NCBI RefSeq assembly: GCF_000738775.1
Contig: NZ_JPOC01000040.1
Coordinates: 1-64,000, forward strand
Origin: Prescottella defluvii
Lineage (GTDB): Bacteria; Actinomycetota; Actinomycetes; Mycobacteriales; Mycobacteriaceae
DNA length: 64,000 bases
Reading direction: 5' to 3'
Shown: positions 1-64,000 of the stretch, piece after piece
Layout of the letters: each line of letters begins with the position of its first letter
How positions within the stretch are numbered: the stretch's first letter is position 1
Notes under the pieces: model-generated
What the model was told of the DNA's origin: nothing
Databases searched by the model: none
Seen by the model: the letters and a program-made list of their open reading frames with translations, nothing else
Made by a program: the position numbers and the translations under genes

Positions 1-1
1 G

Positions 2-112
2 GCCGCGGGGCGGGCCCTCCGGACGGCGATCCTGGCGATCGGCGTCCTCGACGTGCTCATGACGTTCGCGTTGTGGGGCCTGGTGCCCACGATCCCCGGA
101 ATGGGGGTCTGA
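2..112 (+). CDS. YrbE/MlaE-type permease of mce operon, C-terminal end (partial)
   Basis: The reading frame is open from the window edge to a TGA at 110-112 and encodes the last 36 residues of a hydrophobic protein, with a final membrane segment around ILAIGVLDVLMTFALWGLV. A hydrophobic C-terminus directly followed by mceA is what is expected of the second YrbE permease, which with its partner forms the membrane channel of an Mce lipid importer. mceA starts one base after this stop. The family call rests mainly on operon position, because the diagnostic part lies outside the window. Confidence 0.75.
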   Translation, partial: AAGRALRTAILAIGVLDVLMTFALWGLVPTIPGMGV

Positions 113-113
113 C

Positions 114-1304
114 GTGGACGTGTACAGCCGCCGCCGCACGACCTTCCTCGTACGCGGGGCGGTCGCGGTCCTGGTCGCGGTGGTGGCCGGCGCGGCCATG
201 GTGTTGCGCGGAACAGGCCAACTGCACCGGGACCCCGAGGTGGTGGTCGCGATCCCGGCGTCGGCGGGACTCGTCAACGGCGAAGCGCCCGTCCGCTACC
301 GCGGGGTCAATGTCGGCCGCATCTCCGGGATCGAGTCGGGCACCGAATCGTCGGTGGTGCGCCTGCAGATCGACGCAGCCGCCATCGGGGCGATTCCGGT
401 GACCGTCGCGGCGCGGGTAGTGCCTCGCACGTTCTTCGGGGACATCTACATACAACTCGTCGACGACACGGGGAAGGCAGCAACGGGAACGAGCCTGTCC
501 GACGGCGACGAACTGCGCATCGACACCGGACCCGATGCGGTGGCGCTGTACGGGGTCTACACCCGGCTCGTGGACGTCCTGGACCGGATGCAACCGCAGC
601 AGATGCAGGTGGCACTGTCGGCGCTGTCGCAGGCACTGGACGGTCGCGGCGAGACGCTGGGACGGATCGTCGACCGACTCGACGTCGCGTCGCGGGCGCT
701 CGGACCGGCCGTGCAGACCCTCCTCGCGGCGGCGCCCGAGTTCCGGACGGTGCTGCAGGCGTTGGACACCGCCACCCCTGACCTGGTCGCCACGCTGGCG
801 TCGGCGACGTCCGTGTCCAGGACTCTGGTCGACAACGCGGACTCGCTGTCCGAGACACTGGGAGCGGCCGCGAGTTTCACGCCCGTCCTGGCCGGGTTCC
901 TCGGCGAGCAGCGCGACCGGATCGTCACGGTGCTCGACTCGACCGGGGTGATCCTGGCGACCACCGCGGCGGATCCGTCCGGGCTGGTCGACACGCTGGA
1001 GGGCGCGCGGGCCTTCGGGGCGGCCGGTGGGCGGGTGTTCTCCACCGGGCACTTCGACATCGTCGCCGTGCCGACGTTCGCCGATCCACTGCCCTACACG
1101 GCCGCCGACTGTCCCGCCTACGGTGCCCTGTCGGGCGCGTGCGGGCCCGCCGACGTCGACGGCGGCGTCGACGAGCAGCAGGCGTTGCAGGTTCTGCAGG
1201 ACCGGTTGCTCGGCGAGACAGCGGATTCGGTTCCGGCGCCCAATCCGGTGTCGGCACTCATGCTGGGCCCGCTGGTGCGGGGAACCGAGGTGCAGATCCG
1301 ATGA
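114..1304 (+). CDS. mceA: Mce family protein MceA
   Basis: This 396-residue protein is the first of six consecutive MlaD/Mce-domain proteins. Mce proteins assemble into a hexameric tube that carries lipids or sterols across the envelope to the YrbE permease. One N-terminal membrane segment (about residues 12-32) is followed by the MlaD-like domain (about 38-115, with the typical VRYRGVNVGRISGI stretch) and a long helical region. The start is a GTG one base after the YrbE stop. The end overlaps the mceB start as ATGA. The operon cannot be assigned to a known mce class, such as the steroid-importing mce4, from the sequence alone. Confidence 0.93.
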   Translation: MDVYSRRRTTFLVRGAVAVLVAVVAGAAMVLRGTGQLHRDPEVVVAIPASAGLVNGEAPVRYRGVNVGRISGIESGTESSVVRLQIDAAAIGAIPVTVAARVVPRTFFGDIYIQLVDDTGKAATGTSLSDGDELRIDTGPDAVALYGVYTRLVDVLDRMQPQQMQVALSALSQALDGRGETLGRIVDRLDVASRALGPAVQTLLAAAPEFRTVLQALDTATPDLVATLASATSVSRTLVDNADSLSETLGAAASFTPVLAGFLGEQRDRIVTVLDSTGVILATTAADPSGLVDTLEGARAFGAAGGRVFSTGHFDIVAVPTFADPLPYTAADCPAYGALSGACGPADVDGGVDEQQALQVLQDRLLGETADSVPAPNPVSALMLGPLVRGTEVQIR

Positions 1305-2350
1305 AGGTGGCCTGGGTTCCACTCGTGAAGGTGATCGGCTTCTGCGCGGTCGGCGCCGTGTGCGCCTCGTTGGTCGCGAACACGTTGTCGGTTCCGGTGC
1401 GCGGCGCCACCGAGAGCTACACCGTCGAGTTCACCGACGTGGAGGGCTTGGGGGAGGGCAACCCCGTGACGATGTCCGGTGTGCGGGTCGGCCGCGTCGA
1501 CTCCATCGAGTTCGCTGATGCGGGCGGGGGCACCAGCAAGGCCGTCGTCGGGATCGAGGTGTCGTCGGACCATCCGTTGGACCGGAACGTCACCGCGGCG
1601 GTTCGTTACGGTGACATGCTCGGTGCGCGGTACCTCGCCCTGACCCCACCTCCGGGCGGCGCCATCGAGACGGCCGCGGCCGGCGGGCCCTCGGAGACGC
1701 TGGAACCAGGTGGCATCGTCCCTCTCTCGCGGACCAGTCCGCCGGTGGACCTCACCGCCCTCATGAACGGTTTCGCGCCGTTGTTCGACGCACTCGACCC
1801 CGACGAGGTCAACACGCTGACCCGCGGATTCGTGGAGACCTTCGACGGCAGCGGGTCGACGGTCGCGACGCTGCTCGACCGGATCGGGACGCTCACCACC
1901 GACCTCGCGAACCGTCGGGGAGTCTTCGAGGAACTGGTGGCGAACATGATCGCCTTGATGGGGTCGGTGGACGCACGGCAACCGCAGGTCGAGGAACTCG
2001 TCACCGGTCTGCGCGACCTGAGTACCTCGGTGGCCGGCAGCAACGACCGGCTTGCGGCGCTGCTGGACAATGGGAATCGGGCCGTGGCATCGCTCGCGGA
2101 CGCACTGTCGCAGTCGCAGGGTGCGTTCGGGAGTTCGATCACCGACCTGACGTCCGTCACCGACGCCTGGATCGCCGACACCGATGCATTCGAGCGGTTC
2201 GTCACGCAGATGCCCCAGTTCGCGGACGGGGTGAACCGGATCAGTGACTACGGCGGCTTCGTGAGCCTCTACCTGTGCAACTTCGTCCTGAAGGTCGGCG
2301 ACGTCGAGGCGAACATCTTCGGCACCACCCATTCGGAGGTGTGCCGATGA
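1301..2350 (+). CDS. mceB: Mce family protein MceB
   Basis: This 349-residue Mce-domain protein is the second subunit of the Mce tube. The ATG at 1301 lies inside the mceA stop (ATGA overlap), so translation is probably coupled. The order is an N-terminal membrane anchor (about residues 7-28), an MlaD-like domain with the motif NPVTMSGVRVGRVDSIEF, then a long alpha-helical tail that forms the tunnel wall in characterised Mce complexes. The start at 1301 is preferred over an upstream in-frame ATG at 1139, which would sit inside mceA. Confidence 0.92.
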   Translation: MKVAWVPLVKVIGFCAVGAVCASLVANTLSVPVRGATESYTVEFTDVEGLGEGNPVTMSGVRVGRVDSIEFADAGGGTSKAVVGIEVSSDHPLDRNVTAAVRYGDMLGARYLALTPPPGGAIETAAAGGPSETLEPGGIVPLSRTSPPVDLTALMNGFAPLFDALDPDEVNTLTRGFVETFDGSGSTVATLLDRIGTLTTDLANRRGVFEELVANMIALMGSVDARQPQVEELVTGLRDLSTSVAGSNDRLAALLDNGNRAVASLADALSQSQGAFGSSITDLTSVTDAWIADTDAFERFVTQMPQFADGVNRISDYGGFVSLYLCNFVLKVGDVEANIFGTTHSEVCR

Positions 2351-3417
2351 TGTTCCTGGTCCGGATCATCGACGTCGCCGTGGGAATGTGGCTGTTCGTC
2401 TTCCGCGGCGAACGCCGCCCGGGTGCGGCCGGTCCGCTGGCGTTGGGCACCGTCGGCATCGTGGTGCTGGTGGCGGGTCTGGCGGCGGCGATCGGCATCC
2501 CCAAGGTGTGGTACCTGGCCCGGACCAGCCCGTACACGGCCGAACTGGCCAACGCCGCCGGCCTGTCCGGTGGCGACCCGGTCTACGTCGCAGGCGTGCC
2601 CGCCGGCCGGGTCGAGGGCATCGATCTCGCGGGTGACCATGTGCGCGTGGACTTCCGGCTCGACGACGCGCAACCGCTCGGGAACCGGACCACCGCCACC
2701 GTGCGGTTGAAGACGGTGCTCGGCAAGCGTTATCTCGAGGTGGTGCCCGCCGGAATCGTCGACGAGAACGGGTCCGACGCTGCGGCGCCGAACGTCATCC
2801 CGCTTGCCCGGACCACCGTGCCGTACAGCCTCGACGACGTCAGCCGAGACGCCACCGATGCGGCGGCACGAATCGACTCGAAGTCGTTGGAGGCCATGAT
2901 GGCGACGCTGTCCGATGTGATGCCGGACGATCCGGAGCAACTCGGGAAGGCACTCGCGGGCATCAGCGGAGCATCGGTGGCGGTGTCGCAGAACGCCGAG
3001 CAGATCGACCAGCTACTGGCGATGTCGCGATCGTTGTCGGATCTGGCGGTCCGGCAGAGCGATTCGCTGACCACGACGGTGGCGAACGCGCAGACCATCG
3101 TCCGCACGCTCGCGGTACGCAAGGAAGTGCTCACCCGGTTGGTCGAGAACCTCCGCTCCGTCCTGGCGACCCTGGCGACCACCTATGCCGAACACGAGGA
3201 GGAGTTCGGGCAGATGACCACGAACCTGGTCGAGGTGACCGAGACGTTGCAGCGCAACGCCGATCACGTCGACCAGATCCTGAACCGGCTGCCGAGGGCA
3301 CTGCGCGCAGCCACCGACGCGACGGGCAACGGATCGTGGACCGACGTGACCGCCCCCGCGGCCGTGGTCCCCGACAACATGCTGTGCATGCTCGGCGTGA
3401 TGCAGGGGTGCCGATGA
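2347..3417 (+). CDS. mceC: Mce family protein MceC
   Basis: This 356-residue third Mce subunit starts at the ATG at 2347, which overlaps the end of mceB. A second ATG directly follows, so the first residue could be shifted by one. A hydrophobic segment covers about residues 25-47, the MlaD-like domain follows (GDPVYVAGVPAGRVEGI), and a heptad-rich helical tail runs to the C-terminus. The last residues contain two cysteines (MLCMLGVMQGC). The upstream and downstream overlaps place it in one transcript with mceB and mceD. Confidence 0.92.
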   Translation: MMFLVRIIDVAVGMWLFVFRGERRPGAAGPLALGTVGIVVLVAGLAAAIGIPKVWYLARTSPYTAELANAAGLSGGDPVYVAGVPAGRVEGIDLAGDHVRVDFRLDDAQPLGNRTTATVRLKTVLGKRYLEVVPAGIVDENGSDAAAPNVIPLARTTVPYSLDDVSRDATDAAARIDSKSLEAMMATLSDVMPDDPEQLGKALAGISGASVAVSQNAEQIDQLLAMSRSLSDLAVRQSDSLTTTVANAQTIVRTLAVRKEVLTRLVENLRSVLATLATTYAEHEEEFGQMTTNLVEVTETLQRNADHVDQILNRLPRALRAATDATGNGSWTDVTAPAAVVPDNMLCMLGVMQGCR

Positions 3418-4541
3418 GCACCCCGACGAGCACCCCGACCAGCCGCCGGACCACCGTCCGCACCGTGCTCGCGCTGGTCCTGGTGATCGCCGTCGCGGCC
3501 GGCGCCTGGTTCGTGTTCGCGGGGACCGATCGCGCGAAGACCGTGTACGTCGACTTCGCGTACGTGAACGGTCTCTACCCGGGCAGCAACGTCACCGTGC
3601 TCGGGGTGCCCGTCGGCACGGTCACCGCCGTCGAACCGCGAGGAACCCACGTCCGGGTGTCGGCGTCGGTGCCCGACACGGTGGACCTACCGGCGGATGC
3701 CCACGCGTACGTGCTGAACCCGTCGGTGATCAGTGATCGGCACCTCGAGTTCGGCCCGGCCTATCGGGGCGGTCCGACACTCGAGGACGGCGCCGAGATC
3801 CCGCTCGAGCGCAGCCACGCACCCATCGACTTCGACGGTCTGATGGGCAGCCTCAGCACGCTCACCGACGCGCTGGGACCGGACGGCGGTGACGCGGGCG
3901 ACCTGCTGACCCGGGCCGCCGCCGGTCTCGGCGGTCGCGGAGACGACGTCAACCGCGCGATCCGGAACCTAGGCGCCGCAACGGGTATCGTGGGTGCGCG
4001 CAGCGAGGACATCGGTGCCGTGGTCGAGAACCTGAACACGCTCGTGGTCCAACTCGACGCGCGGCAGGTGAGCCTCGACGCGCTGGTCTCCGACCTCGCC
4101 GCACTCGGTGACGAGTGGGCGGCCGAGGACCTCGACATCTCCCGGCCGCTGCAGGATCTGGCGACGGTGTTCGATCAGATCGACCGCTTCACCGCCGACC
4201 ACGGCGACGACGTGGGGGCGATCTCGCAGAACATGACGGTCCTCGGTGACGTGCTCGCCGCGAATCGGCCGGGTCTGGCCGAGTTCATGGACCTGGTGCC
4301 GCTGCTCATGCAGAACCTGTCGAAGACCGTCGGCCCCGACGACCGCGGCCGGATCCGGCTCAACATCTCCACTGCCCTCACCCAGTTCGCCGTGGCGCAG
4401 CCCCTGTGCGAGCAGTATCCGATGCCGCTGTGCACGGGTGCCGGATTCACCAATCCGATCTCCTTCCCGGTCAGCGCGTCCGACCCGCTGGGGTTGGCGA
4501 CGCTCCTCTCGGGCGGGATCGCGCCGATAGGAGGGAACTGA
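3414..4541 (+). CDS. mceD: Mce family protein MceD
   Basis: This 375-residue fourth Mce subunit starts at the ATG at 3414 in a four-base overlap with mceC. The N-terminus is Ser/Thr/Pro-rich and followed by a membrane segment (about residues 16-37) and the MlaD-like domain (GSNVTVLGVPVGTVTAVEP). The C-terminal part contains CEQYPMPLC, a short cysteine loop. The stop overlaps the first base of mceE (TGATG). It is expected to sit in the cell envelope with its N-terminus in the membrane. Confidence 0.92.
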   Translation: MSTPTSTPTSRRTTVRTVLALVLVIAVAAGAWFVFAGTDRAKTVYVDFAYVNGLYPGSNVTVLGVPVGTVTAVEPRGTHVRVSASVPDTVDLPADAHAYVLNPSVISDRHLEFGPAYRGGPTLEDGAEIPLERSHAPIDFDGLMGSLSTLTDALGPDGGDAGDLLTRAAAGLGGRGDDVNRAIRNLGAATGIVGARSEDIGAVVENLNTLVVQLDARQVSLDALVSDLAALGDEWAAEDLDISRPLQDLATVFDQIDRFTADHGDDVGAISQNMTVLGDVLAANRPGLAEFMDLVPLLMQNLSKTVGPDDRGRIRLNISTALTQFAVAQPLCEQYPMPLCTGAGFTNPISFPVSASDPLGLATLLSGGIAPIGGN

Positions 4542-5578
4542 TGCGGCGCAGGGGGATCCCGGCACTCACCCTCGCCGGAGTGCTGATCACCACCGGTTGC
4601 GGCGCCGGGATCCAGGACCTGCCGCTGGGCCGGTCCGTGCCCGGCGACAACTACTCGGTGAGTGTCCAGCTCGCCCACGCCGACGGACTGCTCCTCGGTG
4701 CCGACGTCCGCCACGGCCAGCGGGTGATCGGCCGCGTCGCGCAGCTGTCGCCGGACCCCGTCGGAGCGGTCGCGGAACTGAGCCTGACGTCGTCGGTCGA
4801 ACTCCCCGGCAACATCGAGGTGGCGGTGGAACTTCCGTCCGCGCTGGGCAGCCCGTTCATCCGGCTCCGGGCACCCCAGCAGCCGTCCGAGGCGACCCTG
4901 TCGGACGGTGACGTGATCGCTTTGTCCCGCACCGAGATCGGGCCGCAGATCGAGAGCGTCCTCGCCACCCTGGGCGCCGTCCTCACCGGCAGCGGGTTCG
5001 AACAGTTGCAGACCGTGATCGGTGAACTGAACACCGCCTTCGACGGACGATCCCCGCAGGTCCGGAACCTGCTCGACACGATCACCGCCCTGACCGGGAC
5101 GGCGACGCAGCACCAACAGGACTTCGCCGCCGCGACCGACCTCGCCGCGAACATCTCGCGCCGGCTGGTGGCGCAGCAGGACGTTCTCGACGGATTCCTC
5201 GACATCGCGCCCGAGACGGTCAGCATCCTGGCGGGACAACGGGATCGCATTGCGGTCCTGCTCGATTCCGGCGCGCGCCTGGCCGAGCACGTGGACTTCG
5301 TGACCTCCCGTTCGTCCACGGGTCTGGACGACGTGATCGGCGACGCGGCGACCGTGGTGGCGGCGTTGCGCTCGTACAATTCCCGCATCGGCGAGACGCT
5401 CGCGAACATGAACAGTTTCCTGACGAATTTCGATCGGGCCGCCAAGGGCGACTACCTCATGTTCGACGGAACCCTCGACATCCCGGCGGGCATCGAGAAC
5501 CTGTTGACCGGGGGGACGGCCGCACTGCCGCCGGAAGCGGCGACGCTGCAGTCACTGCTGTCGGGAGGGACCGGATGA
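4541..5578 (+). CDS. mceE: Mce family lipoprotein MceE
   Basis: This 345-residue fifth subunit is the lipoprotein member usually found at this place in mce operons. A signal sequence ends in a lipobox-like TTGC, with the lipidated cysteine at residue 20; the -3 position is Thr rather than the usual Leu. An MlaD-like domain follows (about residues 33-110). The start ATG at 4541 has a good ribosome binding site (AGGAGG about 5 bases upstream) and shares a base with the mceD stop. The lipid anchor probably holds this subunit to the outer face of the cytoplasmic membrane. Confidence 0.92.
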   Translation: MRRRGIPALTLAGVLITTGCGAGIQDLPLGRSVPGDNYSVSVQLAHADGLLLGADVRHGQRVIGRVAQLSPDPVGAVAELSLTSSVELPGNIEVAVELPSALGSPFIRLRAPQQPSEATLSDGDVIALSRTEIGPQIESVLATLGAVLTGSGFEQLQTVIGELNTAFDGRSPQVRNLLDTITALTGTATQHQQDFAAATDLAANISRRLVAQQDVLDGFLDIAPETVSILAGQRDRIAVLLDSGARLAEHVDFVTSRSSTGLDDVIGDAATVVAALRSYNSRIGETLANMNSFLTNFDRAAKGDYLMFDGTLDIPAGIENLLTGGTAALPPEAATLQSLLSGGTG

Positions 5579-6795
5579 GGCGCGTCGTGCTGGTCCAACT
5601 GATCCTGTTCGCCCTCACCGCCGCGGTCGTCGTGCCGTTCGGCATCGCGTATGTGGCCGGCCCGCGCGCCTTCGGCGATCCGGTTCGACTGCACGCGAAC
5701 ATGTCCGACGCGCTCGGACTCACCGCGGGAACGAGCGTCACCTACCGCGGTGTGCAGATCGGCAGAGTTGCCTCGGTCGGGCTGGACGCCGAACTCGGCG
5801 GTGCGCGTGTGGAGTTCGACCTCGATCCCGGAACCCGGATCCCGCGGGACAGCATCGCGAAGGTCGGCATGGGGACCGTCGCCGGCATCCAGAACGTCGA
5901 CATCTTCCCGAACACCGATGCCGGGCCGTATCTCGAGGACGGCGACACCCTCGCCGCGCCGCAGGACCTGCAGCCCGTCCAGATGGATCAACTGATGGGT
6001 GATGCCGCGAGGCTCCTCGGCAGCATCGACCCCGAAGCCGTCCGCACACTCGGCACCGAGTTGGGTGCCTCCTTGGACGGGCTGGGACCGAGCCTGACCG
6101 GACTGATCGACGACGGCGATCGGCTCACCGCGCTGATCGAGCGGCAGGCACCCGAACTGCGTTCACTGCTCACCCGCACCGCGAGCCTGATGGGGACGAT
6201 GGCCGGGGACTCGGACGCCTTCGTCCGCGGTATGGGTGCGGCCCGCACCTTCACCGGACAGCTCGACACGAACCGGCCGGTCCTGGTGTATCTGGTCGAC
6301 CGTTCGCCCGAGGCACTCACCCGCACCCGGGAGCTGTTCGACCGCTACCACGGAACGTTCGGCGACCTGCTCGCGAATCTCGCGACCACCACCCCGGTCA
6401 TCTCCGACCGGCGGGACGCCTTGGCCGCGGGACTCGACGAGATCCCCCACGGGCTCGGCAAGCTCGAATCGATCGTCAAGGGGGATCGGGCGGAGTTCGC
6501 GCTCGTCGCGACCCAGGGGCCCGTCTGCAACTACGACACGACCCGGCGTGCCGTCGGCGATCTGACGCCCACCACCCCGAACCTCACGCTGTACTGCCCG
6601 CCCGGCCCCGATATCGCGCAGCGCGGGTCACGGACGGCCCCGCGCCCCGACGACCTGGGGTTGCAGAACGCGACCACCCCCGGCACGGCCATCGGTCCGC
6701 CGATGGTGCCGGACCCGATCCTCGTCCCCACCGGGGTCGAGGCGCTCGACCAATGGAATCGACTGCTGGAGGAACTCGGTGACGGCGAACGATGA
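5575..6795 (+). CDS. mceF: Mce family protein MceF
   Basis: This 406-residue sixth Mce subunit completes the A-F set. A membrane segment at about residues 4-25 precedes the MlaD-like domain (GTSVTYRGVQIGRVASVGL). The tail has two cysteines (GPVCNYD and LYCPPGP) and a Pro-rich C-terminus, as is usual for MceF proteins. The ATG at 5575 overlaps the mceE stop. The end overlaps the next gene by 17 bases, so the Mce-associated protein is probably translated from the same message. Confidence 0.92.
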   Translation: MRRVVLVQLILFALTAAVVVPFGIAYVAGPRAFGDPVRLHANMSDALGLTAGTSVTYRGVQIGRVASVGLDAELGGARVEFDLDPGTRIPRDSIAKVGMGTVAGIQNVDIFPNTDAGPYLEDGDTLAAPQDLQPVQMDQLMGDAARLLGSIDPEAVRTLGTELGASLDGLGPSLTGLIDDGDRLTALIERQAPELRSLLTRTASLMGTMAGDSDAFVRGMGAARTFTGQLDTNRPVLVYLVDRSPEALTRTRELFDRYHGTFGDLLANLATTTPVISDRRDALAAGLDEIPHGLGKLESIVKGDRAEFALVATQGPVCNYDTTRRAVGDLTPTTPNLTLYCPPGPDIAQRGSRTAPRPDDLGLQNATTPGTAIGPPMVPDPILVPTGVEALDQWNRLLEELGDGER

Positions 6796-7300
6796 GTCGG
6801 ACAACGGCAACGACACCGCGACCGACCGGCGCCGGCTCGCGATCGTGCCGGTCGCCATCCTGGCGGTACTGGCCGTCGTCCTCGGAGCCGTGGCGGGCTG
6901 GCAATGGCGGGAGCAGCGTCAGCACGATTCGATGCGCGCCGAGGCGGTCGACACCACCCGCAACTACGTGCAGACGATGGCGTCGTTCGACTATCAGAAC
7001 CTGGACGCGAACCGCGACAAGATCGCGGGGATGTCCACGACTGCGTTCGCCGGCAAGTACAACGAGATGCTCGACGCGTTGCGGACACTCGTCACCGACG
7101 GTCAGGGGCAGGCGACGGCCACCGCCGTGAACATCGGCGTCCAGAGCCTCGACGAGTCGAGCGCCGTGATGCTGGCCTTCGTCGACCAGGAGGCGAAGAA
7201 TGTGATTGCCCCCGAGGGCAAGTCGCAGCAGTACCGGATGGTGGTGACGCTCGAGCGGGACGGCGACCACTGGGTCGTCGACAGCGTCGAGACCAAGTAG
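6779..7300 (+). CDS. Mce-associated membrane protein
   Basis: This 173-residue protein has a short acidic cytoplasmic N-terminus, one membrane segment (about residues 23-43) and a roughly 130-residue extracytoplasmic domain with the NTF2-like look of Mce-associated (mas) proteins (WREQRQHDSMRAEAVDTT near the membrane). Such proteins stabilise or accompany the Mce transporter. The start is a GTG at 6779 inside the end of mceF; no ATG is available nearby. I assign it from its position and architecture rather than from a catalytic motif. Confidence 0.82.
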   Translation: MTANDESDNGNDTATDRRRLAIVPVAILAVLAVVLGAVAGWQWREQRQHDSMRAEAVDTTRNYVQTMASFDYQNLDANRDKIAGMSTTAFAGKYNEMLDALRTLVTDGQGQATATAVNIGVQSLDESSAVMLAFVDQEAKNVIAPEGKSQQYRMVVTLERDGDHWVVDSVETK

Positions 7301-7338
7301 CGGCCGGACCGAGTAGCGACGGGAAGCAGAGGGATCTC

Positions 7339-8241
7339 ATGCCGATCAACTACCTCGATCTCGCGGGTGCCGAACCGCGACTGACGAACGAGCGCACCCG
7401 GATCCGTATCGCGACGGCACCGCGGCGGCGTGGCCGTCCTGCTCGGATCTCCGACGCACTCGACTTCTGGTCGTTCGCCGGCGGTGCCGCGAACGTGGTG
7501 ATGCAGTTGTCGTGGCCGGAGGTGGGGCACGGTGTCGCGGAGAGCAAAGTCGAGTCCGGCAGCCTGGTCAAACATCCGTGGAAGCGTGCCCGCACCACGT
7601 TCACGTACCTGTCGGTCGCGATCCTCGGCGCCGACGACGAGCGCCGCGCCTATCGGGAGGCGGTGAACGGCGCGCACCGTCAGGTGCGATCCGACGAGAA
7701 CAGTCCACTGCCCTACAACGCTTTTCATCGGGAATTGCAGTTGTGGGTGGCGGCCTGCCTGTTCATCGGATTCGAGGACACCCATCAGTTGCTGCACGGC
7801 AGGATGACCCCGGAGCAGGCCGAGGAGTTCTACCGTTCGTCGTCGACGCTCGGCACCACGCTGCAGGTCACCGAGGACATGTGGCCGGCCACGCGCGCCG
7901 AGTTCGACCGGTACTGGAACATCGCGTGCGTGCGGGTCGCGTTCGACGACACCGTCCGCGCCTACCTCCGCGCTCTGATCGAACTACGGATGGTGTCGTG
8001 GCCCCTGCGCCTGGTGTTCGGCAACCTGCTGAAGTTCCTCACCACCGGCTTCCTCGCACCGCTGTTCCGGGAACAACTCGGTCTGGCATGGACCGAGGAC
8101 GATCGGCGCCGGTTCGAGCACCTGTTCATCTTCGTCGCGTTCGTGAATCGCTTCGTTCCCCGCTTCATCCGACACCTGCCGAGCAGGGTGCTGATGCGCG
8201 ATCTGCAGCGGCGGATCCGCAGCGGGAGGAAGTTGGTGTAG
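7339..8241 (+). CDS. MpaB/DUF2236-type oxygenase
   Basis: This 300-residue protein matches the oxygenase family (DUF2236) that includes MpaB of mycophenolic acid synthesis and the rubber-cleaving latex clearing protein, which are heme-dependent. Visible family features are DFWSFAGGAANVVMQLSWPEVGHGVAES near the N-terminus, a conserved region around PYNAFHRELQLWVAACLF, and a C-terminal basic tail. The ATG at 7339 is 36 bases after the Mce-associated gene and follows an AGAGGGAT-like ribosome binding site. Its placement behind mce suggests it acts on the imported lipid, but substrate and cofactor are not evident from the sequence. Confidence 0.8.
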   Translation: MPINYLDLAGAEPRLTNERTRIRIATAPRRRGRPARISDALDFWSFAGGAANVVMQLSWPEVGHGVAESKVESGSLVKHPWKRARTTFTYLSVAILGADDERRAYREAVNGAHRQVRSDENSPLPYNAFHRELQLWVAACLFIGFEDTHQLLHGRMTPEQAEEFYRSSSTLGTTLQVTEDMWPATRAEFDRYWNIACVRVAFDDTVRAYLRALIELRMVSWPLRLVFGNLLKFLTTGFLAPLFREQLGLAWTEDDRRRFEHLFIFVAFVNRFVPRFIRHLPSRVLMRDLQRRIRSGRKLV

Positions 8242-8357
8242 GCGCCGATCATCCCGGTTGCTCGCGTTCCGGTGTTTCGTGATGCGCGAAGGCCATTCGT
8301 CCGGTTTGATGCATGACACACGGTGTGCTGCACCCCGGATGGAACAGAGGTGGTCGC

Positions 8358-9032
8358 TTGACCGAGAGACTGGCACCGGCGAGAAGCGCCGATTCCGCCG
8401 TCGACTGTTTCGAGCCCGACGATCGATGGGTTCCCGTCGACCGTCGATGGCTGGGCCTCGACCGCCGCACGATCCTGCCGACCCTCGTGGTTCTGGCTTT
8501 CGTGCTCGTCATGAGCGTGATCCTGCCCGCGATCGACGGCGCGACTCCGTACGACGACACGGTCGCCGCCGGGGACGTCATGGAGATCGAGGGCGGCGTG
8601 ACCTTCGTTCCCGCCGTGGACTGGGGCATCACATCCGGCGTGCGGGCCGGCGATGCGCCGACATCCGGGTCGTATCCGCCGTCGGCGACGGTCGTGGACG
8701 GAGACGTCTCCTTCTCGGTGCGCAGCGCCCCCTTCTCCGGGGACGCGACAGGGCTGCTCGACCAGATCAAGCAGACGAGCGAGGCGCTCAACGGCGACAA
8801 CGGATTCCGGGTCACCGGTACACCGGTCGACATCACCACCGCGGACGGCAGTCGCGGTGTGCTGGCGAGATACTCGGGGACCGCATCGGAAGGCGTGATC
8901 GCGGCGTTCGTGTTCGACGGCATCGGCGTCGAGGCGGTGGCCACGGGGCCCGCCGAGATCGCCGACGACTCGTCGTCGGACATCGGCGCCATGATCGCCA
9001 GCATCAGCCACAGCATGGGGGAGGGCGCATGA
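8358..9032 (+). CDS. Single-pass membrane protein, unknown function, coupled to PrsW-like gene
   Basis: This protein of about 224 residues is unrecognised. It has a roughly 35-residue cytoplasmic N-terminus, one membrane segment (RRTILPTLVVLAFVLVMSV) and a large extracytoplasmic domain of about 165 residues without cysteines. The TTG at 8358 is preferred because AGAGG lies seven bases upstream; an in-frame ATG at 8313 would add 15 residues but has no clear ribosome binding site. The stop overlaps the start of the PrsW-like protease gene (ATGA), so the two are probably co-expressed. Topology and context make it a possible substrate or regulator of that protease. Confidence 0.72.
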   Translation: MTERLAPARSADSAVDCFEPDDRWVPVDRRWLGLDRRTILPTLVVLAFVLVMSVILPAIDGATPYDDTVAAGDVMEIEGGVTFVPAVDWGITSGVRAGDAPTSGSYPPSATVVDGDVSFSVRSAPFSGDATGLLDQIKQTSEALNGDNGFRVTGTPVDITTADGSRGVLARYSGTASEGVIAAFVFDGIGVEAVATGPAEIADDSSSDIGAMIASISHSMGEGA

Positions 9033-10222
9033 CCACCGCCGAGACGATGACGGCAGACCTGCAGAGCGAACGTGTCGCGGCCATCGACAACTCCGGTTGG
9101 GGTCGCTCGTTCACCTTCTACCAACCACGCAATGCGGCGTTCTGGGTGTACCTGTTCCTGGTCGCCAGCGGAGTCCTGACGTTCTTCTCGATGCTCGCGA
9201 GCACATCCGGTGCGTACGGACGGGCGATCGCGGTCGCGGTCGTCTCGTTCACCCTGTACGGGGCGGTGTTCTGGTGGTTCACCCGCCACATCGATCGGTA
9301 TGCGCGCCAACCGATCAAGCTGATCGTCGTCGCGTTCCTGTGGGGTGGCTTCGCGGCCACATGGATGATGGCGGCCAGCGCGAACGACGCGCTGAGGAGC
9401 ATCTACGCGAAGGCCGTCGGCCAGGCGTGGTCCCTGGACTGGGGCGCCGGTCTGGCCGCACCGTTCACCGAGGAGATCGCCAAGGGGATCGGACTGCTGC
9501 TCCTGATCGCGCTGGCGCCGCGACTGGTACGGACCGCATTCGACGGGTTCATCCTGGGTGCCTTCCTCGGACTCGGGTTCCAGATCATCGAGGACATCGC
9601 GTACGCACTGAACTCCGCGGGATCCCAGTTCGGGGCCAACCCGGTGGAGGCCGCGATGTCGACCGTGTGGCTCAGAATGGCCACCGGAATCACCGCACAT
9701 ATTCTGTACAGTGCGATCTTCTGCGCCGGCCTCGTCTATCTGCTGGGCCGGCCCGGCGAACCGCGTCGGGTCGGACGGGGATTGGCCCTGATGGCGTCCG
9801 CCATGGTGTTGCACGGAGTCTGGGATTCGTCGGCCGCGCTCGCACGAGGCAACGGCGCCGTGATCCTGGTGATCATCGTCGTCGCCATTCTCGTCGCGCT
9901 GTATCTGGTGGTGCGCGTGTTCGCGATGACGGTGCCGCGCGAACGCGAGTATCTGCGGCAGATCATGGCGCCAGAGGTGGCGAACGGTGTCATCACCGAT
10001 GCCGAACTCGAAGCGATGTGTGGCGATCGCAAGGCTCGCAGGGCCTTTCGCAAGGCGCCCGCGAACCACCGCGAACGCAGACGTGCCGGATTCGTGCTCG
10101 AGGCTGCGGGCGATCTCGCGGACGAACTGGCCGGGTCGCGCGGAAGCGACACCGGCCGAGTCGAATTCGCCCGGTCGGAGGTCCGGCGGATCCGTGCCGG
10201 CGTGCCCTCGATGAATCCGTAG
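9029..10222 (+). CDS. PrsW family intramembrane metalloprotease
   Basis: This 397-residue polytopic protein carries the PrsW signature: an EE pair followed by Lys in a membrane helix (EEIAK, E148-E149), a second acidic motif (EDIAY) and conserved histidines in later helices (ITAHILYS and HGVWD). PrsW in Bacillus cleaves a membrane-bound anti-sigma factor; related bacterial proteins belong to the CPBP/Rce1-like metalloprotease superfamily. About eight membrane segments are visible, followed by a roughly 90-residue basic cytoplasmic tail. It overlaps the upstream single-pass protein by four bases. Its substrate is unknown. Confidence 0.88.
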   Translation: MTTAETMTADLQSERVAAIDNSGWGRSFTFYQPRNAAFWVYLFLVASGVLTFFSMLASTSGAYGRAIAVAVVSFTLYGAVFWWFTRHIDRYARQPIKLIVVAFLWGGFAATWMMAASANDALRSIYAKAVGQAWSLDWGAGLAAPFTEEIAKGIGLLLLIALAPRLVRTAFDGFILGAFLGLGFQIIEDIAYALNSAGSQFGANPVEAAMSTVWLRMATGITAHILYSAIFCAGLVYLLGRPGEPRRVGRGLALMASAMVLHGVWDSSAALARGNGAVILVIIVVAILVALYLVVRVFAMTVPREREYLRQIMAPEVANGVITDAELEAMCGDRKARRAFRKAPANHRERRRAGFVLEAAGDLADELAGSRGSDTGRVEFARSEVRRIRAGVPSMNP

Positions 10223-10249
10223 ATTCTGCAACGGCACGAAGCGCCGAGC

Positions 10250-10287
10250 GGTCCCGTGTACTCCTGGCGTCAGGAGTACGCGGGACC
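10250..10287 (+). terminator. Stem-loop terminator after PrsW-like gene
   Basis: Arms GGTCCCGTGTACTCCTG and CAGGAGTACGCGGGACC pair over 17 positions with a single G-U wobble around a 4-base loop. It lies 28 bases after the stop of the PrsW-like gene. There is no run of T, as is common for actinobacterial terminators. It faces the end of gatD and may serve both directions. Confidence 0.75.
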
Positions 10288-10370
10288 GGACCGCACCGAC
10301 GGTTTCCGAGTAACACTCAGGTCACACAGCTCGGGCAATTGTTGCAAATTGGATCGGCCCGTTCGAACCA

Positions 10371-10398
10371 TTGCCACGCCCACGTCCGGGCGTAGTAT
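10371..10398 (+). promoter_or_regulatory. Promoter-like element in the intergenic region
   Basis: TTGCCA (10371-10376) and TAGTAT (10393-10398) are separated by 16 bases, a plausible sigma-70-type pair on the + strand. No + strand gene follows before the gatD stop codon, so if active it would make an RNA starting near 10405. This is inferred from sequence only. Confidence 0.4.
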
Positions 10399-10545
10399 CA
10401 GTAGTGCGGATCGAGTAAGTAGTCGGTAACGGTGAAAGTCTCGTGAAACAGAGATCCGGCCGAGGATGCGAATGCATTCCCGGCCGAACCCCTGTCTGGG
10501 GTCATGCCGTGTGGCGACCGGCGTCTACGCGTCACCGGGCGGGTG

Positions 10546-11259
10546 TCAGCGCACCCGCAACCGCTCGCGGCGCAGTTGCTCCACCTCGGGCAGGTCCAGT
10601 GGTGCCAGTTCGTCCACCCCGAGGGCGCGCTTCAGCAGCAGGTCGGCCAGTTCCGGGTTCCGCGCGAGCACCGGTCCGTGCATGTACGTGCCGATCACCG
10701 AACCCTGCGTGACACCTTCCAAGCCGTCGCCGACGCCGTTGCCGACGCCGTGGGTCACCCGTCCGACCGGCTTCGCGTCCGCCCCGAGAGTCGTTCCGCC
10801 GCGGTGGTTCTCGAATCCGGACAGGGGAGCGGTCAGTCCGTCGATCAGCGGTGTCGTGATGACCTCACCGATCGAGCGGGTGGCCTGCGGGGAGGTGGTG
10901 GCGTCGAGCATCGAGACGCCGTCGACGCGCTCGCCGGACGACGTCTCGTACCAGTGCCCGAGCACCTGGATCGCCGCACAGATCGCCAGCACGGGAGCAC
11001 CACGCTCGGCGGCGCGCTGCAGACCCGGATGGGTGTTGAGATGTCGGGTCGCGAGACGCTGCGCCGAGTCCTCCGCCCCGCCGAGGGTGTAGACGTCCAG
11101 CGAATCGGGCACGGGATCGCTGAGCGTGATGTCGACGATCTCGGCGTCGTACCCGCGCATGCGCAGGCGTTGCCGCAGGATCAGGGCGTTGCCGCCGTCG
11201 CCGTACGTGCCCATGACGTCGGGCAGGACCAGGCCGATGCGGACCGTCGACTCAGACAT
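10546..11259 (-). CDS. gatD: Lipid II isoglutaminyl synthase, glutaminase subunit GatD
   Basis: This 237-residue class-I-type glutamine amidotransferase hydrolyses glutamine and passes ammonia to MurT, which amidates the D-glutamate of lipid II. The catalytic cysteine is C94 (AICAAIQ), with R128 (TRS) and H194 (TYMHG) fitting the expected substrate arginine and catalytic histidine. The start at 11259 overlaps the end of murT by eight bases (ATGTCTGA), the usual arrangement of this two-subunit enzyme. A longer in-frame start at 11298 lies inside murT and is less likely. It acts in the cytoplasm. Confidence 0.93.
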   Translation of the reverse strand: MSESTVRIGLVLPDVMGTYGDGGNALILRQRLRMRGYDAEIVDITLSDPVPDSLDVYTLGGAEDSAQRLATRHLNTHPGLQRAAERGAPVLAICAAIQVLGHWYETSSGERVDGVSMLDATTSPQATRSIGEVITTPLIDGLTAPLSGFENHRGGTTLGADAKPVGRVTHGVGNGVGDGLEGVTQGSVIGTYMHGPVLARNPELADLLLKRALGVDELAPLDLPEVEQLRRERLRVR

Positions 11260-12508
11260 CGCGGCTGTTCTCCTTCGCGATCGCGGTGTTGAGGTCACGG
11301 AACGCCGTGTAGTTGGCCAGCACCTCGACCCGTCCGGGCGGGCACGACGCGATCGCCTTCAGCGGGTCCTTCTCGAGGCTGTGTTCGACGCCCGCGTACG
11401 TCAGGCGGACCGCGAGGTCGGTGCCGCGTTCACCGGCGGCCACCACCTTGACACCCTCGAAGTGCTCGAAGCGCACGTCCCACAGCCACGACAGGTCCTC
11501 ACCGTCGGGCACCTGGCCGTTGACGGCGATGACGAGGCCGTCGACGCTGGGGTCGATCATCGACAGCGCCTCCTGCCAGCCGGCGGGGTTCTTCGCCAGC
11601 AGCATGTGCACGGAGTGCGCGCCCACCTGGACGGTGCTGTACCGGCCGGCGACCTCCTCGACGATGGATGCGGCGGCGACGGCGTCCTCCGCCTTCGCGC
11701 CCATCGCGACGGCCGCGGCCACGGCCTGCGCCGCGTTGCCGCGGTTCGCCCGTCCGGGGAGCGTCAGCTTCATCGGCAGCACCAGCCCGTCCGGGCCGTA
11801 CAGATTGTCGTCGTCGAGCCACCAGTCCGGTGTCGGCCGCGCGAAGTCCGAGCCGGTGCTGCGCCAGTTGGGGCCGTCCCACACGATCGGCTCACCGGTG
11901 CGCGGGCAACTCACCGAATCGCTGGCCCAACCGCCGCCCGCGGCCACCCAGACGACGTTCTTGCAGTCGTAGGCGACGGACGTGACCAGCACATCGTCAC
12001 AGTTCGCGATCACGAGCGCGTCCGGGTGCCGCTCGAGGCCCGCCCGCAGCTTCCGCTCGATCATGTTGATCTCGCCGACCCGGTCCAACTGGTCGCGGCT
12101 CAGGTTGAGCAGGACCACGACCTCGGGGTTCACGGCGTCGGACACGTGCGGGACGTGCAACTCGTCCACCTCGAGGGCCGCGAGGGGGGCGTTCACACGC
12201 GCAGTCAGGGCGGCGACGATGCCGGCGTCCATGTTGGCGCCGTCGGCCTGCGTCGCGACCTCGTCGAGCGTCGCCAGCGCGGCCGCGGTCATGCGGGTGG
12301 TGGTGGACTTGCCGTTGGTGCCGGTGATGACGACGGTGCGCCGTCCGCGACCGAGCTGCTCCATGAGCGTCGGATCGATCTTCAGCGCGATCAGGCCGCC
12401 GATCATCGAGCCCTTGCCGCGTCCGGCCTTCTGCGACGCCCAGGCGGCAGCGGCCGCGGCACGCAGGGCGAGGCGTCCGCGCAGACTGATCCGAGTACTA
12501 GTTCCCAC
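11252..12508 (-). CDS. murT: Lipid II isoglutaminyl synthase, ligase subunit MurT
   Basis: This 418-residue Mur-ligase-type protein has the ATP-binding loop GTNGKST (about residues 63-69), the central domain with NLSRDQLDR, and the C-terminal MurT domain. With GatD it converts D-glutamate in the peptidoglycan stem peptide to D-isoglutamine. The region that carries a cysteine zinc ribbon in Staphylococcus and Streptococcus MurT (about residues 201-236, starting SCPRTGEPIVW) has only one cysteine here, so that metal site is probably absent. murT and gatD form an operon with its promoter between 12509 and the palindrome at 12577. Confidence 0.93.
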   Translation of the reverse strand: MGTSTRISLRGRLALRAAAAAAWASQKAGRGKGSMIGGLIALKIDPTLMEQLGRGRRTVVITGTNGKSTTTRMTAAALATLDEVATQADGANMDAGIVAALTARVNAPLAALEVDELHVPHVSDAVNPEVVVLLNLSRDQLDRVGEINMIERKLRAGLERHPDALVIANCDDVLVTSVAYDCKNVVWVAAGGGWASDSVSCPRTGEPIVWDGPNWRSTGSDFARPTPDWWLDDDNLYGPDGLVLPMKLTLPGRANRGNAAQAVAAAVAMGAKAEDAVAAASIVEEVAGRYSTVQVGAHSVHMLLAKNPAGWQEALSMIDPSVDGLVIAVNGQVPDGEDLSWLWDVRFEHFEGVKVVAAGERGTDLAVRLTYAGVEHSLEKDPLKAIASCPPGRVEVLANYTAFRDLNTAIAKENSRDV

Positions 12509-12576
12509 GTGCCGAGTTTTCCACAGGCCGATCCCGGACGCCGCCCGGTGCCGGGCCTGCCGCTCCGGAAACGGCG

Positions 12577-12606
12577 ATGCCGCGCTCCCGATCGGGAGCG
12601 CGGCAT
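12577..12606 (-). terminator. Perfect palindrome, terminator of SHOCT gene
   Basis: A perfect 30-base palindrome (arm ATGCCGCGCTCCCGA and its complement, no loop) lies 48 bases downstream of the SHOCT-domain gene and upstream of murT on the same strand. It most likely ends the SHOCT transcript. A symmetrical operator is the alternative, because perfect palindromes without a loop are also typical protein binding sites. Confidence 0.65.
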
Positions 12607-12654
12607 GGCGAACAGAGGAGCGACAGGAGCCGCCCGGACCCTCGAGAGCTCAGG

Positions 12655-13035
12655 TCAGCTGGCCAGGGCCTTGGCCTTGAGCGCCTGGAACTCGTCCGGC
12701 GTGATGGTGCCGTTGTCGAGCAGTGCCTTGGCGTCGGCGATCTGCTCCGCACCGGACTTGCCGGCGACCTCGCGGATGTAGGAGTCCTGCGCGCTCTTCA
12801 TCTGCTGAGCGGCGGCGATGGACCGCTTCGTCATGTCGTCACCCTTGACGATCAGGTACACGAGCGCAGTGATGAATGGGAGGACGATCAGGAAGACCAC
12901 CCAGATTGCCTTGACCCAGCCGGAACTCTTGTGATCCCGGAACAGGTCCGTGATGATCGAGAACAGCAGCATCAGGTAGGCGACGAACGCGAAGCTGACG
13001 AGAATCACCCAGAGAAAATCCCAGAAAGAGTCCAT
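12655..13035 (-). CDS. SHOCT-domain membrane protein
   Basis: This 126-residue protein has two N-terminal membrane segments (FLWVILVSFAFVAYLMLLFSI and AIWVVFLIVLPFITALVYLI) separated by a short cytoplasmic loop, resembling the phospholipase-D N-terminal (PLDc_N) module. It ends in a SHOCT motif (ADAKALLDNGTITPDEFQALKAKAL). This combination is common in actinobacteria and its function is unknown. The start ATG at 13035 is chosen because the membrane domain begins there; an upstream in-frame start at 13161 would add a non-hydrophobic extension. Confidence 0.85.
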   Translation of the reverse strand: MDSFWDFLWVILVSFAFVAYLMLLFSIITDLFRDHKSSGWVKAIWVVFLIVLPFITALVYLIVKGDDMTKRSIAAAQQMKSAQDSYIREVAGKSGAEQIADAKALLDNGTITPDEFQALKAKALAS

Positions 13036-13153
13036 GAGGACGGCTCCATTCACGTGTGCGGTCGAGAGTGCAACTGACTGTGACACAGCGGACGCGGCTA
13101 TTTGCTCATTCTCCGCAGGTGAAATCCGAGTCATTCCGAAACCGCGCCGCGAA

Positions 13154-13210
13154 TTGCGCACTTATCGCGCTGCCGGGGCGGCTCGGGGCGCGATTTGCGC
13201 ACTTATCGCG
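13154..13210. repeat. Direct repeat of 16 bases at the narI stop codon
   Basis: TTGCGCACTTATCGCG occurs at 13154-13169 and again at 13195-13210, 41 bases apart; the second copy contains the narI stop codon. The flanks (CGCGATTTGCGC and GCGAATTGCGC) are also similar. The sequence is partly self-complementary (GCGAT and ATCGC). It may be a small duplicated element downstream of the nar operon. Confidence 0.6.
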
Positions 13211-13970
13211 GGGGGCGGGGCGGACGCGTCGCGCCGGTGTCCCAACCGCGTCCGGGCACCTCGGTGCGCGGCGGGCCACCGACGTCCCGGCTGCGATAGA
13301 CGATGTACGGCCGGAACAGGTACTTCACCGGGGCGCTGAAGGCGTGGACGAGGCGGGTGAACGGCCACAGGATGAACAGCACGATGCCGAACAGGGCGTG
13401 GACCTGGTACGTCAGCGGCGCCGACGCGATGAGATGGATCTCCGGTTGCAGGATGAACAGGCTGCGGAACCAGGGGCCGATCGTCTCCCGGTAGTTGTAG
13501 CCCTCGTTCAGCGAGTTCGCGACGACGGTGGTCCACAGGCCCGCGCAGATGGTGGCGACCAGCACGAGATACATCATCTTGTCGTTTCGGGTGGTGGCCA
13601 TGAAGACCGGACCCTTGGTGCGCCTGCGATACAACAGGATTCCGATCCCGACGAGTGTGCAGAAGCCCGCGATACCACCGAACACGTACGCGACGTAGTG
13701 GTAGCGCGTCTCGCTCACCCCGAGCGCGGCGGTCCATTCGTCGGGGATCACCAGTCCCAGCACGTGCCCGGCGATCACGAACACCAGGCCGAAGTGGAAC
13801 AATGGGCTGCCGATGCGGAGCAGCCGGGACTCGTACAGCTCGGACGAGCGTGTGGTCCAACCGAACTGGTCGTACCGGTACCGCCACGCGATACCGGTGA
13901 CGAACACCGCGACCATGACGTACGGCAGCACCGCCCACAGCAGGATGTCGGTGAGGCTGCTGTCGGTCAT
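13203..13970 (-). CDS. narI: Respiratory nitrate reductase gamma subunit (cytochrome b)
   Basis: This 255-residue five-helix membrane protein oxidises menaquinol and passes electrons through two b hemes to NarH. Heme-ligating histidines fit PLFHFGLVFVIAGHVLGL in one helix and VHALFGIVLFILWPFTRLVHAF near the C-terminus. The start at 13970 overlaps narJ by four bases. It is the last gene of narGHJI and anchors NarGH at the inner face of the membrane. The length agrees with the family. Confidence 0.95.
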   Translation of the reverse strand: MTDSSLTDILLWAVLPYVMVAVFVTGIAWRYRYDQFGWTTRSSELYESRLLRIGSPLFHFGLVFVIAGHVLGLVIPDEWTAALGVSETRYHYVAYVFGGIAGFCTLVGIGILLYRRRTKGPVFMATTRNDKMMYLVLVATICAGLWTTVVANSLNEGYNYRETIGPWFRSLFILQPEIHLIASAPLTYQVHALFGIVLFILWPFTRLVHAFSAPVKYLFRPYIVYRSRDVGGPPRTEVPGRGWDTGATRPPRPPR

Positions 13971-14572
13971 CGCGCACCTCCGGTCGGGAACGGTTCCAGC
14001 CCCACGTCCTCCTGCGGCGGTCCGCTGCGCGCCAGCGCCAGCACCGCGTCCCGGTCCTTCGCGGTAGGGCCGGGCAGCGTCGACAGCAGAGCGTCCAGCA
14101 GCGCCGCGTACGGGCTGTGGACCTCGGTGAGGCCGAGACGGATCAGTTGCAGGCCCAGTACGTGCTTGACGAGCAGCGAGCGGTCGCCGGTCGCGGCGGA
14201 GAACTCGAGCACTACGGGGAGGAAGTCCGGCAGGTCGGCGGCATCGAACTCGACACCGGCCCGTCGGTAGTACTGCTTGAGGCGGACCAACGTCACGCCG
14301 CGTCGGCGGGTGTCGCCGTCGGCGTAGTAGGTCAGGTACAGGCAGCTCTTGCGCCGCAGATCGAAGGTCTCGACGTAGTGCCGGGTGAGGTCCGGAAGCG
14401 GCTGGGTACGTAGATGTTCGACGAACGCGACGAGCGATTCGACGGCAGCGCTGCGGGGAAGCTCCGCCAACGCCTCCTCGACAACCGGCAGTCGGTTCGC
14501 CAGCGCCGGCGTGGGATAGTCCAGCAGCAGGGACGCCGCCTGGTCGACCACGCGCAGATCCGCGGCCCTCAT
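13967..14572 (-). CDS. narJ: Nitrate reductase assembly chaperone NarJ (delta subunit)
   Basis: This 201-residue NarJ/TorD-family chaperone is needed for insertion of the molybdenum cofactor into NarG and is not part of the final enzyme. The central DLTRHYVETFDLRRKSCLYLTYY, with the following acidic and arginine-rich stretch, is the family core. It overlaps narH at its start and narI at its end by four bases each, in the usual G-H-J-I order. Confidence 0.95.
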   Translation of the reverse strand: MRAADLRVVDQAASLLLDYPTPALANRLPVVEEALAELPRSAAVESLVAFVEHLRTQPLPDLTRHYVETFDLRRKSCLYLTYYADGDTRRRGVTLVRLKQYYRRAGVEFDAADLPDFLPVVLEFSAATGDRSLLVKHVLGLQLIRLGLTEVHSPYAALLDALLSTLPGPTAKDRDAVLALARSGPPQEDVGLEPFPTGGAR

Positions 14573-16236
14573 CGCTTGTCCCCGTTCCGCTTCGGGAACA
14601 TGCCGTCCACGGCGCCCTTGCCGTCCCAGTTCAGGAGATTGACGCGCGCCGACCGGTCCTGCGGGTCGGCTACGTCCTCGGCGGACTGCCGGTGCTTCAG
14701 CGCATGGAAGGTCTCCACGGCGACCGGGACCGGGCGGCCGGACGCCTCCCCGAACGGCCCGCTGTCGAGCATGCCCGGCCCGCCCTCGAAGTCGAGGCTG
14801 CAGCCGAGTTCCTCCAATTGGTGTGCCTGTTCGGCGTGCGCGGTCGGGATGACGTACCGCTCGTCGTACTTCGCGATCGCGAGCAGTCGGTACATCTCGT
14901 AGATCTGTTCGCCGGTCATCCCGACCGCCGTCGCGATGGATTCGTCCGGTTCGTCGGCGAGATTGAGGTCCCGCATGTACGAGCGCATCGCCCCGAGCCG
15001 ATGCAGCACGTCGGTGATCGGCTCCGGATCTCCGGCGGTGAACAACCCCGCGAGGTACTCGATCGGGATACGCAGGGTGTCGATCGCGCCGAAGAGGTTG
15101 TCGAGATCCTCACCGTCGTTACCGGTTTCGGTCAGGACGTCGACGACCGGCGACAGGGGAGGGACGTACCAGACCATCGGCAGCGTCCGGAACTCCGGAT
15201 GCAGCGGCAGCGCCACCCGATACTTCTCGATCAGCGCGTACACGGGAGACCGGCGCGCCGCGTCCATCCAGTCCTCGGGGATGCCCGCCGCCCTGGCCCC
15301 CTCGATCACCGCCGGATCCTCGGGGTCGAGCAGCAGGCCGCGCTGCGCGTCGTAGAGGTCGCGCTCGTCGGGCGTCGACGCCACCTCGCCCACCCGGTCG
15401 AGGTCGTACAGCACGATCCCGATGTAGCGGAGCCGGCCGACACACGTCTCCGAGCACACCGTGGGAAGACCCACCTCCACCCGCGGGTAGCAGAAAGTGC
15501 ACTTCTCGGCCTTACCGGTGCGGTGGTTGAAATACACCTTCTTGTAAGGGCATCCAGTGACGCACATCCGCCAGCCGCGGCACTGGTCCTGGTCCACGAG
15601 CACGATGCCGTCCTCGGCGCGCTTGTACATCGCCCCCGACGGGCACGACGCCACGCACGACGGATTGAGGCAGTGCTCGCAGATCCGCGGCAGGAAGAAC
15701 ATGAACGTCTTCTCGTACTCGAGCCGGACCTTCTCGGTGGCCTGCTCACGCATCTGCTCGAGGATGGGGTCGTGTGCCTCGGTGGCCGCGGTACCGCCGA
15801 GGTCGTCGTCCCAGTTGGCTCCCCACTCGATCGGCATCGGCTTGCCCGACAGCAGTGAGATCGGCTGTGCCACCGGGAAGTCGTCGCCCAGCGGCGCCTT
15901 GGTGAGGGTGTCGTAGTCGTAGGTCCACGGCTCGTAGTAGTCGCGGATGTTGGGCAGCAGCGGATTCGCGAAGATCGACAGCAGCTTCTTGACCCGGCCG
16001 CCGGCTCGCAGGGTCAACCGTCCGCGGCGGTTCAGCGTCCAGCCGCCCTTCCACAGGTCCTGGTTCTCGTACTTGCGCGGATAACCCTGCCCGGGGCGGG
16101 TTTCCACATTGTTGAACCACACGTACTCGGTGCCGCTGCGATTGGTCCACGTCTGCTTGCACGTCACCGAACACGTGTGGCACCCGATGCACTTGTCGAG
16201 GTTCATCACCATCGCCATCTGCGCTGCCACCTGCAT
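14569..16236 (-). CDS. narH: Respiratory nitrate reductase beta subunit (iron-sulfur)
   Basis: This 555-residue iron-sulfur protein relays electrons from NarI to NarG. Four cysteine groups are visible: CIGCHTCSVTCKQTW near the N-terminus, CEHCLNPSCVASC, CRGWRMCVTGC and CTFCYPRVEVGLPTVCSETC. In the CRGW motif a tryptophan replaces one cysteine, as expected for the [3Fe-4S] cluster of NarH. The start at 16236 abuts narG with one shared base. Length and motif order match the family. Confidence 0.96.
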   Translation of the reverse strand: MQVAAQMAMVMNLDKCIGCHTCSVTCKQTWTNRSGTEYVWFNNVETRPGQGYPRKYENQDLWKGGWTLNRRGRLTLRAGGRVKKLLSIFANPLLPNIRDYYEPWTYDYDTLTKAPLGDDFPVAQPISLLSGKPMPIEWGANWDDDLGGTAATEAHDPILEQMREQATEKVRLEYEKTFMFFLPRICEHCLNPSCVASCPSGAMYKRAEDGIVLVDQDQCRGWRMCVTGCPYKKVYFNHRTGKAEKCTFCYPRVEVGLPTVCSETCVGRLRYIGIVLYDLDRVGEVASTPDERDLYDAQRGLLLDPEDPAVIEGARAAGIPEDWMDAARRSPVYALIEKYRVALPLHPEFRTLPMVWYVPPLSPVVDVLTETGNDGEDLDNLFGAIDTLRIPIEYLAGLFTAGDPEPITDVLHRLGAMRSYMRDLNLADEPDESIATAVGMTGEQIYEMYRLLAIAKYDERYVIPTAHAEQAHQLEELGCSLDFEGGPGMLDSGPFGEASGRPVPVAVETFHALKHRQSAEDVADPQDRSARVNLLNWDGKGAVDGMFPKRNGDKR

Positions 16237-19200
16237 CAGTACTGCACCTCCTGGCTGCGGCGACGGATCACCGTCACCTCGTCACGCTGGTTGCCGGTGG
16301 GCCCGAGATAGTTCCACGCGAACGACAGCTGCGCGTACCCGCCGATCAGGTGCGTCGGTTTCACCAGCACCCGGGTGAGCGAATTGTGGATACCGCCGCG
16401 CCGGCCGTCGGTCTCCGACTTCGGCACGTTGATCAGGCGTTCCTGTGCGTGGTGCACGAACACCGTGCCCGGCGGCATCCGGTGCGTGACGACCGCGCGG
16501 GCGACGACGATGCCGTTGCGGTTGACCGCCTCCACCCAGTCGTTGTCGACGACACCGATCGAGGCGGCGTCGTCGACGTTCATCCAGACGTTCGGCCCGC
16601 CGCGGGAGAGGGAGAGCATCAACAGGTTGTCCTGGTACTCGGAGTGGATGGACCACTTGGAGTGCGGCGTGAGGTATCGCACCGACAGGACCTTGCCGTC
16701 CGACTCGCCGAGTCGCAGCTCCCCGAACAGGCGCGTGATGTCGAGTGGTGGCCGGTAGATCGGCATCACCTCACCGAACTCGCGCATCCATACGTGATCG
16801 AGGACGAAATGCATGCGCCCCGTGAGGGTGTGCCAGGGCTTGAGCTCCTCGACGTTGATGCTGAACGGCGCGTACCGTCGGCCGCCGGCCTCGCTGCCGG
16901 ACCATTCCGGGCTGGCCAGGGTCGGGACGGGTTGAGCCTGGGTGTCGGCGAAACGGATCCGGCGTTCCTCGTTGCCGGCAGCCAGATGACTCAACGGTTT
17001 TCCCACGCGCCGGGACAGTTCCTCGAAACCGGCGAGGGCGAGCCGGCCGTTCGTGGTCCCGGACAGTGCGAGGATCGCCTCGGCCATCTTCGCATCGGTG
17101 TCCAACGCCGGCCGCCCGGCGCCCGCACCGGACGACATCACCCCGCACCGCTGCGCCAGTTCGGCCACCTCGGCGTCCGGACGGAAGGTGACGCCCTTGG
17201 TGTTCAGGCCCAACTCCTCCACGAGCGGGCCGAGGGTGGCCATCTTCTCGGCGATAGCGGTGTAGTCCCGTTCGACCACCTTCAGGCCCGGCATCGTCTT
17301 CCCCGGCACCGGTTCCACCTCACCGGCCCGCCAGTCACGCACCTCCCCGAACGGCTGCGCGGTCTCGCCGGGGGTGTCGTGGCCGAGTGCGGTCGCGACC
17401 AGATCGTGCCGGGTACCGAGATGGTCCTTCGCGAGTTCGCTGAAACGGCGGGCGATCTCGGCGAACGCGTCGAAGTCGCTGCGGGCCTCCCACGGCGGGT
17501 CGACGGCCGGGGTGAAGGCGTGCACGAACGGGTGCATGTCGGTGCTGGAGAGGTCGTACTTCTCGTACCATGTCGCGGCGGGCAGCACGATGTCCGACAG
17601 CAGCGTCGAACTGGTCATCCGGAAGTCCAGGGACACCATCAGATCGAGCTTGCCGCGTGGTGCCTCGTCTCGCCAGCGGACGTCCACGGGCCGCCCCTCG
17701 GGCGGCGTCTCGGTGGCACGCAGGCTCGAACCCGCGCCGAGCAGGTGCTCGAGGAAGTACTCGTTGCCCTTCGCCGACGAGCCCAGCAGATTCGCCCGCC
17801 ACAGGGTGAGCACCCGCGGCCAGTTCTCCTCCGCATCCGGATCCTCCACCGCGAAACGCAGTTTGCCGCTGCGAAGTTGGTCGACGACGTAGTCGCCCGG
17901 CTCGGTTCCGCTCGCCGCGGCCTCGTCGGCGAGGTCGAGGGGGTTGCGGTCGAACTGCGGGTACGACGGCATCCATCCCATCCGTGCGGACTGCGCGATG
18001 GTGTCGGCGGTGTGCTGACCGGCGAGACGCCCCTCGGCGAGTGGTGAGGTGAGGGCGTCGGCGCGGTAGCCGTCGTAGCGCCACTGGTCGGCATGCATGT
18101 ACCAGAAAGCGGTGCCGATGGCCTGCCGCGGCGGCCGGGACCAGTCGGTGGCCATCGCCATCGTGGCCCACCCGGTGAACGGCCGCACCTTCTCCTGTCC
18201 CACGTAGTGCGCCCAGCCGCCACCGTTCTTGCCCATGCTGCCGGTGAGCATCAACAGCGCCAGCACCGCGCGGTAGGTGGCGTCGCCGTGGAACCACTGG
18301 CAGATCCCGGCGCCCATGATGATCATCGAACGCCCACCGGATTTCTCTGCCGAGCGGGCGAATTCGCGGGCGATGCGGATCACCGCGCCCGCGGGCACCG
18401 ACGTCAGCGACTCCTGCCACGCCGGGGTGTACGGCTGGTCCGGGTCGTCGAAGCCGGTCGGCCAGGTTCCGGGCAGGCCGTCGCGTCGTACGCCGTACTG
18501 CGCGAGCATCAGGTCCAGCGCGGTCGTCACCAGGTGTCCGCCGACCTCGCGGACCGGCACGCCCCGCCGCATCACCTCGCCCTGCTCGCCGACGTCGAAC
18601 CGGGGCAACAGAATCTCGACATCACGACTGCTGCCGGGGGCGTCGCGCACGCTCAACGCCGGCACGGTGTCGCCCAGGTCGAGGTTCCACTGCCCGACAC
18701 CGGATTCGGTGTGCCGGAATCCCATGCTGCCGCGCGGGACGACGGGTGAGCCGTCGGCGCCGTCCAGCAGGACGGTCTTCCACTCGGCGCCCTCGCCGTC
18801 GTCACCGAGATCCGACGCCCGCAGGAACCGCCCCGGCACATACGCGCCGTCGCGTTCGGTGAGCGTGACCAGGAACGGCAGATCCGTGTACCGCGATGCG
18901 AAGTCGGCGAACAGGGGAACCCGCCGGTCGACGTAGTTCTCCTGCAGGATCACGTGCCCCATCGCCATCGCGAGGGCACCGTCGGTGCCCGGCTGTGCGG
19001 GTAGCCATGCGTCCGCGAACTTGGTGGCGTCGGCGTAGTCGGGGGAGACCACCACCACCTTCTGGCCGCGGTAGCGGGCCTCGGCCATCCAGTGCGCGTC
19101 CGGGGTGCGCGTGACCGGGACGTTGGAGCCCCACATGATCAAGTAGGCGGCGTCCCACCAGTCGCCGGACTCGGGCACGTCGGTCTGGTCGCCGAACACC

Positions 19201-19955
19201 TGCGGCGACGCGACCGGAAGGTCGGCGTACCAGTCGTAGAACGAGGCCATCACCCCGCCGAGCAGTTCGATGAAGCGCGACCCCGCCGAGAACGACACCA
19301 TCGAGAACGCCGGGATCGGCGAGAACCCCGCGACCCGGTCCGGGCCGTACTTCGCGATGGTGTGCACGTGCGCGGCGGCGATCATCTCCACCGCGTCCTC
19401 CCACGACGCCCGCACCAGGCCGCCCTTGCCGCGGGCCCGCTGATACCGCGCGCGGCGGTCGGGATCGCCGACGACGTCGGCCCACGCCAGCACCGGGTCG
19501 CCCAGCCGCTCGCGGGCCTCCTGGAACATCTCGAGCAGCAGGCCGCGCACGTACGGATAGCGAACCCGGGTGGGGGAGTACGTGTACCAGGAGAATGCGG
19601 CGCCGCGCGGACAGCCACGGGGTTCGTACTCGGGGCGGTCCGGCCCCACCGACGGGTAGTCGGTCGCCTGCGTCTCCCACGTGATGACGCCGTCCTTGAC
19701 GTACACCTTCCACGAGCAGGACCCCGTGCAGTTCACGCCGTGCGTCGACCGGACCACCTTGTCGTGGCTCCAGCGGTCGCGGTAGAACACGTCGCCCTCG
19801 CGTCCACCCGTCCGGTACACCGCCCGCAGGTCCGCGGACACGGTGGAACGAGTGAAGAACCGCCCCGTCTCGAGCAGCGCCGCGCCGAGTGGGCTCTCGA
19901 TCGGCACGGGCGGTGTCGGGGCGGAGCGATCGGGTTCGTCGGTTGCACGCGACAT
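16236..19955 (-). CDS. narG: Respiratory nitrate reductase alpha subunit (molybdopterin)
   Basis: This 1239-residue catalytic subunit reduces nitrate to nitrite with a bis-MGD molybdenum cofactor on the cytoplasmic side. The N-terminal His/Cys group for the [4Fe-4S] cluster is present (STHGVNCTGSCSWKVYV followed by GCPRGAAFSWY). The C-terminal molybdopterin-dinucleotide-binding domain ends in GYAQLSFAWNYLGPTGNQRDEVTV, typical of NarG. The ATG at 19955 has GAGGGAGG as ribosome binding site. The promoter lies in the 111-base gap shared with the divergent anion channel gene. Confidence 0.96.
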   Translation of the reverse strand: MSRATDEPDRSAPTPPVPIESPLGAALLETGRFFTRSTVSADLRAVYRTGGREGDVFYRDRWSHDKVVRSTHGVNCTGSCSWKVYVKDGVITWETQATDYPSVGPDRPEYEPRGCPRGAAFSWYTYSPTRVRYPYVRGLLLEMFQEARERLGDPVLAWADVVGDPDRRARYQRARGKGGLVRASWEDAVEMIAAAHVHTIAKYGPDRVAGFSPIPAFSMVSFSAGSRFIELLGGVMASFYDWYADLPVASPQVFGDQTDVPESGDWWDAAYLIMWGSNVPVTRTPDAHWMAEARYRGQKVVVVSPDYADATKFADAWLPAQPGTDGALAMAMGHVILQENYVDRRVPLFADFASRYTDLPFLVTLTERDGAYVPGRFLRASDLGDDGEGAEWKTVLLDGADGSPVVPRGSMGFRHTESGVGQWNLDLGDTVPALSVRDAPGSSRDVEILLPRFDVGEQGEVMRRGVPVREVGGHLVTTALDLMLAQYGVRRDGLPGTWPTGFDDPDQPYTPAWQESLTSVPAGAVIRIAREFARSAEKSGGRSMIIMGAGICQWFHGDATYRAVLALLMLTGSMGKNGGGWAHYVGQEKVRPFTGWATMAMATDWSRPPRQAIGTAFWYMHADQWRYDGYRADALTSPLAEGRLAGQHTADTIAQSARMGWMPSYPQFDRNPLDLADEAAASGTEPGDYVVDQLRSGKLRFAVEDPDAEENWPRVLTLWRANLLGSSAKGNEYFLEHLLGAGSSLRATETPPEGRPVDVRWRDEAPRGKLDLMVSLDFRMTSSTLLSDIVLPAATWYEKYDLSSTDMHPFVHAFTPAVDPPWEARSDFDAFAEIARRFSELAKDHLGTRHDLVATALGHDTPGETAQPFGEVRDWRAGEVEPVPGKTMPGLKVVERDYTAIAEKMATLGPLVEELGLNTKGVTFRPDAEVAELAQRCGVMSSGAGAGRPALDTDAKMAEAILALSGTTNGRLALAGFEELSRRVGKPLSHLAAGNEERRIRFADTQAQPVPTLASPEWSGSEAGGRRYAPFSINVEELKPWHTLTGRMHFVLDHVWMREFGEVMPIYRPPLDITRLFGELRLGESDGKVLSVRYLTPHSKWSIHSEYQDNLLMLSLSRGGPNVWMNVDDAASIGVVDNDWVEAVNRNGIVVARAVVTHRMPPGTVFVHHAQERLINVPKSETDGRRGGIHNSLTRVLVKPTHLIGGYAQLSFAWNYLGPTGNQRDEVTVIRRRSQEVQY

Positions 19956-20066
19956 GGGCTGCCTCCCTCAATCGAGGATGGACCAAACCGTCGACCCGCG
20001 CAGCGAAACTCGACCGGAACTGTCGAATCGGGACCTGTCGCAACACGACACGCGCATCATGGGGAG

Positions 20067-21044
20067 GTGTCCGACGGACCTGGTGTGAAGGCAGGCCCCG
20101 GCCGCGCGCTGACCGCCATCCCGGCCGGGGCAGGCGCCGCGGCGATGTCGACGGGCATCGTGTCGGTGGCCCTGCACCTGGTCGGTCTCGAATGGTTCTC
20201 CCGCTGTTGGCTGGTGGTCGGGGCACTGATCTGGGCGCTGCTGGTGGTCGTCTTCGTCCGTCGACTGTTCGACGATCGCGCCCGCTGGGCGAACGAGGCG
20301 GACACCCCGCCCGCGCTCACCGGTGTCGCCGCGACGTGCGTGCTGGGTGCGCGGTGCGTGCTGCTCGGCTGGAACCACGTGGGCTGGGTGGCGCTGGGCA
20401 TCGCGCTCGTCGCGTGGGTGGTGCTGATCCCGGCGGTGGTACGGCACTGGGCGTCGCCCACCGTCGGCGTCCACTTCCTGCTCTGCGTCTCGACGCAGGG
20501 ACTCGCGGTGCTCGGTGCGTCGCTGGCGGTGACGGCGTCGGCCCACTGGCTCACCGGCCCCGCGTTCGTCGCGTTCCTGCTGGGTCTGTTCTTCTACCTG
20601 ATGGTGCTGATCCGCTTCTCGTACGACCAGTTCCGGGTGGGTGCCGGTGACCAGTGGGTGTTTGCGGGCGGCCTCGCGATCAGCGCACTCGCCGCCGGGA
20701 AACTCGCGCCCGCCGCGGTCTCGTCGGGCTGGCCCGTCGGCGCGCACACCTCGATCCAGATCGCCGGCGCGGTGATCGTATGCATCGTGCTGGTCGACTA
20801 CGTGGTACTGGTGATCTCCGAGATACGTTGGCCCCGTCTGCAGTACGACGTGCGCCGCTGGTCCACCGCATTTCCCATGGGCATGACGGCGGCGGCATCG
20901 CTCACGGTCGCGGTGTCGTCCGACGTCGACTGGCTGCGGCCGATCGGCCAAGTGCTCGTGTGGCCGGCCGTCGTGGTGTGCCTGATCCTGCTGGTCGGGT
21001 CGGGGCGGCACCTGGCAGCCGAGGCGCGGCCGGTGTCGGCCTGA
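20067..21044 (+). CDS. TDT/TehA-SLAC1 family anion channel or transporter
   Basis: This 325-residue polytopic protein has about ten hydrophobic segments and the typical opening IPAGAGAAAMSTGIVSVAL and closing RRWSTAFPMGMTAAASLTVA of the tellurite-resistance/dicarboxylate transporter family, which includes bacterial TehA and the plant guard-cell channel SLAC1. Known members pass nitrate, chloride, sulfite or dicarboxylates. It is divergent from narGHJI with 111 bases between, and no narK is seen in the window. The GTG at 20067 is used; a GTG at 20085 is an alternative. The substrate is not determined by the sequence. Confidence 0.85.
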   Translation: MSDGPGVKAGPGRALTAIPAGAGAAAMSTGIVSVALHLVGLEWFSRCWLVVGALIWALLVVVFVRRLFDDRARWANEADTPPALTGVAATCVLGARCVLLGWNHVGWVALGIALVAWVVLIPAVVRHWASPTVGVHFLLCVSTQGLAVLGASLAVTASAHWLTGPAFVAFLLGLFFYLMVLIRFSYDQFRVGAGDQWVFAGGLAISALAAGKLAPAAVSSGWPVGAHTSIQIAGAVIVCIVLVDYVVLVISEIRWPRLQYDVRRWSTAFPMGMTAAASLTVAVSSDVDWLRPIGQVLVWPAVVVCLILLVGSGRHLAAEARPVSA

Positions 21045-21107
21045 GCGCCCACTCGTCGTCGCCATCCGCGGAAACCCGCAGCCCGGATCGAGGAATGGGC
21101 GCTCAGG
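21040..21107. repeat. Inverted repeat over the TDT gene stop codon
   Basis: CCTGAGCGCCCA (21040-21051) and TGGGCGCTCAGG (21096-21107) are exact complements around a 44-base spacer. The left arm contains the TGA of the TDT gene. It may help to end that transcript together with the stronger hairpin further right. Confidence 0.5.
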
Positions 21108-21120
21108 CCGGACCGGGAAA

Positions 21121-21161
21121 CGCCGGAGGGGCCGCACCCGATGGATGCGGCCCCTCCGGCG
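21121..21161. terminator. Bidirectional terminator between TDT gene and leuA
   Basis: Sixteen-base arms CGCCGGAGGGGCCGCA and TGCGGCCCCTCCGGCG are perfectly complementary around a 9-base loop. The element sits ten bases beyond the leuA stop codon (minus strand) and 77 bases after the TDT stop (plus strand), so it can serve both converging units. Confidence 0.8.
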
Positions 21162-21170
21162 GAGCTGAAC

Positions 21171-23144
<1,974 letters not shown>

Positions 23145-23209
23145 CTAGCAGGTGCGGAGTGGGGAGCAAATTCACACCGAGGGTGGGGTCGGCGTGGTCG
23201 ACTGTGCGC

Positions 23210-23674
23210 ATGACAGCACAGCTCGACGCGGCCCGTTCCTACGTTGCCGCCCTGCTCAGCCACGACGGGGATTCGGTGCCGTACGCGCCGAACGCGGTGC
23301 GCCACGAGGTCGGTCTCAAGACCGGCTTCTCGGGAAACCACCTGCGCCGCAGCCTTTCGCGGGGCCCACAGTTCCGGGTGATCCGCGCCATCCGCGACGA
23401 GCGGTACCGCGTGGAGGGCGACGAGGTGGTAGCCGAATATCTGATCGACGCCGGGCTGTTCGGTCGCACCCTCGTCACCGCGAGCGTGTACGAGACGTTC
23501 CTCATCCCCGCCGACGACCCGCGCATCCACCGGATCGACGCGAAGATCCGACTGGTCGGGCGGCGAACATCATCCGGAGGGAGTGAGGACGCCACGGGTT
23601 CGCCGCTGCAGACTTCGCAGCATGGGCCGAGTGGTCGAGGCGGTACGGGGATGGATCCGGACCAGGCTCCCTGA
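23210..23674 (+). CDS. Conserved hypothetical protein (NTF2/SnoaL-like, DUF8021-like)
   Basis: This 154-residue soluble protein has a helix-rich N-terminus (LDAARSYVAALLSHDGDSVPYAPNAVRHEVG) followed by beta-strand-rich sequence (RYRVEGDEVVAEYLIDAG), the pattern of SnoaL/NTF2-fold proteins. I do not recognise a precise function. The last 18 codons overlap the start of the sulP gene and look like read-through sequence rather than conserved protein. It is divergent from leuA and may share its promoter region. Confidence 0.7.
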   Translation: MTAQLDAARSYVAALLSHDGDSVPYAPNAVRHEVGLKTGFSGNHLRRSLSRGPQFRVIRAIRDERYRVEGDEVVAEYLIDAGLFGRTLVTASVYETFLIPADDPRIHRIDAKIRLVGRRTSSGGSEDATGSPLQTSQHGPSGRGGTGMDPDQAP

Positions 23675-25325
23675 GAGGCGGTCGTTCAAGGCTGACTTCG
23701 TCGCGGGGATCCCCGGCGCCATCAGCAGCGTGCCGGACGGTATGGCGTCCGGCGTGCTGGCCGGGGTCAACCCGGTCCACGGGCTCTACGCGAGCTTCGC
23801 GGGCCCGCTGTTCGGTGGGATGCAGACCAGCACCAAGCTGATGGTGATCACCACCACCAGTGCTGCCGCGCTGGCCGCGGGGTCGGCGGTGGCGGACGTC
23901 CCGGAGGCGGACCGCTCCAGTGCACTGATCCTGCTGACGTTGATGGCCGGGCTGCTGATGGTCGCGGCGGCGCTGTTGCGCCTGGGTCGCTACACCCGCT
24001 TCGTCTCGCACTCGGTCATGACCGGTTTCCTCACCGGCATCGCGGTCAACATCGTGCTCGGGCAGGTCCCGGATCTGACCGGCGCCGACGCGACCGGGTC
24101 GATCGCGCTCACGAAGTTCGTCGATGTGGTCTCGAACCCGTCGAGCATCGGGTGGCAGTCGGCGGTGACCGGGGCGACGGCGCTGCTGCTGGCGGTGGTG
24201 CTGGCGCGCACGCGACTCGCGCTCTTCGGTTCGCTGGTCGCGTTGGTCGTGCCGAGTGCGGTGGTGATCGGCCTGGGCTGGGACAGCGTGGCCCGCGTGT
24301 CCGACGTCGGGACCATTCCGACGGGGCTGCCGCTGCCCGGCCTGCCGGACCTCGGTGCGTTCAGCCCCGAACTGGTGACCGGCGCCGTCGCTGTCGCGGT
24401 GATCGTGCTGGTGCAGGGTGCCGGGGTGGCGGAGGCGGCGCCCAACCGGGACGGCAGCCGTTCGGCGCCGAACACCGACTTCTCGGCGCAGGGCATCGGC
24501 AACATCGGATCCGCGCTGTTCGGTGGGATGCCCGTCGGAGGCTCGGTGGGTCAGACGGCGCTGAACGACGCCGCGGGGGCGCGCACCCGGTGGGGTGCGG
24601 TGTGGTCGGGCATCTGGATGCTGATCATTCTCGTGGTGTTCTCCGGGTTGGTCGGCAAGGTGCCGATGCCGACGCTCTCGGCGGTGCTGGTCTTCGCGGC
24701 GCTCGGGTCGATTCGGCCGGGGCGGATCCGGACGATCCTGCAGAGCGGGCCGAGTTCGCAGATCGCGCTGGTGACCACCTTCGTTGCGACACTGCTGCTT
24801 CCGGTGACGGCGGCGGTCGGCATCGGTGTCGCGCTGTCGCTGCTGCTCCAGCTCAACCAGGAAGCGATCGACCTGTCGGTGGTCGAACTGGTGCCCGGGG
24901 AGGACGGCGCTCTGCGGGAGCAGGCGGCGCCACGGACTCTCGCGGACGGCCGGATCGTCGTGCTCGACGTCTACGGGAGCCTGTTCTATGCGGGCGCACG
25001 GACGCTGCAGGCGAGGCTTCCCGATCCGAACGGTGCCTCGGGCCCCGAAGTGATTCTGCGCCTGCGGGGCCGCACCACCTTCGGTGCCACGTTCTTCGCC
25101 GTCGTCCGTGACTATGCGAAGCGGCTCGATGCGGTCGGTGGACGCCTGTATCTGAGCGGTGTGGACGAGTCGGCCTGGCGGTACTGGGACGACGAGCGCC
25201 TCGCGGGTCAGGGCGTCTCGCTCGAGGTCTTCCCGGCGACCGACACGCTGGGCGAATCGACTCGCAGGGCCTTCGCCGCGGCCGAGCGTCGTCTGGTGAA
25301 GGTGTCCGCCCGGGCGGACAGCTGA
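23622..25325 (+). CDS. SulP family inorganic anion transporter with STAS domain
   Basis: This 567-residue SulP (SLC26-type) carrier has about 10-12 membrane segments, with the family opening DFVAGIPGAISSVPDGMASGVLAGVNPVHGLYASF and a later motif VGGSVGQTALNDAAGARTRWG. A C-terminal cytoplasmic STAS domain covers about residues 425-560. Substrates of the family include sulfate and bicarbonate. The ATG at 23622 lies inside the upstream gene; a GTG at 23583 right behind GGAGG would add 13 basic residues. It converges on a small minus-strand gene. Confidence 0.88.
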   Translation: MGRVVEAVRGWIRTRLPERRSFKADFVAGIPGAISSVPDGMASGVLAGVNPVHGLYASFAGPLFGGMQTSTKLMVITTTSAAALAAGSAVADVPEADRSSALILLTLMAGLLMVAAALLRLGRYTRFVSHSVMTGFLTGIAVNIVLGQVPDLTGADATGSIALTKFVDVVSNPSSIGWQSAVTGATALLLAVVLARTRLALFGSLVALVVPSAVVIGLGWDSVARVSDVGTIPTGLPLPGLPDLGAFSPELVTGAVAVAVIVLVQGAGVAEAAPNRDGSRSAPNTDFSAQGIGNIGSALFGGMPVGGSVGQTALNDAAGARTRWGAVWSGIWMLIILVVFSGLVGKVPMPTLSAVLVFAALGSIRPGRIRTILQSGPSSQIALVTTFVATLLLPVTAAVGIGVALSLLLQLNQEAIDLSVVELVPGEDGALREQAAPRTLADGRIVVLDVYGSLFYAGARTLQARLPDPNGASGPEVILRLRGRTTFGATFFAVVRDYAKRLDAVGGRLYLSGVDESAWRYWDDERLAGQGVSLEVFPATDTLGESTRRAFAAAERRLVKVSARADS

Positions 25326-25339
25326 GCCGGCGACCGCTG

Positions 25340-25573
25340 TCAGTCGGGTAGCCGCCGCATTTCGATCAGCGTCAGCCCCAGCGCGTCGAAACGCGCGAGC
25401 ATGCCCCGGAGCTCGGTCGGGTTGCGGACCGGTCCGTAGAGCGTGGTGTGGGCGCCGGCGGTCTCGGACACCCGGAGTTCGGGGAACGCTGCCAACACCC
25501 GTTCGGACAGTTCGCCCCCGACCAGGAACGCATAGCGCACGGACGCTGGCCAAGCCGCGTCGGAAGTGGCCAT
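25340..25573 (-). CDS. Small conserved hypothetical protein
   Basis: This 77-residue protein (core LSERVLAAFPELRVSETAGAHTTLYG) ends in LARFDALGLTLIEMRRLPD. It looks like a small family common in actinobacteria beside regulators or enzymes. The order of predicted strands and helices suggests an ACT/ferredoxin-like fold, but no function is known to me. It ends 15 bases from the converging sulP stop and lies downstream of the LuxR regulator. Confidence 0.7.
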   Translation of the reverse strand: MATSDAAWPASVRYAFLVGGELSERVLAAFPELRVSETAGAHTTLYGPVRNPTELRGMLARFDALGLTLIEMRRLPD

Positions 25574-25687
25574 TGCGCCTCCTCGGCGTCTAGTCGGGTG
25601 TCACGCACCGGGTCACACTCTGCGGTTCCGTCGAGCATTCCGCGCCACCGACGTGGCCGCCTCACCCGTCGATGGTGAATCCGAGAA

Positions 25688-28321
25688 TCAGAGGAGCCCG
25701 TGGGTGTGCGCGGCCGCGACCGCGTCGCGCCGGGTGGTGACCCCCAGCTTGCGGTAGATGCCGCGCAGGTGTGTCTTGACGGTGTTGATCGAGACGCACA
25801 GGTCGGCGGCGATCTCTTCGGCCGTGCGCCACGTCGGCAACTCGGCGAGCAGTTCGAGTTCGCGACGGGTCAGTTTCTCTGCGCTGGTGTGCGCATTCCG
25901 CGGGAGCGATGCCCAGATCCCGTCGGCGAAGGTGCTCTGAGACCCGAAGCGTCCGTGATTGGCGGACAACAGTTCTCGTGTCGCCTGTGCCATGTCGTGG
26001 AAGGGCCGAACCACTGTCTCCGGCTCGGCGAGCCGGAGGGCTTCGAGGAGAGCGTCGTGGGCGCGTGCGTCGTGGGAACGCCGGCGGGCGATCTCGGCTT
26101 CGAGGAGCCATGCCGTCACGTGGTTGGTGGCGGCCGCGCACGGCAACTCACCGTCGAGGACGGGCCGGAGAATTGTCCGTGCCCGCTCGAGATGGTTGGT
26201 GCACACGCACAGAATCGCTTCGAGAAGGGCGATGTCGCCGATCGGGCCGAGTGCCTTCGACGCCGTGACGACGAGTTCGCGCGCCCACGTCGTCTCACCG
26301 ATGTGCAGGTACGCGAACTGGACGGACGGCAGGCCGACGGTCACCAGCCCGGGTGGCCGCACGGCCGACCGTCCGGTGGTGGAGATCGTGTGCAGCGCGG
26401 CGACCGCAGTGCGGCGATCCTCGGCGAGGTCGATGCCGAACAGTGCCGCCGCGATCGTGCTCTCGTGGGCCAACGGTGAGGGGGAGTCACGCAGGGTGGC
26501 CGCGGAGGTGGAGGCGAGTTCGAAGGCGGCCGTGACGTCGTTGCGGAGGTAGTGGCACATCGCCTCCAGTTGGAGCGCCCGGTGATGATCGAGCGATCCG
26601 ATCGGAATTTCCGCTGTGACGGAACGAGTCTCGACGACGGTGGCCCGGGCCTCGGTGAGCATGCCGCGGCACAGCGCCACCGCCGCCAAGGCGTTCGACG
26701 TCGGAACGAGCGTTCGGGCCGACGCGATCTGGCGGGCGTGCTCGTGGGCGTACCTCAGGTGTTCGTCGGCCGCATCGAGGCGACCCAGATGCAGGTGACC
26801 GCGTCCCCGTTGCAGCGACAGGAACGAGTCCAGGAACGGGTCACCCGAGAGTGGCGTGTCCACGGCCGGTGTCGGGGTGAGTACGGACTCGGCCCGGCCG
26901 GTGTGGATGGCGACCTGGAGGCGGACCGCATCCGCGAGAAGGGTCGTGCGGTCCGGGGACTCGGGGGGTTGCGAGCGGCTGTCGAGTCCGGCCAGCATGG
27001 AGGCGGCGACGGTCGGATTGTCGTCGTGCAGGTGAGCCGCGGCCCGGACGAGCCTGCTGATCGGCTGGTCCCGGATGGTGGCCGGCGCGCCGACGAGCAG
27101 GCGCTCGACGGCCTGCCCGTGACCGTCCAGCACCAGCGCCAGACCCGATTCGGACAACACCGCTACGACGTCGGACGTGTTGCCGGCGGCGATGCCGTGT
27201 TCGAGTGAGAGCAGGGCATCGCCGAACTCGGCGTACCAGCGGGCGGCGACGTGTTCGAGTTCGGCCACCGCGCGACTGCCGAGAAGTTCGATCTCGGCGC
27301 GAAGGTAGCTGCGGAGCAGCGGGTGGTAGCGAAAACGGATGGGAGATCCCTCTATTCGCGTGATCAAGAAGTTGCGGTGTTCGAGCGCGTCGATGATCGT
27401 GTGGGCTTCGGTGCAGCCGGTGAGTTGTTCCGCGAGTGCGGCCGTGAAGACCGTCGGGACCGATGTCTTGATCAGGAACTCTCGGACGTCCGCGGTCTGC
27501 CCCGCGAGCACCTGCTCGATCAGATAGTCCGCGACCGCCCGACGACATCCGGTGAAATTCTCGATCAGTGCCGTCGGATCGGGATGGCCCGACAGTGACA
27601 TGCCGGCGAGTCGGAGGCCGGCAGCCCACCCTTCGGTTCGCTTCATCAGCGCCTCGAGGTCCTCCGGTCCGAGGTGAACGTCGTGCTCGGCGAGCATGAT
27701 TGCCGCCTCGTCGGTCGTGAAGGCCAGATCCTCGAATGCGAGGTCGAGGACTCGTCCGTCGAGCCGCAGCTTCTGGAACGCGAGTGGGGGTTCGAAGCGT
27801 CCGCACACCACGATCCGCAGGGTGTGCGGCCGGGTTCGCAGGAAGGTTTCGAGGTCGCCGAGGGCGTCCGCGTCATGGAGGAGGTGAGCGTCGTCGAGGA
27901 CGAGGCACAGCGGCCGGTCCCAGTGGGCGAGCGCATCTACCACCGGAAGGGGAAGGGCGGGTGAGGGATTCGGGAGATCGTTGCAAATCTGTTGTATCTG
28001 TGGAATTCCGGTGCCGACGAGTGCCTTCACCAGGGTGGAGTGCAGGGCCGCCGGAGTGTTGTCCTCCTCCAGAATGGTCGCCCAGGCGACGGGAGGCGGA
28101 TCGGACCTGCCGGGGGACGGGCGTGCCCATTCCGCCAGGAGCGTCGTCTTCCCCGAACCCGCCGGCGCGCACACGAGCGCCACCGATGCCGCAATGTGGC
28201 TCGAACTGCCCACCGTGGCGTCGAGTAGATCCAGTAGTCGGTCGCGGGACACGATCCTATCGCTGCGAAGCAATGGAAGTGCTTCCTCTGCAGAGCTGTT
28301 CGATGGTTCTGACGACGTCAC
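25688..28321 (-). CDS. LuxR family transcriptional regulator, MalT-like (LAL type)
   Basis: This 877-residue regulator has the STAND/MalT layout. An N-terminal NTPase has a Walker A motif APAGSGKTT (about residues 52-60) and a Walker B-like CLVLDDAHLL. A long helical TPR-like sensor region follows. The C-terminal LuxR helix-turn-helix (about 805-870) includes VSINTVKTHLRGIYRKLGV. Such proteins bind an inducer and ATP, oligomerise and activate transcription. It sits just downstream of the arylsulfatase gene on the same strand, separated by a hairpin, so the sulfatase/SulP cluster is a plausible target. Confidence 0.92.
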   Translation of the reverse strand: MTSSEPSNSSAEEALPLLRSDRIVSRDRLLDLLDATVGSSSHIAASVALVCAPAGSGKTTLLAEWARPSPGRSDPPPVAWATILEEDNTPAALHSTLVKALVGTGIPQIQQICNDLPNPSPALPLPVVDALAHWDRPLCLVLDDAHLLHDADALGDLETFLRTRPHTLRIVVCGRFEPPLAFQKLRLDGRVLDLAFEDLAFTTDEAAIMLAEHDVHLGPEDLEALMKRTEGWAAGLRLAGMSLSGHPDPTALIENFTGCRRAVADYLIEQVLAGQTADVREFLIKTSVPTVFTAALAEQLTGCTEAHTIIDALEHRNFLITRIEGSPIRFRYHPLLRSYLRAEIELLGSRAVAELEHVAARWYAEFGDALLSLEHGIAAGNTSDVVAVLSESGLALVLDGHGQAVERLLVGAPATIRDQPISRLVRAAAHLHDDNPTVAASMLAGLDSRSQPPESPDRTTLLADAVRLQVAIHTGRAESVLTPTPAVDTPLSGDPFLDSFLSLQRGRGHLHLGRLDAADEHLRYAHEHARQIASARTLVPTSNALAAVALCRGMLTEARATVVETRSVTAEIPIGSLDHHRALQLEAMCHYLRNDVTAAFELASTSAATLRDSPSPLAHESTIAAALFGIDLAEDRRTAVAALHTISTTGRSAVRPPGLVTVGLPSVQFAYLHIGETTWARELVVTASKALGPIGDIALLEAILCVCTNHLERARTILRPVLDGELPCAAATNHVTAWLLEAEIARRRSHDARAHDALLEALRLAEPETVVRPFHDMAQATRELLSANHGRFGSQSTFADGIWASLPRNAHTSAEKLTRRELELLAELPTWRTAEEIAADLCVSINTVKTHLRGIYRKLGVTTRRDAVAAAHTHGLL

Positions 28322-28370
28322 CAGACATGCCTCCCCGCATACGAGAGCCCGCCCCCCGACGGAACGGACA

Positions 28371-28411
28371 AACCGCCTGACGCGTCCGAATTCTAACGCG
28401 TGCAGGCGGTT
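28371..28411 (-). terminator. Stem-loop between arylsulfatase and LuxR genes
   Basis: AACCGCCTG-ACGCGT pairs with ACGCGT-G-CAGGCGGTT with a one-base bulge around a 10-base AT-containing loop. It lies 18 bases past the sulfatase stop codon, so it is the likely end of that transcript and separates it from the downstream regulator gene. Confidence 0.7.
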
Positions 28412-28428
28412 CGCGCGCCGTAACTCGC

Positions 28429-30774
28429 TCAGTCGCGGGCCATCGCGGCCTCCATGTGCTTCTCGAGGTCGACGTACGCATCGTCAGCGATGTCGAACAC
28501 GACCTTCACGATCTCGCCTCCGCGGAACTCGAATCGTGGCTCCGGGTAGGCGCTCGAGACGGGGTCGGCGCTGTCGTATCCGATGCACAGTCCCTCACCG
28601 CACAGCGAGAAGTGGCCGAGTACGGTGCGGATCTTCTGCTCGGCGACCTGCTTGTCGTCGATGTAGAGCTTCAGCGGTCCGATCCCTTCGCGGTGCGGTC
28701 CGATGCCTTCCTTGATGAACTCGACGCCGATGATGTGCTTGCCGGACGTCGGTACGGGCGCCGAGATGCGGTCCTCGGGCGGGATGCCGAGGAAGTTGTA
28801 CGCGTAGGTGACGGTGCCGCCGGAGACGAACAGGGAGTGCCCGCCGAACCGGGAGCCGTGCGCGAAGATCACGCCCTGTGAGTCCGGGGTGAGCTCGACC
28901 TCTGCCAGGATCTTGTACGAGACGCCGTGCACGTTCGCCGCCGAGCGCTCCGGAACCTCGGACGTGCCCGGGTAGTACACGTACTGCCCGCTCGGTGGCA
29001 CCGGCTGGTGGAACTCCATCGCGACGAAGGTTTCGAAGTCCTTGGGGTTGCCGATGATCTGAAGGTCGTTGAGCGGCAGGACGGCGTTGGCCTCCGCCTC
29101 CGCCATCCACAGCGCCTTCAGCTCCTCGAGCCTGCCGGGATGCTCTGCGGCCAGGTCGTGGGCCTCGGCGCGGTCGACGTCTGCGTGGTAGAGCTCCCAT
29201 TCGTCCTTGTCGAAGTTGCCCATGCCCGAGACCGGGCCGTGCACGGAGACGGCCTTCCAGCCCTTGTGCCACAGCCCGCGCTGGCCGAACATCTCGTAGT
29301 ACTGGGTCTCCTTGGCGGTCGGTCCGTCGGCCGGCGCGTCGAACGAGTACTTCATGGACACACCGGACAACGGGGTCTGCTCCACTCCGTTGTAGGTGTC
29401 CGGGAACTCGACGCCGCAGGCCTCGAGGATGGTCGGCACGATGTCGGTCGAGTGGTGGTACTGGTGTCGGACCTCGCCGCGCGCCGTCATACCGGCGGGC
29501 CAGTGGATCACCAACGGGTCACAGACGCCGCCCTGGTAGGTGTAGCGCTTGAACATCTTGTACGGCGTCGAGAACGCGGCAGCCCAGCCCGTCGGGTAGT
29601 GGTTGTACGTGTCGGGGCTGCCGAGCTTGTCGACCATCGTGAGGTTCTGTGCTTCGTCGTCGGGGTAGCCGCCGAAGATCTTGCCCTCGTTCACCGAACC
29701 GTTCGGGCTGCCCTCGCCGGAGGCGCCGTTGTCGGCACAGTAGATGATGAGCGTGTTGTCGAGCTGGCCCGACTCCTCGAGGTAGTCGACGATCCGGCCG
29801 ACCTGCGCGTCGGTGTATTCGGAGAAGCCGGCGAACACCTCCGCCATCCGGGAGAACATGTGCTTCTCCTCGTCGTTCAGCTCGCCCCACGGCCGTACCT
29901 CGTCGGTGGGGGAGAAGGTGCCCTCGGGCATCGGGTTGAGCGGCGTGAGATCGGTGTCGGCGGGGAGGATCCCCTTCTCGATCATGCGGGCGAGCACCCA
30001 TTCGCGGTAGGCCTCGTAGCCGTCGTCGAACATGCCCCTGTACTTGTCGATGTATTCCTGCGGCGCGTGGTGCGGCGCGTGGTTCGCGCCCGGACAGAAC
30101 CACAGGTACCAGGGCTTCTCGGGCTCGGTCTGCTTGACGTCGCGGATCATTCGCAGCGCCTGGTCCGCGAGATCCTTCGAGAGGTGGTAGCCCTCCTCGG
30201 GGGTGTAGGGCTGGTCGATGTACCGGTTGTCCTCGGCGAGCGAGGGGTACCAGTTGTTGGTCTCACCGCCGATGAACCCGTAGAAGCGGTCGTACCCCTG
30301 CGCGAGCGGCCAGTTCTTCTTCGACGCGCCCGCGGTCCACTCGTCGATCGGGACGTTGTGGTTCTTCCCGACCCAGAACGTCGACCATCCGGCGTCGCGC
30401 AGCACGTTGGCCATCGTGGCGTTCGACGGCGGAATGTGTGAGTTGTAGCCGGGGAATCCGGTGGAGGACTCCGAGATCGACGCGAAGCCGTTGAGGTGAT
30501 GGTTGCGGCCGGTGAGGAAGGTCGAGCGGGTCGGCGAGCAGAGCGCGGTCGTGTGCCACTGCGAGTACGTCAGTCCGTTGTTCGCGAGGCGGTCCATGGT
30601 CGGCATGTTGATCCGGCCCCCGTAGGGGGACCAGGCCGCCATACCGGTGTCGTCGTACAACACGACCAGGACGTTCGGTGCACCCTCGGGTGCCTTGTCG
30701 GGCAGGAACGCATCCCAGTCCGAGACCGAATCGCGGACATCGAGTTTGATCTCGCCCTTGAACTGCCTGGCCAT
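28429..30774 (-). CDS. Arylsulfatase (formylglycine type)
   Basis: This 781-residue type I sulfatase releases sulfate from sulfate esters. C79 in CSPTRS is the CxPxR site that is converted to formylglycine, and the N-terminal metal-site residues are in VLYDDTG. The phosphodiesterase-like domain covers about residues 33-540, followed by a beta-rich C-terminal region (FAHGSRFGGHSLFVSGGTVTY). No signal peptide is visible, so it is probably cytoplasmic. ATG 30774 is chosen because CGGAG lies seven bases upstream and the protein begins MARQFKG; a longer start at 30870 lacks support. It is divergent from two sulP genes. Confidence 0.93.
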   Translation of the reverse strand: MARQFKGEIKLDVRDSVSDWDAFLPDKAPEGAPNVLVVLYDDTGMAAWSPYGGRINMPTMDRLANNGLTYSQWHTTALCSPTRSTFLTGRNHHLNGFASISESSTGFPGYNSHIPPSNATMANVLRDAGWSTFWVGKNHNVPIDEWTAGASKKNWPLAQGYDRFYGFIGGETNNWYPSLAEDNRYIDQPYTPEEGYHLSKDLADQALRMIRDVKQTEPEKPWYLWFCPGANHAPHHAPQEYIDKYRGMFDDGYEAYREWVLARMIEKGILPADTDLTPLNPMPEGTFSPTDEVRPWGELNDEEKHMFSRMAEVFAGFSEYTDAQVGRIVDYLEESGQLDNTLIIYCADNGASGEGSPNGSVNEGKIFGGYPDDEAQNLTMVDKLGSPDTYNHYPTGWAAAFSTPYKMFKRYTYQGGVCDPLVIHWPAGMTARGEVRHQYHHSTDIVPTILEACGVEFPDTYNGVEQTPLSGVSMKYSFDAPADGPTAKETQYYEMFGQRGLWHKGWKAVSVHGPVSGMGNFDKDEWELYHADVDRAEAHDLAAEHPGRLEELKALWMAEAEANAVLPLNDLQIIGNPKDFETFVAMEFHQPVPPSGQYVYYPGTSEVPERSAANVHGVSYKILAEVELTPDSQGVIFAHGSRFGGHSLFVSGGTVTYAYNFLGIPPEDRISAPVPTSGKHIIGVEFIKEGIGPHREGIGPLKLYIDDKQVAEQKIRTVLGHFSLCGEGLCIGYDSADPVSSAYPEPRFEFRGGEIVKVVFDIADDAYVDLEKHMEAAMARD

Positions 30775-30820
30775 TGCGTACTCCGTTCCGTCGGTGCGTG
30801 AAGTTGCTTCGAGGGTGCGT

Positions 30821-30882
30821 CCGGCCGCATCCGGCCGCATCGTCCCCTCCGGGTGAAAGTCGTCCCGCATCCGGCTTCACCC
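30821..30882. promoter_or_regulatory. Divergent sulfatase/sulP promoter region with repeats
   Basis: The 153-base gap between the arylsulfatase and sulP genes contains a tandem copy of CCGGCCGCAT (30821-30840). It also contains the inverted pair GGGTGAA (30851-30857) and TTCACCC (30876-30882). These could be operator sites for a regulator shared by both transcripts; no binding protein can be named. Confidence 0.35.
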
Positions 30883-30927
30883 CCGGGGTGTGATGAGTGA
30901 CGGGGCCGGGACGGTCACGATGACCGG

Positions 30928-32613
30928 GTGACACCCGAGACGACGAACTGGCCCGTGTTCGCCTCGCTGCAGCACTATCGACGCGGCTGGATCCGGCCCG
31001 ACGTGATTGCCGGCCTGACGGTGTGGGCGGTGCTGGTGCCGGAGGCGCTCGCGTACGCGACCATTGCCGGTGTGCCGCCCGTCGTCGGGCTGTACGCCGC
31101 GATTCCGTCGCTGATCCTGTATGCGGCCGTGGGCAGTTCACGGCACTTGGTGGTGGGGCCGATGTCGGCGACGGCGGCGCTGTCGGCGGCGATCATCGCG
31201 CCGTTGGCGGGCGCGGACAGCGGCAAGTTCGTCGCGCTGTCCGCCGTGCTCGCCATCGCGACGGGCATCGTCGGGTTGCTCGCCGGCCTCATCCGTCTCG
31301 GGTTCATCGCGTCGTTCATCTCGGAACCGGTACTCAAGGGCTTCATCGTCGGTCTCGCGCTGACCATCATCATCGGGCAGGTGCCGAAGCTGTTCGGGGT
31401 CGAGAAGTCCGAGGGGAACTTCTTCGAACAGGCGTGGGGAGTGATCCGGAACCTCGGTGACACCGATTGGCGGACAATGCTCGTCGGCTTCCTGAGTCTG
31501 GTCGTCGTTCTCGGTCTCAAACGTCGGCTGCCGCTGATCCCGGGATCGCTGCTGGTGGTGTTGCTCGGCATCGCGGCTGTCGCGGTGTTCGGGCTCGACG
31601 ACAAGGGCGTGTCGATCGTCGGTCACATCGACGCGGGCCTGCCGGCGCTCGGGTTGCCCGACGGCATCGGCTTCGACGACTACATCGACCTGCTCGGGCC
31701 CGCGGTGGGTGTGCTGCTGATCGGGTTCGCCGAGGGGCTCGGCGCCGCGAAAACCTATGCCGCGAAGGCCGGCTACGAGGTGGATGCGAACCGCGAACTC
31801 GCCGGGCTCGGGGCCGCGAACCTCGGCGCCGGACTGTCGTCGGGGATGGTCGTGAACGGCAGCCTCTCGAAGACGGCGGTGAACGGGGGAGCGGGCGCGA
31901 AGACCCAGGTCAGCGGGCTGGTCGTCGCGGGTCTGACGGTCCTCACCCTGCTGTTCCTCACCGGCCTGTTCGAGAAGCTGCCGGAGGCCACGCTCGCCGC
32001 CGTCGTGATCGCCGCCGTCATCGAACTCGTCGACATCGCGGCCCTGCGCCGCCTGTACGGGGTATGGACCGAACGTCTCGGCAGCATCTACGGGCACGCG
32101 GCCCGCGCCGACTTCGCCGCCGCGGTCGCCGCCATGGCCGGTGTGCTGTTCTTCGACACGCTCCCCGGCCTGGTGATCGGCATCGGCGTGTCGATGCTGC
32201 TGCTGCTGTACCGCGCGTCCCGGCCTCAGGTGGCGGCTCTGGCGAAGGAGGGCGACCTCTGGGTGGACGCGGCACGGCACCCGGATCTGCCGACCCGCGA
32301 CGATCTCCTGGTGTTGCGTGTCGAGGCCGGGCTGTTCTTCGCGAACTGCGACCACGTGAAGCAACGGATCGAAGCGATGTGCACCGACCGCACCCGGGTC
32401 GTCGTGCTCGACGCGGAAACGTCGCCCTACGTCGACGTGACGGCCGCCGAGATGCTGATGCAGTTGCGGGACTCGCTCGGCCGACGGGGGATCGAGTTGC
32501 GGGTGGCGCGCGACATCGGGCAGTTCCGGGACACCCTCCGAAAGTCCGCAGCCGACGGGGCACCGATGGGCGTCTACCCGACGGTGGCCGACGCGCTGGC
32601 GCTGCCGAGATGA
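30928..32613 (+). CDS. SulP family inorganic anion transporter with STAS domain
   Basis: This 561-residue SulP carrier has the canonical start of the membrane domain (IRPDVIAGLTVWAVLVPEALAYATIAGVPPVVGLYAA). Further conserved helices carry FAEGLGAAKTYAAKAGYEVDANRELAGLGAANLGAG. A full C-terminal STAS domain occupies about residues 440-555. The start is a GTG at 30928. The stop overlaps the start of a second sulP gene (ATGA). Its position opposite an arylsulfatase suggests sulfate handling, but bicarbonate or other anions cannot be excluded. Confidence 0.9.
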   Translation: MTPETTNWPVFASLQHYRRGWIRPDVIAGLTVWAVLVPEALAYATIAGVPPVVGLYAAIPSLILYAAVGSSRHLVVGPMSATAALSAAIIAPLAGADSGKFVALSAVLAIATGIVGLLAGLIRLGFIASFISEPVLKGFIVGLALTIIIGQVPKLFGVEKSEGNFFEQAWGVIRNLGDTDWRTMLVGFLSLVVVLGLKRRLPLIPGSLLVVLLGIAAVAVFGLDDKGVSIVGHIDAGLPALGLPDGIGFDDYIDLLGPAVGVLLIGFAEGLGAAKTYAAKAGYEVDANRELAGLGAANLGAGLSSGMVVNGSLSKTAVNGGAGAKTQVSGLVVAGLTVLTLLFLTGLFEKLPEATLAAVVIAAVIELVDIAALRRLYGVWTERLGSIYGHAARADFAAAVAAMAGVLFFDTLPGLVIGIGVSMLLLLYRASRPQVAALAKEGDLWVDAARHPDLPTRDDLLVLRVEAGLFFANCDHVKQRIEAMCTDRTRVVVLDAETSPYVDVTAAEMLMQLRDSLGRRGIELRVARDIGQFRDTLRKSAADGAPMGVYPTVADALALPR

Positions 32614-34259
32614 CCGCCGTGCTGGCGCCGACGATGGCCGGCTACCGGAAGAGCTGGCTCCGCGCGGACCTGGTCGCCGGTCTGAGTGCCGGTGCCGTCG
32701 TCATTCCGCAGGCGATGGCGTACGCGACGATCGCCGACATGCCGGTGCAGATCGGGCTGTACACGTGCATGGTGCCGATGGTCGTGTACGCGTTGCTCGG
32801 TGGTTCGCGTACCGCCAGCGTGAGTTCGACGTCGACGATCGCGACGCTCACCGCGTCCACCCTGATCGGTGCGGGCATCGCCGCCGGATCGGAGGACGCG
32901 CAGACGTCACTGATGACATTGACCCTCTTGGTGGGGGTGATCCTGGTGGCGGCGCGCGTGCTGCGTCTCGGTGCGATCATCGAGAACATCAGCGAGGCGA
33001 CACTGTCCGGGATCAAGCTCGGCGTCGGGCTCACCGTGGCGGCGAGTCAGCTCCCCAAGTTGCTCGGCGTTCCGGGCGATCCTGAGGCCACCGGGTTCTT
33101 TCATGTGGTCGGCGGAGTGCTGCGTCAGTCGGGCGACGCGAACGCCGCCACCGTCGCACTGTCCGTCGGATCGATCGCCGTGCTGCTCGTGCTCGGCCGG
33201 GTGGCGCCGCGGGTGCCGGGTCCACTTCTCGTGGTCGCGGTGGGCATCGCGCTGATCGCATTCACCGGTTTGGCGGGCCGTGGCGTCGCGGTGATCGCCG
33301 AAGTCCCCCAGGGCATTCCGCTACCCGGGATACCTTCGCTGCACGACATCGGTGCTCTGCTCCCCGGTGCGCTGGCGATCGCGGTGATGGCGTTCCTGGA
33401 GACGGTCGCGGTGGCGCGCGGTGTCCGGCGGTCGGGCGAGCCGCAGATCGACAGTGACCGTGAGCTGCTCGCCAACGGCGTTGCTTCGGTAGCAGGTTCG
33501 TTCTTCCACACGTTGCCGCCTGCGGGTGGCTTCTCCCAGACCGCGGTCGCGCTGCGGGCCGGCGCACGCACCCAGCTGAGCGGAATCGTCACCGCGGTCC
33601 TGGCGGTGCTCGTGGCGCTGTTCCTGGCCCCGGTTCTCAGTGATCTTCCGCAGGCGACGCTCGGCGCGATGGTGGTGGTCGCGACGTTGGGGCTCGTCGA
33701 TGTCGGATCGTTCGTGCGGTACTGGCGGGTGAACCGGATCGAGTTCTGGATTGCGGCCGCGACCGGGGCGATCGGGCTGACCGCGGGGCTGCTGCCGGCG
33801 GTGCTCGCCGGGGTGCTGCTGACGCTGTACCTGGTGCTGCGTGAACTGGATCGGCCCCACATCGTGCAATTGGTCCGGAACCTGGACGGCACCTGGTCGC
33901 CGGTCGACCCGGACGGTCCACCGGTCGCGACGGATCCGCTGGTGCTGCGTGTCGACTCGGGGCTCTACACCGCCAACGTCCGGGCGAACACCCGCGAGAT
34001 CGCCCACCGGGTCGCCGCGGCCGCGCCGGCGGCAGTCGTGATCGACTGCTCACGGATCACCCAGGTGACCACGACCGTCATGCGCAACTTCGTCGACCTC
34101 GCGACGGAACTGTCGGACTCGGGGGTCGGTGTGTACTTCGCGGCACTGCCCCGCAGGAATCTCGCGACCGTCCGTCGAACCGGCCTCGGACATGACTACG
34201 AAGCGCAGGGCCGGGTGTTCGACAGTGTCGAGGCGGCCGCACGCACGTTGAGCGGCTGA
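32610..34259 (+). CDS. SulP family inorganic anion transporter with STAS domain (second of pair)
   Basis: This 549-residue SulP protein is translationally coupled to the upstream sulP. The membrane domain opens with LRADLVAGLSAGAVVIPQAMAYATIADMPVQIGLY. A STAS domain lies at about residues 440-545, with VVIDCSRITQVTTTVMRN; the serine of that segment is where regulatory phosphorylation occurs in other STAS domains. The two coupled SulP proteins are clearly divergent in sequence, so this is an old duplication and they may form a mixed dimer. Confidence 0.9.
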   Translation: MTAVLAPTMAGYRKSWLRADLVAGLSAGAVVIPQAMAYATIADMPVQIGLYTCMVPMVVYALLGGSRTASVSSTSTIATLTASTLIGAGIAAGSEDAQTSLMTLTLLVGVILVAARVLRLGAIIENISEATLSGIKLGVGLTVAASQLPKLLGVPGDPEATGFFHVVGGVLRQSGDANAATVALSVGSIAVLLVLGRVAPRVPGPLLVVAVGIALIAFTGLAGRGVAVIAEVPQGIPLPGIPSLHDIGALLPGALAIAVMAFLETVAVARGVRRSGEPQIDSDRELLANGVASVAGSFFHTLPPAGGFSQTAVALRAGARTQLSGIVTAVLAVLVALFLAPVLSDLPQATLGAMVVVATLGLVDVGSFVRYWRVNRIEFWIAAATGAIGLTAGLLPAVLAGVLLTLYLVLRELDRPHIVQLVRNLDGTWSPVDPDGPPVATDPLVLRVDSGLYTANVRANTREIAHRVAAAAPAAVVIDCSRITQVTTTVMRNFVDLATELSDSGVGVYFAALPRRNLATVRRTGLGHDYEAQGRVFDSVEAAARTLSG

Positions 34260-34388
34260 CGGCCGACTGCGGACCGCGGGGACGCGCACGTCGCTCGGTG
34301 TCGATGTCACAACCATTCGACCCGAACCGCGCGATAGCGGCCGTGCGGAAACCTACCGTCCGCATATGGCGTTCGGGTCGTCGGTGCT

Positions 34389-34847
34389 GTGGGTGCGGTC
34401 GTGGTGACGCGGGTTCTCGTCGCCGTGGCGGTCGTCGCGGCGCTGTGTGGATTCGGGTTCGCGTTCTACCGGGTGCTGTCCGAATTGCCGCAGACGTCGA
34501 CGAGCCGTCCGATCGTGAAGGAGACGTACACGATCGGCGGGCAGCCGACCACGTGCGAAAGTCTGTTCGGGTCGTGTGACAACACACTGCAGACCTCGTT
34601 CAACGAGTGGGGGCGGAATCTCGACGTGTTCCGCGACCAGCCCACCCTCGGGCCGTTCGGCCGTGATGTCGGCTTCCCGGCGTCGGCCCGGCTGGGATTG
34701 CTGGCGTGCGAGGTTGCGAGGACGCCGGGGCTGACCTACCTCGAGTTCGTCGATCGCGCCGATGTCGAGCTCCCCGGGGCGACCAGCCCCCAGCTCTTCC
34801 CGTTCTGGGACCTGGCCACCCGGGAGCTCTGCCCGACGCAGCGCTGA
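34389..34847 (+). CDS. Small membrane-anchored or secreted protein, unknown function
   Basis: This protein of about 152 residues begins with a hydrophobic segment (VTRVLVAVAVVAALCGFGFAF) that is a signal anchor or signal peptide. The exported part contains paired cysteines (TTCESLFGSCDNTL and a last CPTQR). I do not recognise the family. The GTG at 34389 is used; GTGs at 34401 and 34404 are equally possible. It follows the sulP pair by 129 bases and may be a separate unit. Confidence 0.6.
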   Translation: MGAVVVTRVLVAVAVVAALCGFGFAFYRVLSELPQTSTSRPIVKETYTIGGQPTTCESLFGSCDNTLQTSFNEWGRNLDVFRDQPTLGPFGRDVGFPASARLGLLACEVARTPGLTYLEFVDRADVELPGATSPQLFPFWDLATRELCPTQR

Positions 34848-34906
34848 CAGGGGCTTCATGCGTCACGGGTGAGGCGGGGCAGCGTCCGGGGGAGTTGGCT
34901 TCGGTC

Positions 34907-35563
34907 ATGGGAGAGCTGATGCTGCAGTTGATGCCGGAGTTCGCCGGCATGGCTGTCACGCCCGCCGCCATCGCGGGTTGCGTGCTGCTGTTGCAGACGA
35001 AACGTCCTCTGGCGAATGCGGTCGCGTTCTTCGCGGCCTTCATGATCGCGTACACCGCGATCGGCATCGCGGCGCTGATCGGCGGCGCCACGCACGACTC
35101 GGTGCGATCGGGCACCGTCAGTCATTGGGCGGGGCTGGCTGTCGGCGTCGTCTTCCTGACATTCGGTGTGGTGCAGGTGGTTCGGAAGCGGGCGCCGTCC
35201 GACACCGGACCCGAGTGGATGCAGCAGCTCTCCGAGGCCAAGCCGCGTGGCGCGTTCCTCATGGGCGCCGCGCTGTCGGTGGTGAACCCGAATCTGGCGA
35301 TCATGATCTCCGGGATGAGCGTGATCGCCGCGTCCGACACCACGGTCGCGGCGGCGGTGACCGGCACCGTGCTGCTGTTGCTGGCTGCCGGCCTGGATTT
35401 CCTGGTGCCGATCGGGATCTTCGTGGTTCTCGGCGACCGCGCGAAGTCGGGCTTGGCGGCCGTCAAACGGTGGATGATCGCCCACGACCGTGCCATCGGC
35501 ATCGCGGTGTTCTTCGGTTTCGGCGGCCTGTTCGTCGGGCGGGCATTGGCGGCGCTGCTCTAG
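34907..35563 (+). CDS. GAP family membrane protein
   Basis: This protein of about 218 residues has six hydrophobic segments of the LysE-like/GAP fold. Family features are the opening PEFAGMAVTPAAIAGCVLLL and the SEAKPRGAFLMGAALSVVNPNLAIMISG segment. Mycobacterial relatives take part in glycolipid or sulfolipid export. The ATG at 34907 is the best internal start, although the ribosome binding site GGGGGAG lies rather far upstream; a TTG at 34895 would add four residues. It converges with the ABM-domain gene. Confidence 0.8.
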   Translation: MGELMLQLMPEFAGMAVTPAAIAGCVLLLQTKRPLANAVAFFAAFMIAYTAIGIAALIGGATHDSVRSGTVSHWAGLAVGVVFLTFGVVQVVRKRAPSDTGPEWMQQLSEAKPRGAFLMGAALSVVNPNLAIMISGMSVIAASDTTVAAAVTGTVLLLLAAGLDFLVPIGIFVVLGDRAKSGLAAVKRWMIAHDRAIGIAVFFGFGGLFVGRALAALL

Positions 35564-35578
35564 GCGCCCGGCGGGGAT

Positions 35579-35905
35579 CTACTGTTCGATTTCCAGTTCG
35601 CCCATGCGCGACCAGTCGACCCCGGGAATCTCGGTGTTGATGATGCGTGGGGTCTCCCGCAGCATCGGGCGCATCGCGTCCAAGCCGTTTCGGAAGTGCG
35701 CGGAACCGACGTGCTCGGCGCCGGCCTGCCCGTCACGGAACGCCTCGATCAGGACGTACTGGGCGGGATTGTCCACGCTACGAGTCCATTCGAACCAGAG
35801 GTTTCCCGGCTCGGCTCTGGTCGCATCGGTGAACTCCCGAGTGATCTCGAGCCAATCGTCCTTGTGCTCGTCCAGGACGTCGAACTTCACGACGATGAAA
35901 ATCAC
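35579..35905 (-). CDS. ABM-domain protein (putative monooxygenase)
   Basis: This 108-residue protein has one antibiotic-biosynthesis-monooxygenase (ABM) ferredoxin-like domain: MIFIVVKFDVLDEHKDDWLEITREFTDATRAEPGNLWFEWTRS. It resembles small YgiN-type quinol monooxygenases or dimeric heme-free oxygenases. It stands alone between the GAP-family gene and ltrA, so the substrate is unknown. Confidence 0.85.
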   Translation of the reverse strand: MIFIVVKFDVLDEHKDDWLEITREFTDATRAEPGNLWFEWTRSVDNPAQYVLIEAFRDGQAGAEHVGSAHFRNGLDAMRPMLRETPRIINTEIPGVDWSRMGELEIEQ

Positions 35906-35996
35906 GATGACTCCAGTCTGTTCGTCAACGGATGTCGAACCGGCGGCCCGGTGTCTGCCGCCGCGTAGTCAGTATCTGTCGTGGGCGACGTCGCGA

Positions 35997-37196
35997 TCAA
36001 TGCGAGCGAACTTCCCGCCGCGGCTCGGCGAACCGGAAGAACTCGAACATGATGAGCGCGAGCAGTACCGCGGTGAGCACTCCCAGCGTCGCGAGGGCCG
36101 GGAGATGCCACACGACGGGGACGAGCGCGATCAGCACGATCACTGCGCCGATGCGGGGAACGCTGAGCGCACCCGTTCCGTACTTCTTGAAGAACACCAG
36201 TGCCGCCAGATACAGCGCGGTGCCGCCGAACAGCGCCACCAGTGGCCACCCGGTGAGCGGGTCCGTCAAACGGTGGTGGTTGCCGTCGCCGACGTAGTAG
36301 AGGATCTTCTTCAGCCCGAGCGAGAGCATCACGATGCCGATCACCATCGGTAGGTGCGCGTAGCTGTAGCAGCGTTGCGCGATCCGGATTCGTCGTCGTC
36401 CGCCGGCCTCCTCGAACGCGTGCTCGACCATGAGCGAGGTGACGTCGAAATAGGCCCACCACAGCAGCGACGACACGGCCAGGCCCAGCAGCGAGGCGAC
36501 GATGATCGCCCAGGTGATCGGCAGGCTCGCGACACCGATGCCGATCGAGACGATCGACTCGCCCAGCGCGATGATGACGAACAGGCCGTGCCGCTCCGCG
36601 AAGTGGCTCACCGAGCGCAGACGCCAGTCGGTGCCGCCGAGCAGGGTGCCGAGATAGTCACCGGCGAGCGCCAGGAACCACATCACCGTCTGCCACGGTC
36701 CGGTCAGCTGCGACGCGATCAGCAGGAACGTCGTGCCCGCGAGCATCGACGGAACGAACCGCATCACCTGGCCGCGTAGCTGGGGGTCGTCCCTGCTGAT
36801 CACCAGGAACATCAGGATGTGCAGCAGTCGGACCGCGAAGTAGCCGAGGGCGAAGACGATCGGGCCGTCGAGTCCGCCCGGCAGGTCGTCGAATGCCTCC
36901 GGGATGGTCAGCGCCACGATGAACACCGCGGACATCGCCGCCAGCATCACCACCCGCACGACGCCCTCGTCGGCGCGCACCAGGTTGGCCAGCCACGAGT
37001 AGCCCACCCAGCTCCACCACAGCACCGCCATCACCAGCACGCCGTGCAGCAGGGTGATGCCGCGGGGATCGTCGGCCATCAGGTCGGTGACCCGGGTGAG
37101 GGCGAAGACGAACACCAGGTCGAAGAACAGCTCGAGCGGGGAGACCGACGCGCGTTCCTCGGTGGGCCGGGTGGTCAACCGTCGGGTGAGGTCCAC
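35997..37196 (-). CDS. ltrA: Low temperature requirement protein A (LtrA) family membrane protein
   Basis: This 399-residue protein has about twelve hydrophobic segments. The family signature is clear near the N-terminus ([22 protein letters not shown]) and in the middle ([21 protein letters not shown]). LtrA was named in Listeria; its biochemical role is not settled. The start is a GTG at 37196 ([11 protein letters not shown]) with only a weak ribosome binding site; further upstream GTGs exist. It is divergent from lysC. Confidence 0.88.
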
Positions 37197-37337
37197 AACG
37201 ACGATGCTGCCACCGGCGGAGACGAATCGTGTCGTGAATCCATTGGTCAGGACGGCCCTGCACTCAATCGGACGCTCGTCGGTAAGCTCGACAGCTGGAC
37301 TTGCATCATCCATCCATCTACCCGGAGGTACACACGC

Positions 37338-38603
37338 GTGGCTCTCGTCGTCCAGAAGTACGGGGGATCCTCGGTCTCGAGTGCCGAGCGCATCCGACGC
37401 GTCGCTGAACGGATCGTCGAGACGAAGAAGGCGGGCAATGACGTCGTCGTGGTCGTCTCGGCGATGGGCGACACGACCGACGAACTGCTCGACCTCGCGC
37501 AGCAGGTGTGCCCGGTGCCGCCTGCTCGCGAGATGGACATGCTGCTCACCTCGGGTGAGCGCATCTCCAACGCTCTCGTCGCGATGGCGATCCACTCCCT
37601 CGGCGCGCAGGCGCGGTCGTTCACCGGCTCGCAGGCCGGCGTCATCACGACCGGAAGCCACGGCAACGCCAAGATCATCGACGTCACGCCGGGCCGCGTC
37701 CGCGCCGCGCTCGACGAGGGTTCGATCGTGCTGGTGGCCGGCTTCCAGGGCGTCAGCCAGGACAGCAAGGACGTCACCACGCTCGGCCGCGGCGGCTCCG
37801 ACACCACCGCCGTCGCCCTCGCCGCGGCGCTGAAGGCCGACGTGTGCGAGATCTACACCGACGTCGACGGTGTCTTCACCGCCGACCCGCGCATCGTGCC
37901 CGACGCGCAGCGCCTCGACACCGTCTCCTTCGAGGAGATGCTGGAGATGGCCGCGTGCGGCGCCAAGGTGCTCATGTTGCGCTGCGTCGAGTACGCCCGC
38001 CGCTACAACGTGCCCGTGCACGTCCGCTCGTCATACACGACCAAGCCCGGAACGATCGTGTCCGGATCGATGGAGGACATTCCCGTGGAAGAAGCCCTGA
38101 TCACCGGTGTTGCGCACGACCGCGGCGAGGCCAAGGTCACCGTCGTCGGACTGCCCGACACTCCGGGTCACGCCGCGAAGCTCTTCCGTGCCGTCGCGGA
38201 CGCCGAGATCAACATCGACATGGTGCTGCAGAACATCTCCAAGGTGGAGACCGGCAAGACCGACATCACCTTCACGCTGCCCAAGTCCGACGGCCCGCGC
38301 GCGGTCGAGAAGCTGACGGCCCTGCAGTCGGAGATCGGCTTCACGCAGATCCTGTTCGACGACCTCATCGGCAAGGTGTCGCTCGTCGGCGCCGGCATGA
38401 AGAGCCACCCGGGCGTCACCGCCAAGTTCTGCGAGGCGCTGGCCGAGGCGGACGTCAACATCGACCTGATCTCCACCTCGGAGATCCGCATCTCGGTGCT
38501 CGTCAAGGACACCGACCTGGACGACGCGGTGCGCGCGATCCATGCAGCTTTCGGACTCGGCGGCGAGGAAGCGGCCGTCGTACACGCAGGAACGGGACGG
38601 TAA
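37338..38603 (+). CDS. lysC: Aspartokinase, alpha subunit
   Basis: This 421-residue enzyme phosphorylates L-aspartate, the first step toward lysine, diaminopimelate, threonine and methionine. The kinase domain opens with [14 protein letters not shown] and contains [16 protein letters not shown]. Two C-terminal ACT domains (about residues 265-421) carry the feedback region [12 protein letters not shown]. Length and the GTG start (37338) equal those of corynebacterial LysC, which is regulated by lysine plus threonine. The beta subunit is probably made from an internal start. asd follows after six bases. Confidence 0.96.
38085..38603 (+). CDS. lysC: Aspartokinase beta subunit from internal in-frame start
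   Basis: In Corynebacterium the beta subunit of aspartokinase is translated from a GTG at codon 250 of lysC. The same codon here (38085, V250 in [10 protein letters not shown]) is a GTG with GGAGG (38072-38076) eight bases upstream. The product would be 172 residues and contain both ACT domains, forming the regulatory part of an alpha2-beta2 enzyme. The signal is seen in the sequence; expression is inferred. Confidence 0.7.
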
Positions 38604-39644
<1,041 letters not shown>

Positions 39645-39662
39645 AGGCCCAGTCGCTGTCGG

Positions 39663-39696
39663 AGATGCCCCGTACCGGATTCGGTACGGGGCATCT
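39663..39696. terminator. Terminator after asd, shared with converging gene
   Basis: Arms AGATGCCCCGTACCG and CGGTACGGGGCATCT are fully complementary over 15 bases with loop GATT and are followed by TCCGTT. It ends the lysC-asd operon and stands 18 bases from the end of the converging Imm51-like gene. Confidence 0.85.
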
Positions 39697-39713
39697 TCCG
39701 TTCGGGAACCGGT

Positions 39714-40055
39714 TCAGTCGAGTTCGGCGATCGCGACCAGCCCACCGAGATACTCGGAATCGGAGTACGCCCTGGCCAGGATCGTGCCGAGTTCGGCGAG
39801 CGCGTCGTGGTCGGTGCCGTACGCGACGAACATCCCGGCCTCGGGATCGGTGCGGAAGCGTTCCTCCAGGTGGGGTGCGTCGCGCCCGACCACGGCGTGG
39901 GCGACCGAGGCCCAGTCGTACCCGGAGCCTTCGAAACCCTCCACCTGCTCGAATACTGCTGCCACCGTGCCGAAATGCTGGTCCGTCAGCATCAGCGACC
40001 AGTTGCCCGGGGACGTCTCGAAAAGCCGCAACGGTTCGATCGAAGGCGATGTCAT
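39714..40055 (-). CDS. Immunity protein 51 (Imm51)-like protein
   Basis: This 113-residue protein has the layout of the Imm51 family found in polymorphic-toxin loci: VAAVFEQVEGFEGSGYDWASVAHAVV followed by FRTDPEAGMFVAYGTDHDALAELG. Members are cytoplasmic and neutralise a toxin domain. No toxin gene is visible within the window, so it is an orphan here. The ATG at 40055 is chosen because an upstream in-frame extension runs into the divergent carboxylase gene and reads as low-complexity sequence. Confidence 0.75.
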   Translation of the reverse strand: MTSPSIEPLRLFETSPGNWSLMLTDQHFGTVAAVFEQVEGFEGSGYDWASVAHAVVGRDAPHLEERFRTDPEAGMFVAYGTDHDALAELGTILARAYSDSEYLGGLVAIAELD

Positions 40056-40221
40056 GGGTGCATCGAAGCACGACCGACCGACAAGTCTGCTCTCGGGGAC
40101 CGCGGGGCCAGGTTCAGGGGCTGCCGAGTCCTTTTGCCGCCGAGTGCGATCGGCCGTAGGTTGGCATCGACGGTGGCCGACGTGATCCGGTTCACTCGCG
40201 GGATCGGGAAGGACATCGACG

Positions 40222-41742
40222 ATGGACGCTGGGAACAGTCGGGAGTGGGCACCGCTCCTGGAACGTCTGGCCGACCGGAAGACGGCGGCGCAGACGATGG
40301 GCGGTGCCGAGAAGGTCGCCCGGTACCGGGCGGCGGGGCGACTCGATGCGCGCACCCGGATCGAGCACCTGCTCGACCCGCAGTCGTTCGACGAACTCGG
40401 CCTGCTCGCGGGAGACGGCATTCCGGCCGACGCGTTCGTCGCCGGATCGGGCCTGGTCGACGGCCGACCGGTCATGGTCGGGGCCGAGGACTTCACCGTC
40501 GCCGGCGGGTCCATCGGCACCGCGGCGGCGACCAAGCGGACACGTGCGGCCCAACTGGCGCTGCGAAACCGGATTCCGCTGGTGACGATGCTCGAGGGGG
40601 CCGGGCATCGCGCCACCAACGCGCTCGAGCGGAACCGGCCCGCGCCCAACGACCTCCAGGCGATGGCGGACCTCTCGGGACTGGTGCCGACGGTCGCGAT
40701 CGTGACCGGGCCGTCGGCCGGTCACGGGGCCCTCGCGGCACCGCTGTCCGACTTCGTGATCATGGTGGACGGCCACGGTGCGCTGTTCACGGCCGGGCCT
40801 CCGCTGGTGGCGGCGTCCACCGGCGAACAGGTCGACAAACAAGCACTCGGCGGCCCACGGGTCGCGATCGACGCCTCCGGTGTCGCGCACAATCTCGCCG
40901 ACTCCGACGAGGCCGCCCTGGCCCTGGCTCGCCGCTACCTGTCGTACTTCCCGAGCAGTGCGTGGCAGCGGCCGCCGTGGGCCGGACCTGCGCAGGGCAA
41001 CCACGACGTGGGGGAGCGGGCACTGCCGGAACTGCTCGACCTGATCCCGGTGAACCAGAAGCGGCCCTACGACATGCGTGCCGTCGTCGACCGGCTGGCC
41101 GACGACGGCACCGTCACCGAGATCCAACCCACCTACGGGAAGTCGATCATCACCGCTCTGGCCCGGATCGGCGGGCACGCGGTCGCAGTGGTGGCCAACC
41201 AGCCGAGCGTGATGGCCGGGTCGGTGACGGTGGCCGCCGCCGACAAGGCCGCCGCCTTCCTGCAACTGGTGGGAGCGTTCCACCTTCCGGTCGTGTTCCT
41301 CGCGGACAATCCGGGGGTGATGGCGGGCAGCGCGTCCGAGCAGGCCGGCATCCTCAAAGCCAGTGCCCGGATGTTCACGGCGCAGCACCGACTGCGGACC
41401 CCCAAGTTCCACATCACGGTCCGCAAGGCCTTCGGGTTCGGCAGCTCGGTGATGGGGATGAACCCGTACGACGACCAGTCCATGACGCTCGCGTTCCCCG
41501 CCGTCACCCTCGGTGGCATTCCGGCCGATGTCGGAGGCCGGACGGCGAAGGAGGACGACGAGACGCGGCGGGCGCTGGTCGAGAACGAGGCCTCCGGGCC
41601 CTGGGCGCTGGCGCAGACACTGTTCTACGACGACGTCATCGACCCGCGCGAACTCCGCAACATCCTGATCCGGGGTCTACGGAGAGCCGCCCACGACGGC
41701 GGAGCGGTCGAACCCGTCGCGCACCACGGCTACCTGCGCTAG
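40222..41742 (+). CDS. Acyl-CoA carboxylase, carboxyltransferase (beta) subunit
   Basis: This 506-residue protein of the crotonase-like carboxyltransferase fold transfers carboxyl from biotin to an acyl-CoA. Both halves are visible: the N-terminal half with GSGLVDGRPVMVGAEDFTVAGGSIG and the C-terminal half with VVFLADNPGVMAGSASEQAGILKASARMF and a final FPAVTLGGIPADVGG. No biotin carboxylase or biotin carrier gene is adjacent, so the partner alpha subunit must be encoded elsewhere. The substrate (acetyl-, propionyl- or another CoA) is not evident. Confidence 0.88.
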   Translation: MDAGNSREWAPLLERLADRKTAAQTMGGAEKVARYRAAGRLDARTRIEHLLDPQSFDELGLLAGDGIPADAFVAGSGLVDGRPVMVGAEDFTVAGGSIGTAAATKRTRAAQLALRNRIPLVTMLEGAGHRATNALERNRPAPNDLQAMADLSGLVPTVAIVTGPSAGHGALAAPLSDFVIMVDGHGALFTAGPPLVAASTGEQVDKQALGGPRVAIDASGVAHNLADSDEAALALARRYLSYFPSSAWQRPPWAGPAQGNHDVGERALPELLDLIPVNQKRPYDMRAVVDRLADDGTVTEIQPTYGKSIITALARIGGHAVAVVANQPSVMAGSVTVAAADKAAAFLQLVGAFHLPVVFLADNPGVMAGSASEQAGILKASARMFTAQHRLRTPKFHITVRKAFGFGSSVMGMNPYDDQSMTLAFPAVTLGGIPADVGGRTAKEDDETRRALVENEASGPWALAQTLFYDDVIDPRELRNILIRGLRRAAHDGGAVEPVAHHGYLR

Positions 41743-41796
41743 CGGCAATTCACGGGTGTGTCGCGCGCGGTTCGCGCATACCGCCGGCCGGCCCGG

Positions 41797-42252
41797 TCAG
41801 GGGCGTGCGGTGAAGGTGCTCTGCGCGGATGCCGCGACCCCCGACAGCAGCGACACGATCGCGATGCCGACGACGAGGTAGATGGCCCCGCTGGCGATCT
41901 GCGACTTGGTGGTGGCGTCGACGCTGAACGGCCACAGGGCCGCGGCGGCCGTCGCCAGGATGCCGATCCAGGAGAAGAAGACGGACGCGCGCGGCGTCGA
42001 GATGAGAAGAAGGTGCAGCAGTCCCGTCGCGATCAGTGCCGCGATCGCGGAGTAGACGGCCACGGTGGTGACCTGCGAATCCCACGGCGTGTGCGGCGGT
42101 GAGATCACGGGGGTGTCGATCGGGCCGCGCACCGCCAGCACCCCGACCACGGCGGCGAGTGCGGCGACGATCGCAGTGGCGACACCACCCGCCCACAGTC
42201 GCCGCCAGTTGATTGCGGTACGGGTGACTCGAACCGTCGGTTCCGCGCTCAT
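41797..42252 (-). CDS. Four-helix membrane protein (DUF6069-like)
   Basis: This 151-residue protein has four hydrophobic segments and the pattern of the DUF6069 family: a first helix after RRLWAGGVATAIVAALAAVVGVLAV, a loop with a TPWDSQVTTVAVYS stretch, then three more helices. Function is unknown. The start ATG at 42252 follows a GGAAGGAG-like ribosome binding site. It is a single-gene unit between the carboxyltransferase gene and a duplicated terminator. Confidence 0.72.
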   Translation of the reverse strand: MSAEPTVRVTRTAINWRRLWAGGVATAIVAALAAVVGVLAVRGPIDTPVISPPHTPWDSQVTTVAVYSAIAALIATGLLHLLLISTPRASVFFSWIGILATAAAALWPFSVDATTKSQIASGAIYLVVGIAIVSLLSGVAASAQSTFTARP

Positions 42253-42372
42253 CGAGTGCTCCTTCCGGATCTCGAACCGGATGTGCCGTGCTGTTCAGGC
42301 TAGGCCGGGAGCAGGGGTCGGCGGGCGTGCTCGGGAAGAATCGTGGCCGATGCGAACTCTCGGTGCCCACCG

Positions 42373-42444
42373 ACCGGGTTGCGGCGCCGACACCCGACCG
42401 GGTTGCGGCGCCGACACCCGAGCGGGTGTCGGCGCCGCAACCGG
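42373..42444. terminator. Stem-loop with tandemly duplicated left arm
   Basis: A 24-base unit beginning ACCGGGTTGCGG occurs twice in tandem (42373-42396 and 42397-42420) and is followed by its inverse complement (42421-42444). The second copy forms a stem of about 20 bp with the right arm; the first copy could form an alternative, longer loop. It lies 19 bases downstream of the secreted-protein gene (minus strand) and probably ends that transcript. Confidence 0.7.
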
Positions 42445-42463
42445 GGAGGCGCGAGGCCCTGCG

Positions 42464-43045
42464 TTACGCGTCCGGGCCCGTGGAGCCGAGAGGGAGCCCC
42501 GCGAGTAGATCGCCGAGGTCTGCCGGCAGCAGCTCCTGCAGGCTGCCCAGATCGAGGTCGGCCGGCAGGATGTCCTGCAGGCTGCCGAGGTCGACGCTAC
42601 CGAGCAGGCCGCCGACCGGCACGATCTGAGCCTCACCCACCGCCGGCTGTTCCGGGTCGGTCAGCGAAATGCACTCGCCGACAACCGCGTACATGCCGTT
42701 TCCGAGATCGGTGGTGAACGTGTCCTCAGCGCCCGGGCCGACTCGTTCGGCCACGTCCGTCTGCCACGACAGGAAGCCCGGCTCCGTGATCTTGCTCGGA
42801 TCCTGCTGCAACGCGGGCAGCTTGGCGGCCTCGAGCGCGAAGGCGCCGCAGCTCGTGGTGGGGTCCTCGTTGGTGTTGGCGACGGTGACCGAGAGAGTGT
42901 TGCCGTCGACGGCGGTCGTCACGGTCGGGCTGGTGAGCTCGACCGGTTCGGCCGAGGCCAGAGCGGGTGCTGCGAGCGCTGCCGCGGCGACGATGGCAGC
43001 CCCACCGACCGCGTGACCGAGTGCCTTCCGATTACGCAACTGCAT
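42464..43045 (-). CDS. Secreted protein with C-terminal DLGSLQ repeats
   Basis: This 193-residue protein has a signal peptide (KALGHAVGGAAIVAAAALAAPALASA, cleavage after ASA near residue 30). The mature part carries two cysteines (TTSCGAF and GECISL) that could pair. The C-terminus has two near-identical units of the type DLGSLQ(D/E)(I/L)LPADL before ending in LGSTGPDA. Mycobacteriales encode many such small envelope proteins of unknown role. The ATG at 43045 has AAGGGG six bases upstream and is preferred over ATG 43051. Confidence 0.8.
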   Translation of the reverse strand: MQLRNRKALGHAVGGAAIVAAAALAAPALASAEPVELTSPTVTTAVDGNTLSVTVANTNEDPTTSCGAFALEAAKLPALQQDPSKITEPGFLSWQTDVAERVGPGAEDTFTTDLGNGMYAVVGECISLTDPEQPAVGEAQIVPVGGLLGSVDLGSLQDILPADLDLGSLQELLPADLGDLLAGLPLGSTGPDA

Positions 43046-43302
43046 GTTCATCCCCTTCCAAATGTGAACCATCGGAACGTGATCCGGGTTGGCGCAATCC
43101 CGACACCAAGATCACCCCTCCACCATCGACGCCATACGTCGGGGCTGCAACAGCAAAGTCGGTCAAATGGGTCGTATCGGCCGAGGGCCCGGCGTAGGGT
43201 GACGGGTCCGCGTGGGCGGGGCAGCGCCATGAACAGGGCAAACCGAGTGGTCAGTCTTCTAGGTAACGATGCTGTAACGGTATGATCTGGACGGTCGATC
43301 AA

Positions 43303-44217
43303 TCATTGCGACGCTTGGGTTTTCGGAGGGTAGACGGTCTCGGTGAGGGGCTCCGCCGGTCCGCGCAGGTACCGGCCGATCGGCCCCTCGTCCAGCGCGA
43401 GCGCCTTCGCGATCACCGAGGCACCGACGACGATTCCGCACGCGACGAACATCCAGCCGATCGCGGTGAAGATCAGGCCCAGGTCCCCGAACTTGGCTTC
43501 GGCCGTGGCCACCGTCCGAGGCAGGACGACGTTGCCGCCGATCCGTAGCACCGTCAGCCCCGCGGCGGTGATCACCCCGGTGGACCACAACACGCGGGCC
43601 GAGAGACGGCGTTCGGTGAGCAGGTACGGCACCAGCGTCCACAGCCCGGCCCAGACGGCGAACTGGGCGACGAGGACGAGCGACCCGCCCAGGTACGGCA
43701 CGCCGAGCAGTGCCCGGGTGGCGCCGATCAGGGCCGCGCTCGCCGCCACCGACAGCAGCACCGCGATCCACCGCCACCAGCTCGCGAACTTCAGCGTCGG
43801 GACGTGCCACACCCGCCCGTACATCCGGCCGAGGGCGCGGGCGAAGGACGTCCCGCCGAGCAGGACCATCAGCAGGCCGACGATGCCGAAGGCCGCGAAC
43901 GACGGATCGTCGACGCCGAGGCCGTCCGTGCTCACGTCGACGCTGTCCATGTCGATACCGAACTGGTCGAAGAAGCCCTTGGTGAACGTGTCGTGGCTAC
44001 CGATCGTCGATGCGACGATCACCACCGGCAGCACCGACGTGAACGACTGGGCCGCCAGTGTCATGGACCGGTCCGCCCACTCGATGTCGACGAAGCCGGA
44101 CAGCATCCGCTGAACCGTCCGACCGGGTGCGGTGCCGCGCAACCAGCCCTGCGCGGACTCCGACCGCGCGGCCAGCGCCTCCCGCGCCAGCGCGACATTG
44201 AACCTCGACGACCGCAC
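43303..44217 (-). CDS. YihY/BrkB-like (YhjD) membrane protein
   Basis: This 304-residue protein has about six hydrophobic segments and the look of the YihY/virulence factor BrkB family, related to the lipopolysaccharide-linked YhjD: an amphipathic N-terminus followed by DRSMTLAAQSFTSVLPVVIVASTIG, and later GGTSFARALGRMYGRVWHVP. Family members have been mistaken for ribonucleases; their role is unknown, possibly lipid transport. The start is a GTG at 44217 preceded by GAAGGGG. It is followed by a 257-base gap that holds the promoter of the secreted-protein gene and no gene. Confidence 0.82.
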   Translation of the reverse strand: MRSSRFNVALAREALAARSESAQGWLRGTAPGRTVQRMLSGFVDIEWADRSMTLAAQSFTSVLPVVIVASTIGSHDTFTKGFFDQFGIDMDSVDVSTDGLGVDDPSFAAFGIVGLLMVLLGGTSFARALGRMYGRVWHVPTLKFASWWRWIAVLLSVAASAALIGATRALLGVPYLGGSLVLVAQFAVWAGLWTLVPYLLTERRLSARVLWSTGVITAAGLTVLRIGGNVVLPRTVATAEAKFGDLGLIFTAIGWMFVACGIVVGASVIAKALALDEGPIGRYLRGPAEPLTETVYPPKTQASQ

Positions 44218-44346
44218 GGCATCCCCTTCGAAAGGCCAGCGCCGGGGCGGCGGTTGCCACCCCGGCGGATTCCGACAGCGTAGGAGATCTCGGTCGACGC
44301 CACCCTCGCGGTGCCTGTCGCGGAGAGTGCCGTCAGCGCACTCGGG

Positions 44347-45213
44347 TCACCCGAGGTCGCGCAGGAGGAAGGACAGCACGGAGGCCAGCCAGGCGTCACG
44401 GGCCTCGATCATGGTCCAGTGGCCGCACTTGGGGAACACGTGGAATTCCGCGTTCGGGATGTCGCGCATCGGCAGCAGACCCATGTCGACGGGGCTGACG
44501 CGGTCGTCGCGACCCCACGTGATCAGGGTCGGGGCCTTGATCTTGCCGAGCTTCGCCCAGTACGGGGTGACATCGGCCTGCGCGGCTGCCGCCGCCATCC
44601 CTGCCATCGCCTTGCTGCTGTACATGCGGCGGGCGATCTCGAGCGTCTTCGGCTCGGTCGCGAGCGCCCAGCGTTCCTCGATGAGCTGCTCGGTCACGAT
44701 CGCGGGGTCGTAGACCATCGAGTGCAGCCAGCGGATCAGGCTCTCGCGGGTCGGGTTGTCGGTGAATTCCGTCAGCAGCTTGATGCCCTCGCCCGGGAAG
44801 GGGGAGAGGACGTTCTTGCCGATGCCGCCGATCGAGACGAGCTTCTTCACCCGGTCGGGGTGCGAGATCGCGATGTTGGCGCCGACGCCGCCGCCCATCG
44901 AGTTGCCGATGATGTCGACCGCGTCGAGGCCGAGGCCGTCGAGGAACACGGGGACGGCGCCCACGGCCTCGACCATGGGGTGGCCGTCGCACGGGTCGGA
45001 GACGCCGAAGCCGGGGAACTCGAGGACATAGCAGGTGAAGTGTTCCGCGAAGTCCGCGAGGACGCCGCGGTAGTTGCGCCATCCGGTGACACCGGGGCCC
45101 GAGCCGTGCAGCAGTAGCAGCGGCGGACCGTCGCCGGCCTGGTGGTAGCGGAGCACACCCTGATCGGTGTGCAGTTCCCGCTTGGAGTCCTCGTAACTGA
45201 TTTCGGTGGTCAT
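44347..45213 (-). CDS. Alpha/beta hydrolase, meta-cleavage product (C-C bond) hydrolase type
   Basis: This 288-residue hydrolase resembles the MhpC/BphD/HsaD group that cleaves carbon-carbon bonds in ring-cleavage products. The oxyanion motif is HGSGPGVTGW, the nucleophile is S105 in GNSMGGG, and the acid and base fit GRDDRVSP and KCGHW. Typical of the group are the Gly-Pro-Gly after the HG motif and the length. No dioxygenase or other ring-degradation gene is adjacent, so the substrate is unknown. The ATG at 45213 has AGAGG upstream. Confidence 0.83.
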   Translation of the reverse strand: MTTEISYEDSKRELHTDQGVLRYHQAGDGPPLLLLHGSGPGVTGWRNYRGVLADFAEHFTCYVLEFPGFGVSDPCDGHPMVEAVGAVPVFLDGLGLDAVDIIGNSMGGGVGANIAISHPDRVKKLVSIGGIGKNVLSPFPGEGIKLLTEFTDNPTRESLIRWLHSMVYDPAIVTEQLIEERWALATEPKTLEIARRMYSSKAMAGMAAAAAQADVTPYWAKLGKIKAPTLITWGRDDRVSPVDMGLLPMRDIPNAEFHVFPKCGHWTMIEARDAWLASVLSFLLRDLG

Positions 45214-45454
45214 CGTCAGCCTCTGTCTGTCGCAAATGTCATCCGGACGCTCCAGCCTGTCTCGAATCGTTGCCGCCCGCCACATGGCTTCCCGCGAAGT
45301 GGAAAGGGTTCCGCGGGGCGATTCGTCCGCCTCGCCGGGAACGGGACGGGGAATCGAGGGGGATGCGTGCAAAGCATCAGGGCGGCAGACGGTTCCGGCG
45401 TACCGTCGGGCGGGCGTACTCCGGTAGGGCGACCACGGGGAGTGTGACGGTGAC

Positions 45455-47302
45455 ATGAGCGGACGGATTTCGCGGCGTGCCTTCAACCGCGGCCTCGCGT
45501 GGACGGCCGGTGCCGCGGGCGTCGGGGCGGCCACCGTGGGGGCGTCGACGGTGCGGGCACAGGATCTGGGCGATCTCGGCAACATCGACCCGTCCCGGCC
45601 GCAGTTGTTCGCGTCGCCACGTATCGAACCGTTCGTCGACGAACTGCCCCGAATTCCGGTGCTGTCCGGATCGCAACTGGAGTTGCGCGCCGCGAGCACG
45701 ACGCATCGGTTCCACCGCGACCTCGCCCCGGCGCCGACGCTCGCCTACGGCGGCATGGACTATCTCGGCCCCACCATCGAGGCGCACCGGGGCGACCCGC
45801 TGACGGTCTCCTACCGCAACGAGATCGGGGTGCACCCACTGGCCGCCGACTTCGACACCACGCTGCACGGCGTCACCGAGCAGGATCGGACATCGGTGCC
45901 CACGTCGATGCATCTGCACGGGGCGGTGACACCACCCGAGCACGACGGCCACCCGGCGTTCCTGCAGCGGCCCGGACAGGGGCACGTGCATCACTTTCCG
46001 AACGGTCACGAGGCCACCCAACTCTGGTACCACGACCACGCGATGGGGATCACCCGGCTCAACGTGTACGCCGGGCTCGCCGGAGTGTGCCTATTGCGAG
46101 ACGAGTTCGACACGGGCACAGCAGGAAACGCGTGGGGGTTGCCGTCGGGAGAGTTCGAGCTTCCCCTGGTCCTGCAGGAGAAGCTCTTCACCGCGGACGG
46201 GCGGCAGAGCGTCCGGGTGTCGCCGCTCCTCCCGCAAGGCCGGTGGAACCCGGCCACCCCCGGCGACGTCGGTGTCGTGAACGGCAAGATCTGGCCCCAA
46301 CTCGAGGTGGCCCGGGGAATGTACCGGCTTCGGGTGCTCAACGCCGCGTCGTTCAGTGTGTGGAACCTGTTCTTCGGCAACCGGATGCGGTTCTGGGTCC
46401 TGGGAATGGAGAGTGGACTGCTACCGGCCCCCGTCGCGGTCGACCGGATACGGCTCGCGCCCGGCGAGAGAGCTGATCTCCTGGTGGATTTCGGTGTTCT
46501 GGACGGCGGTTCGACGGTGGAGTTGTGCAACGACGAACCGCCGCCGCTGGGGGCTGCTCAGCAGGGTGTGCGGGCGATGCCGTTGTTCTGTCGCTTCCGG
46601 GTGGCCGACGGCAAGGGATTCACCGGCGGGGTCCCGCAAACCCTTCGCGGCGGGTCGGGACAACCCGCGGACCTGGAACCGGTGCCGGTGCCGCAGGTGC
46701 AGCGGACCGTCACCGTGCTGCAGTTGCCCGACCCGTCGAGCGGCAATGTGCTGATGTCGCTCAACAACCTTCGGTTCGGTGACTCCGACATCGAGATGCC
46801 CCGGCAGGGCACGGTCGAGCAGTGGAACATCGTCAACGTCACGCCCGAACCGCACCCGATCCACCTGCACCTGGTCAACTTCCGGGTCCTCGGTCGACAG
46901 GGCATCGACGTGCAGCGGTACGTGCAGGAGAATCCGCAACCGCCGGTCGGCACCAGGTGGGCTCCGCCGGTCGACGCGTTCGTCACCTCGCCGCTCGTCC
47001 CGCCCGAACCGTGGGAGGCGGGACGCAAGGACACCGTGGTGACGAACCCGGGAACGGTGACGCGGATCGTGGCGGTGTTCCCGACAGCCGACCGGTTGGG
47101 ATTCGACCCGGACGCGACGTTCGGTGTGGGCGAGATCGCGGCACCGGCCCCGGCACCGTCCGGCCACGGCACGCCCGCGCACGCAGGTCACGACACCGCC
47201 CCCGCGGCGACCGGACCGCTGCAGGGCTACGTGTGGCACTGCCACATGCTCGACCACGAGGACCACGACATGATGCTCGGTTTCCGAACAGTCGCGGAGT
47301 GA
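45455..47302 (+). CDS. Multicopper oxidase, Tat-exported
   Basis: This 615-residue three-domain laccase-like enzyme starts with a twin-arginine signal (SRRAFNRGLAWTAGAAGVG). Copper-binding histidines are in MHLHGAVTPPEHDGH, WYHDHAMGITR, HPIHLHLVNF and the C-terminal WHCHMLDHEDHDMM, which contains the type 1 site. The arrangement resembles CotA, bilirubin oxidase and copper-resistance oxidases. A His-rich linker (GHGTPAHAGHDTAPAA) precedes the last domain. It ends 53 bases before arsR1, so it may belong to a wider metal-resistance island. Confidence 0.92.
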   Translation: MSGRISRRAFNRGLAWTAGAAGVGAATVGASTVRAQDLGDLGNIDPSRPQLFASPRIEPFVDELPRIPVLSGSQLELRAASTTHRFHRDLAPAPTLAYGGMDYLGPTIEAHRGDPLTVSYRNEIGVHPLAADFDTTLHGVTEQDRTSVPTSMHLHGAVTPPEHDGHPAFLQRPGQGHVHHFPNGHEATQLWYHDHAMGITRLNVYAGLAGVCLLRDEFDTGTAGNAWGLPSGEFELPLVLQEKLFTADGRQSVRVSPLLPQGRWNPATPGDVGVVNGKIWPQLEVARGMYRLRVLNAASFSVWNLFFGNRMRFWVLGMESGLLPAPVAVDRIRLAPGERADLLVDFGVLDGGSTVELCNDEPPPLGAAQQGVRAMPLFCRFRVADGKGFTGGVPQTLRGGSGQPADLEPVPVPQVQRTVTVLQLPDPSSGNVLMSLNNLRFGDSDIEMPRQGTVEQWNIVNVTPEPHPIHLHLVNFRVLGRQGIDVQRYVQENPQPPVGTRWAPPVDAFVTSPLVPPEPWEAGRKDTVVTNPGTVTRIVAVFPTADRLGFDPDATFGVGEIAAPAPAPSGHGTPAHAGHDTAPAATGPLQGYVWHCHMLDHEDHDMMLGFRTVAE

Positions 47303-47355
47303 CTTGCCGCTGACCCCCCCGAGCTCATTGATTAGATAGATGTCAATATAGACGC

Positions 47356-47736
47356 ATGTCGAATCAAGTGGCGGACTGTTGTGCATCGATCGGAGGGCAG
47401 GCCATCGAGCCGGGTCAGGCCGCCGATCTTGCCCGGATGTTCAAGGCGCTCGGCGATCCGGTGCGGCTGCGGATGCTGAGCCTCATCGCCGCGCACGAGG
47501 GTGGGGAGAGCTGTGTCTGTGACATCTCGCCAGCCTTCGATCTGTCCCAGCCGACGATCTCCCACCACCTGAAGGTGCTACGGGAGGCCGGCCTGCTCGG
47601 CTCGGAGCGGCGCGGCACCTGGGTGTACTACCGGGTGATTCCGTCAGCACTGGAACAGCTTTCGGCGGTACTGTCGCCGACGGTGGGCGTCGTCGCGGGC
47701 TCGGCCTGCGCGCCGACCGTCGAGGTCGGGCTGTGA
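47356..47736 (+). CDS. arsR: ArsR family arsenic-responsive repressor (ELCVCDL-type)
   Basis: This 126-residue winged-helix repressor carries the metalloid-binding CVC motif at the start of the DNA-binding region (GGESCVCDISPAF) and the recognition helix DLSQPTISHHLKVLREAGLL. Arsenite or antimonite binding should release it from DNA and switch on its own operon. An AT-rich stretch (47328-47353), unusual in this window, lies just upstream and probably holds promoter and operator. The stop overlaps the acr3 start by four bases. Confidence 0.92.
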   Translation: MSNQVADCCASIGGQAIEPGQAADLARMFKALGDPVRLRMLSLIAAHEGGESCVCDISPAFDLSQPTISHHLKVLREAGLLGSERRGTWVYYRVIPSALEQLSAVLSPTVGVVAGSACAPTVEVGL

Positions 47737-48827
47737 CCGACGCGAACGTGCCCTCTGCTGTCGTCGGCAAGCTCTCGACACTGGATCGGTTCCTGCCGGT
47801 GTGGATCGGTGTTGCGATGATCGCCGGCCTGCTCCTCGGCCGGATGATCCCGGGACTCGGCGACGCGCTCGGTGCCGTCGAACTCGACGGCATCTCGCTG
47901 CCGATCGCGCTCGGTCTGCTGATCATGATGTATCCGGTGCTGGCGAAGGTCCGGTACGACCGTCTCGACGCCGTGACCGGCGATCGCAGGTTGCTGGCCG
48001 GTTCGCTGTTGCTCAACTGGGTCCTCGGCCCGGCGCTGATGTTCGCGCTCGCCTGGATCTTCCTGCCGGATCTGCCCGAGTACCGGACCGGTCTGATCAT
48101 CGTCGGCCTCGCGCGCTGCATCGCGATGGTGATCATCTGGAACGACCTCGCGTGCGGCGACCGGGAGGCGGCCGCCGTGCTCGTGGCGATCAATTCGGTG
48201 TTCCAGGTGATCATGTTCGCGGTTCTGGGCTGGTTCTACCTCTCGGTGCTACCGGGTTGGCTCGGCCTCGAGCAGACCACGATCGACACCTCCCCGTGGC
48301 AGATCGCGAAGTCGGTGCTGATCTTCCTGGGGATCCCGCTGCTGGCTGGGTTTCTCACCCGCCACTTCGGGGAGAAGGCCAAGGGGCGCGAGTGGTACGA
48401 GTCGACGTTCCTGCCGAGGATCGGTCCGTGGGCGCTGTACGGGTTGCTGTTCACGATCGTGATTCTCTTCGCGCTGCAGGGTGAGCAGATCACCTCACGG
48501 CCAATGGATGTCGTGCGGATCGCGATCCCGCTGCTGGCGTACTTCGCGATCATGTGGGGTGGCGGCTACCTGCTCGGCGCGGTGATGGGTCTGGGCTACG
48601 AGCGCACCACCACTCTCGCGTTCACCGCGGCGGGCAACAACTTCGAGCTCGCGATCGCGGTCGCCATCGCCACCTACGGTGCCGCATCCGGGCAGGCGCT
48701 CGCCGGCGTCGTGGGTCCACTGATCGAAGTCCCCGTGCTCGTCGGGCTCGTCTACGTCTCGCTCGCGTTGCGCAAGCGCTTCGCCCGAATCGAGTCCGCG
48801 AATACCTTGGTGTCGAAAGAGGTTTGA
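47733..48827 (+). CDS. acr3: Arsenite efflux permease Acr3
   Basis: This 364-residue carrier of the ACR3 family exports arsenite by proton antiport. About ten membrane segments are seen. The conserved cysteine of the family lies in GLARCIAMVIIWNDLACGD, and the helix TTTLAFTAAGNNFELAIAVAIA is a signature. The GTG at 47733 overlaps arsR1 (GTGA). arsC follows after four bases. Confidence 0.95.
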   Translation: MTDANVPSAVVGKLSTLDRFLPVWIGVAMIAGLLLGRMIPGLGDALGAVELDGISLPIALGLLIMMYPVLAKVRYDRLDAVTGDRRLLAGSLLLNWVLGPALMFALAWIFLPDLPEYRTGLIIVGLARCIAMVIIWNDLACGDREAAAVLVAINSVFQVIMFAVLGWFYLSVLPGWLGLEQTTIDTSPWQIAKSVLIFLGIPLLAGFLTRHFGEKAKGREWYESTFLPRIGPWALYGLLFTIVILFALQGEQITSRPMDVVRIAIPLLAYFAIMWGGGYLLGAVMGLGYERTTTLAFTAAGNNFELAIAVAIATYGAASGQALAGVVGPLIEVPVLVGLVYVSLALRKRFARIESANTLVSKEV

Positions 48828-48831
48828 AACC

Positions 48832-49230
48832 TTGCGCGTTCCCAGTGTGCTCTTCGTCTGCGTTCACAACGCCGGCCGGTCCCAGATGGCGGCCGGATAC
48901 CTTGCTCATCAGGCGGGGGATCGAATCGAGGTCCGCTCCGCCGGCAGCGCGCCGGGCGACCAGGTGAACCCGGCGGCCGTCGTGGCGATGGCCGAGATCG
49001 GCATCGACATCTCGACGCAGTCACCGAAAATCCTCACCGTCGACGCGGTTCAGGCCGCCGACGTCGTGATCACGATGGGTTGCGGTGACACCTGCCCGGT
49101 CTTTCCCGGGAAGTCCTACCGCGACTGGGTTCTCGACGATCCCGCCGGGCAGGGGCTCGACGCCGTCCGGCCCATTCGTGACGAGATTCGCTCGCGGGTG
49201 GACGCGTTGATCGCCGAGCTCCTGCCGTAG
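48832..49230 (+). CDS. arsC: Arsenate reductase, low-molecular-weight phosphatase type
   Basis: This 132-residue LMW-phosphatase-fold enzyme has the CX5R loop CVHNAGRS (C10 to R16) and a second motif MGCGDTCPVFPG. In Corynebacterium, enzymes of this length and pattern couple arsenate reduction to mycothiol and mycoredoxin. The start is a TTG at 48832 with AGAGG upstream. It supplies arsenite to the Acr3 pump encoded just before it. Confidence 0.93.
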   Translation: MRVPSVLFVCVHNAGRSQMAAGYLAHQAGDRIEVRSAGSAPGDQVNPAAVVAMAEIGIDISTQSPKILTVDAVQAADVVITMGCGDTCPVFPGKSYRDWVLDDPAGQGLDAVRPIRDEIRSRVDALIAELLP

Positions 49231-49247
49231 CCGACAGGGAGGACTGT

Positions 49248-49724
49248 TCAGCAGCAGGACGATCCGGTCGATGCGGATTCGTCCGGAACGGCTGTGCCGC
49301 AACATGCCCCGTTCTCGGCTGCCGAGACCTCGAGGTGCTGTGGGCTGGAGCCGAACGTCTCGGAGTCGGCGAGCACGGTGTATACCTCCCACTTCTCACC
49401 GGCCGGGCCGGTGACCCACACCTTGTCCTGGGTCGCGAAGCAGCACGTGGTGCCGATCTCCTCGTCGGTGAACAGGCCCTCGTCGGTGAGGCGGGCGATC
49501 TCCGCGTGCACCTTCGCGCTCGATTCGACCTCGACGCCGAGATGGTTGATCGTGCCGCCCTTACCGGGATTCTCGAGCAGTACCAGTTTCAGCGGCGGTT
49601 CGGCGATCGCGAAGTTCGCGTAGCCGGGCTTCAGCTTGGCGGGCCGGGTTCCGAACAGCTTGGAGTAGAAGGTGACCGCCTCCTGCAGGTCGTCGACGTT
49701 GAGGGCGAGTTGGGCGCGTGACAT
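49248..49724 (-). CDS. arsI: ArsI/CadI family dioxygenase (organoarsenical C-As lyase)
   Basis: This 158-residue vicinal-oxygen-chelate protein resembles ArsI, the iron-dependent enzyme that removes the methyl group from trivalent methylarsenicals. The substrate-binding cysteine pair is C94-C95 (GTTCCFATQDKVWV). Likely metal ligands are Q5, H61 and E113. The C-terminus adds further pairs (ACCG and a final SSCC). CadI-type cadmium-induced proteins are close relatives, so the function is inferred from the cysteine pair and the ars context. ATG 49724 follows GGAGGC. Confidence 0.88.
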   Translation of the reverse strand: MSRAQLALNVDDLQEAVTFYSKLFGTRPAKLKPGYANFAIAEPPLKLVLLENPGKGGTINHLGVEVESSAKVHAEIARLTDEGLFTDEEIGTTCCFATQDKVWVTGPAGEKWEVYTVLADSETFGSSPQHLEVSAAENGACCGTAVPDESASTGSSCC

Positions 49725-49742
49725 GACTGCCTCCGGGCTATG

Positions 49743-49798
49743 TGACATATATCGAACTACTTGCGGACTTCAGGTTGCCACCTTTTCGACATAAGTCA
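49743..49798. promoter_or_regulatory. Inverted repeat in the arsI/arsR2 divergent promoter
   Basis: TGACATATATCGAA (49743-49756) and TTCGACATAAGTCA (49785-49798) are inverted copies matching at 12 of 14 positions with 28 bases between. They lie in the 97-base gap of the divergent pair in AT-rich sequence, as expected for ArsR-type operators. They probably serve the ArsR2 repressor. Confidence 0.55.
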
Positions 49799-49821
49799 AG
49801 GAGCTGGCTAGGATCGGCGGC

Positions 49822-50190
49822 ATGCCCAAGGCCCTGCCCATCGTCGATGTCAGTGCACCGATCTGCTGCGCGCCGGTATCGGCGGCGCCCATGAGTGACG
49901 ACGCCGCACTGCAGGTCGCGCTCCGCTTGAAGGCGCTCGCGGACCCGGTCCGGATCAAGCTCGTCTCGATTCTGCTCACCGCCGCCGGGGGAGAGGTCTG
50001 TACATGTGATCTGGCCACCAGCGTCGGACTGGCGGAGTCGACCGTCAGCCACCACCTCGGGCAACTCAGGAAGGCCGGCATGGTCGAATCGGAGCGGCGC
50101 GGCATGAATGTCTTCTATCGGGCGCGCGGCGACTCGTTGGACGCGCTTCGCGTGGTGCTCGACCCCAACTGCTGTGGTGGGGCGCGGTAG
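49822..50190 (+). CDS. arsR: ArsR family repressor, N-terminal CC type
   Basis: This 122-residue repressor has cysteines at positions 15 and 16 (APICCAPV) plus C60 and C62 (EVCTCDL), and a final NCC. Cys15, Cys16 and a third cysteine near residue 55 form the arsenite site in Corynebacterium ArsR1, so this protein is of that architecture and differs from the first ArsR in the window. The helix AESTVSHHLGQLRKAGM binds DNA. It is divergent from arsI. Confidence 0.9.
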   Translation: MPKALPIVDVSAPICCAPVSAAPMSDDAALQVALRLKALADPVRIKLVSILLTAAGGEVCTCDLATSVGLAESTVSHHLGQLRKAGMVESERRGMNVFYRARGDSLDALRVVLDPNCCGGAR

Positions 50191-50218
50191 TTCCGTGGTT
50201 CCTCGGTGTCGCAGCCTT

Positions 50219-50252
50219 GGTGATCCACCGCTTCTGCTCGTACTGGATCACC
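50219..50252. repeat. Inverted repeat after arsR2
   Basis: GGTGATCCA and TGGATCACC are exact complements around a 16-base loop, 28 bases after the arsR2 stop codon. It is a candidate terminator. The rest of the 272-base gap up to 50463 shows no convincing gene. Confidence 0.45.
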
Positions 50253-50462
50253 TTGCTGTAGGCATTCGTTGTCTGTCCGAGTCGCAGTGCCGCTCCTGGT
50301 CTCAACACGCTAACGAATATCGCTATGTGTGTGAATCGGCCACCAGGGTGCGAAGACTGGTCGGGCAGCGCGGTTGAAATGCCGTGCGGTCGAAATCCCG
50401 GAGAGGACCCCTGGATGAGCCCGACGCCCGCCACGCCTTCGCGGGGCGCGAGGTAGATCGCC

Positions 50463-51590
50463 ATGGTGACCGACGAAGTTCGCAAGCTGGGCGTCGAGGA
50501 GGAGTTCCACCTCATCGACGCGGAGACCCGTCGGCTCGTCACGCGCGCACCCGAGTTGCTCGAGCGCCTGCCGGGGGACGTCTACGTCGAGGAACTGCAG
50601 CGCTGCGTCGTGGAGGTCAACAGCGGAGTGTTCGCACACCTCGTCGATCTCCGTGCGGACCTGATCCGCCGGCGACAGGTCCTCGTCGAGGCCGCCGCCG
50701 ACCTGGGCGTCGGGGTGGTGGCCGCGGGCGCGGTGCCGCTCGCGGTGCCCGCCGAGATGGCCGTCACCGAGACCCCGCGGTATCGCCGCATGCTCGCCGA
50801 CTACCAACTCCTAGCCCGCGAGCAGCTGATCTGCGGCACCCAGGTGCACGTCGACGTCGCGGACCGTGACGAGGCCGTGCAGATCGCCAATCGCGTGGCG
50901 CCGTACCTGCCGATCTTCCTCGCCCTGAGCGCGAGTTCGCCGTTCTGGGCCGACGGCACCGACACCGGATACGCCAGCATGCGGTCCTTGGTGTGGACCC
51001 GCTGGCCCACCACCGGTCCCGCGGCGCCGGTGCAGTCCGCCGCGGAATACGACCGGCTGATCGCCGACCTCGTCGGCAGCGGCGTGATCAGCGGCCCCGG
51101 GATGGTCTACTTCGACCTGCGACCGTCCGATCGGTATTCGACGCTCGAGCTGCGGGTGTGCGACAGCTGCCCGTCGGTGGACACGATCGCGCTCGTCGCC
51201 GGGCTGTTCCGGGCCCTCGTCGATCGCGAGGCCGTCGCCCTCCACGAGGGGCGACCGCCACTGCAGGTTTCGCCGACGCTGGTGCGCGCGGCCATGTGGC
51301 GCGCCGCGCGTTCGGGCCTCGAGGGCGACCTCGTGGACGTGGAAGCCGTGGCGCCGCGACCCGCGTCGCAGGTGGTCGAGGGGCTGATCCGGTCGCTGCG
51401 GCCCCACCTCGAGTCCACCGGCGACTGGGACGTGGTCTCCGAACTGGCGGACGTCACCCTGCAGGTGGGGAGTTCGTCGGCGCGGCAGCGGCGGAGCCTG
51501 CGTAGGCGCGGGAGCCTGACCGACGTCGTGGACCTGCTGGCGGCCGAGACCCGAGGAGGAGTGGCCGAGTATGTGTGGCATCTGCGGTGA
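50463..51590 (+). CDS. YbdK/GCS2-type carboxylate-amine ligase
   Basis: This 375-residue ligase of the glutamate-cysteine ligase 2 (YbdK) family is an ATP-dependent enzyme that joins a carboxylate, usually glutamate, to an amine. Motifs are GVEEEFHLIDAETRRL near the N-terminus, CGTQVHVDV and YFDLRPSDRYSTLELRVCD. It is the first gene of a four-gene unit and overlaps the next gene by 20 bases. That partner is an amidotransferase rather than glutathione synthetase, so glutathione synthesis is unlikely. Confidence 0.9.
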   Translation: MVTDEVRKLGVEEEFHLIDAETRRLVTRAPELLERLPGDVYVEELQRCVVEVNSGVFAHLVDLRADLIRRRQVLVEAAADLGVGVVAAGAVPLAVPAEMAVTETPRYRRMLADYQLLAREQLICGTQVHVDVADRDEAVQIANRVAPYLPIFLALSASSPFWADGTDTGYASMRSLVWTRWPTTGPAAPVQSAAEYDRLIADLVGSGVISGPGMVYFDLRPSDRYSTLELRVCDSCPSVDTIALVAGLFRALVDREAVALHEGRPPLQVSPTLVRAAMWRAARSGLEGDLVDVEAVAPRPASQVVEGLIRSLRPHLESTGDWDVVSELADVTLQVGSSSARQRRSLRRRGSLTDVVDLLAAETRGGVAEYVWHLR

Positions 51591-53355
51591 GGTTCGTTTC
51601 GACGGGGCGACGCCCGACGTCGCCGCGGTGGCACGGATGACCGACGCGATGGTGACCCGCGGGCCGGATGCGGCCGGCGCGTACGCACAGCAGTCGGTGG
51701 CGTTCGGCCACCGCCGCCTGTGCATCATCGACCTGTCGGCTCGGGGCGGTCAGCCGATGGTCGACAGCGAACTGCGGTTGTCGCTGGTGTTCAACGGTTG
51801 CATCTACAACTACAAGGAGTTGCGGGCGGAGCTGCAGCAGGCGGGTTACCGGTTCTTCTCGACCGCGGACAGTGAAGTGGTGCTCAAGAGCTTCCACCGC
51901 TGGGGGGCCGACTGCGTGCAGCGGTTCAAGGGAATGTTCGCCTTCGCCGTCCACGAGATCGATTCGGGTGTGGTGACGTTCGCGCGTGATCGGTTGGGGA
52001 TCAAGCCCCTGTACTTCACCGAGCAGCCGGGGCGGTTGCGATTCGCGTCGACGCTGCCGGCGCTGCTGCACGGAGGTGGCGTCGACACCACGATCGATCG
52101 TGTCGCCCTGCACCACTATCTGAGCTTCGCCGCGGCCGTGCCGGCGCCGCACACCATGTTCGAGGGTGTCCGCAAGCTGCCGCCGGCGACGATCCGGGTG
52201 GTGCGTCCGGACGGAACGGCCACCGAAAGGCAGTACTGGGAACCGCTGTTCGAGCCGTCGCCCGAGCGGGTGTCGTGGACGGCGGAGCAGTGGCAGCACG
52301 CCCTGATGGACTCGCTGCGCACGGCGGTGTCCCGCCGGATGGTCGCCGACGTCCCAGTGGGGGTGCTGCTGTCGGGTGGCATCGATTCCAGTCTGCTCGT
52401 GGCCCTGCTGGCCGAACAGGGGCAGCGGGACCTGGCGACCTTCAGTATCGGATTCGACTCGGCCGGAGGAGAATCGGGAAACGAGTACGTCTACTCCGAT
52501 CTCGTGGCCCGGACGTTCGGCACCGATCACCGGCAGATCCACATCGATCCGTCGCGGCTCCCGGCGGCGGTGCCGAAGGCGATCGAGGCGATGAGCGAGC
52601 CGATGCTCAGCCACGACTGCGTGGCGTTCTTCCTGCTGTCGGAGGAGGTCTCCAGATCCGTCAAGGTGGTCCAGTCCGGCCAGGGGGCGGACGAGATCCT
52701 CGGCGGCTACCACTGGTATCCCCCGCTGGTCGGGGTGGCGCGGGAACAGTCCGCGGAGGCCTACGCCAAGGTGTACTTCGACCGCACCCACGACGACATC
52801 GCGGCCCTGGTCGATCCCGACTACTGCCTCGATCGCGACGTCAGTACCGAATTCGTGGTCCGGCACCACCGGGCGCCGGGCGCCGACACCGCCGTCGACG
52901 CCGCACTGCGACTCGACACGACGGTGATGCTCGTGGAGGACCCGGTCAAGCGGGTCGACACGATGACGATGGCGTGGGGACTCGAGGCGCGGGTGCCGTT
53001 CCTCGACCACGAGTTCGTGGAGTTGGCGGCCACCTGCCCGACGGACCTCAAACTGGCGGGCGACGGCAAGGGTGTGCTGAAGGAGGCCAGTCGCGGCCTG
53101 CTCCCGAACGCGGTGATCGACCGGACCAAGGGCTACTTCCCGGTACCGGGCATACGGCACCTCGAGGGTGGTGTCCTCGCCCTCGTGCAGGACGCGCTGA
53201 GCAGTCGCGGCGCCCGGGAGCGACGGCTGTTCCGGCCCGAGGTGCTCGACGCACTGTTCGCCTCCCCCAACGAGATCCGCACCGCCCGTGGCGTGAACAC
53301 CCTGTGGCAGGTGGGTCTGCTGGAGATGTGGCTGCAGGCGATGGAGCGGCTGTGA
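51571..53355 (+). CDS. Asparagine-synthetase-like amidotransferase (N-acetylglutaminylglutamine amidotransferase type)
   Basis: This 594-residue protein has an N-terminal glutamine amidotransferase domain starting with the catalytic cysteine (MCGICGEV) and a C-terminal AMP-forming synthetase domain with the pyrophosphate loop LLSGGIDSSL. The sequence is closest in feel to the subfamily that makes the terminal amide of the osmolyte N-acetylglutaminylglutamine amide, not to housekeeping AsnB. The start lies inside the ligase gene (GAGGAG upstream) and the stop overlaps the peptidase start as GTGA. All four genes are thus probably translated together. Confidence 0.85.
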   Translation: MCGICGEVRFDGATPDVAAVARMTDAMVTRGPDAAGAYAQQSVAFGHRRLCIIDLSARGGQPMVDSELRLSLVFNGCIYNYKELRAELQQAGYRFFSTADSEVVLKSFHRWGADCVQRFKGMFAFAVHEIDSGVVTFARDRLGIKPLYFTEQPGRLRFASTLPALLHGGGVDTTIDRVALHHYLSFAAAVPAPHTMFEGVRKLPPATIRVVRPDGTATERQYWEPLFEPSPERVSWTAEQWQHALMDSLRTAVSRRMVADVPVGVLLSGGIDSSLLVALLAEQGQRDLATFSIGFDSAGGESGNEYVYSDLVARTFGTDHRQIHIDPSRLPAAVPKAIEAMSEPMLSHDCVAFFLLSEEVSRSVKVVQSGQGADEILGGYHWYPPLVGVAREQSAEAYAKVYFDRTHDDIAALVDPDYCLDRDVSTEFVVRHHRAPGADTAVDAALRLDTTVMLVEDPVKRVDTMTMAWGLEARVPFLDHEFVELAATCPTDLKLAGDGKGVLKEASRGLLPNAVIDRTKGYFPVPGIRHLEGGVLALVQDALSSRGARERRLFRPEVLDALFASPNEIRTARGVNTLWQVGLLEMWLQAMERL

Positions 53356-55235
53356 CCGCCGGAGTCTCGACGGAACGCGAAGGCGGACAGCATATCCGCT
53401 TCACATCGGGTGCGTCGGTGTCGCCGGATGCGACCGGATTCGCCCACATCGTCGACGACGGGGGATACCCGTGGGCCGTGCAGCGGTTCCTGTCCGGCCG
53501 GCACGGCAGCACGGACCGTCGCGTCGAGTTGCCCGTGCCCGGCCCCGTCACGCGGATCGTGCATTCGGCGGACAGCGGGTGGCTCGCGTGCCAGGTCGCG
53601 CCGCACGGTGGCAACCGCACCCAGGTGTGGGTCGTGCAGACCGACCCGCAGGACCGCTCGGCCCGCCTGGTCGGGTCACAGCGCGCGGTCTCGACCGAGC
53701 TGATCGGCTGGGACGGGAACCTGGTGGTGCTCACCGCGACCGACGAGGACGGTGTGGCCGAGGCCAGGTTGGTGGATCCACAGAGCCAGGACATCGTCGT
53801 CCTCGACCGTCGTGTCGGCAGCTTCCTCGTCGACGCGTGGGACGGATCGGCGCTGCTGCGGGTGGGCCCGCGCGGGCATCGTGAACTGCTGCTGCAGCGC
53901 GCCGACGGAAGTCGGATCCCGCTGCTGCCCGCAGACTTCGGGTCGACCACCGATGCGGGGGTTCTCCTCGACGACCACCGCCTGCTGGGTGTGCTCGGCC
54001 AGCATCGGTCGCCCTGGGCATCGAGCGAGGGTGAGCCGGACAAGTACATCCGCGCGCTCGTGCGCAGCGACAACGGGGCCGAGTTCGCGCGACTGCTCGG
54101 TGTGGCGGCGTCCGAGCGTGGCGTCTCCTACCGGGTGCTGGCCGAGCGGGACAACTGCGGACTCGACGAATTCGTCGTCAGTGACGACCACAGCACCGTG
54201 GCACTGCTGTGGAACTACAAGGGCCTGAGCGAATTACAGATCCTGCATCTCGCGGACGGCACGTTCGATTCTCCGATCGGTCTGCCGGGACTGGTGGCGT
54301 CGGAGCTGAGCATCAGTGCCGACGGCTCGTTGCTCGCAGTCACGGTGGAGGGGCCCGGGATGCCGCCGTCGGTGGAGATCGTCGACCCGCGGACGGGTGA
54401 GTGGGGTCCGGTGGAGCCGGCCCGGACCCGGATCGCCCGGGCCGACGCCCCGCTGCTCGTCGAGCTCACCGCGCGCGACGGGCTGCCCCTGACCGGGTGG
54501 CTGTACCGCGCGCCGGGGAACGAACCCGGTCCGGTGATGCTGTGGTTCCACGGCGGACCGGAGCTCCAGGAACGCCCCGGATACAGCGACTACTTCCCGG
54601 CGCTGGTCGCGGCCGGGATCACCGTCTTCGCGCCGAACGTGCGCGGCTCGGGCGGATTCGGCCGCACCTTCATGCACGCCGACGAGCGGTACGGCCGATT
54701 CGCGGGCATCGACGACGTCGCGGACTGTGTCCGCCACGTCGTCGACAACGGCGTTGCCGACCCCGCGCGGATCGCGTGCGCCGGGCATTCGTACGGCGGC
54801 TATCTGACGTTGGCGGCCCTGACGTTCCACCCCGACCTGTTCGCGACCGGTATCGCCGTCTGCGGCATGAGCAACCTCGAGACCTTCTACGCCAACACCG
54901 AGCCGTGGATCGCGGCCGCCGCCTATCCCAAGTACGGGCACCCCGAGCACGACCGGGAACTGCTGGCGGAACTGTCGCCGATCCACCGCGTCGACGCCCT
55001 GCGGGCACCGGTGCTGGTGGTGCACGGCGCCCACGACACCAATGTGCCGGTCAGCGAGTCGGAACAGGTGGTGGCGTCGGTGCGGGCCCACGGCGGTGTC
55101 GCCGAACTGCTGCTGTTCGACGACGAGGGCCACGACATCGTCAAGCGGGAGAACCGGGACACGCTGGCGAAGACGATGGTGAAGTGGCTGACCAGCCGGC
55201 TGGCCCGGTCCGGCGCCCGGGTGTCGGCGATCTGA
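53352..55235 (+). CDS. S9 family serine peptidase (prolyl oligopeptidase/acylaminoacyl peptidase type)
   Basis: This 627-residue protein has an N-terminal beta-propeller of about 370 residues and a C-terminal alpha/beta hydrolase. The nucleophile is in GHSYGGY, the acid in GAHDTNVP and the base in EGHDI. Enzymes of this group act on small peptides, often blocked at the N-terminus, in the cytoplasm; there is no signal peptide. The GTG at 53352 overlaps the amidotransferase stop by four bases. It may trim or degrade the peptide made by the two upstream enzymes. Confidence 0.9.
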   Translation: MTAGVSTEREGGQHIRFTSGASVSPDATGFAHIVDDGGYPWAVQRFLSGRHGSTDRRVELPVPGPVTRIVHSADSGWLACQVAPHGGNRTQVWVVQTDPQDRSARLVGSQRAVSTELIGWDGNLVVLTATDEDGVAEARLVDPQSQDIVVLDRRVGSFLVDAWDGSALLRVGPRGHRELLLQRADGSRIPLLPADFGSTTDAGVLLDDHRLLGVLGQHRSPWASSEGEPDKYIRALVRSDNGAEFARLLGVAASERGVSYRVLAERDNCGLDEFVVSDDHSTVALLWNYKGLSELQILHLADGTFDSPIGLPGLVASELSISADGSLLAVTVEGPGMPPSVEIVDPRTGEWGPVEPARTRIARADAPLLVELTARDGLPLTGWLYRAPGNEPGPVMLWFHGGPELQERPGYSDYFPALVAAGITVFAPNVRGSGGFGRTFMHADERYGRFAGIDDVADCVRHVVDNGVADPARIACAGHSYGGYLTLAALTFHPDLFATGIAVCGMSNLETFYANTEPWIAAAAYPKYGHPEHDRELLAELSPIHRVDALRAPVLVVHGAHDTNVPVSESEQVVASVRAHGGVAELLLFDDEGHDIVKRENRDTLAKTMVKWLTSRLARSGARVSAI

Positions 55236-55249
55236 CGGGGGTGCTGCCC

Positions 55250-56377
55250 ATGCGTATCGACAACGACCGGCTCGTCGCGTGGCGGCGGGATCTGCACGCC
55301 CACCCCGAACTGTCCTTCGCCGAGTTCCGGACGACCGCGCTGGTGCGCGATCACCTGGCTTCGCTCGGGCTCGATCCGGTCGTCCTGCCGGCCGGCACCG
55401 GCCTGTGGTGCGACGTCGGGCCCGACACCCCGACGTGCGTCGCGTTGCGGGCCGACCTCGACGCGCTCCCGCTGACGGAGGCCACCGGTGCGCCGTACGC
55501 GTCCACGGTCGACGGCGTGAGCCACGCGTGCGGACACGACGCACACACCGCGATGCTTCTCGAGGCCGCGACCGCGCTCGTCGCCGAGCCACCGCGGCAG
55601 CGGGTGCGGTTGATCTTCCAGCCGGGGGAGGAGACGACCCCGGGAGGTTCGCTCGACGTCGTCGCGGCCGGTGCCCTCGAGGGTGTCTCGCGAATCTTCG
55701 CCCTGCACTGCGCACCTCAGCTCGAGGTCGGCCAACTCGCCACCCGCGCGGGCCCGATCACGTCGTCCGGTGCGATGCTCACGGTGCGACTCTCCTCCCC
55801 GGGCGGGCATTCGGCACGTCCGCACCTGACGGGCGATCTCATCCACGCTGCGGCCGTACTGGTGACCGGGCTGGCGTCGGTGCTCGATCGCCGACTCGAC
55901 GCCCGCACAGCCACCGTGCTGACGTGGGGTCGCATCCGGGCCGGCCGGGTCGGCAACGCGATACCGGAGTCGGGGGAACTGGTGGGCACGCTGCGCAGTG
56001 CGTCGCACCAGACGTGGGCGACGGTGGAACCACTGGTGCGACGCGCCGTCTCGGACCTGCTCGCACCCTACGGGGTGGACCACGAACTGGACTACGTGCA
56101 GGGCGTACCGCCGGTGGTCAACGACCCCGAGGCGACCGGCGAACTGATCGCCGCGATCGCGTCCGTAGTGGGTCTCGAGAATCTGGCCGAGGCCGGACAG
56201 TCCAGCGGCGGTGAGGATTTCGCGTGGTACCTCGAACACGTTCCCGGTGCCATGGCGCGGCTGGGTGTCTGGGACGGCACCAGCCCGCGGCACGATCTTC
56301 ACACGCCGAACTTCGACCTGGACGAGCGTGCCCTCGTGTACGGCGTGCGGACCCTCCTCGCGCTGGCGTACGCCTGA
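55250..56377 (+). CDS. M20 family amidohydrolase
   Basis: This 375-residue M20D-type metallohydrolase (relatives: N-acyl-amino-acid amidohydrolases, hippurate hydrolase) has the metal-binding motifs HAHPELSFAE, ALRADLDALPL, HACGHDAHTAMLL, QPGEET and a final GGEDFAWYLE. It removes acyl or aminoacyl groups from amides. It lies 14 bases after the S9 peptidase gene as the fourth gene of the unit. The ATG at 55250 is used; a GTG nine bases upstream is possible. Confidence 0.92.
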   Translation: MRIDNDRLVAWRRDLHAHPELSFAEFRTTALVRDHLASLGLDPVVLPAGTGLWCDVGPDTPTCVALRADLDALPLTEATGAPYASTVDGVSHACGHDAHTAMLLEAATALVAEPPRQRVRLIFQPGEETTPGGSLDVVAAGALEGVSRIFALHCAPQLEVGQLATRAGPITSSGAMLTVRLSSPGGHSARPHLTGDLIHAAAVLVTGLASVLDRRLDARTATVLTWGRIRAGRVGNAIPESGELVGTLRSASHQTWATVEPLVRRAVSDLLAPYGVDHELDYVQGVPPVVNDPEATGELIAAIASVVGLENLAEAGQSSGGEDFAWYLEHVPGAMARLGVWDGTSPRHDLHTPNFDLDERALVYGVRTLLALAYA

Positions 56378-56408
56378 GCGTGCTCCGCGCGTCCGGCCGC
56401 GTCGAGGG

Positions 56409-56996
56409 TCAGGACGGGTGGTGTGGTCGGGTGGCGGCCAGCACGATTCCGACGATTCGGTCCAACTCCTCAGCGGATGCTCTGCGGCCGAGCATCATCG
56501 GGCCCATGAACAAGGGGGCGGCCAACGCATTCACCATGGCCTCGGGCGTGTGGTCGGCATTGGCCTCGCCTCGGTCGATCGCGCGCTGCGCCATCTGTCG
56601 CCACGCATCGAGAACGGGCTTGTACTGCTCGAGGACGAGCTGGTTGAAATCGGGGTAACGCCGGCTCGCCATGAGTGCCGCCGAGGCGACCTCGACGGGG
56701 CTGTCCGCGTACTCGGCGATCTGTTCTGCGAAGGCGCGGACGTCGGACTGCCACGACCCCGTGTCCGGCGGGTCGACCTGGCGGACGTGCATCGACACCG
56801 CCTCGACGAGTAGATCGTTGTGCGTGGGCCACCACCGGTAGATCGTCTTGCGGCTGACGCCGGCGCGGGCAGCGACCTCGACGGTGGTGAAGTCGAGGCG
56901 TCCTTCGGCAAGAAATCCCAGGCATGCCTCGCCGACCGCGGCACGTACCTTCTCGCTCCGGCCACCGGTTCGCACCCGCTCGGGCTTGTCGCTCAA
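56409..56996 (-). CDS. TetR family transcriptional repressor
   Basis: This 195-residue protein has an N-terminal TetR helix-turn-helix (DFTTVEVAARAGVSRKTIYRWWPTHNDLLVEAV) and a helical ligand-binding domain with a TetR_C-type end. It is divergent from the FAD-oxidase gene and most likely controls it through the imperfect palindrome at 57023-57044. The start is a TTG at 56996 with AAGGAG upstream; no ATG is available. The inducer is unknown. Confidence 0.9.
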   Translation of the reverse strand: MSDKPERVRTGGRSEKVRAAVGEACLGFLAEGRLDFTTVEVAARAGVSRKTIYRWWPTHNDLLVEAVSMHVRQVDPPDTGSWQSDVRAFAEQIAEYADSPVEVASAALMASRRYPDFNQLVLEQYKPVLDAWRQMAQRAIDRGEANADHTPEAMVNALAAPLFMGPMMLGRRASAEELDRIVGIVLAATRPHHPS

Positions 56997-57022
56997 CGCC
57001 GTCTCCTTCTCCGCAACAAACT

Positions 57023-57044
57023 GTTAACGACACATGGTGTTGAC
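57023..57044. promoter_or_regulatory. Candidate TetR operator
   Basis: Half-sites GTTAAC (57023-57028) and GTTGAC (57039-57044), the second matching the complement of the first at five of six bases, frame the centre GACACATGGT. They lie in the 193-base gap between the TetR gene and the oxidase gene. The size and position fit a TetR-family operator. Confidence 0.4.
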
Positions 57045-57189
57045 TTAGCCTGGTCGGCGATGGATGATTTCCGTCACACGCAGCCGAACAGGCCGCTCCA
57101 GCCTCTCAGAGCATTGCGGCCGTGACGGCATCGCGATCGAGCCTTGCGCGTGGCGAAGTCGGAACCAGACCAGTCAACGAGGAGAATTG

Positions 57190-58434
57190 ATGCACGATGA
57201 AGGTTGTTTCGATGTCGTCGTCGTCGGGGCGGGGCCCCTGGGTGCGGCCACCGCGCGGCACCTGACGGAACGTGGCGCCACGGTGCTCGTCGTCGGACCG
57301 GACGAGCCCTCGGGGTTCGCGGACCACGACGGAGTGTGGGCCGGCTACTACGACCAGGGGCGACTGGCGCACGTCCTCGAGGTTCCGCTCATGACCTCGA
57401 TGCTGGCGATGAGGTCGATCCGGCGCTTCGCCGATCTGCAGGAACGTACCGGTGTGCAGTTCGCGACGCCGCGGCAGTCGCTGACGGTCATGCCCGACGA
57501 CTCCGAGGGGGGCGGGCTCGCCGACTGGTTCAATCGAGGACTGCTCGCTGACAACGCCGCCGATCTGAACGTTGCCGTAGAGCAATTCAGCGCCGAAGAG
57601 TTGCGGCGGGAATACCCGGACCTGCGGTTCGCGCCCGGCCACGTCGGCATCGTGCAGCGTGACGCCTTCATCGTGAATCCGCGCGGGTTGGTGCAGGCCG
57701 AACTGGCCGCCGCGGTCGCCCAGGGCGCCGTGCTGGTCCGCGACGTGGTCGACAGCGTCGAACGCACGGAGCAGGGGGTTCGCGTCGTCTCCCGGTCGGG
57801 ACCAGCCTGGCGTGCCGGAAAAGTGGTCATCGCAACGGGTGCCGCGACCAACGTCGGTGGTCTCCTTCCGAAGTCGCTGGACATGCGGACCTACGGTGCG
57901 ACGGTCGTCCTCGTCGAGGTGTCGGATCCGGCCGAGTTCGACATTCCAGCCATGATGTACCTGAAGGCATCCGGTGAGGAGATGGTCTTCGGCGGAATCG
58001 TCATGTCGCCGCTGCAGTATCCGGATGGCCGGTGGTATCTGAAGTGTTCCGGTAGAAGCCTTCTCGACAACCCGCTCGATTCCGCCGAGGCGATCGCGCG
58101 CTGGGTGCGCACCGGCGGCCGCCGGCAGGACATCGACGAATCACTGGATCTGCTCGCCGAACTGCTCCCGGGAAAGACCCTCGGTGCCGCCCGTACGCGG
58201 CCGTGCATGGTGTGCGAGACGCCGACCGGACTGCCCTACATCGATCTGGTGGACGAGCGCACGGTTGTGGCGATCGAGGGCGAGCGGGGTGCAATGGCCG
58301 CCGACGAAATCGGCCGACTCACTGCAGGTCTCGCGATCGACGGGGCATGGACCGACGGGATACCGCACGCGGCCTTCCAGGCTCGGTGGGCAACGGACGT
58401 CGTGTCCCCGCTGCGGGAGGTCGCCACGGCCTGA
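57190..58434 (+). CDS. FAD-dependent amino acid/amine oxidoreductase (DAO family)
   Basis: This 414-residue flavoprotein of the DadA/sarcosine-oxidase type has an N-terminal Rossmann motif (DVVVVGAGPLGAATARHL) and a C-terminal FAD-contact region (GLPYIDLVDERTVVAIEGERGAMAADEIGRLTAGLAI). Enzymes of this family oxidise amines or D-amino acids to imines. The ATG at 57190 has GGAG five bases upstream. A Rid protein gene follows after 36 bases. The substrate cannot be read from the sequence. Confidence 0.87.
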   Translation: MHDEGCFDVVVVGAGPLGAATARHLTERGATVLVVGPDEPSGFADHDGVWAGYYDQGRLAHVLEVPLMTSMLAMRSIRRFADLQERTGVQFATPRQSLTVMPDDSEGGGLADWFNRGLLADNAADLNVAVEQFSAEELRREYPDLRFAPGHVGIVQRDAFIVNPRGLVQAELAAAVAQGAVLVRDVVDSVERTEQGVRVVSRSGPAWRAGKVVIATGAATNVGGLLPKSLDMRTYGATVVLVEVSDPAEFDIPAMMYLKASGEEMVFGGIVMSPLQYPDGRWYLKCSGRSLLDNPLDSAEAIARWVRTGGRRQDIDESLDLLAELLPGKTLGAARTRPCMVCETPTGLPYIDLVDERTVVAIEGERGAMAADEIGRLTAGLAIDGAWTDGIPHAAFQARWATDVVSPLREVATA

Positions 58435-58470
58435 CCCGGTCAATGTACCCACCTAGAAAAGGACCCCCAG

Positions 58471-58884
58471 ATGTTGTCTTCGAACGGCCCAATCGTGCCT
58501 CCGGAGTTGGACCACGTATACCGGCACTGGCATATCGCTCCTGCCGTCCGAGCCGGGGACTTCGTCATTTGCTCAGGAGTGCTCGGGCAGCATCCCGACG
58601 GCACCATCCCGAATGACCCCTCGACGCAGTTCACGCTGGCTTTCGAAAACCTCGAACGTATCCTCGCTGCCGCCGGCGCCGTGCTGGCCCATGTGGTCGA
58701 ACTGGTGACCTTTCACACGGACCTGGAAGGCGACCTGCGCGCCTTCACGGCGGTCAAGGAACGGTTCATTCGCGAGCCGTACCCGGCGTGGACCGCGGTC
58801 GGAGTAGCCCATCTCGGAGCCGGCTCGGCCGGGAACCCGCGAGTCGAGATGAAGGCCACCGCCTATCTCGCAGACGCCTCCTGA
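58471..58884 (+). CDS. Rid family (YjgF/YER057c) protein lacking the catalytic arginine
   Basis: This 137-residue trimer-forming Rid-fold protein has GDFVICSGVLGQHPDGTI, DPSTQFTLAFENLERILAAAGA and VELVTFHTD. Archetypal RidA deaminates reactive imines with an arginine in a PARxxV motif; here that motif reads YPAWTAV, with tryptophan in place of the arginine. It therefore probably belongs to a Rid subfamily without classical imine deaminase activity. Its place behind an imine-producing flavoprotein still suggests action on that product. Confidence 0.88.
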   Translation: MLSSNGPIVPPELDHVYRHWHIAPAVRAGDFVICSGVLGQHPDGTIPNDPSTQFTLAFENLERILAAAGAVLAHVVELVTFHTDLEGDLRAFTAVKERFIREPYPAWTAVGVAHLGAGSAGNPRVEMKATAYLADAS

Positions 58885-58923
58885 CTGCTCGAGCCTTCCA
58901 CTTCTCGGCGATGCTCCACCGCC

Positions 58924-58953
58924 TCTCTGTGCCGGCACGCGTACCGGCACAGA
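58924..58953 (+). terminator. Stem-loop after the Rid gene
   Basis: CTCTGTGCCGG pairs with CCGGCACAGAG (11 bp) around CACGCGTA, 39 bases past the Rid stop codon. It separates the oxidase-Rid unit from the MFS gene, which may then have its own promoter or be expressed by read-through. Confidence 0.65.
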
Positions 58954-59135
58954 GGGGAGGTCGCTGACTGCCCTTGTGCAGCAGTAATTGTCGGCGAACG
59001 ATCCATGATTTCGCGATCGCGCCTACCCGCGCCTACCGATCTCTGATCGGCGGTTCCATCGCTCTGTCCCACGCTCGTGCCTTCCTGCACGAGTGGGGTT
59101 GCACCGATCCCTCATCAAGGTTGAAAGGCCCGCTT

Positions 59136-60620
59136 ATGGATCCCGCATTCCACGGTGGTGACACTATCGTCGCGACCGGACACCCCGCAGCTTCCGGCAT
59201 CGGAAGCTGGACACCACGACTCGTGCTCTCGTTCGTCTCCATGGTGCTGGTACTGGAGATGCTCGCCTGTAGCTACTTGATGGTTTCTGTTGCACTGCCG
59301 CAGATTTCGTCGCACTTCCACACCACGCAGGGGGTGTGGATCATCACGGCCTTCCTGTTGGTCGGGGCCGTGGCGTCGCCGCTGCTCGGAAAGCTGGCCG
59401 ATACCCACGGGAAACGGAAGGTGCTGCTCGCCTGCGTTCTGCTCGCGGCTGTCGGTGCGCTGGTCGCCGCGGTGGCTCCGACGCTTCCGATTCTCGTGCT
59501 GGGCTGGGCCCTGACCGGACTCCTCAGCCCGTGCCTGTTCCTGGTGTATGCGCTGATCCGGGACGTGTACCCGCCGCGGACGGTCACGATGGCGGTGAGC
59601 ATCTCCACCACCGGTATGGGACTGATCGCGGTACCTGCGCCCTTCCTCGCCGGTTGGATCATCGACAACTTCGGATTTCGTGGCGTCTTCTGGTTCTTCG
59701 TCATCGGGCTCTCGCTGTTGGCGGTGATCATCCGAGCCACCACGGAGGAGTCGCCGATCAGGCTTCCGGCGCGAATCGATTTGATCGGAGCGATGCTCCT
59801 CGGGATCGGCCTCGCCGGACTGCTGCTCGGCATCAGCTTCGGACCCGACTGGGGGTGGACCGCACCCGCCACGCTGGCCTGGCTGGCCGTCGGACTGATG
59901 TTCATGCTCGCCTGGTACATATCCGCCGGTAAGCTCCGCGACCCAATCATCGATCTCTCGATCCTGTCGCAGCGCCCCGTCGCGCTGACCTCGCTCAGCT
60001 CGGGTCTGTGCTGGGCCGCCATCGCAGCCTTCGTCATGTTGCTCCCGATGATGGTCATGACGCCGGGCGACATCGGTCTCGGCTACGGATTCGGCGCCGA
60101 CGCAGGAGAATACGCGTGGTTCCACGCTCCCGAAGCAGCGATGACCTTGGTGGGTGGATTCATCGTCGGTGCTCTGGTCCCGCGAGTTCGCCCCAAATCG
60201 ATGATGGTCACCGGACTCGTCCTGATCACTGCGGGAAGCGTGCTCCTCGCGGTCACGCACGACTCCAAGACCATTGTCATCCTGCTCGCCGCAGCCGTCG
60301 GGCTGGGTGGAGGGATGGGATACGCGGCCACCCCGAATCTGCTCATCGAGGCTGTCCCACCACAGCTTCTGGCCACGGCCGGCGCCATCTCGTCCACCGC
60401 GGGCAACCTGCTTCCCGCGATCCTGCCGGTACTCGTCTTCGCGATGTTGAACTCGCACATCGCGATCGCTGCCGAAGACGGCGTGCTGTACTCGAACGCC
60501 GGCATCTCCATCGGATTCGCGATGGTCGCCGGTGCGGCGCTACTCGGCGCCCTGGCTGCCATCGCGATTCCCCGATCGATCCGGCAGGCGGACGCGCCGT
60601 CTGCAGCCGTGGCCGACTGA
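59136..60620 (+). CDS. MFS transporter, drug/H+ antiporter-like
   Basis: This 494-residue carrier has about 14 hydrophobic segments. MFS motif A is visible between helices 2 and 3 (GKLADTHGKRKVLL), and the first helix ends LMVSVALPQISSHF, as in DHA2-type exporters. The ATG at 59136 follows GAAAGG by seven bases; an earlier in-frame start at 58974 would add an unlikely polar extension across a hairpin. It lies downstream of the oxidase-Rid genes and may import their substrate or export a product. Confidence 0.88.
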   Translation: MDPAFHGGDTIVATGHPAASGIGSWTPRLVLSFVSMVLVLEMLACSYLMVSVALPQISSHFHTTQGVWIITAFLLVGAVASPLLGKLADTHGKRKVLLACVLLAAVGALVAAVAPTLPILVLGWALTGLLSPCLFLVYALIRDVYPPRTVTMAVSISTTGMGLIAVPAPFLAGWIIDNFGFRGVFWFFVIGLSLLAVIIRATTEESPIRLPARIDLIGAMLLGIGLAGLLLGISFGPDWGWTAPATLAWLAVGLMFMLAWYISAGKLRDPIIDLSILSQRPVALTSLSSGLCWAAIAAFVMLLPMMVMTPGDIGLGYGFGADAGEYAWFHAPEAAMTLVGGFIVGALVPRVRPKSMMVTGLVLITAGSVLLAVTHDSKTIVILLAAAVGLGGGMGYAATPNLLIEAVPPQLLATAGAISSTAGNLLPAILPVLVFAMLNSHIAIAAEDGVLYSNAGISIGFAMVAGAALLGALAAIAIPRSIRQADAPSAAVAD

Positions 60621-60704
60621 CCGCTAGCGTGGAGGTGCTCTGTCGGTAGAGGGGGTCGGCCGTGTCATCGTGGGACGGTCGAGACTGCGTCACAGGAGGC
60701 TGTC

Positions 60705-61328
60705 ATGGGGTTCTATACCGATCGGATCGTCCCGCACCTGGTGGAGGCCTCGTGTGGGATGTCGCTGACCGAATCGTCGCGGAAGCGGGCGTGCGCGGGC
60801 CTGCACGGCCGCGTGCTCGAGATCGGTTTCGGGTCGGGACTCAACGTCCCGTTCTACCCGGCCGCCGTCGACTCGGTCAGCGCCGTCGAGCCGGCCGACG
60901 AGGCCTGGAAACTCGCCGGCCGGCGACTCGCCCGATCCGGTGTCCCTGTCGAGCGGTCCGGCCTCGACGGGCAGTCGCTGCCGTTCCCCGACAACACGTT
61001 CGACACCGCCCTGTCGACCTGGACGATGTGCACGATCCCCGACGTGGATGCTGCGCTGCACGAGGTGCGTCGAGTCCTGAAACCCGGGGGCACCCTGCAC
61101 TTCGTCGAACACGGGCTCGCGCCGCATTCCAAGGTGCAGCGTTGGCAGCGCAGGTTCGAGCCGATCCAGAAGACTGTCGCCGGTGGCTGCCACCTGACCC
61201 GCGACATCCCTGCCCTGGTTCGCGCCGCAGGCTTCGAGATCGCCGATCTCGACAGCTTCTACGAGAAGGGCGCGCCGAAGATCATGGGCGCCCTCTCACT
61301 CGGTGTCACAGCGCCCGTTCCGGGCTGA
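60705..61328 (+). CDS. Class I SAM-dependent methyltransferase
   Basis: This 207-residue Rossmann-fold methyltransferase of the UbiE/methyltransferase-11 type has SAM motif I VLEIGFGSGLNVPFYP, and post-motifs WTMCTIPD and VLKPGGTLHFVEHG. The ATG at 60705 has a strong AGGAGG site. The acceptor substrate is unknown; similar small proteins are common near lipid or quinone genes. A stem-loop follows at 61339. Confidence 0.9.
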   Translation: MGFYTDRIVPHLVEASCGMSLTESSRKRACAGLHGRVLEIGFGSGLNVPFYPAAVDSVSAVEPADEAWKLAGRRLARSGVPVERSGLDGQSLPFPDNTFDTALSTWTMCTIPDVDAALHEVRRVLKPGGTLHFVEHGLAPHSKVQRWQRRFEPIQKTVAGGCHLTRDIPALVRAAGFEIADLDSFYEKGAPKIMGALSLGVTAPVPG

Positions 61329-61338
61329 TCCGAAGCGT

Positions 61339-61364
61339 CGCGGCGGGGCCTCCGCCCTGCCGCG
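61339..61364 (+). terminator. Stem-loop after methyltransferase gene
   Basis: CGCGGCGGGGC pairs with GCCCTGCCGCG over 11 positions, one a G-U pair, around the loop CTCC. It begins ten bases after the methyltransferase stop codon. Confidence 0.65.
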
Positions 61365-61483
61365 GCACTGCTGCGCGATGCCGATGCGTCGGCACTTCAT
61401 CCGAAAGGTGTGAGTTCTCGGTCCGATTCAGCGCTTACGGTGCTGACAGGGCCGATCCGGCTCAAAACCTCGAGGAGATGATC

Positions 61484-61972
61484 ATGGCAGGAACATTGAC
61501 TGTCTGGAAGTTCGCATCCCCGACCGGAGCGGACACGGCGATCGCGACGTTGGAGGACCTGCAGAAGCAGGCATTGATCATCGTCCACGACGCGGCGGTC
61601 GTGAGCTGGCCGGAAGGGAAGAAGAAGCCGAGAACCCGCCAGCTCACCAACCTCGCCGGCGCGGGTGCCCTCGGCGGTGCCTTCTGGGGGTTGCTGTTCG
61701 GCATCCTGTTCTTCATCCCGCTGATCGGGGTTGCCGTCGGCGCCGCGGTCGGTGCGCTGAGTGGGGCACTGACCGACGTCGGAATCGACGACGACTTCAT
61801 CAAGCGGCTGAAGGAACAGATCACCCCTGGTACGTCGGCGCTGTTCGTGCTCACCTCCGACGCGACCCTCGACCGGGTCCATGACGAGTTCCACGGTCAG
61901 CACGGGGAACTGATCTCCACGAACCTGTCCCACGAGCAGGAAGCGCACCTTCGTGAGGTGTTCGCGGACTGA
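61484..61972 (+). CDS. DUF1269 family membrane-associated protein
   Basis: This 162-residue protein of the DUF1269 family opens with TVWKFASPTGADTAIATLEDLQKQALIIVHDAAVVSW. A central glycine-rich hydrophobic hairpin (about residues 60-92, GAGALGGAFWGLLFGILFFIPLIGVAVGAAVGAL) may insert into the membrane. It ends in a ferredoxin-like part with SALFVLTSDATLDRV. The role is unknown. The ATG at 61484 sits six bases after GAGGAG; an ATG at 61478 is too close. The AI-2E-type permease gene follows by 30 bases. Confidence 0.85.
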   Translation: MAGTLTVWKFASPTGADTAIATLEDLQKQALIIVHDAAVVSWPEGKKKPRTRQLTNLAGAGALGGAFWGLLFGILFFIPLIGVAVGAAVGALSGALTDVGIDDDFIKRLKEQITPGTSALFVLTSDATLDRVHDEFHGQHGELISTNLSHEQEAHLREVFAD

Positions 61973-62002
61973 TAGGCAGCGGAATCTGCTCCGGGAGGAA
62001 CG

Positions 62003-63196
62003 ATGACGGGATCACACGAATTGCGAGCCGACCGGGTCACACCCGTGGTGCCGGTGCCTACGTTGACACCAGCACCCTGGGCGATACCCCGAGGCCTGAT
62101 CGTGTTGCTCGCGGGTGCAGGGGCGGTGGTGTCGATCGCGGGGATCAAGGTCTTCGCCGGAATCCTCGGTCCGGTGTTCCTCGCGCTCATGCTCACCATC
62201 GCGGTGCAGCCGATTCAGTCCTGGGTGCAGCGTCGCAGGCTTCCCGCGTGGACCGGGATGATCACCGCACTGATCGTGGTGTACCTGATTCTCATCGGGC
62301 TGATCGGGGCGCTGGCGTTGTCTGCGGCGCAACTCGCCACCCAACTGCCGCAGTATGCCGACACCGTCGACGATCTCCTGGACGGTCTCCGGTCGGTGCT
62401 GGCCGGCGCGGGCGTGAGTTCCGAGCAGATCCACAACGCGCTCAGCAGCATCGACGTCGGCAAGGTCGTCGGGCTGATCGAATCCGCACTGCAGAGTCTT
62501 CTCGGGGTGTTCTCCAACCTCTTCTTCATCCTCGCTCTGCTGTTGTTCATGGCGTTCGACGGGATGAGTATCGGCAAGAAGATGCAGATCGTTGCGCGTA
62601 GCAGGCCCGAGATCGCCTATGCGCTTACGACTTTCGCCGCAGGAACACGTAAGTACCTGGTCGTGTCCACCGTGTTCGGCCTCATCGTTGCGGTACTCGA
62701 CGGTGGCGCCCTGTGGCTGATGGGGGTGCCGCTGCCGGTGCTGTGGGCGCTGTTGTCGTTCATCACGAACTACATTCCCAACATCGGTTTCGTGATCGGG
62801 GTGATCCCGCCCGCGCTGCTCGCGCTGCTCGACGGCGGACCGGTCCTCATGATGTGGGTCATCGTGGTCTACTGCGTGATCAACTTCGTCATCCAGTCGA
62901 TCATCCAGCCGAAGTTCGTCGGCGACGCCGTCGGTATCAGCGTGACGATGACCTTCCTGGCACTGGTGTTCTGGGCCTGGGTGCTCGGTCCGCTGGGTGC
63001 GCTGCTGGCGATTCCGATGACCCTGCTCGTCAAGGCGATGCTGCTCGACATCGACCCGGCCACTCGCTGGGTGAACGTCCTCATCGGCGAGAAGGCGGAG
63101 GACGTGCCGGATCCACCGGAGGTCGACATTCCGCCTCCCACGCCGGAAGCCGTCGACCGGAGTCCGGCACCGGAACCCGTCGTGCCGGCCACGTGA
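62003..63196 (+). CDS. AI-2E family transporter (PerM/YdiK type)
   Basis: This 397-residue membrane protein has about eight hydrophobic segments and the family segments LGPVFLALMLTIAVQPIQSWVQRRRLPAWTGMI and WALLSFITNYIPNIGFVIGVIPPALLALLDGG. The family was named for export of autoinducer-2, but most members have other or unknown roles, including ion antiport. The C-terminal tail is Pro/Glu-rich. It shares an operon-like spacing with the DUF1269 gene. Confidence 0.9.
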   Translation: MTGSHELRADRVTPVVPVPTLTPAPWAIPRGLIVLLAGAGAVVSIAGIKVFAGILGPVFLALMLTIAVQPIQSWVQRRRLPAWTGMITALIVVYLILIGLIGALALSAAQLATQLPQYADTVDDLLDGLRSVLAGAGVSSEQIHNALSSIDVGKVVGLIESALQSLLGVFSNLFFILALLLFMAFDGMSIGKKMQIVARSRPEIAYALTTFAAGTRKYLVVSTVFGLIVAVLDGGALWLMGVPLPVLWALLSFITNYIPNIGFVIGVIPPALLALLDGGPVLMMWVIVVYCVINFVIQSIIQPKFVGDAVGISVTMTFLALVFWAWVLGPLGALLAIPMTLLVKAMLLDIDPATRWVNVLIGEKAEDVPDPPEVDIPPPTPEAVDRSPAPEPVVPAT

Positions 63197-63319
63197 GACC
63201 CGGGGTGTCATCGCGGTGGTCCGGGTTCATCCCGAACGGGTGATGTGGAAGGCAGACGAAGGGCGCAGCCTGATCTCACACGGACGGAACGACATACGGA
63301 GCGAACAAGGAGATTTGTG

Positions 63320-64000
63320 ATGCCGGATTCGAAGCCGAACATTCTGGTGATCTGGGGAGACGACATCGGGATCACCAATCTCAGTTGCTACAGCGACGGA
63401 TTGATGGGTTACCGGACCCCGAACATCGACCGGCTCGCCGAGGAAGGCATGAAGTTCACCGACTCGTACGGCGAGCAGAGCTGCACCGCCGGCCGCGCGT
63501 CGTTCATCACCGGTCAGAGCGTGTACCGGACCGGCATGAGCAAGGTCGGGTTTCCCGGCGCCGACATCGGATTGTCCGCCGAGGACCCCACCATCGCGGA
63601 ACTACTCAAGCCACTCGGCTACGCGACCGGGCAGTTCGGCAAGAACCACCTCGGTGATCTGAACAAGCACCTGCCGACCGTCCATGGGTTCGACGAATTC
63701 TTCGGTAACCTCTACCACCTCAACGTCGAGGAGGAGCCCGAGCTGCCGGATTACCCGCACGAGGAGCAGTTTCCACGGTTGTACAACCTCCAGAAGCCTC
63801 GTGGGGTCCTTCGTTCGTGGGCCACCGACGAGGACGATTCCGCCGAGGACCCGAAGTTCGGCCGGGTGGGACGACAGAGGATCGAGGACACCGGTCCGCT
63901 GACGAAGAAGCGGATGGAGACCGTCGACGACGAGATCGCCGATGCAGCTGTCGATTTCATCCGTCGCAAGCATGCCGAGGACGCGCCGTTCTTCATGTGG
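63320..64000 (+). CDS. Arylsulfatase, N-terminal part (runs off the window)
   Basis: The first 227 residues of a type I sulfatase are present. The N-terminal metal-binding region is [11 protein letters not shown], and the formylglycine site is C55 in SCTAGRAS, a CxAxR variant. FGKNHLGD contains the lysine and histidine expected in the active site. No signal peptide is visible. The ATG at 63320 has AAGGAG upstream. It differs clearly from the arylsulfatase at 28429-30774, so the two are not recent duplicates. Confidence 0.93.

Follow-up and report, generated by a model that had tools for sequence, protein, structure and literature searches.

The operon at 50463..56377 on the + strand of the window (the whole 64,000-nucleotide stretch of Prescottella defluvii DNA analysed here) is, on balance, probably a reduced amide-metabolite pathway related to that of NAGGN, in which a GCS2 ligase would make an amide, the amidotransferase AsnO would cap it, and M20 and S9 hydrolases would turn it over. 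Its four genes run in the order GCS2, AsnO, S9 and M20, with all four reading frames open. The first (50463..51590, +) encodes a GCS2/YbdK-family carboxylate-amine ligase of 375 aa, which matches the whole PF04107 profile with 182 bits and scores 364 bits on NF010041 (cut-off 332). It overlaps by 20 bases with the gene for AsnO (51571..53355, +; 594 aa), a glutamine-dependent amidotransferase composed of a class II glutamine amidotransferase and an Asn_synthase domain that reaches 934.8 bits on TIGR03104, for which the cut-off is 570.1. A 4-base overlap leads into a GTG-initiated gene (53352..55235, +) encoding a 627-aa S9 serine hydrolase of the prolyl-oligopeptidase/acylaminoacyl-peptidase type (PF00326, 161 bits), in which we see what we take to be the serine, aspartate and histidine motifs. 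After a gap of 14 bases follows the M20 amidohydrolase (55250..56377, +; ATG start, 375 aa), with 320 bits on TIGR01891 against a cut-off of 154. Coordinates and profile matches thus agree exactly with the original prediction as to the gene set, the three junctions and the two hydrolases that follow AsnO. Our domain search of the operon genes found no acetyltransferase.

In the accessible portions of the papers describing it, the NAGGN pathway is encoded by asnO-ngg(-peptidase) loci, as in Sinorhizobium meliloti and Pseudomonas aeruginosa (PA3459-61), where synthetase, amidotransferase and peptidase genes lie together (PMC8070244, PMC5563000). The window AsnO is a member of that amidotransferase family, its score being well over the NCBI threshold, and shares 58.8% identity with the AsnO encoded next to ngg in S. 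meliloti. The housekeeping AsnB is a separate Asn_synthase gene on another contig (G000:C9), which scores 270 bits on TIGR03104, below the cut-off. The proposal of a NAGGN-type amidotransferase rather than AsnB is upheld by these scores; the unrooted AsnO tree was built from AsnO proteins, without AsnB. The predicted structure of AsnO has a mean pLDDT of 90.6. Unlike the NAGGN pathway, the window has GCS2 instead of Ngg (N-acetyltransferase plus ATP-grasp), the best match to the Ngg model TIGR03103 in the window genome reaching 31.8 bits against a cut-off of 569. Likewise, by Pfam analysis of the operon genes, its hydrolases are S9 and M20 rather than the glutamyl aminopeptidase of the known trio, which is presumably of family M42.

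GCS2, AsnO and S9 genes occur together in 15 of the 20 AsnO loci fetched from relatives and, among 80 further AsnO loci, in 41 of the 56 that are without Ngg, a recurrence beyond what chance would give. M20 accompanies the operon in 6/20 and 0/80 of these sets, respectively, and has been seen with it only in the family of the window; the predicted conservation of the set therefore holds for the first three genes, whereas the four-gene arrangement is not widespread. Among 100 loci, 43 of the 60 that bear GCS2 have it fused, beside AsnO, to a circularly permuted ATP-grasp ligase (detected by Pfam in three and by tblastn in the remainder). Such GCS2-ATP-grasp/AsnO/S9 operons are found in Mycobacterium, Frankia, Micromonospora, Pseudonocardia and others. 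The window resembles them in that related GCS2, AsnO and S9 genes follow one another in the same order on one strand, the GCS2 belonging to the same subfamily, but differs in containing M20 and in having no circularly permuted ATP-grasp domain.

Comparison with the congener G006 reveals how this domain was lost. In G006, the GCS2 open reading frame runs on past the position of the scar (51543..51590, + in the window) into a circularly permuted ATP-grasp domain of ~500 aa; relative to it, ~1.5 kb has gone from the window together with the former stop codon, and GCS2 extends 20 bases into AsnO. The domain is deleted in the window and in five congeners, with a remnant of its tail in G001 and G002 and no recognisable remnant in the window. 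PF14403 is absent from the whole window genome (no match at E <= 0.001) and from the whole genomes of six of the seven AsnO-bearing congeners (one of which, G008, is 79% complete), and is present in the seventh, G006. As the GCS2 proteins of the six reduced operons fall into a single clade (support 97/94), one deletion event is the simplest reading for the clade of the window. Judged by these alignments, the 20-base GCS2/AsnO overlap is a deletion scar, and the window operon derives secondarily, by reduction, from a larger actinobacterial pathway. The original prediction that GCS2 takes the place of the synthetase stands insofar as GCS2 is present with no Ngg over the cut-off, but a simple replacement of Ngg does not fit, because close relatives carry the GCS2-ATP-grasp fusion and the window is secondarily reduced. 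We also considered whether the ATP-grasp domain of G006 is decaying, since it differs at 2/48 near-invariant positions kept by the five other copies compared, and has a dN of 0.282 compared with 0.119 for GCS2. This is not claimed, because those same five copies helped to define the 48 positions and because the domain is likewise twice as fast in an intact pair (dN 0.088 compared with 0.042 for GCS2).

GCS2 genes without ATP-grasp also adjoin AsnO-S9 in Streptomyces, Nonomuraea and Microbispora. PF14403 is over its cut-off in 0/4 named Streptomyces genomes with a lone GCS2, in none of four genomes of one genus (among them G252, whose GCS2 falls in the Streptomyces clade) and in neither of the two others. 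AsnO has changed in parallel in three lineages whose AsnO operons are without ATP-grasp. In the genus of the window, A187, A189, Y402 and R573 are common to the seven proteins compared; F402 and L573, kept by 28/28 Ngg-partnered AsnOs, are altered in the window AsnO, which also differs from the NAGGN enzyme in segment 570-575. There are exceptions: G006 has the altered sites yet retains its ATP-grasp domain, Yinghuangia and two Planobispora have altered sites and encode a GCS2-ATP-grasp protein at another locus, and G489 encodes a stand-alone PF14403 protein elsewhere. Across the loci aligned, the AsnO changes are thus no clean marker of ATP-grasp loss. Because hypergeometric values for these sites take alignment columns as equal and lineages as independent, and because lineage C of this comparison mixes genomes with and without an ATP-grasp domain in trans, no such values are given. 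On the AsnO tree, which is unrooted, Streptomyces sequences cluster with Ngg-type AsnOs (support 92), apart from other GCS2-partnered AsnOs, so that the tree does not establish GCS2-partnered AsnOs as a single clade.

In the pathway that we propose, GCS2 would use ATP to join the carboxylate of an amino acid to an amine. Ligation via the γ-carboxylate of glutamate is known chemistry for the GCS2 family, and this is most likely the carboxylate used. AsnO would then convert a free carboxylate of the GCS2 product to a primary amide with glutamine as donor, while S9 and M20 would split the product back into its amino acids, letting the pool rise and fall. Without ATP-grasp, the product would probably differ from that of the full pathway or be a smaller molecule, with AsnO adjusted to it. 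We propose a stress-protective role, resembling that of a compatible solute, as the likeliest use.

Since the operon is without an acetyltransferase, it could not synthesise NAGGN by the known route, and NAGGN proper was rejected as the genome has no Ngg over the cut-off. That the operon still makes NAGGN, with GCS2 having replaced Ngg as the dipeptide synthetase, would be in keeping with the resemblance to S. meliloti AsnO, with the occurrence of an N-alpha-acyl-glutamine aminoacylase among the solved relatives of M20 (others being YxeP and a homologue of IAA-amino-acid hydrolase) and with the finding that no AsnO site separates Ngg-partnered from other AsnOs in a strict test, and only 570, 572, 574 and 575 do so in a relaxed one. 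However, the missing acetyltransferase, the lack of a circularly permuted ATP-grasp in the genome and the alteration of F402 and L573 make this unlikely. It is doubtful, though less so, that full and reduced pathways share a product, the lost step being supplied in trans by a host ligase encoded elsewhere. Planobispora and Yinghuangia do encode their GCS2-ATP-grasp protein at a distance from AsnO, and the ATP-grasp ligases sought in the window genome were those of PF14403 and Ngg, but neither of the two was found over the cut-off and AsnO has changed in parallel.

A pathway that died after losing ATP-grasp, leaving a decaying remnant, might explain the piecemeal losses seen repeatedly (GCS2-M20 only in some genomes, M20 alone in G599 and G027, and neither arrangement in 4/14 genomes of the genus) as well as an upstream indel in the window. 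Yet the dN/dS values of the four genes are 0.117, 0.103, 0.114 and 0.129 (15 pairs from the six reduced genomes), by which measure all four proteins are under purifying selection after the loss. The window GCS2 agrees with near-invariant residues of its family at 73/73 positions, the window frames are open and a lone GCS2 persists with AsnO-S9 in Streptomyces; a pure relic is at odds with ratios of about 0.1, and we regard this explanation as quite improbable. Least plausible, and in our view very unlikely, is a thiol/redox or metal (arsenic) buffer, with GCS2 making gamma-Glu-Cys-like peptides and the operon belonging with the ars genes. The annotation of the ligase as a member of the glutamate-cysteine ligase family and the adjacent ACR3 gene (47733-48827, profile match) speak for it. 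The predicted position behind ars genes is real, but the ACR3 family cluster adjoins AsnO in 5/7 loci of the genus but nowhere else among the loci compared, and the functional link to arsenic was rejected because the adjacency is confined to the genus. The window ligase shares the GCS2 family with EgtA and YbdK-type ligases, its nearest solved relatives by sequence being 1tt4 and 1r8g (YbdK), but unlike EgtA it belongs to NCBI subfamily NF010041, and the EgtA model TIGR03444 was not among its matches. EgtA is a separate gene of the window genome (locus L196, TIGR03444 over cut-off), and another YbdK-type ligase is encoded elsewhere.

The motif GGTT-N-GGGTA, which we take to be SigF/SigB-like, occurs upstream of GCS2 in 6/68 operon upstreams, compared with a mean of 0.45 in shuffles. 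All six carriers belong to the genus of the window, whose own operon is without the motif, and it occurs upstream of 0/10 GCS2-M20 fusions and 0/28 Ngg loci; it was not used as support.

No paper describing the GCS2/AsnO/S9 operon or a GCS2-M20 fusion was among the literature matches listed, and neither is described in the accessible parts of PMC8146288, PMC5563000, PMC8070244, PMC5768760, PMC2922099 and PMC10513789. Pairing the NCBI name of the amidotransferase with ‘glutamate-cysteine ligase’ gave 0 matches. A 2009 study of amidoligases by Iyer et al. may already touch on GCS2-ATP-grasp neighbourhoods, and we therefore make no claim to priority for the full operon. Two leads were discarded: ABAGG of Micromonospora profundi, an anthranilate-glycine-glycerol compound according to the portion of its description available, is irrelevant, and the Frankia alni desiccation proteins FRAAL1888/2171, NAGGN enzymes according to their authors in the text accessible, were not matched to the window operon. 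Under the NCBI model TIGR03104, proteins of this kind, such as one in Streptomyces fungicidicus, receive the name ‘N-acetylglutaminylglutamine amidotransferase’, yet Ngg was not found beside AsnO in 72 of the 100 AsnO loci examined; genomes may therefore be credited with an osmolyte that they do not make, and a related, unnamed metabolite overlooked.

Full-length GCS2-M20 fusions in a single protein are present in 13/301 genomes of the family, none of which has an AsnO over the cut-off. Ten of the 13 were used in trees, forming one clade for GCS2 and one for M20, and dN/dS values for the fusions are 0.21 and 0.13. These natural fusions strengthen the predicted gene logic of synthesis plus turnover. 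In glutathionylspermidine synthetase/amidase of Escherichia coli, the size of an amide pool is set by a ligase and an amidase that share one polypeptide; the fusions may share this working principle, with unrelated domains and no claim to membership. We tentatively entertain, as a possibility less probable than its opposite, that GCS2-made, AsnO-capped amides are an undescribed, widespread actinobacterial family, a second amidated compatible solute beside NAGGN. Their assembly line would be modular and repeatedly pared, from a double to a single ligase and finally to a GCS2-M20 protein acting as both synthetase and amidase; every step would give a different yet selected product, with AsnO retuned at 189 and 573. 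This proposal is weakened because the argument from decay in G006 was dropped and AsnOs of Streptomyces cluster with those of the Ngg type. The series of lineages with double ligase, single ligase and ligase-amidase fusion offers a natural experiment that reveals which steps can be dispensed with, and a few purified enzymes would suffice to test the product. A gamma-glutamyltransferase gene lies upstream of 7/10 fusion loci retrieved; the seven belong to one genus, and only close relatives, 88-100% identical, have this neighbour. Another fusion locus has a weak EgtC-like amidotransferase match beside it. Both neighbours are, as judged from gene context, pointers to gamma-glutamyl chemistry.

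The original prediction had placed a carboxylate-amine ligase, an amidotransferase and two peptidases in one operon, and the gene make-up matches that description: on the plus strand of the window lie genes for a GCS2-type ligase (50463-51590), an asparagine synthetase-like amidotransferase, AsnO (51571-53355), an S9 peptidase (53352-55235) and an M20 amidohydrolase (55250-56377). In a profile search, AsnO scored 934.8 bits (cut-off 570.1) against TIGR03104, the NCBI model named 'N-acetylglutaminylglutamine amidotransferase', and the housekeeping AsnB is a separate gene (G000:C9 in the window genome). In the route to N-acetylglutaminylglutamine amide (NAGGN), as outlined in PMC5563000 and PMC8070244, glutamine is acetylated and a second glutamine joined by the synthetase Ngg, and the product is amidated by AsnO. 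The best Ngg match in the window genome reached 31.8 bits, below the cut-off of 569. Since EgtA and another YbdK-type ligase are encoded elsewhere in this genome, the operon GCS2 is an extra one.

AsnO scores above the TIGR03104 cut-off in 22 of 61 genomes in the search of relatives, 46 of 396 from the phylum and 8 of 14 from the genus, each count including the window genome. Neighbourhoods were compared in wide stretches from 20 of the 21 other relatives (the 21st, G008, was fetched separately) and around the best 80 among the AsnO matches listed from named organisms. GCS2 lies beside AsnO and S9 at 15 of the 20 relatives' loci, with an ATP-grasp domain and no M20 in nine, both in one and M20 without ATP-grasp in five; the other five have Ngg (four) or S9 and ATP-grasp without GCS2 (one). 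Among the best 80 listed loci, 24 have Ngg, 33 GCS2-ATP-grasp (29 of these with S9), 12 GCS2 alone with S9, two ATP-grasp and S9 without GCS2, seven S9 only and two none of these partners; the stretches for L103, L140, L143 and L148 begin with hardly any sequence 5' of AsnO, or with none at all. Three 'S9 only' genomes (two Planobispora and Yinghuangia) carry a GCS2-ATP-grasp fusion elsewhere. When predicted neighbours were clustered, no additional gene kept a constant place across lineages with S9, and two loose clusters (18 and 13 loci) occupied scattered places. The reverse state, AsnO-S9-ATP-grasp without adjacent GCS2, was seen at L161 and L167 (Modestobacter) and at L053, whose genome (G054) matches GCS2 only in a 24-bit fragment.

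The GCS2 gene of relatives mostly encodes a longer protein (865-897 residues in three examined), in which GCS2 is followed by a circularly permuted ATP-grasp domain (380-441 bits against PF14403 in these three); the nearest solved structure to this domain by sequence is 3n6x, a putative glutathionylspermidine synthase. The only AsnO-bearing genome of the genus that retains the domain is G006; PF14403 was not found in the genomes G000, G001, G002, G009, G010 and G012, nor in G008, which is 79% complete. About 1.35 kb is missing in G001 and G002, where GCS2 runs on into the domain's final residues (…KDTW…). The window has lost about 1.5 kb and with it the former stop codon, and its GCS2 reads 20 bases into AsnO before it stops. 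A careful tree of GCS2 proteins places the six reduced ones in one clade (97/94), groups them with G006 and G489 (99/95) and joins all of these to four operons from a second genus that are full (99/98). The simplest account is that the common ancestor of the six underwent a single deletion. The second genus also includes G489, whose GCS2-AsnO-S9 operon lacks the domain, though a stand-alone PF14403 protein is encoded elsewhere in its genome.

Mean dN/dS among the six reduced genomes (15 pairs each) is 0.117 for GCS2, 0.103 for AsnO, 0.114 for S9 and 0.129 for M20, and none of the 73 near-invariant positions is altered in the window GCS2; on its sequence, the reduced operon appears still to be in use. 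The G006 ATP-grasp domain, which may be under relaxed constraint, deviates at 2 of 48 near-invariant positions; the domain is changing faster than GCS2 in G006, but also in an intact pair. In the G008 operon copy (L270), the frames of AsnO, S9 and M20 are broken in several places, by either sequencing error or decay; the assembly is 79% complete. A sigma-F/B-like motif, GGTT-N-GGGTA, lies 90-164 bases 5' of the GCS2 start in six congeners (L050, L052, L054, L056, L057, L058); in the window, 50163-50463 has an indel at its place and the motif is absent.

In an unrooted AsnO tree of 83 rows (18 of the 100 loci excluded as near-duplicates or partial), Ngg-partnered AsnOs occupy one side of a branch (support 94). 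The Streptomyces AsnOs adjoin them (92), away from other GCS2-partnered ones, so GCS2-partnered AsnOs are not shown as one clade. No site separated Ngg-partnered from other AsnOs in a strict test, and a relaxed test found only 570, 572, 574 and 575. Two orphan Kocuria AsnOs (L126, L135; about 10001-11767), near which neither Ngg, GCS2, ATP-grasp nor S9 was detected, are partly Ngg-like at 570-575 (HTPLRS). L573 is retained in Ngg-partnered (28/28), ATP-grasp-partnered (49/51) and unclassified (5/5) AsnOs and altered throughout the window lineage (7/7, including G489), the Streptomycetaceae (12/12) and a Streptosporangiaceae set (4/4). Position 189 is also altered in all three lineages, and F402Y occurs in 7/7, 11/12 and 0/4, respectively. 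As a control, among 15 ATP-grasp-bearing clades a changed conserved site was common to 0 of 455 triples, and two or more to 1 of 105 pairs; mixed pairs of one reduced and one intact lineage shared two or more in 4 of 45, and one single-row intact clade is altered at 573. A simple reading is complicated by G006, which has the signature and retains the domain, and by Yinghuangia and the two Planobispora, whose sites are altered while the domain is encoded in trans; the change thus tracks absence of ATP-grasp from the operon (plus G006), not strictly from the genome.

The best sign that M20 acts on, or supplies, the GCS2 product is a fusion of the two. In G004, of the same genus and without AsnO, a 799-residue frame joins GCS2 straight to M20. 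Full-length matches to this frame were found in 13 of 301 genomes of the family, one of them G004 itself and the other 12 at 71-83% identity; two further matches are partial. TIGR03104 exceeded its cut-off in none of the 13 genomes, and AsnO, S9 and ATP-grasp were found at none of ten fetched fusion loci (stretches of about 18 kb). Trees that took in 10 of the 13 recovered each half as one clade (GCS2 97/95, M20 98/94), and operon and fusion M20s together were distinct from a paralogue of roughly 56% identity (100/100). Fusion dN/dS is 0.206 for the GCS2 part (35 pairs) and 0.133 for the M20 part (30 pairs); the nine loci used gave 36 pairs, of which those with dS below 0.05 or above 1.2 were excluded. 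Upstream on the same strand at seven of the ten loci (L256-L262, all one genus) lies a gamma-glutamyltransferase gene (657-662 aa; TIGR00066 361 bits, cut-off 358), which none of the 100 AsnO loci was found to have. One fusion of another genus adjoins an amidotransferase that is EgtC-like but divergent (84 bits against a cut-off of 219). Both neighbours agree with gamma-glutamyl chemistry; neither proves it.

GCS2, its conserved residues intact, would form an amide, of gamma-glutamyl type to judge from its family; AsnO, likewise by family, would cap a carboxylate, and M20 and S9 would break down the product. Solved M20 relatives include an N-alpha-acyl-glutamine aminoacylase and an IAA-amino-acid hydrolase homologue, and the nearest S9 relatives are amino-acyl and acylaminoacyl peptidases. 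The likeliest use is a solute pool equipped with its own off-switch. A stand-alone GCS2 related to that of the window lies on a Mycobacterium branderi plasmid (L274, 7989-9128) near CsbD-family, DUF6131 and DUF5994 genes, with no AsnO or M20 annotated in its vicinity. The CsbD-family and DUF6131 neighbours, and an OsmC-family gene adjoining the operon of a Streptomyces fungicidicus relative, are no more than hints of a solute role.

Lacking Ngg, the window operon is not a NAGGN operon and, lacking ATP-grasp, not a full GCS2-ATP-grasp module; functionally it resembles a slimmed-down form of the two. The four-gene operon of the original prediction is confirmed, and its interpretation, a GCS2-type ligase in the synthetase place, is improved to a reduced state without ATP-grasp. 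The TIGR03104 equivalog name is also assigned to AsnOs without Ngg in their operon, as in Streptomyces fungicidicus, and is probably too narrow. Outside the operon, 56409-58884 encodes a TetR-type regulator on the minus strand, followed by a DAO-type FAD oxidoreductase at 57064-58434 and, at 58471-58884, a RidA-like protein.
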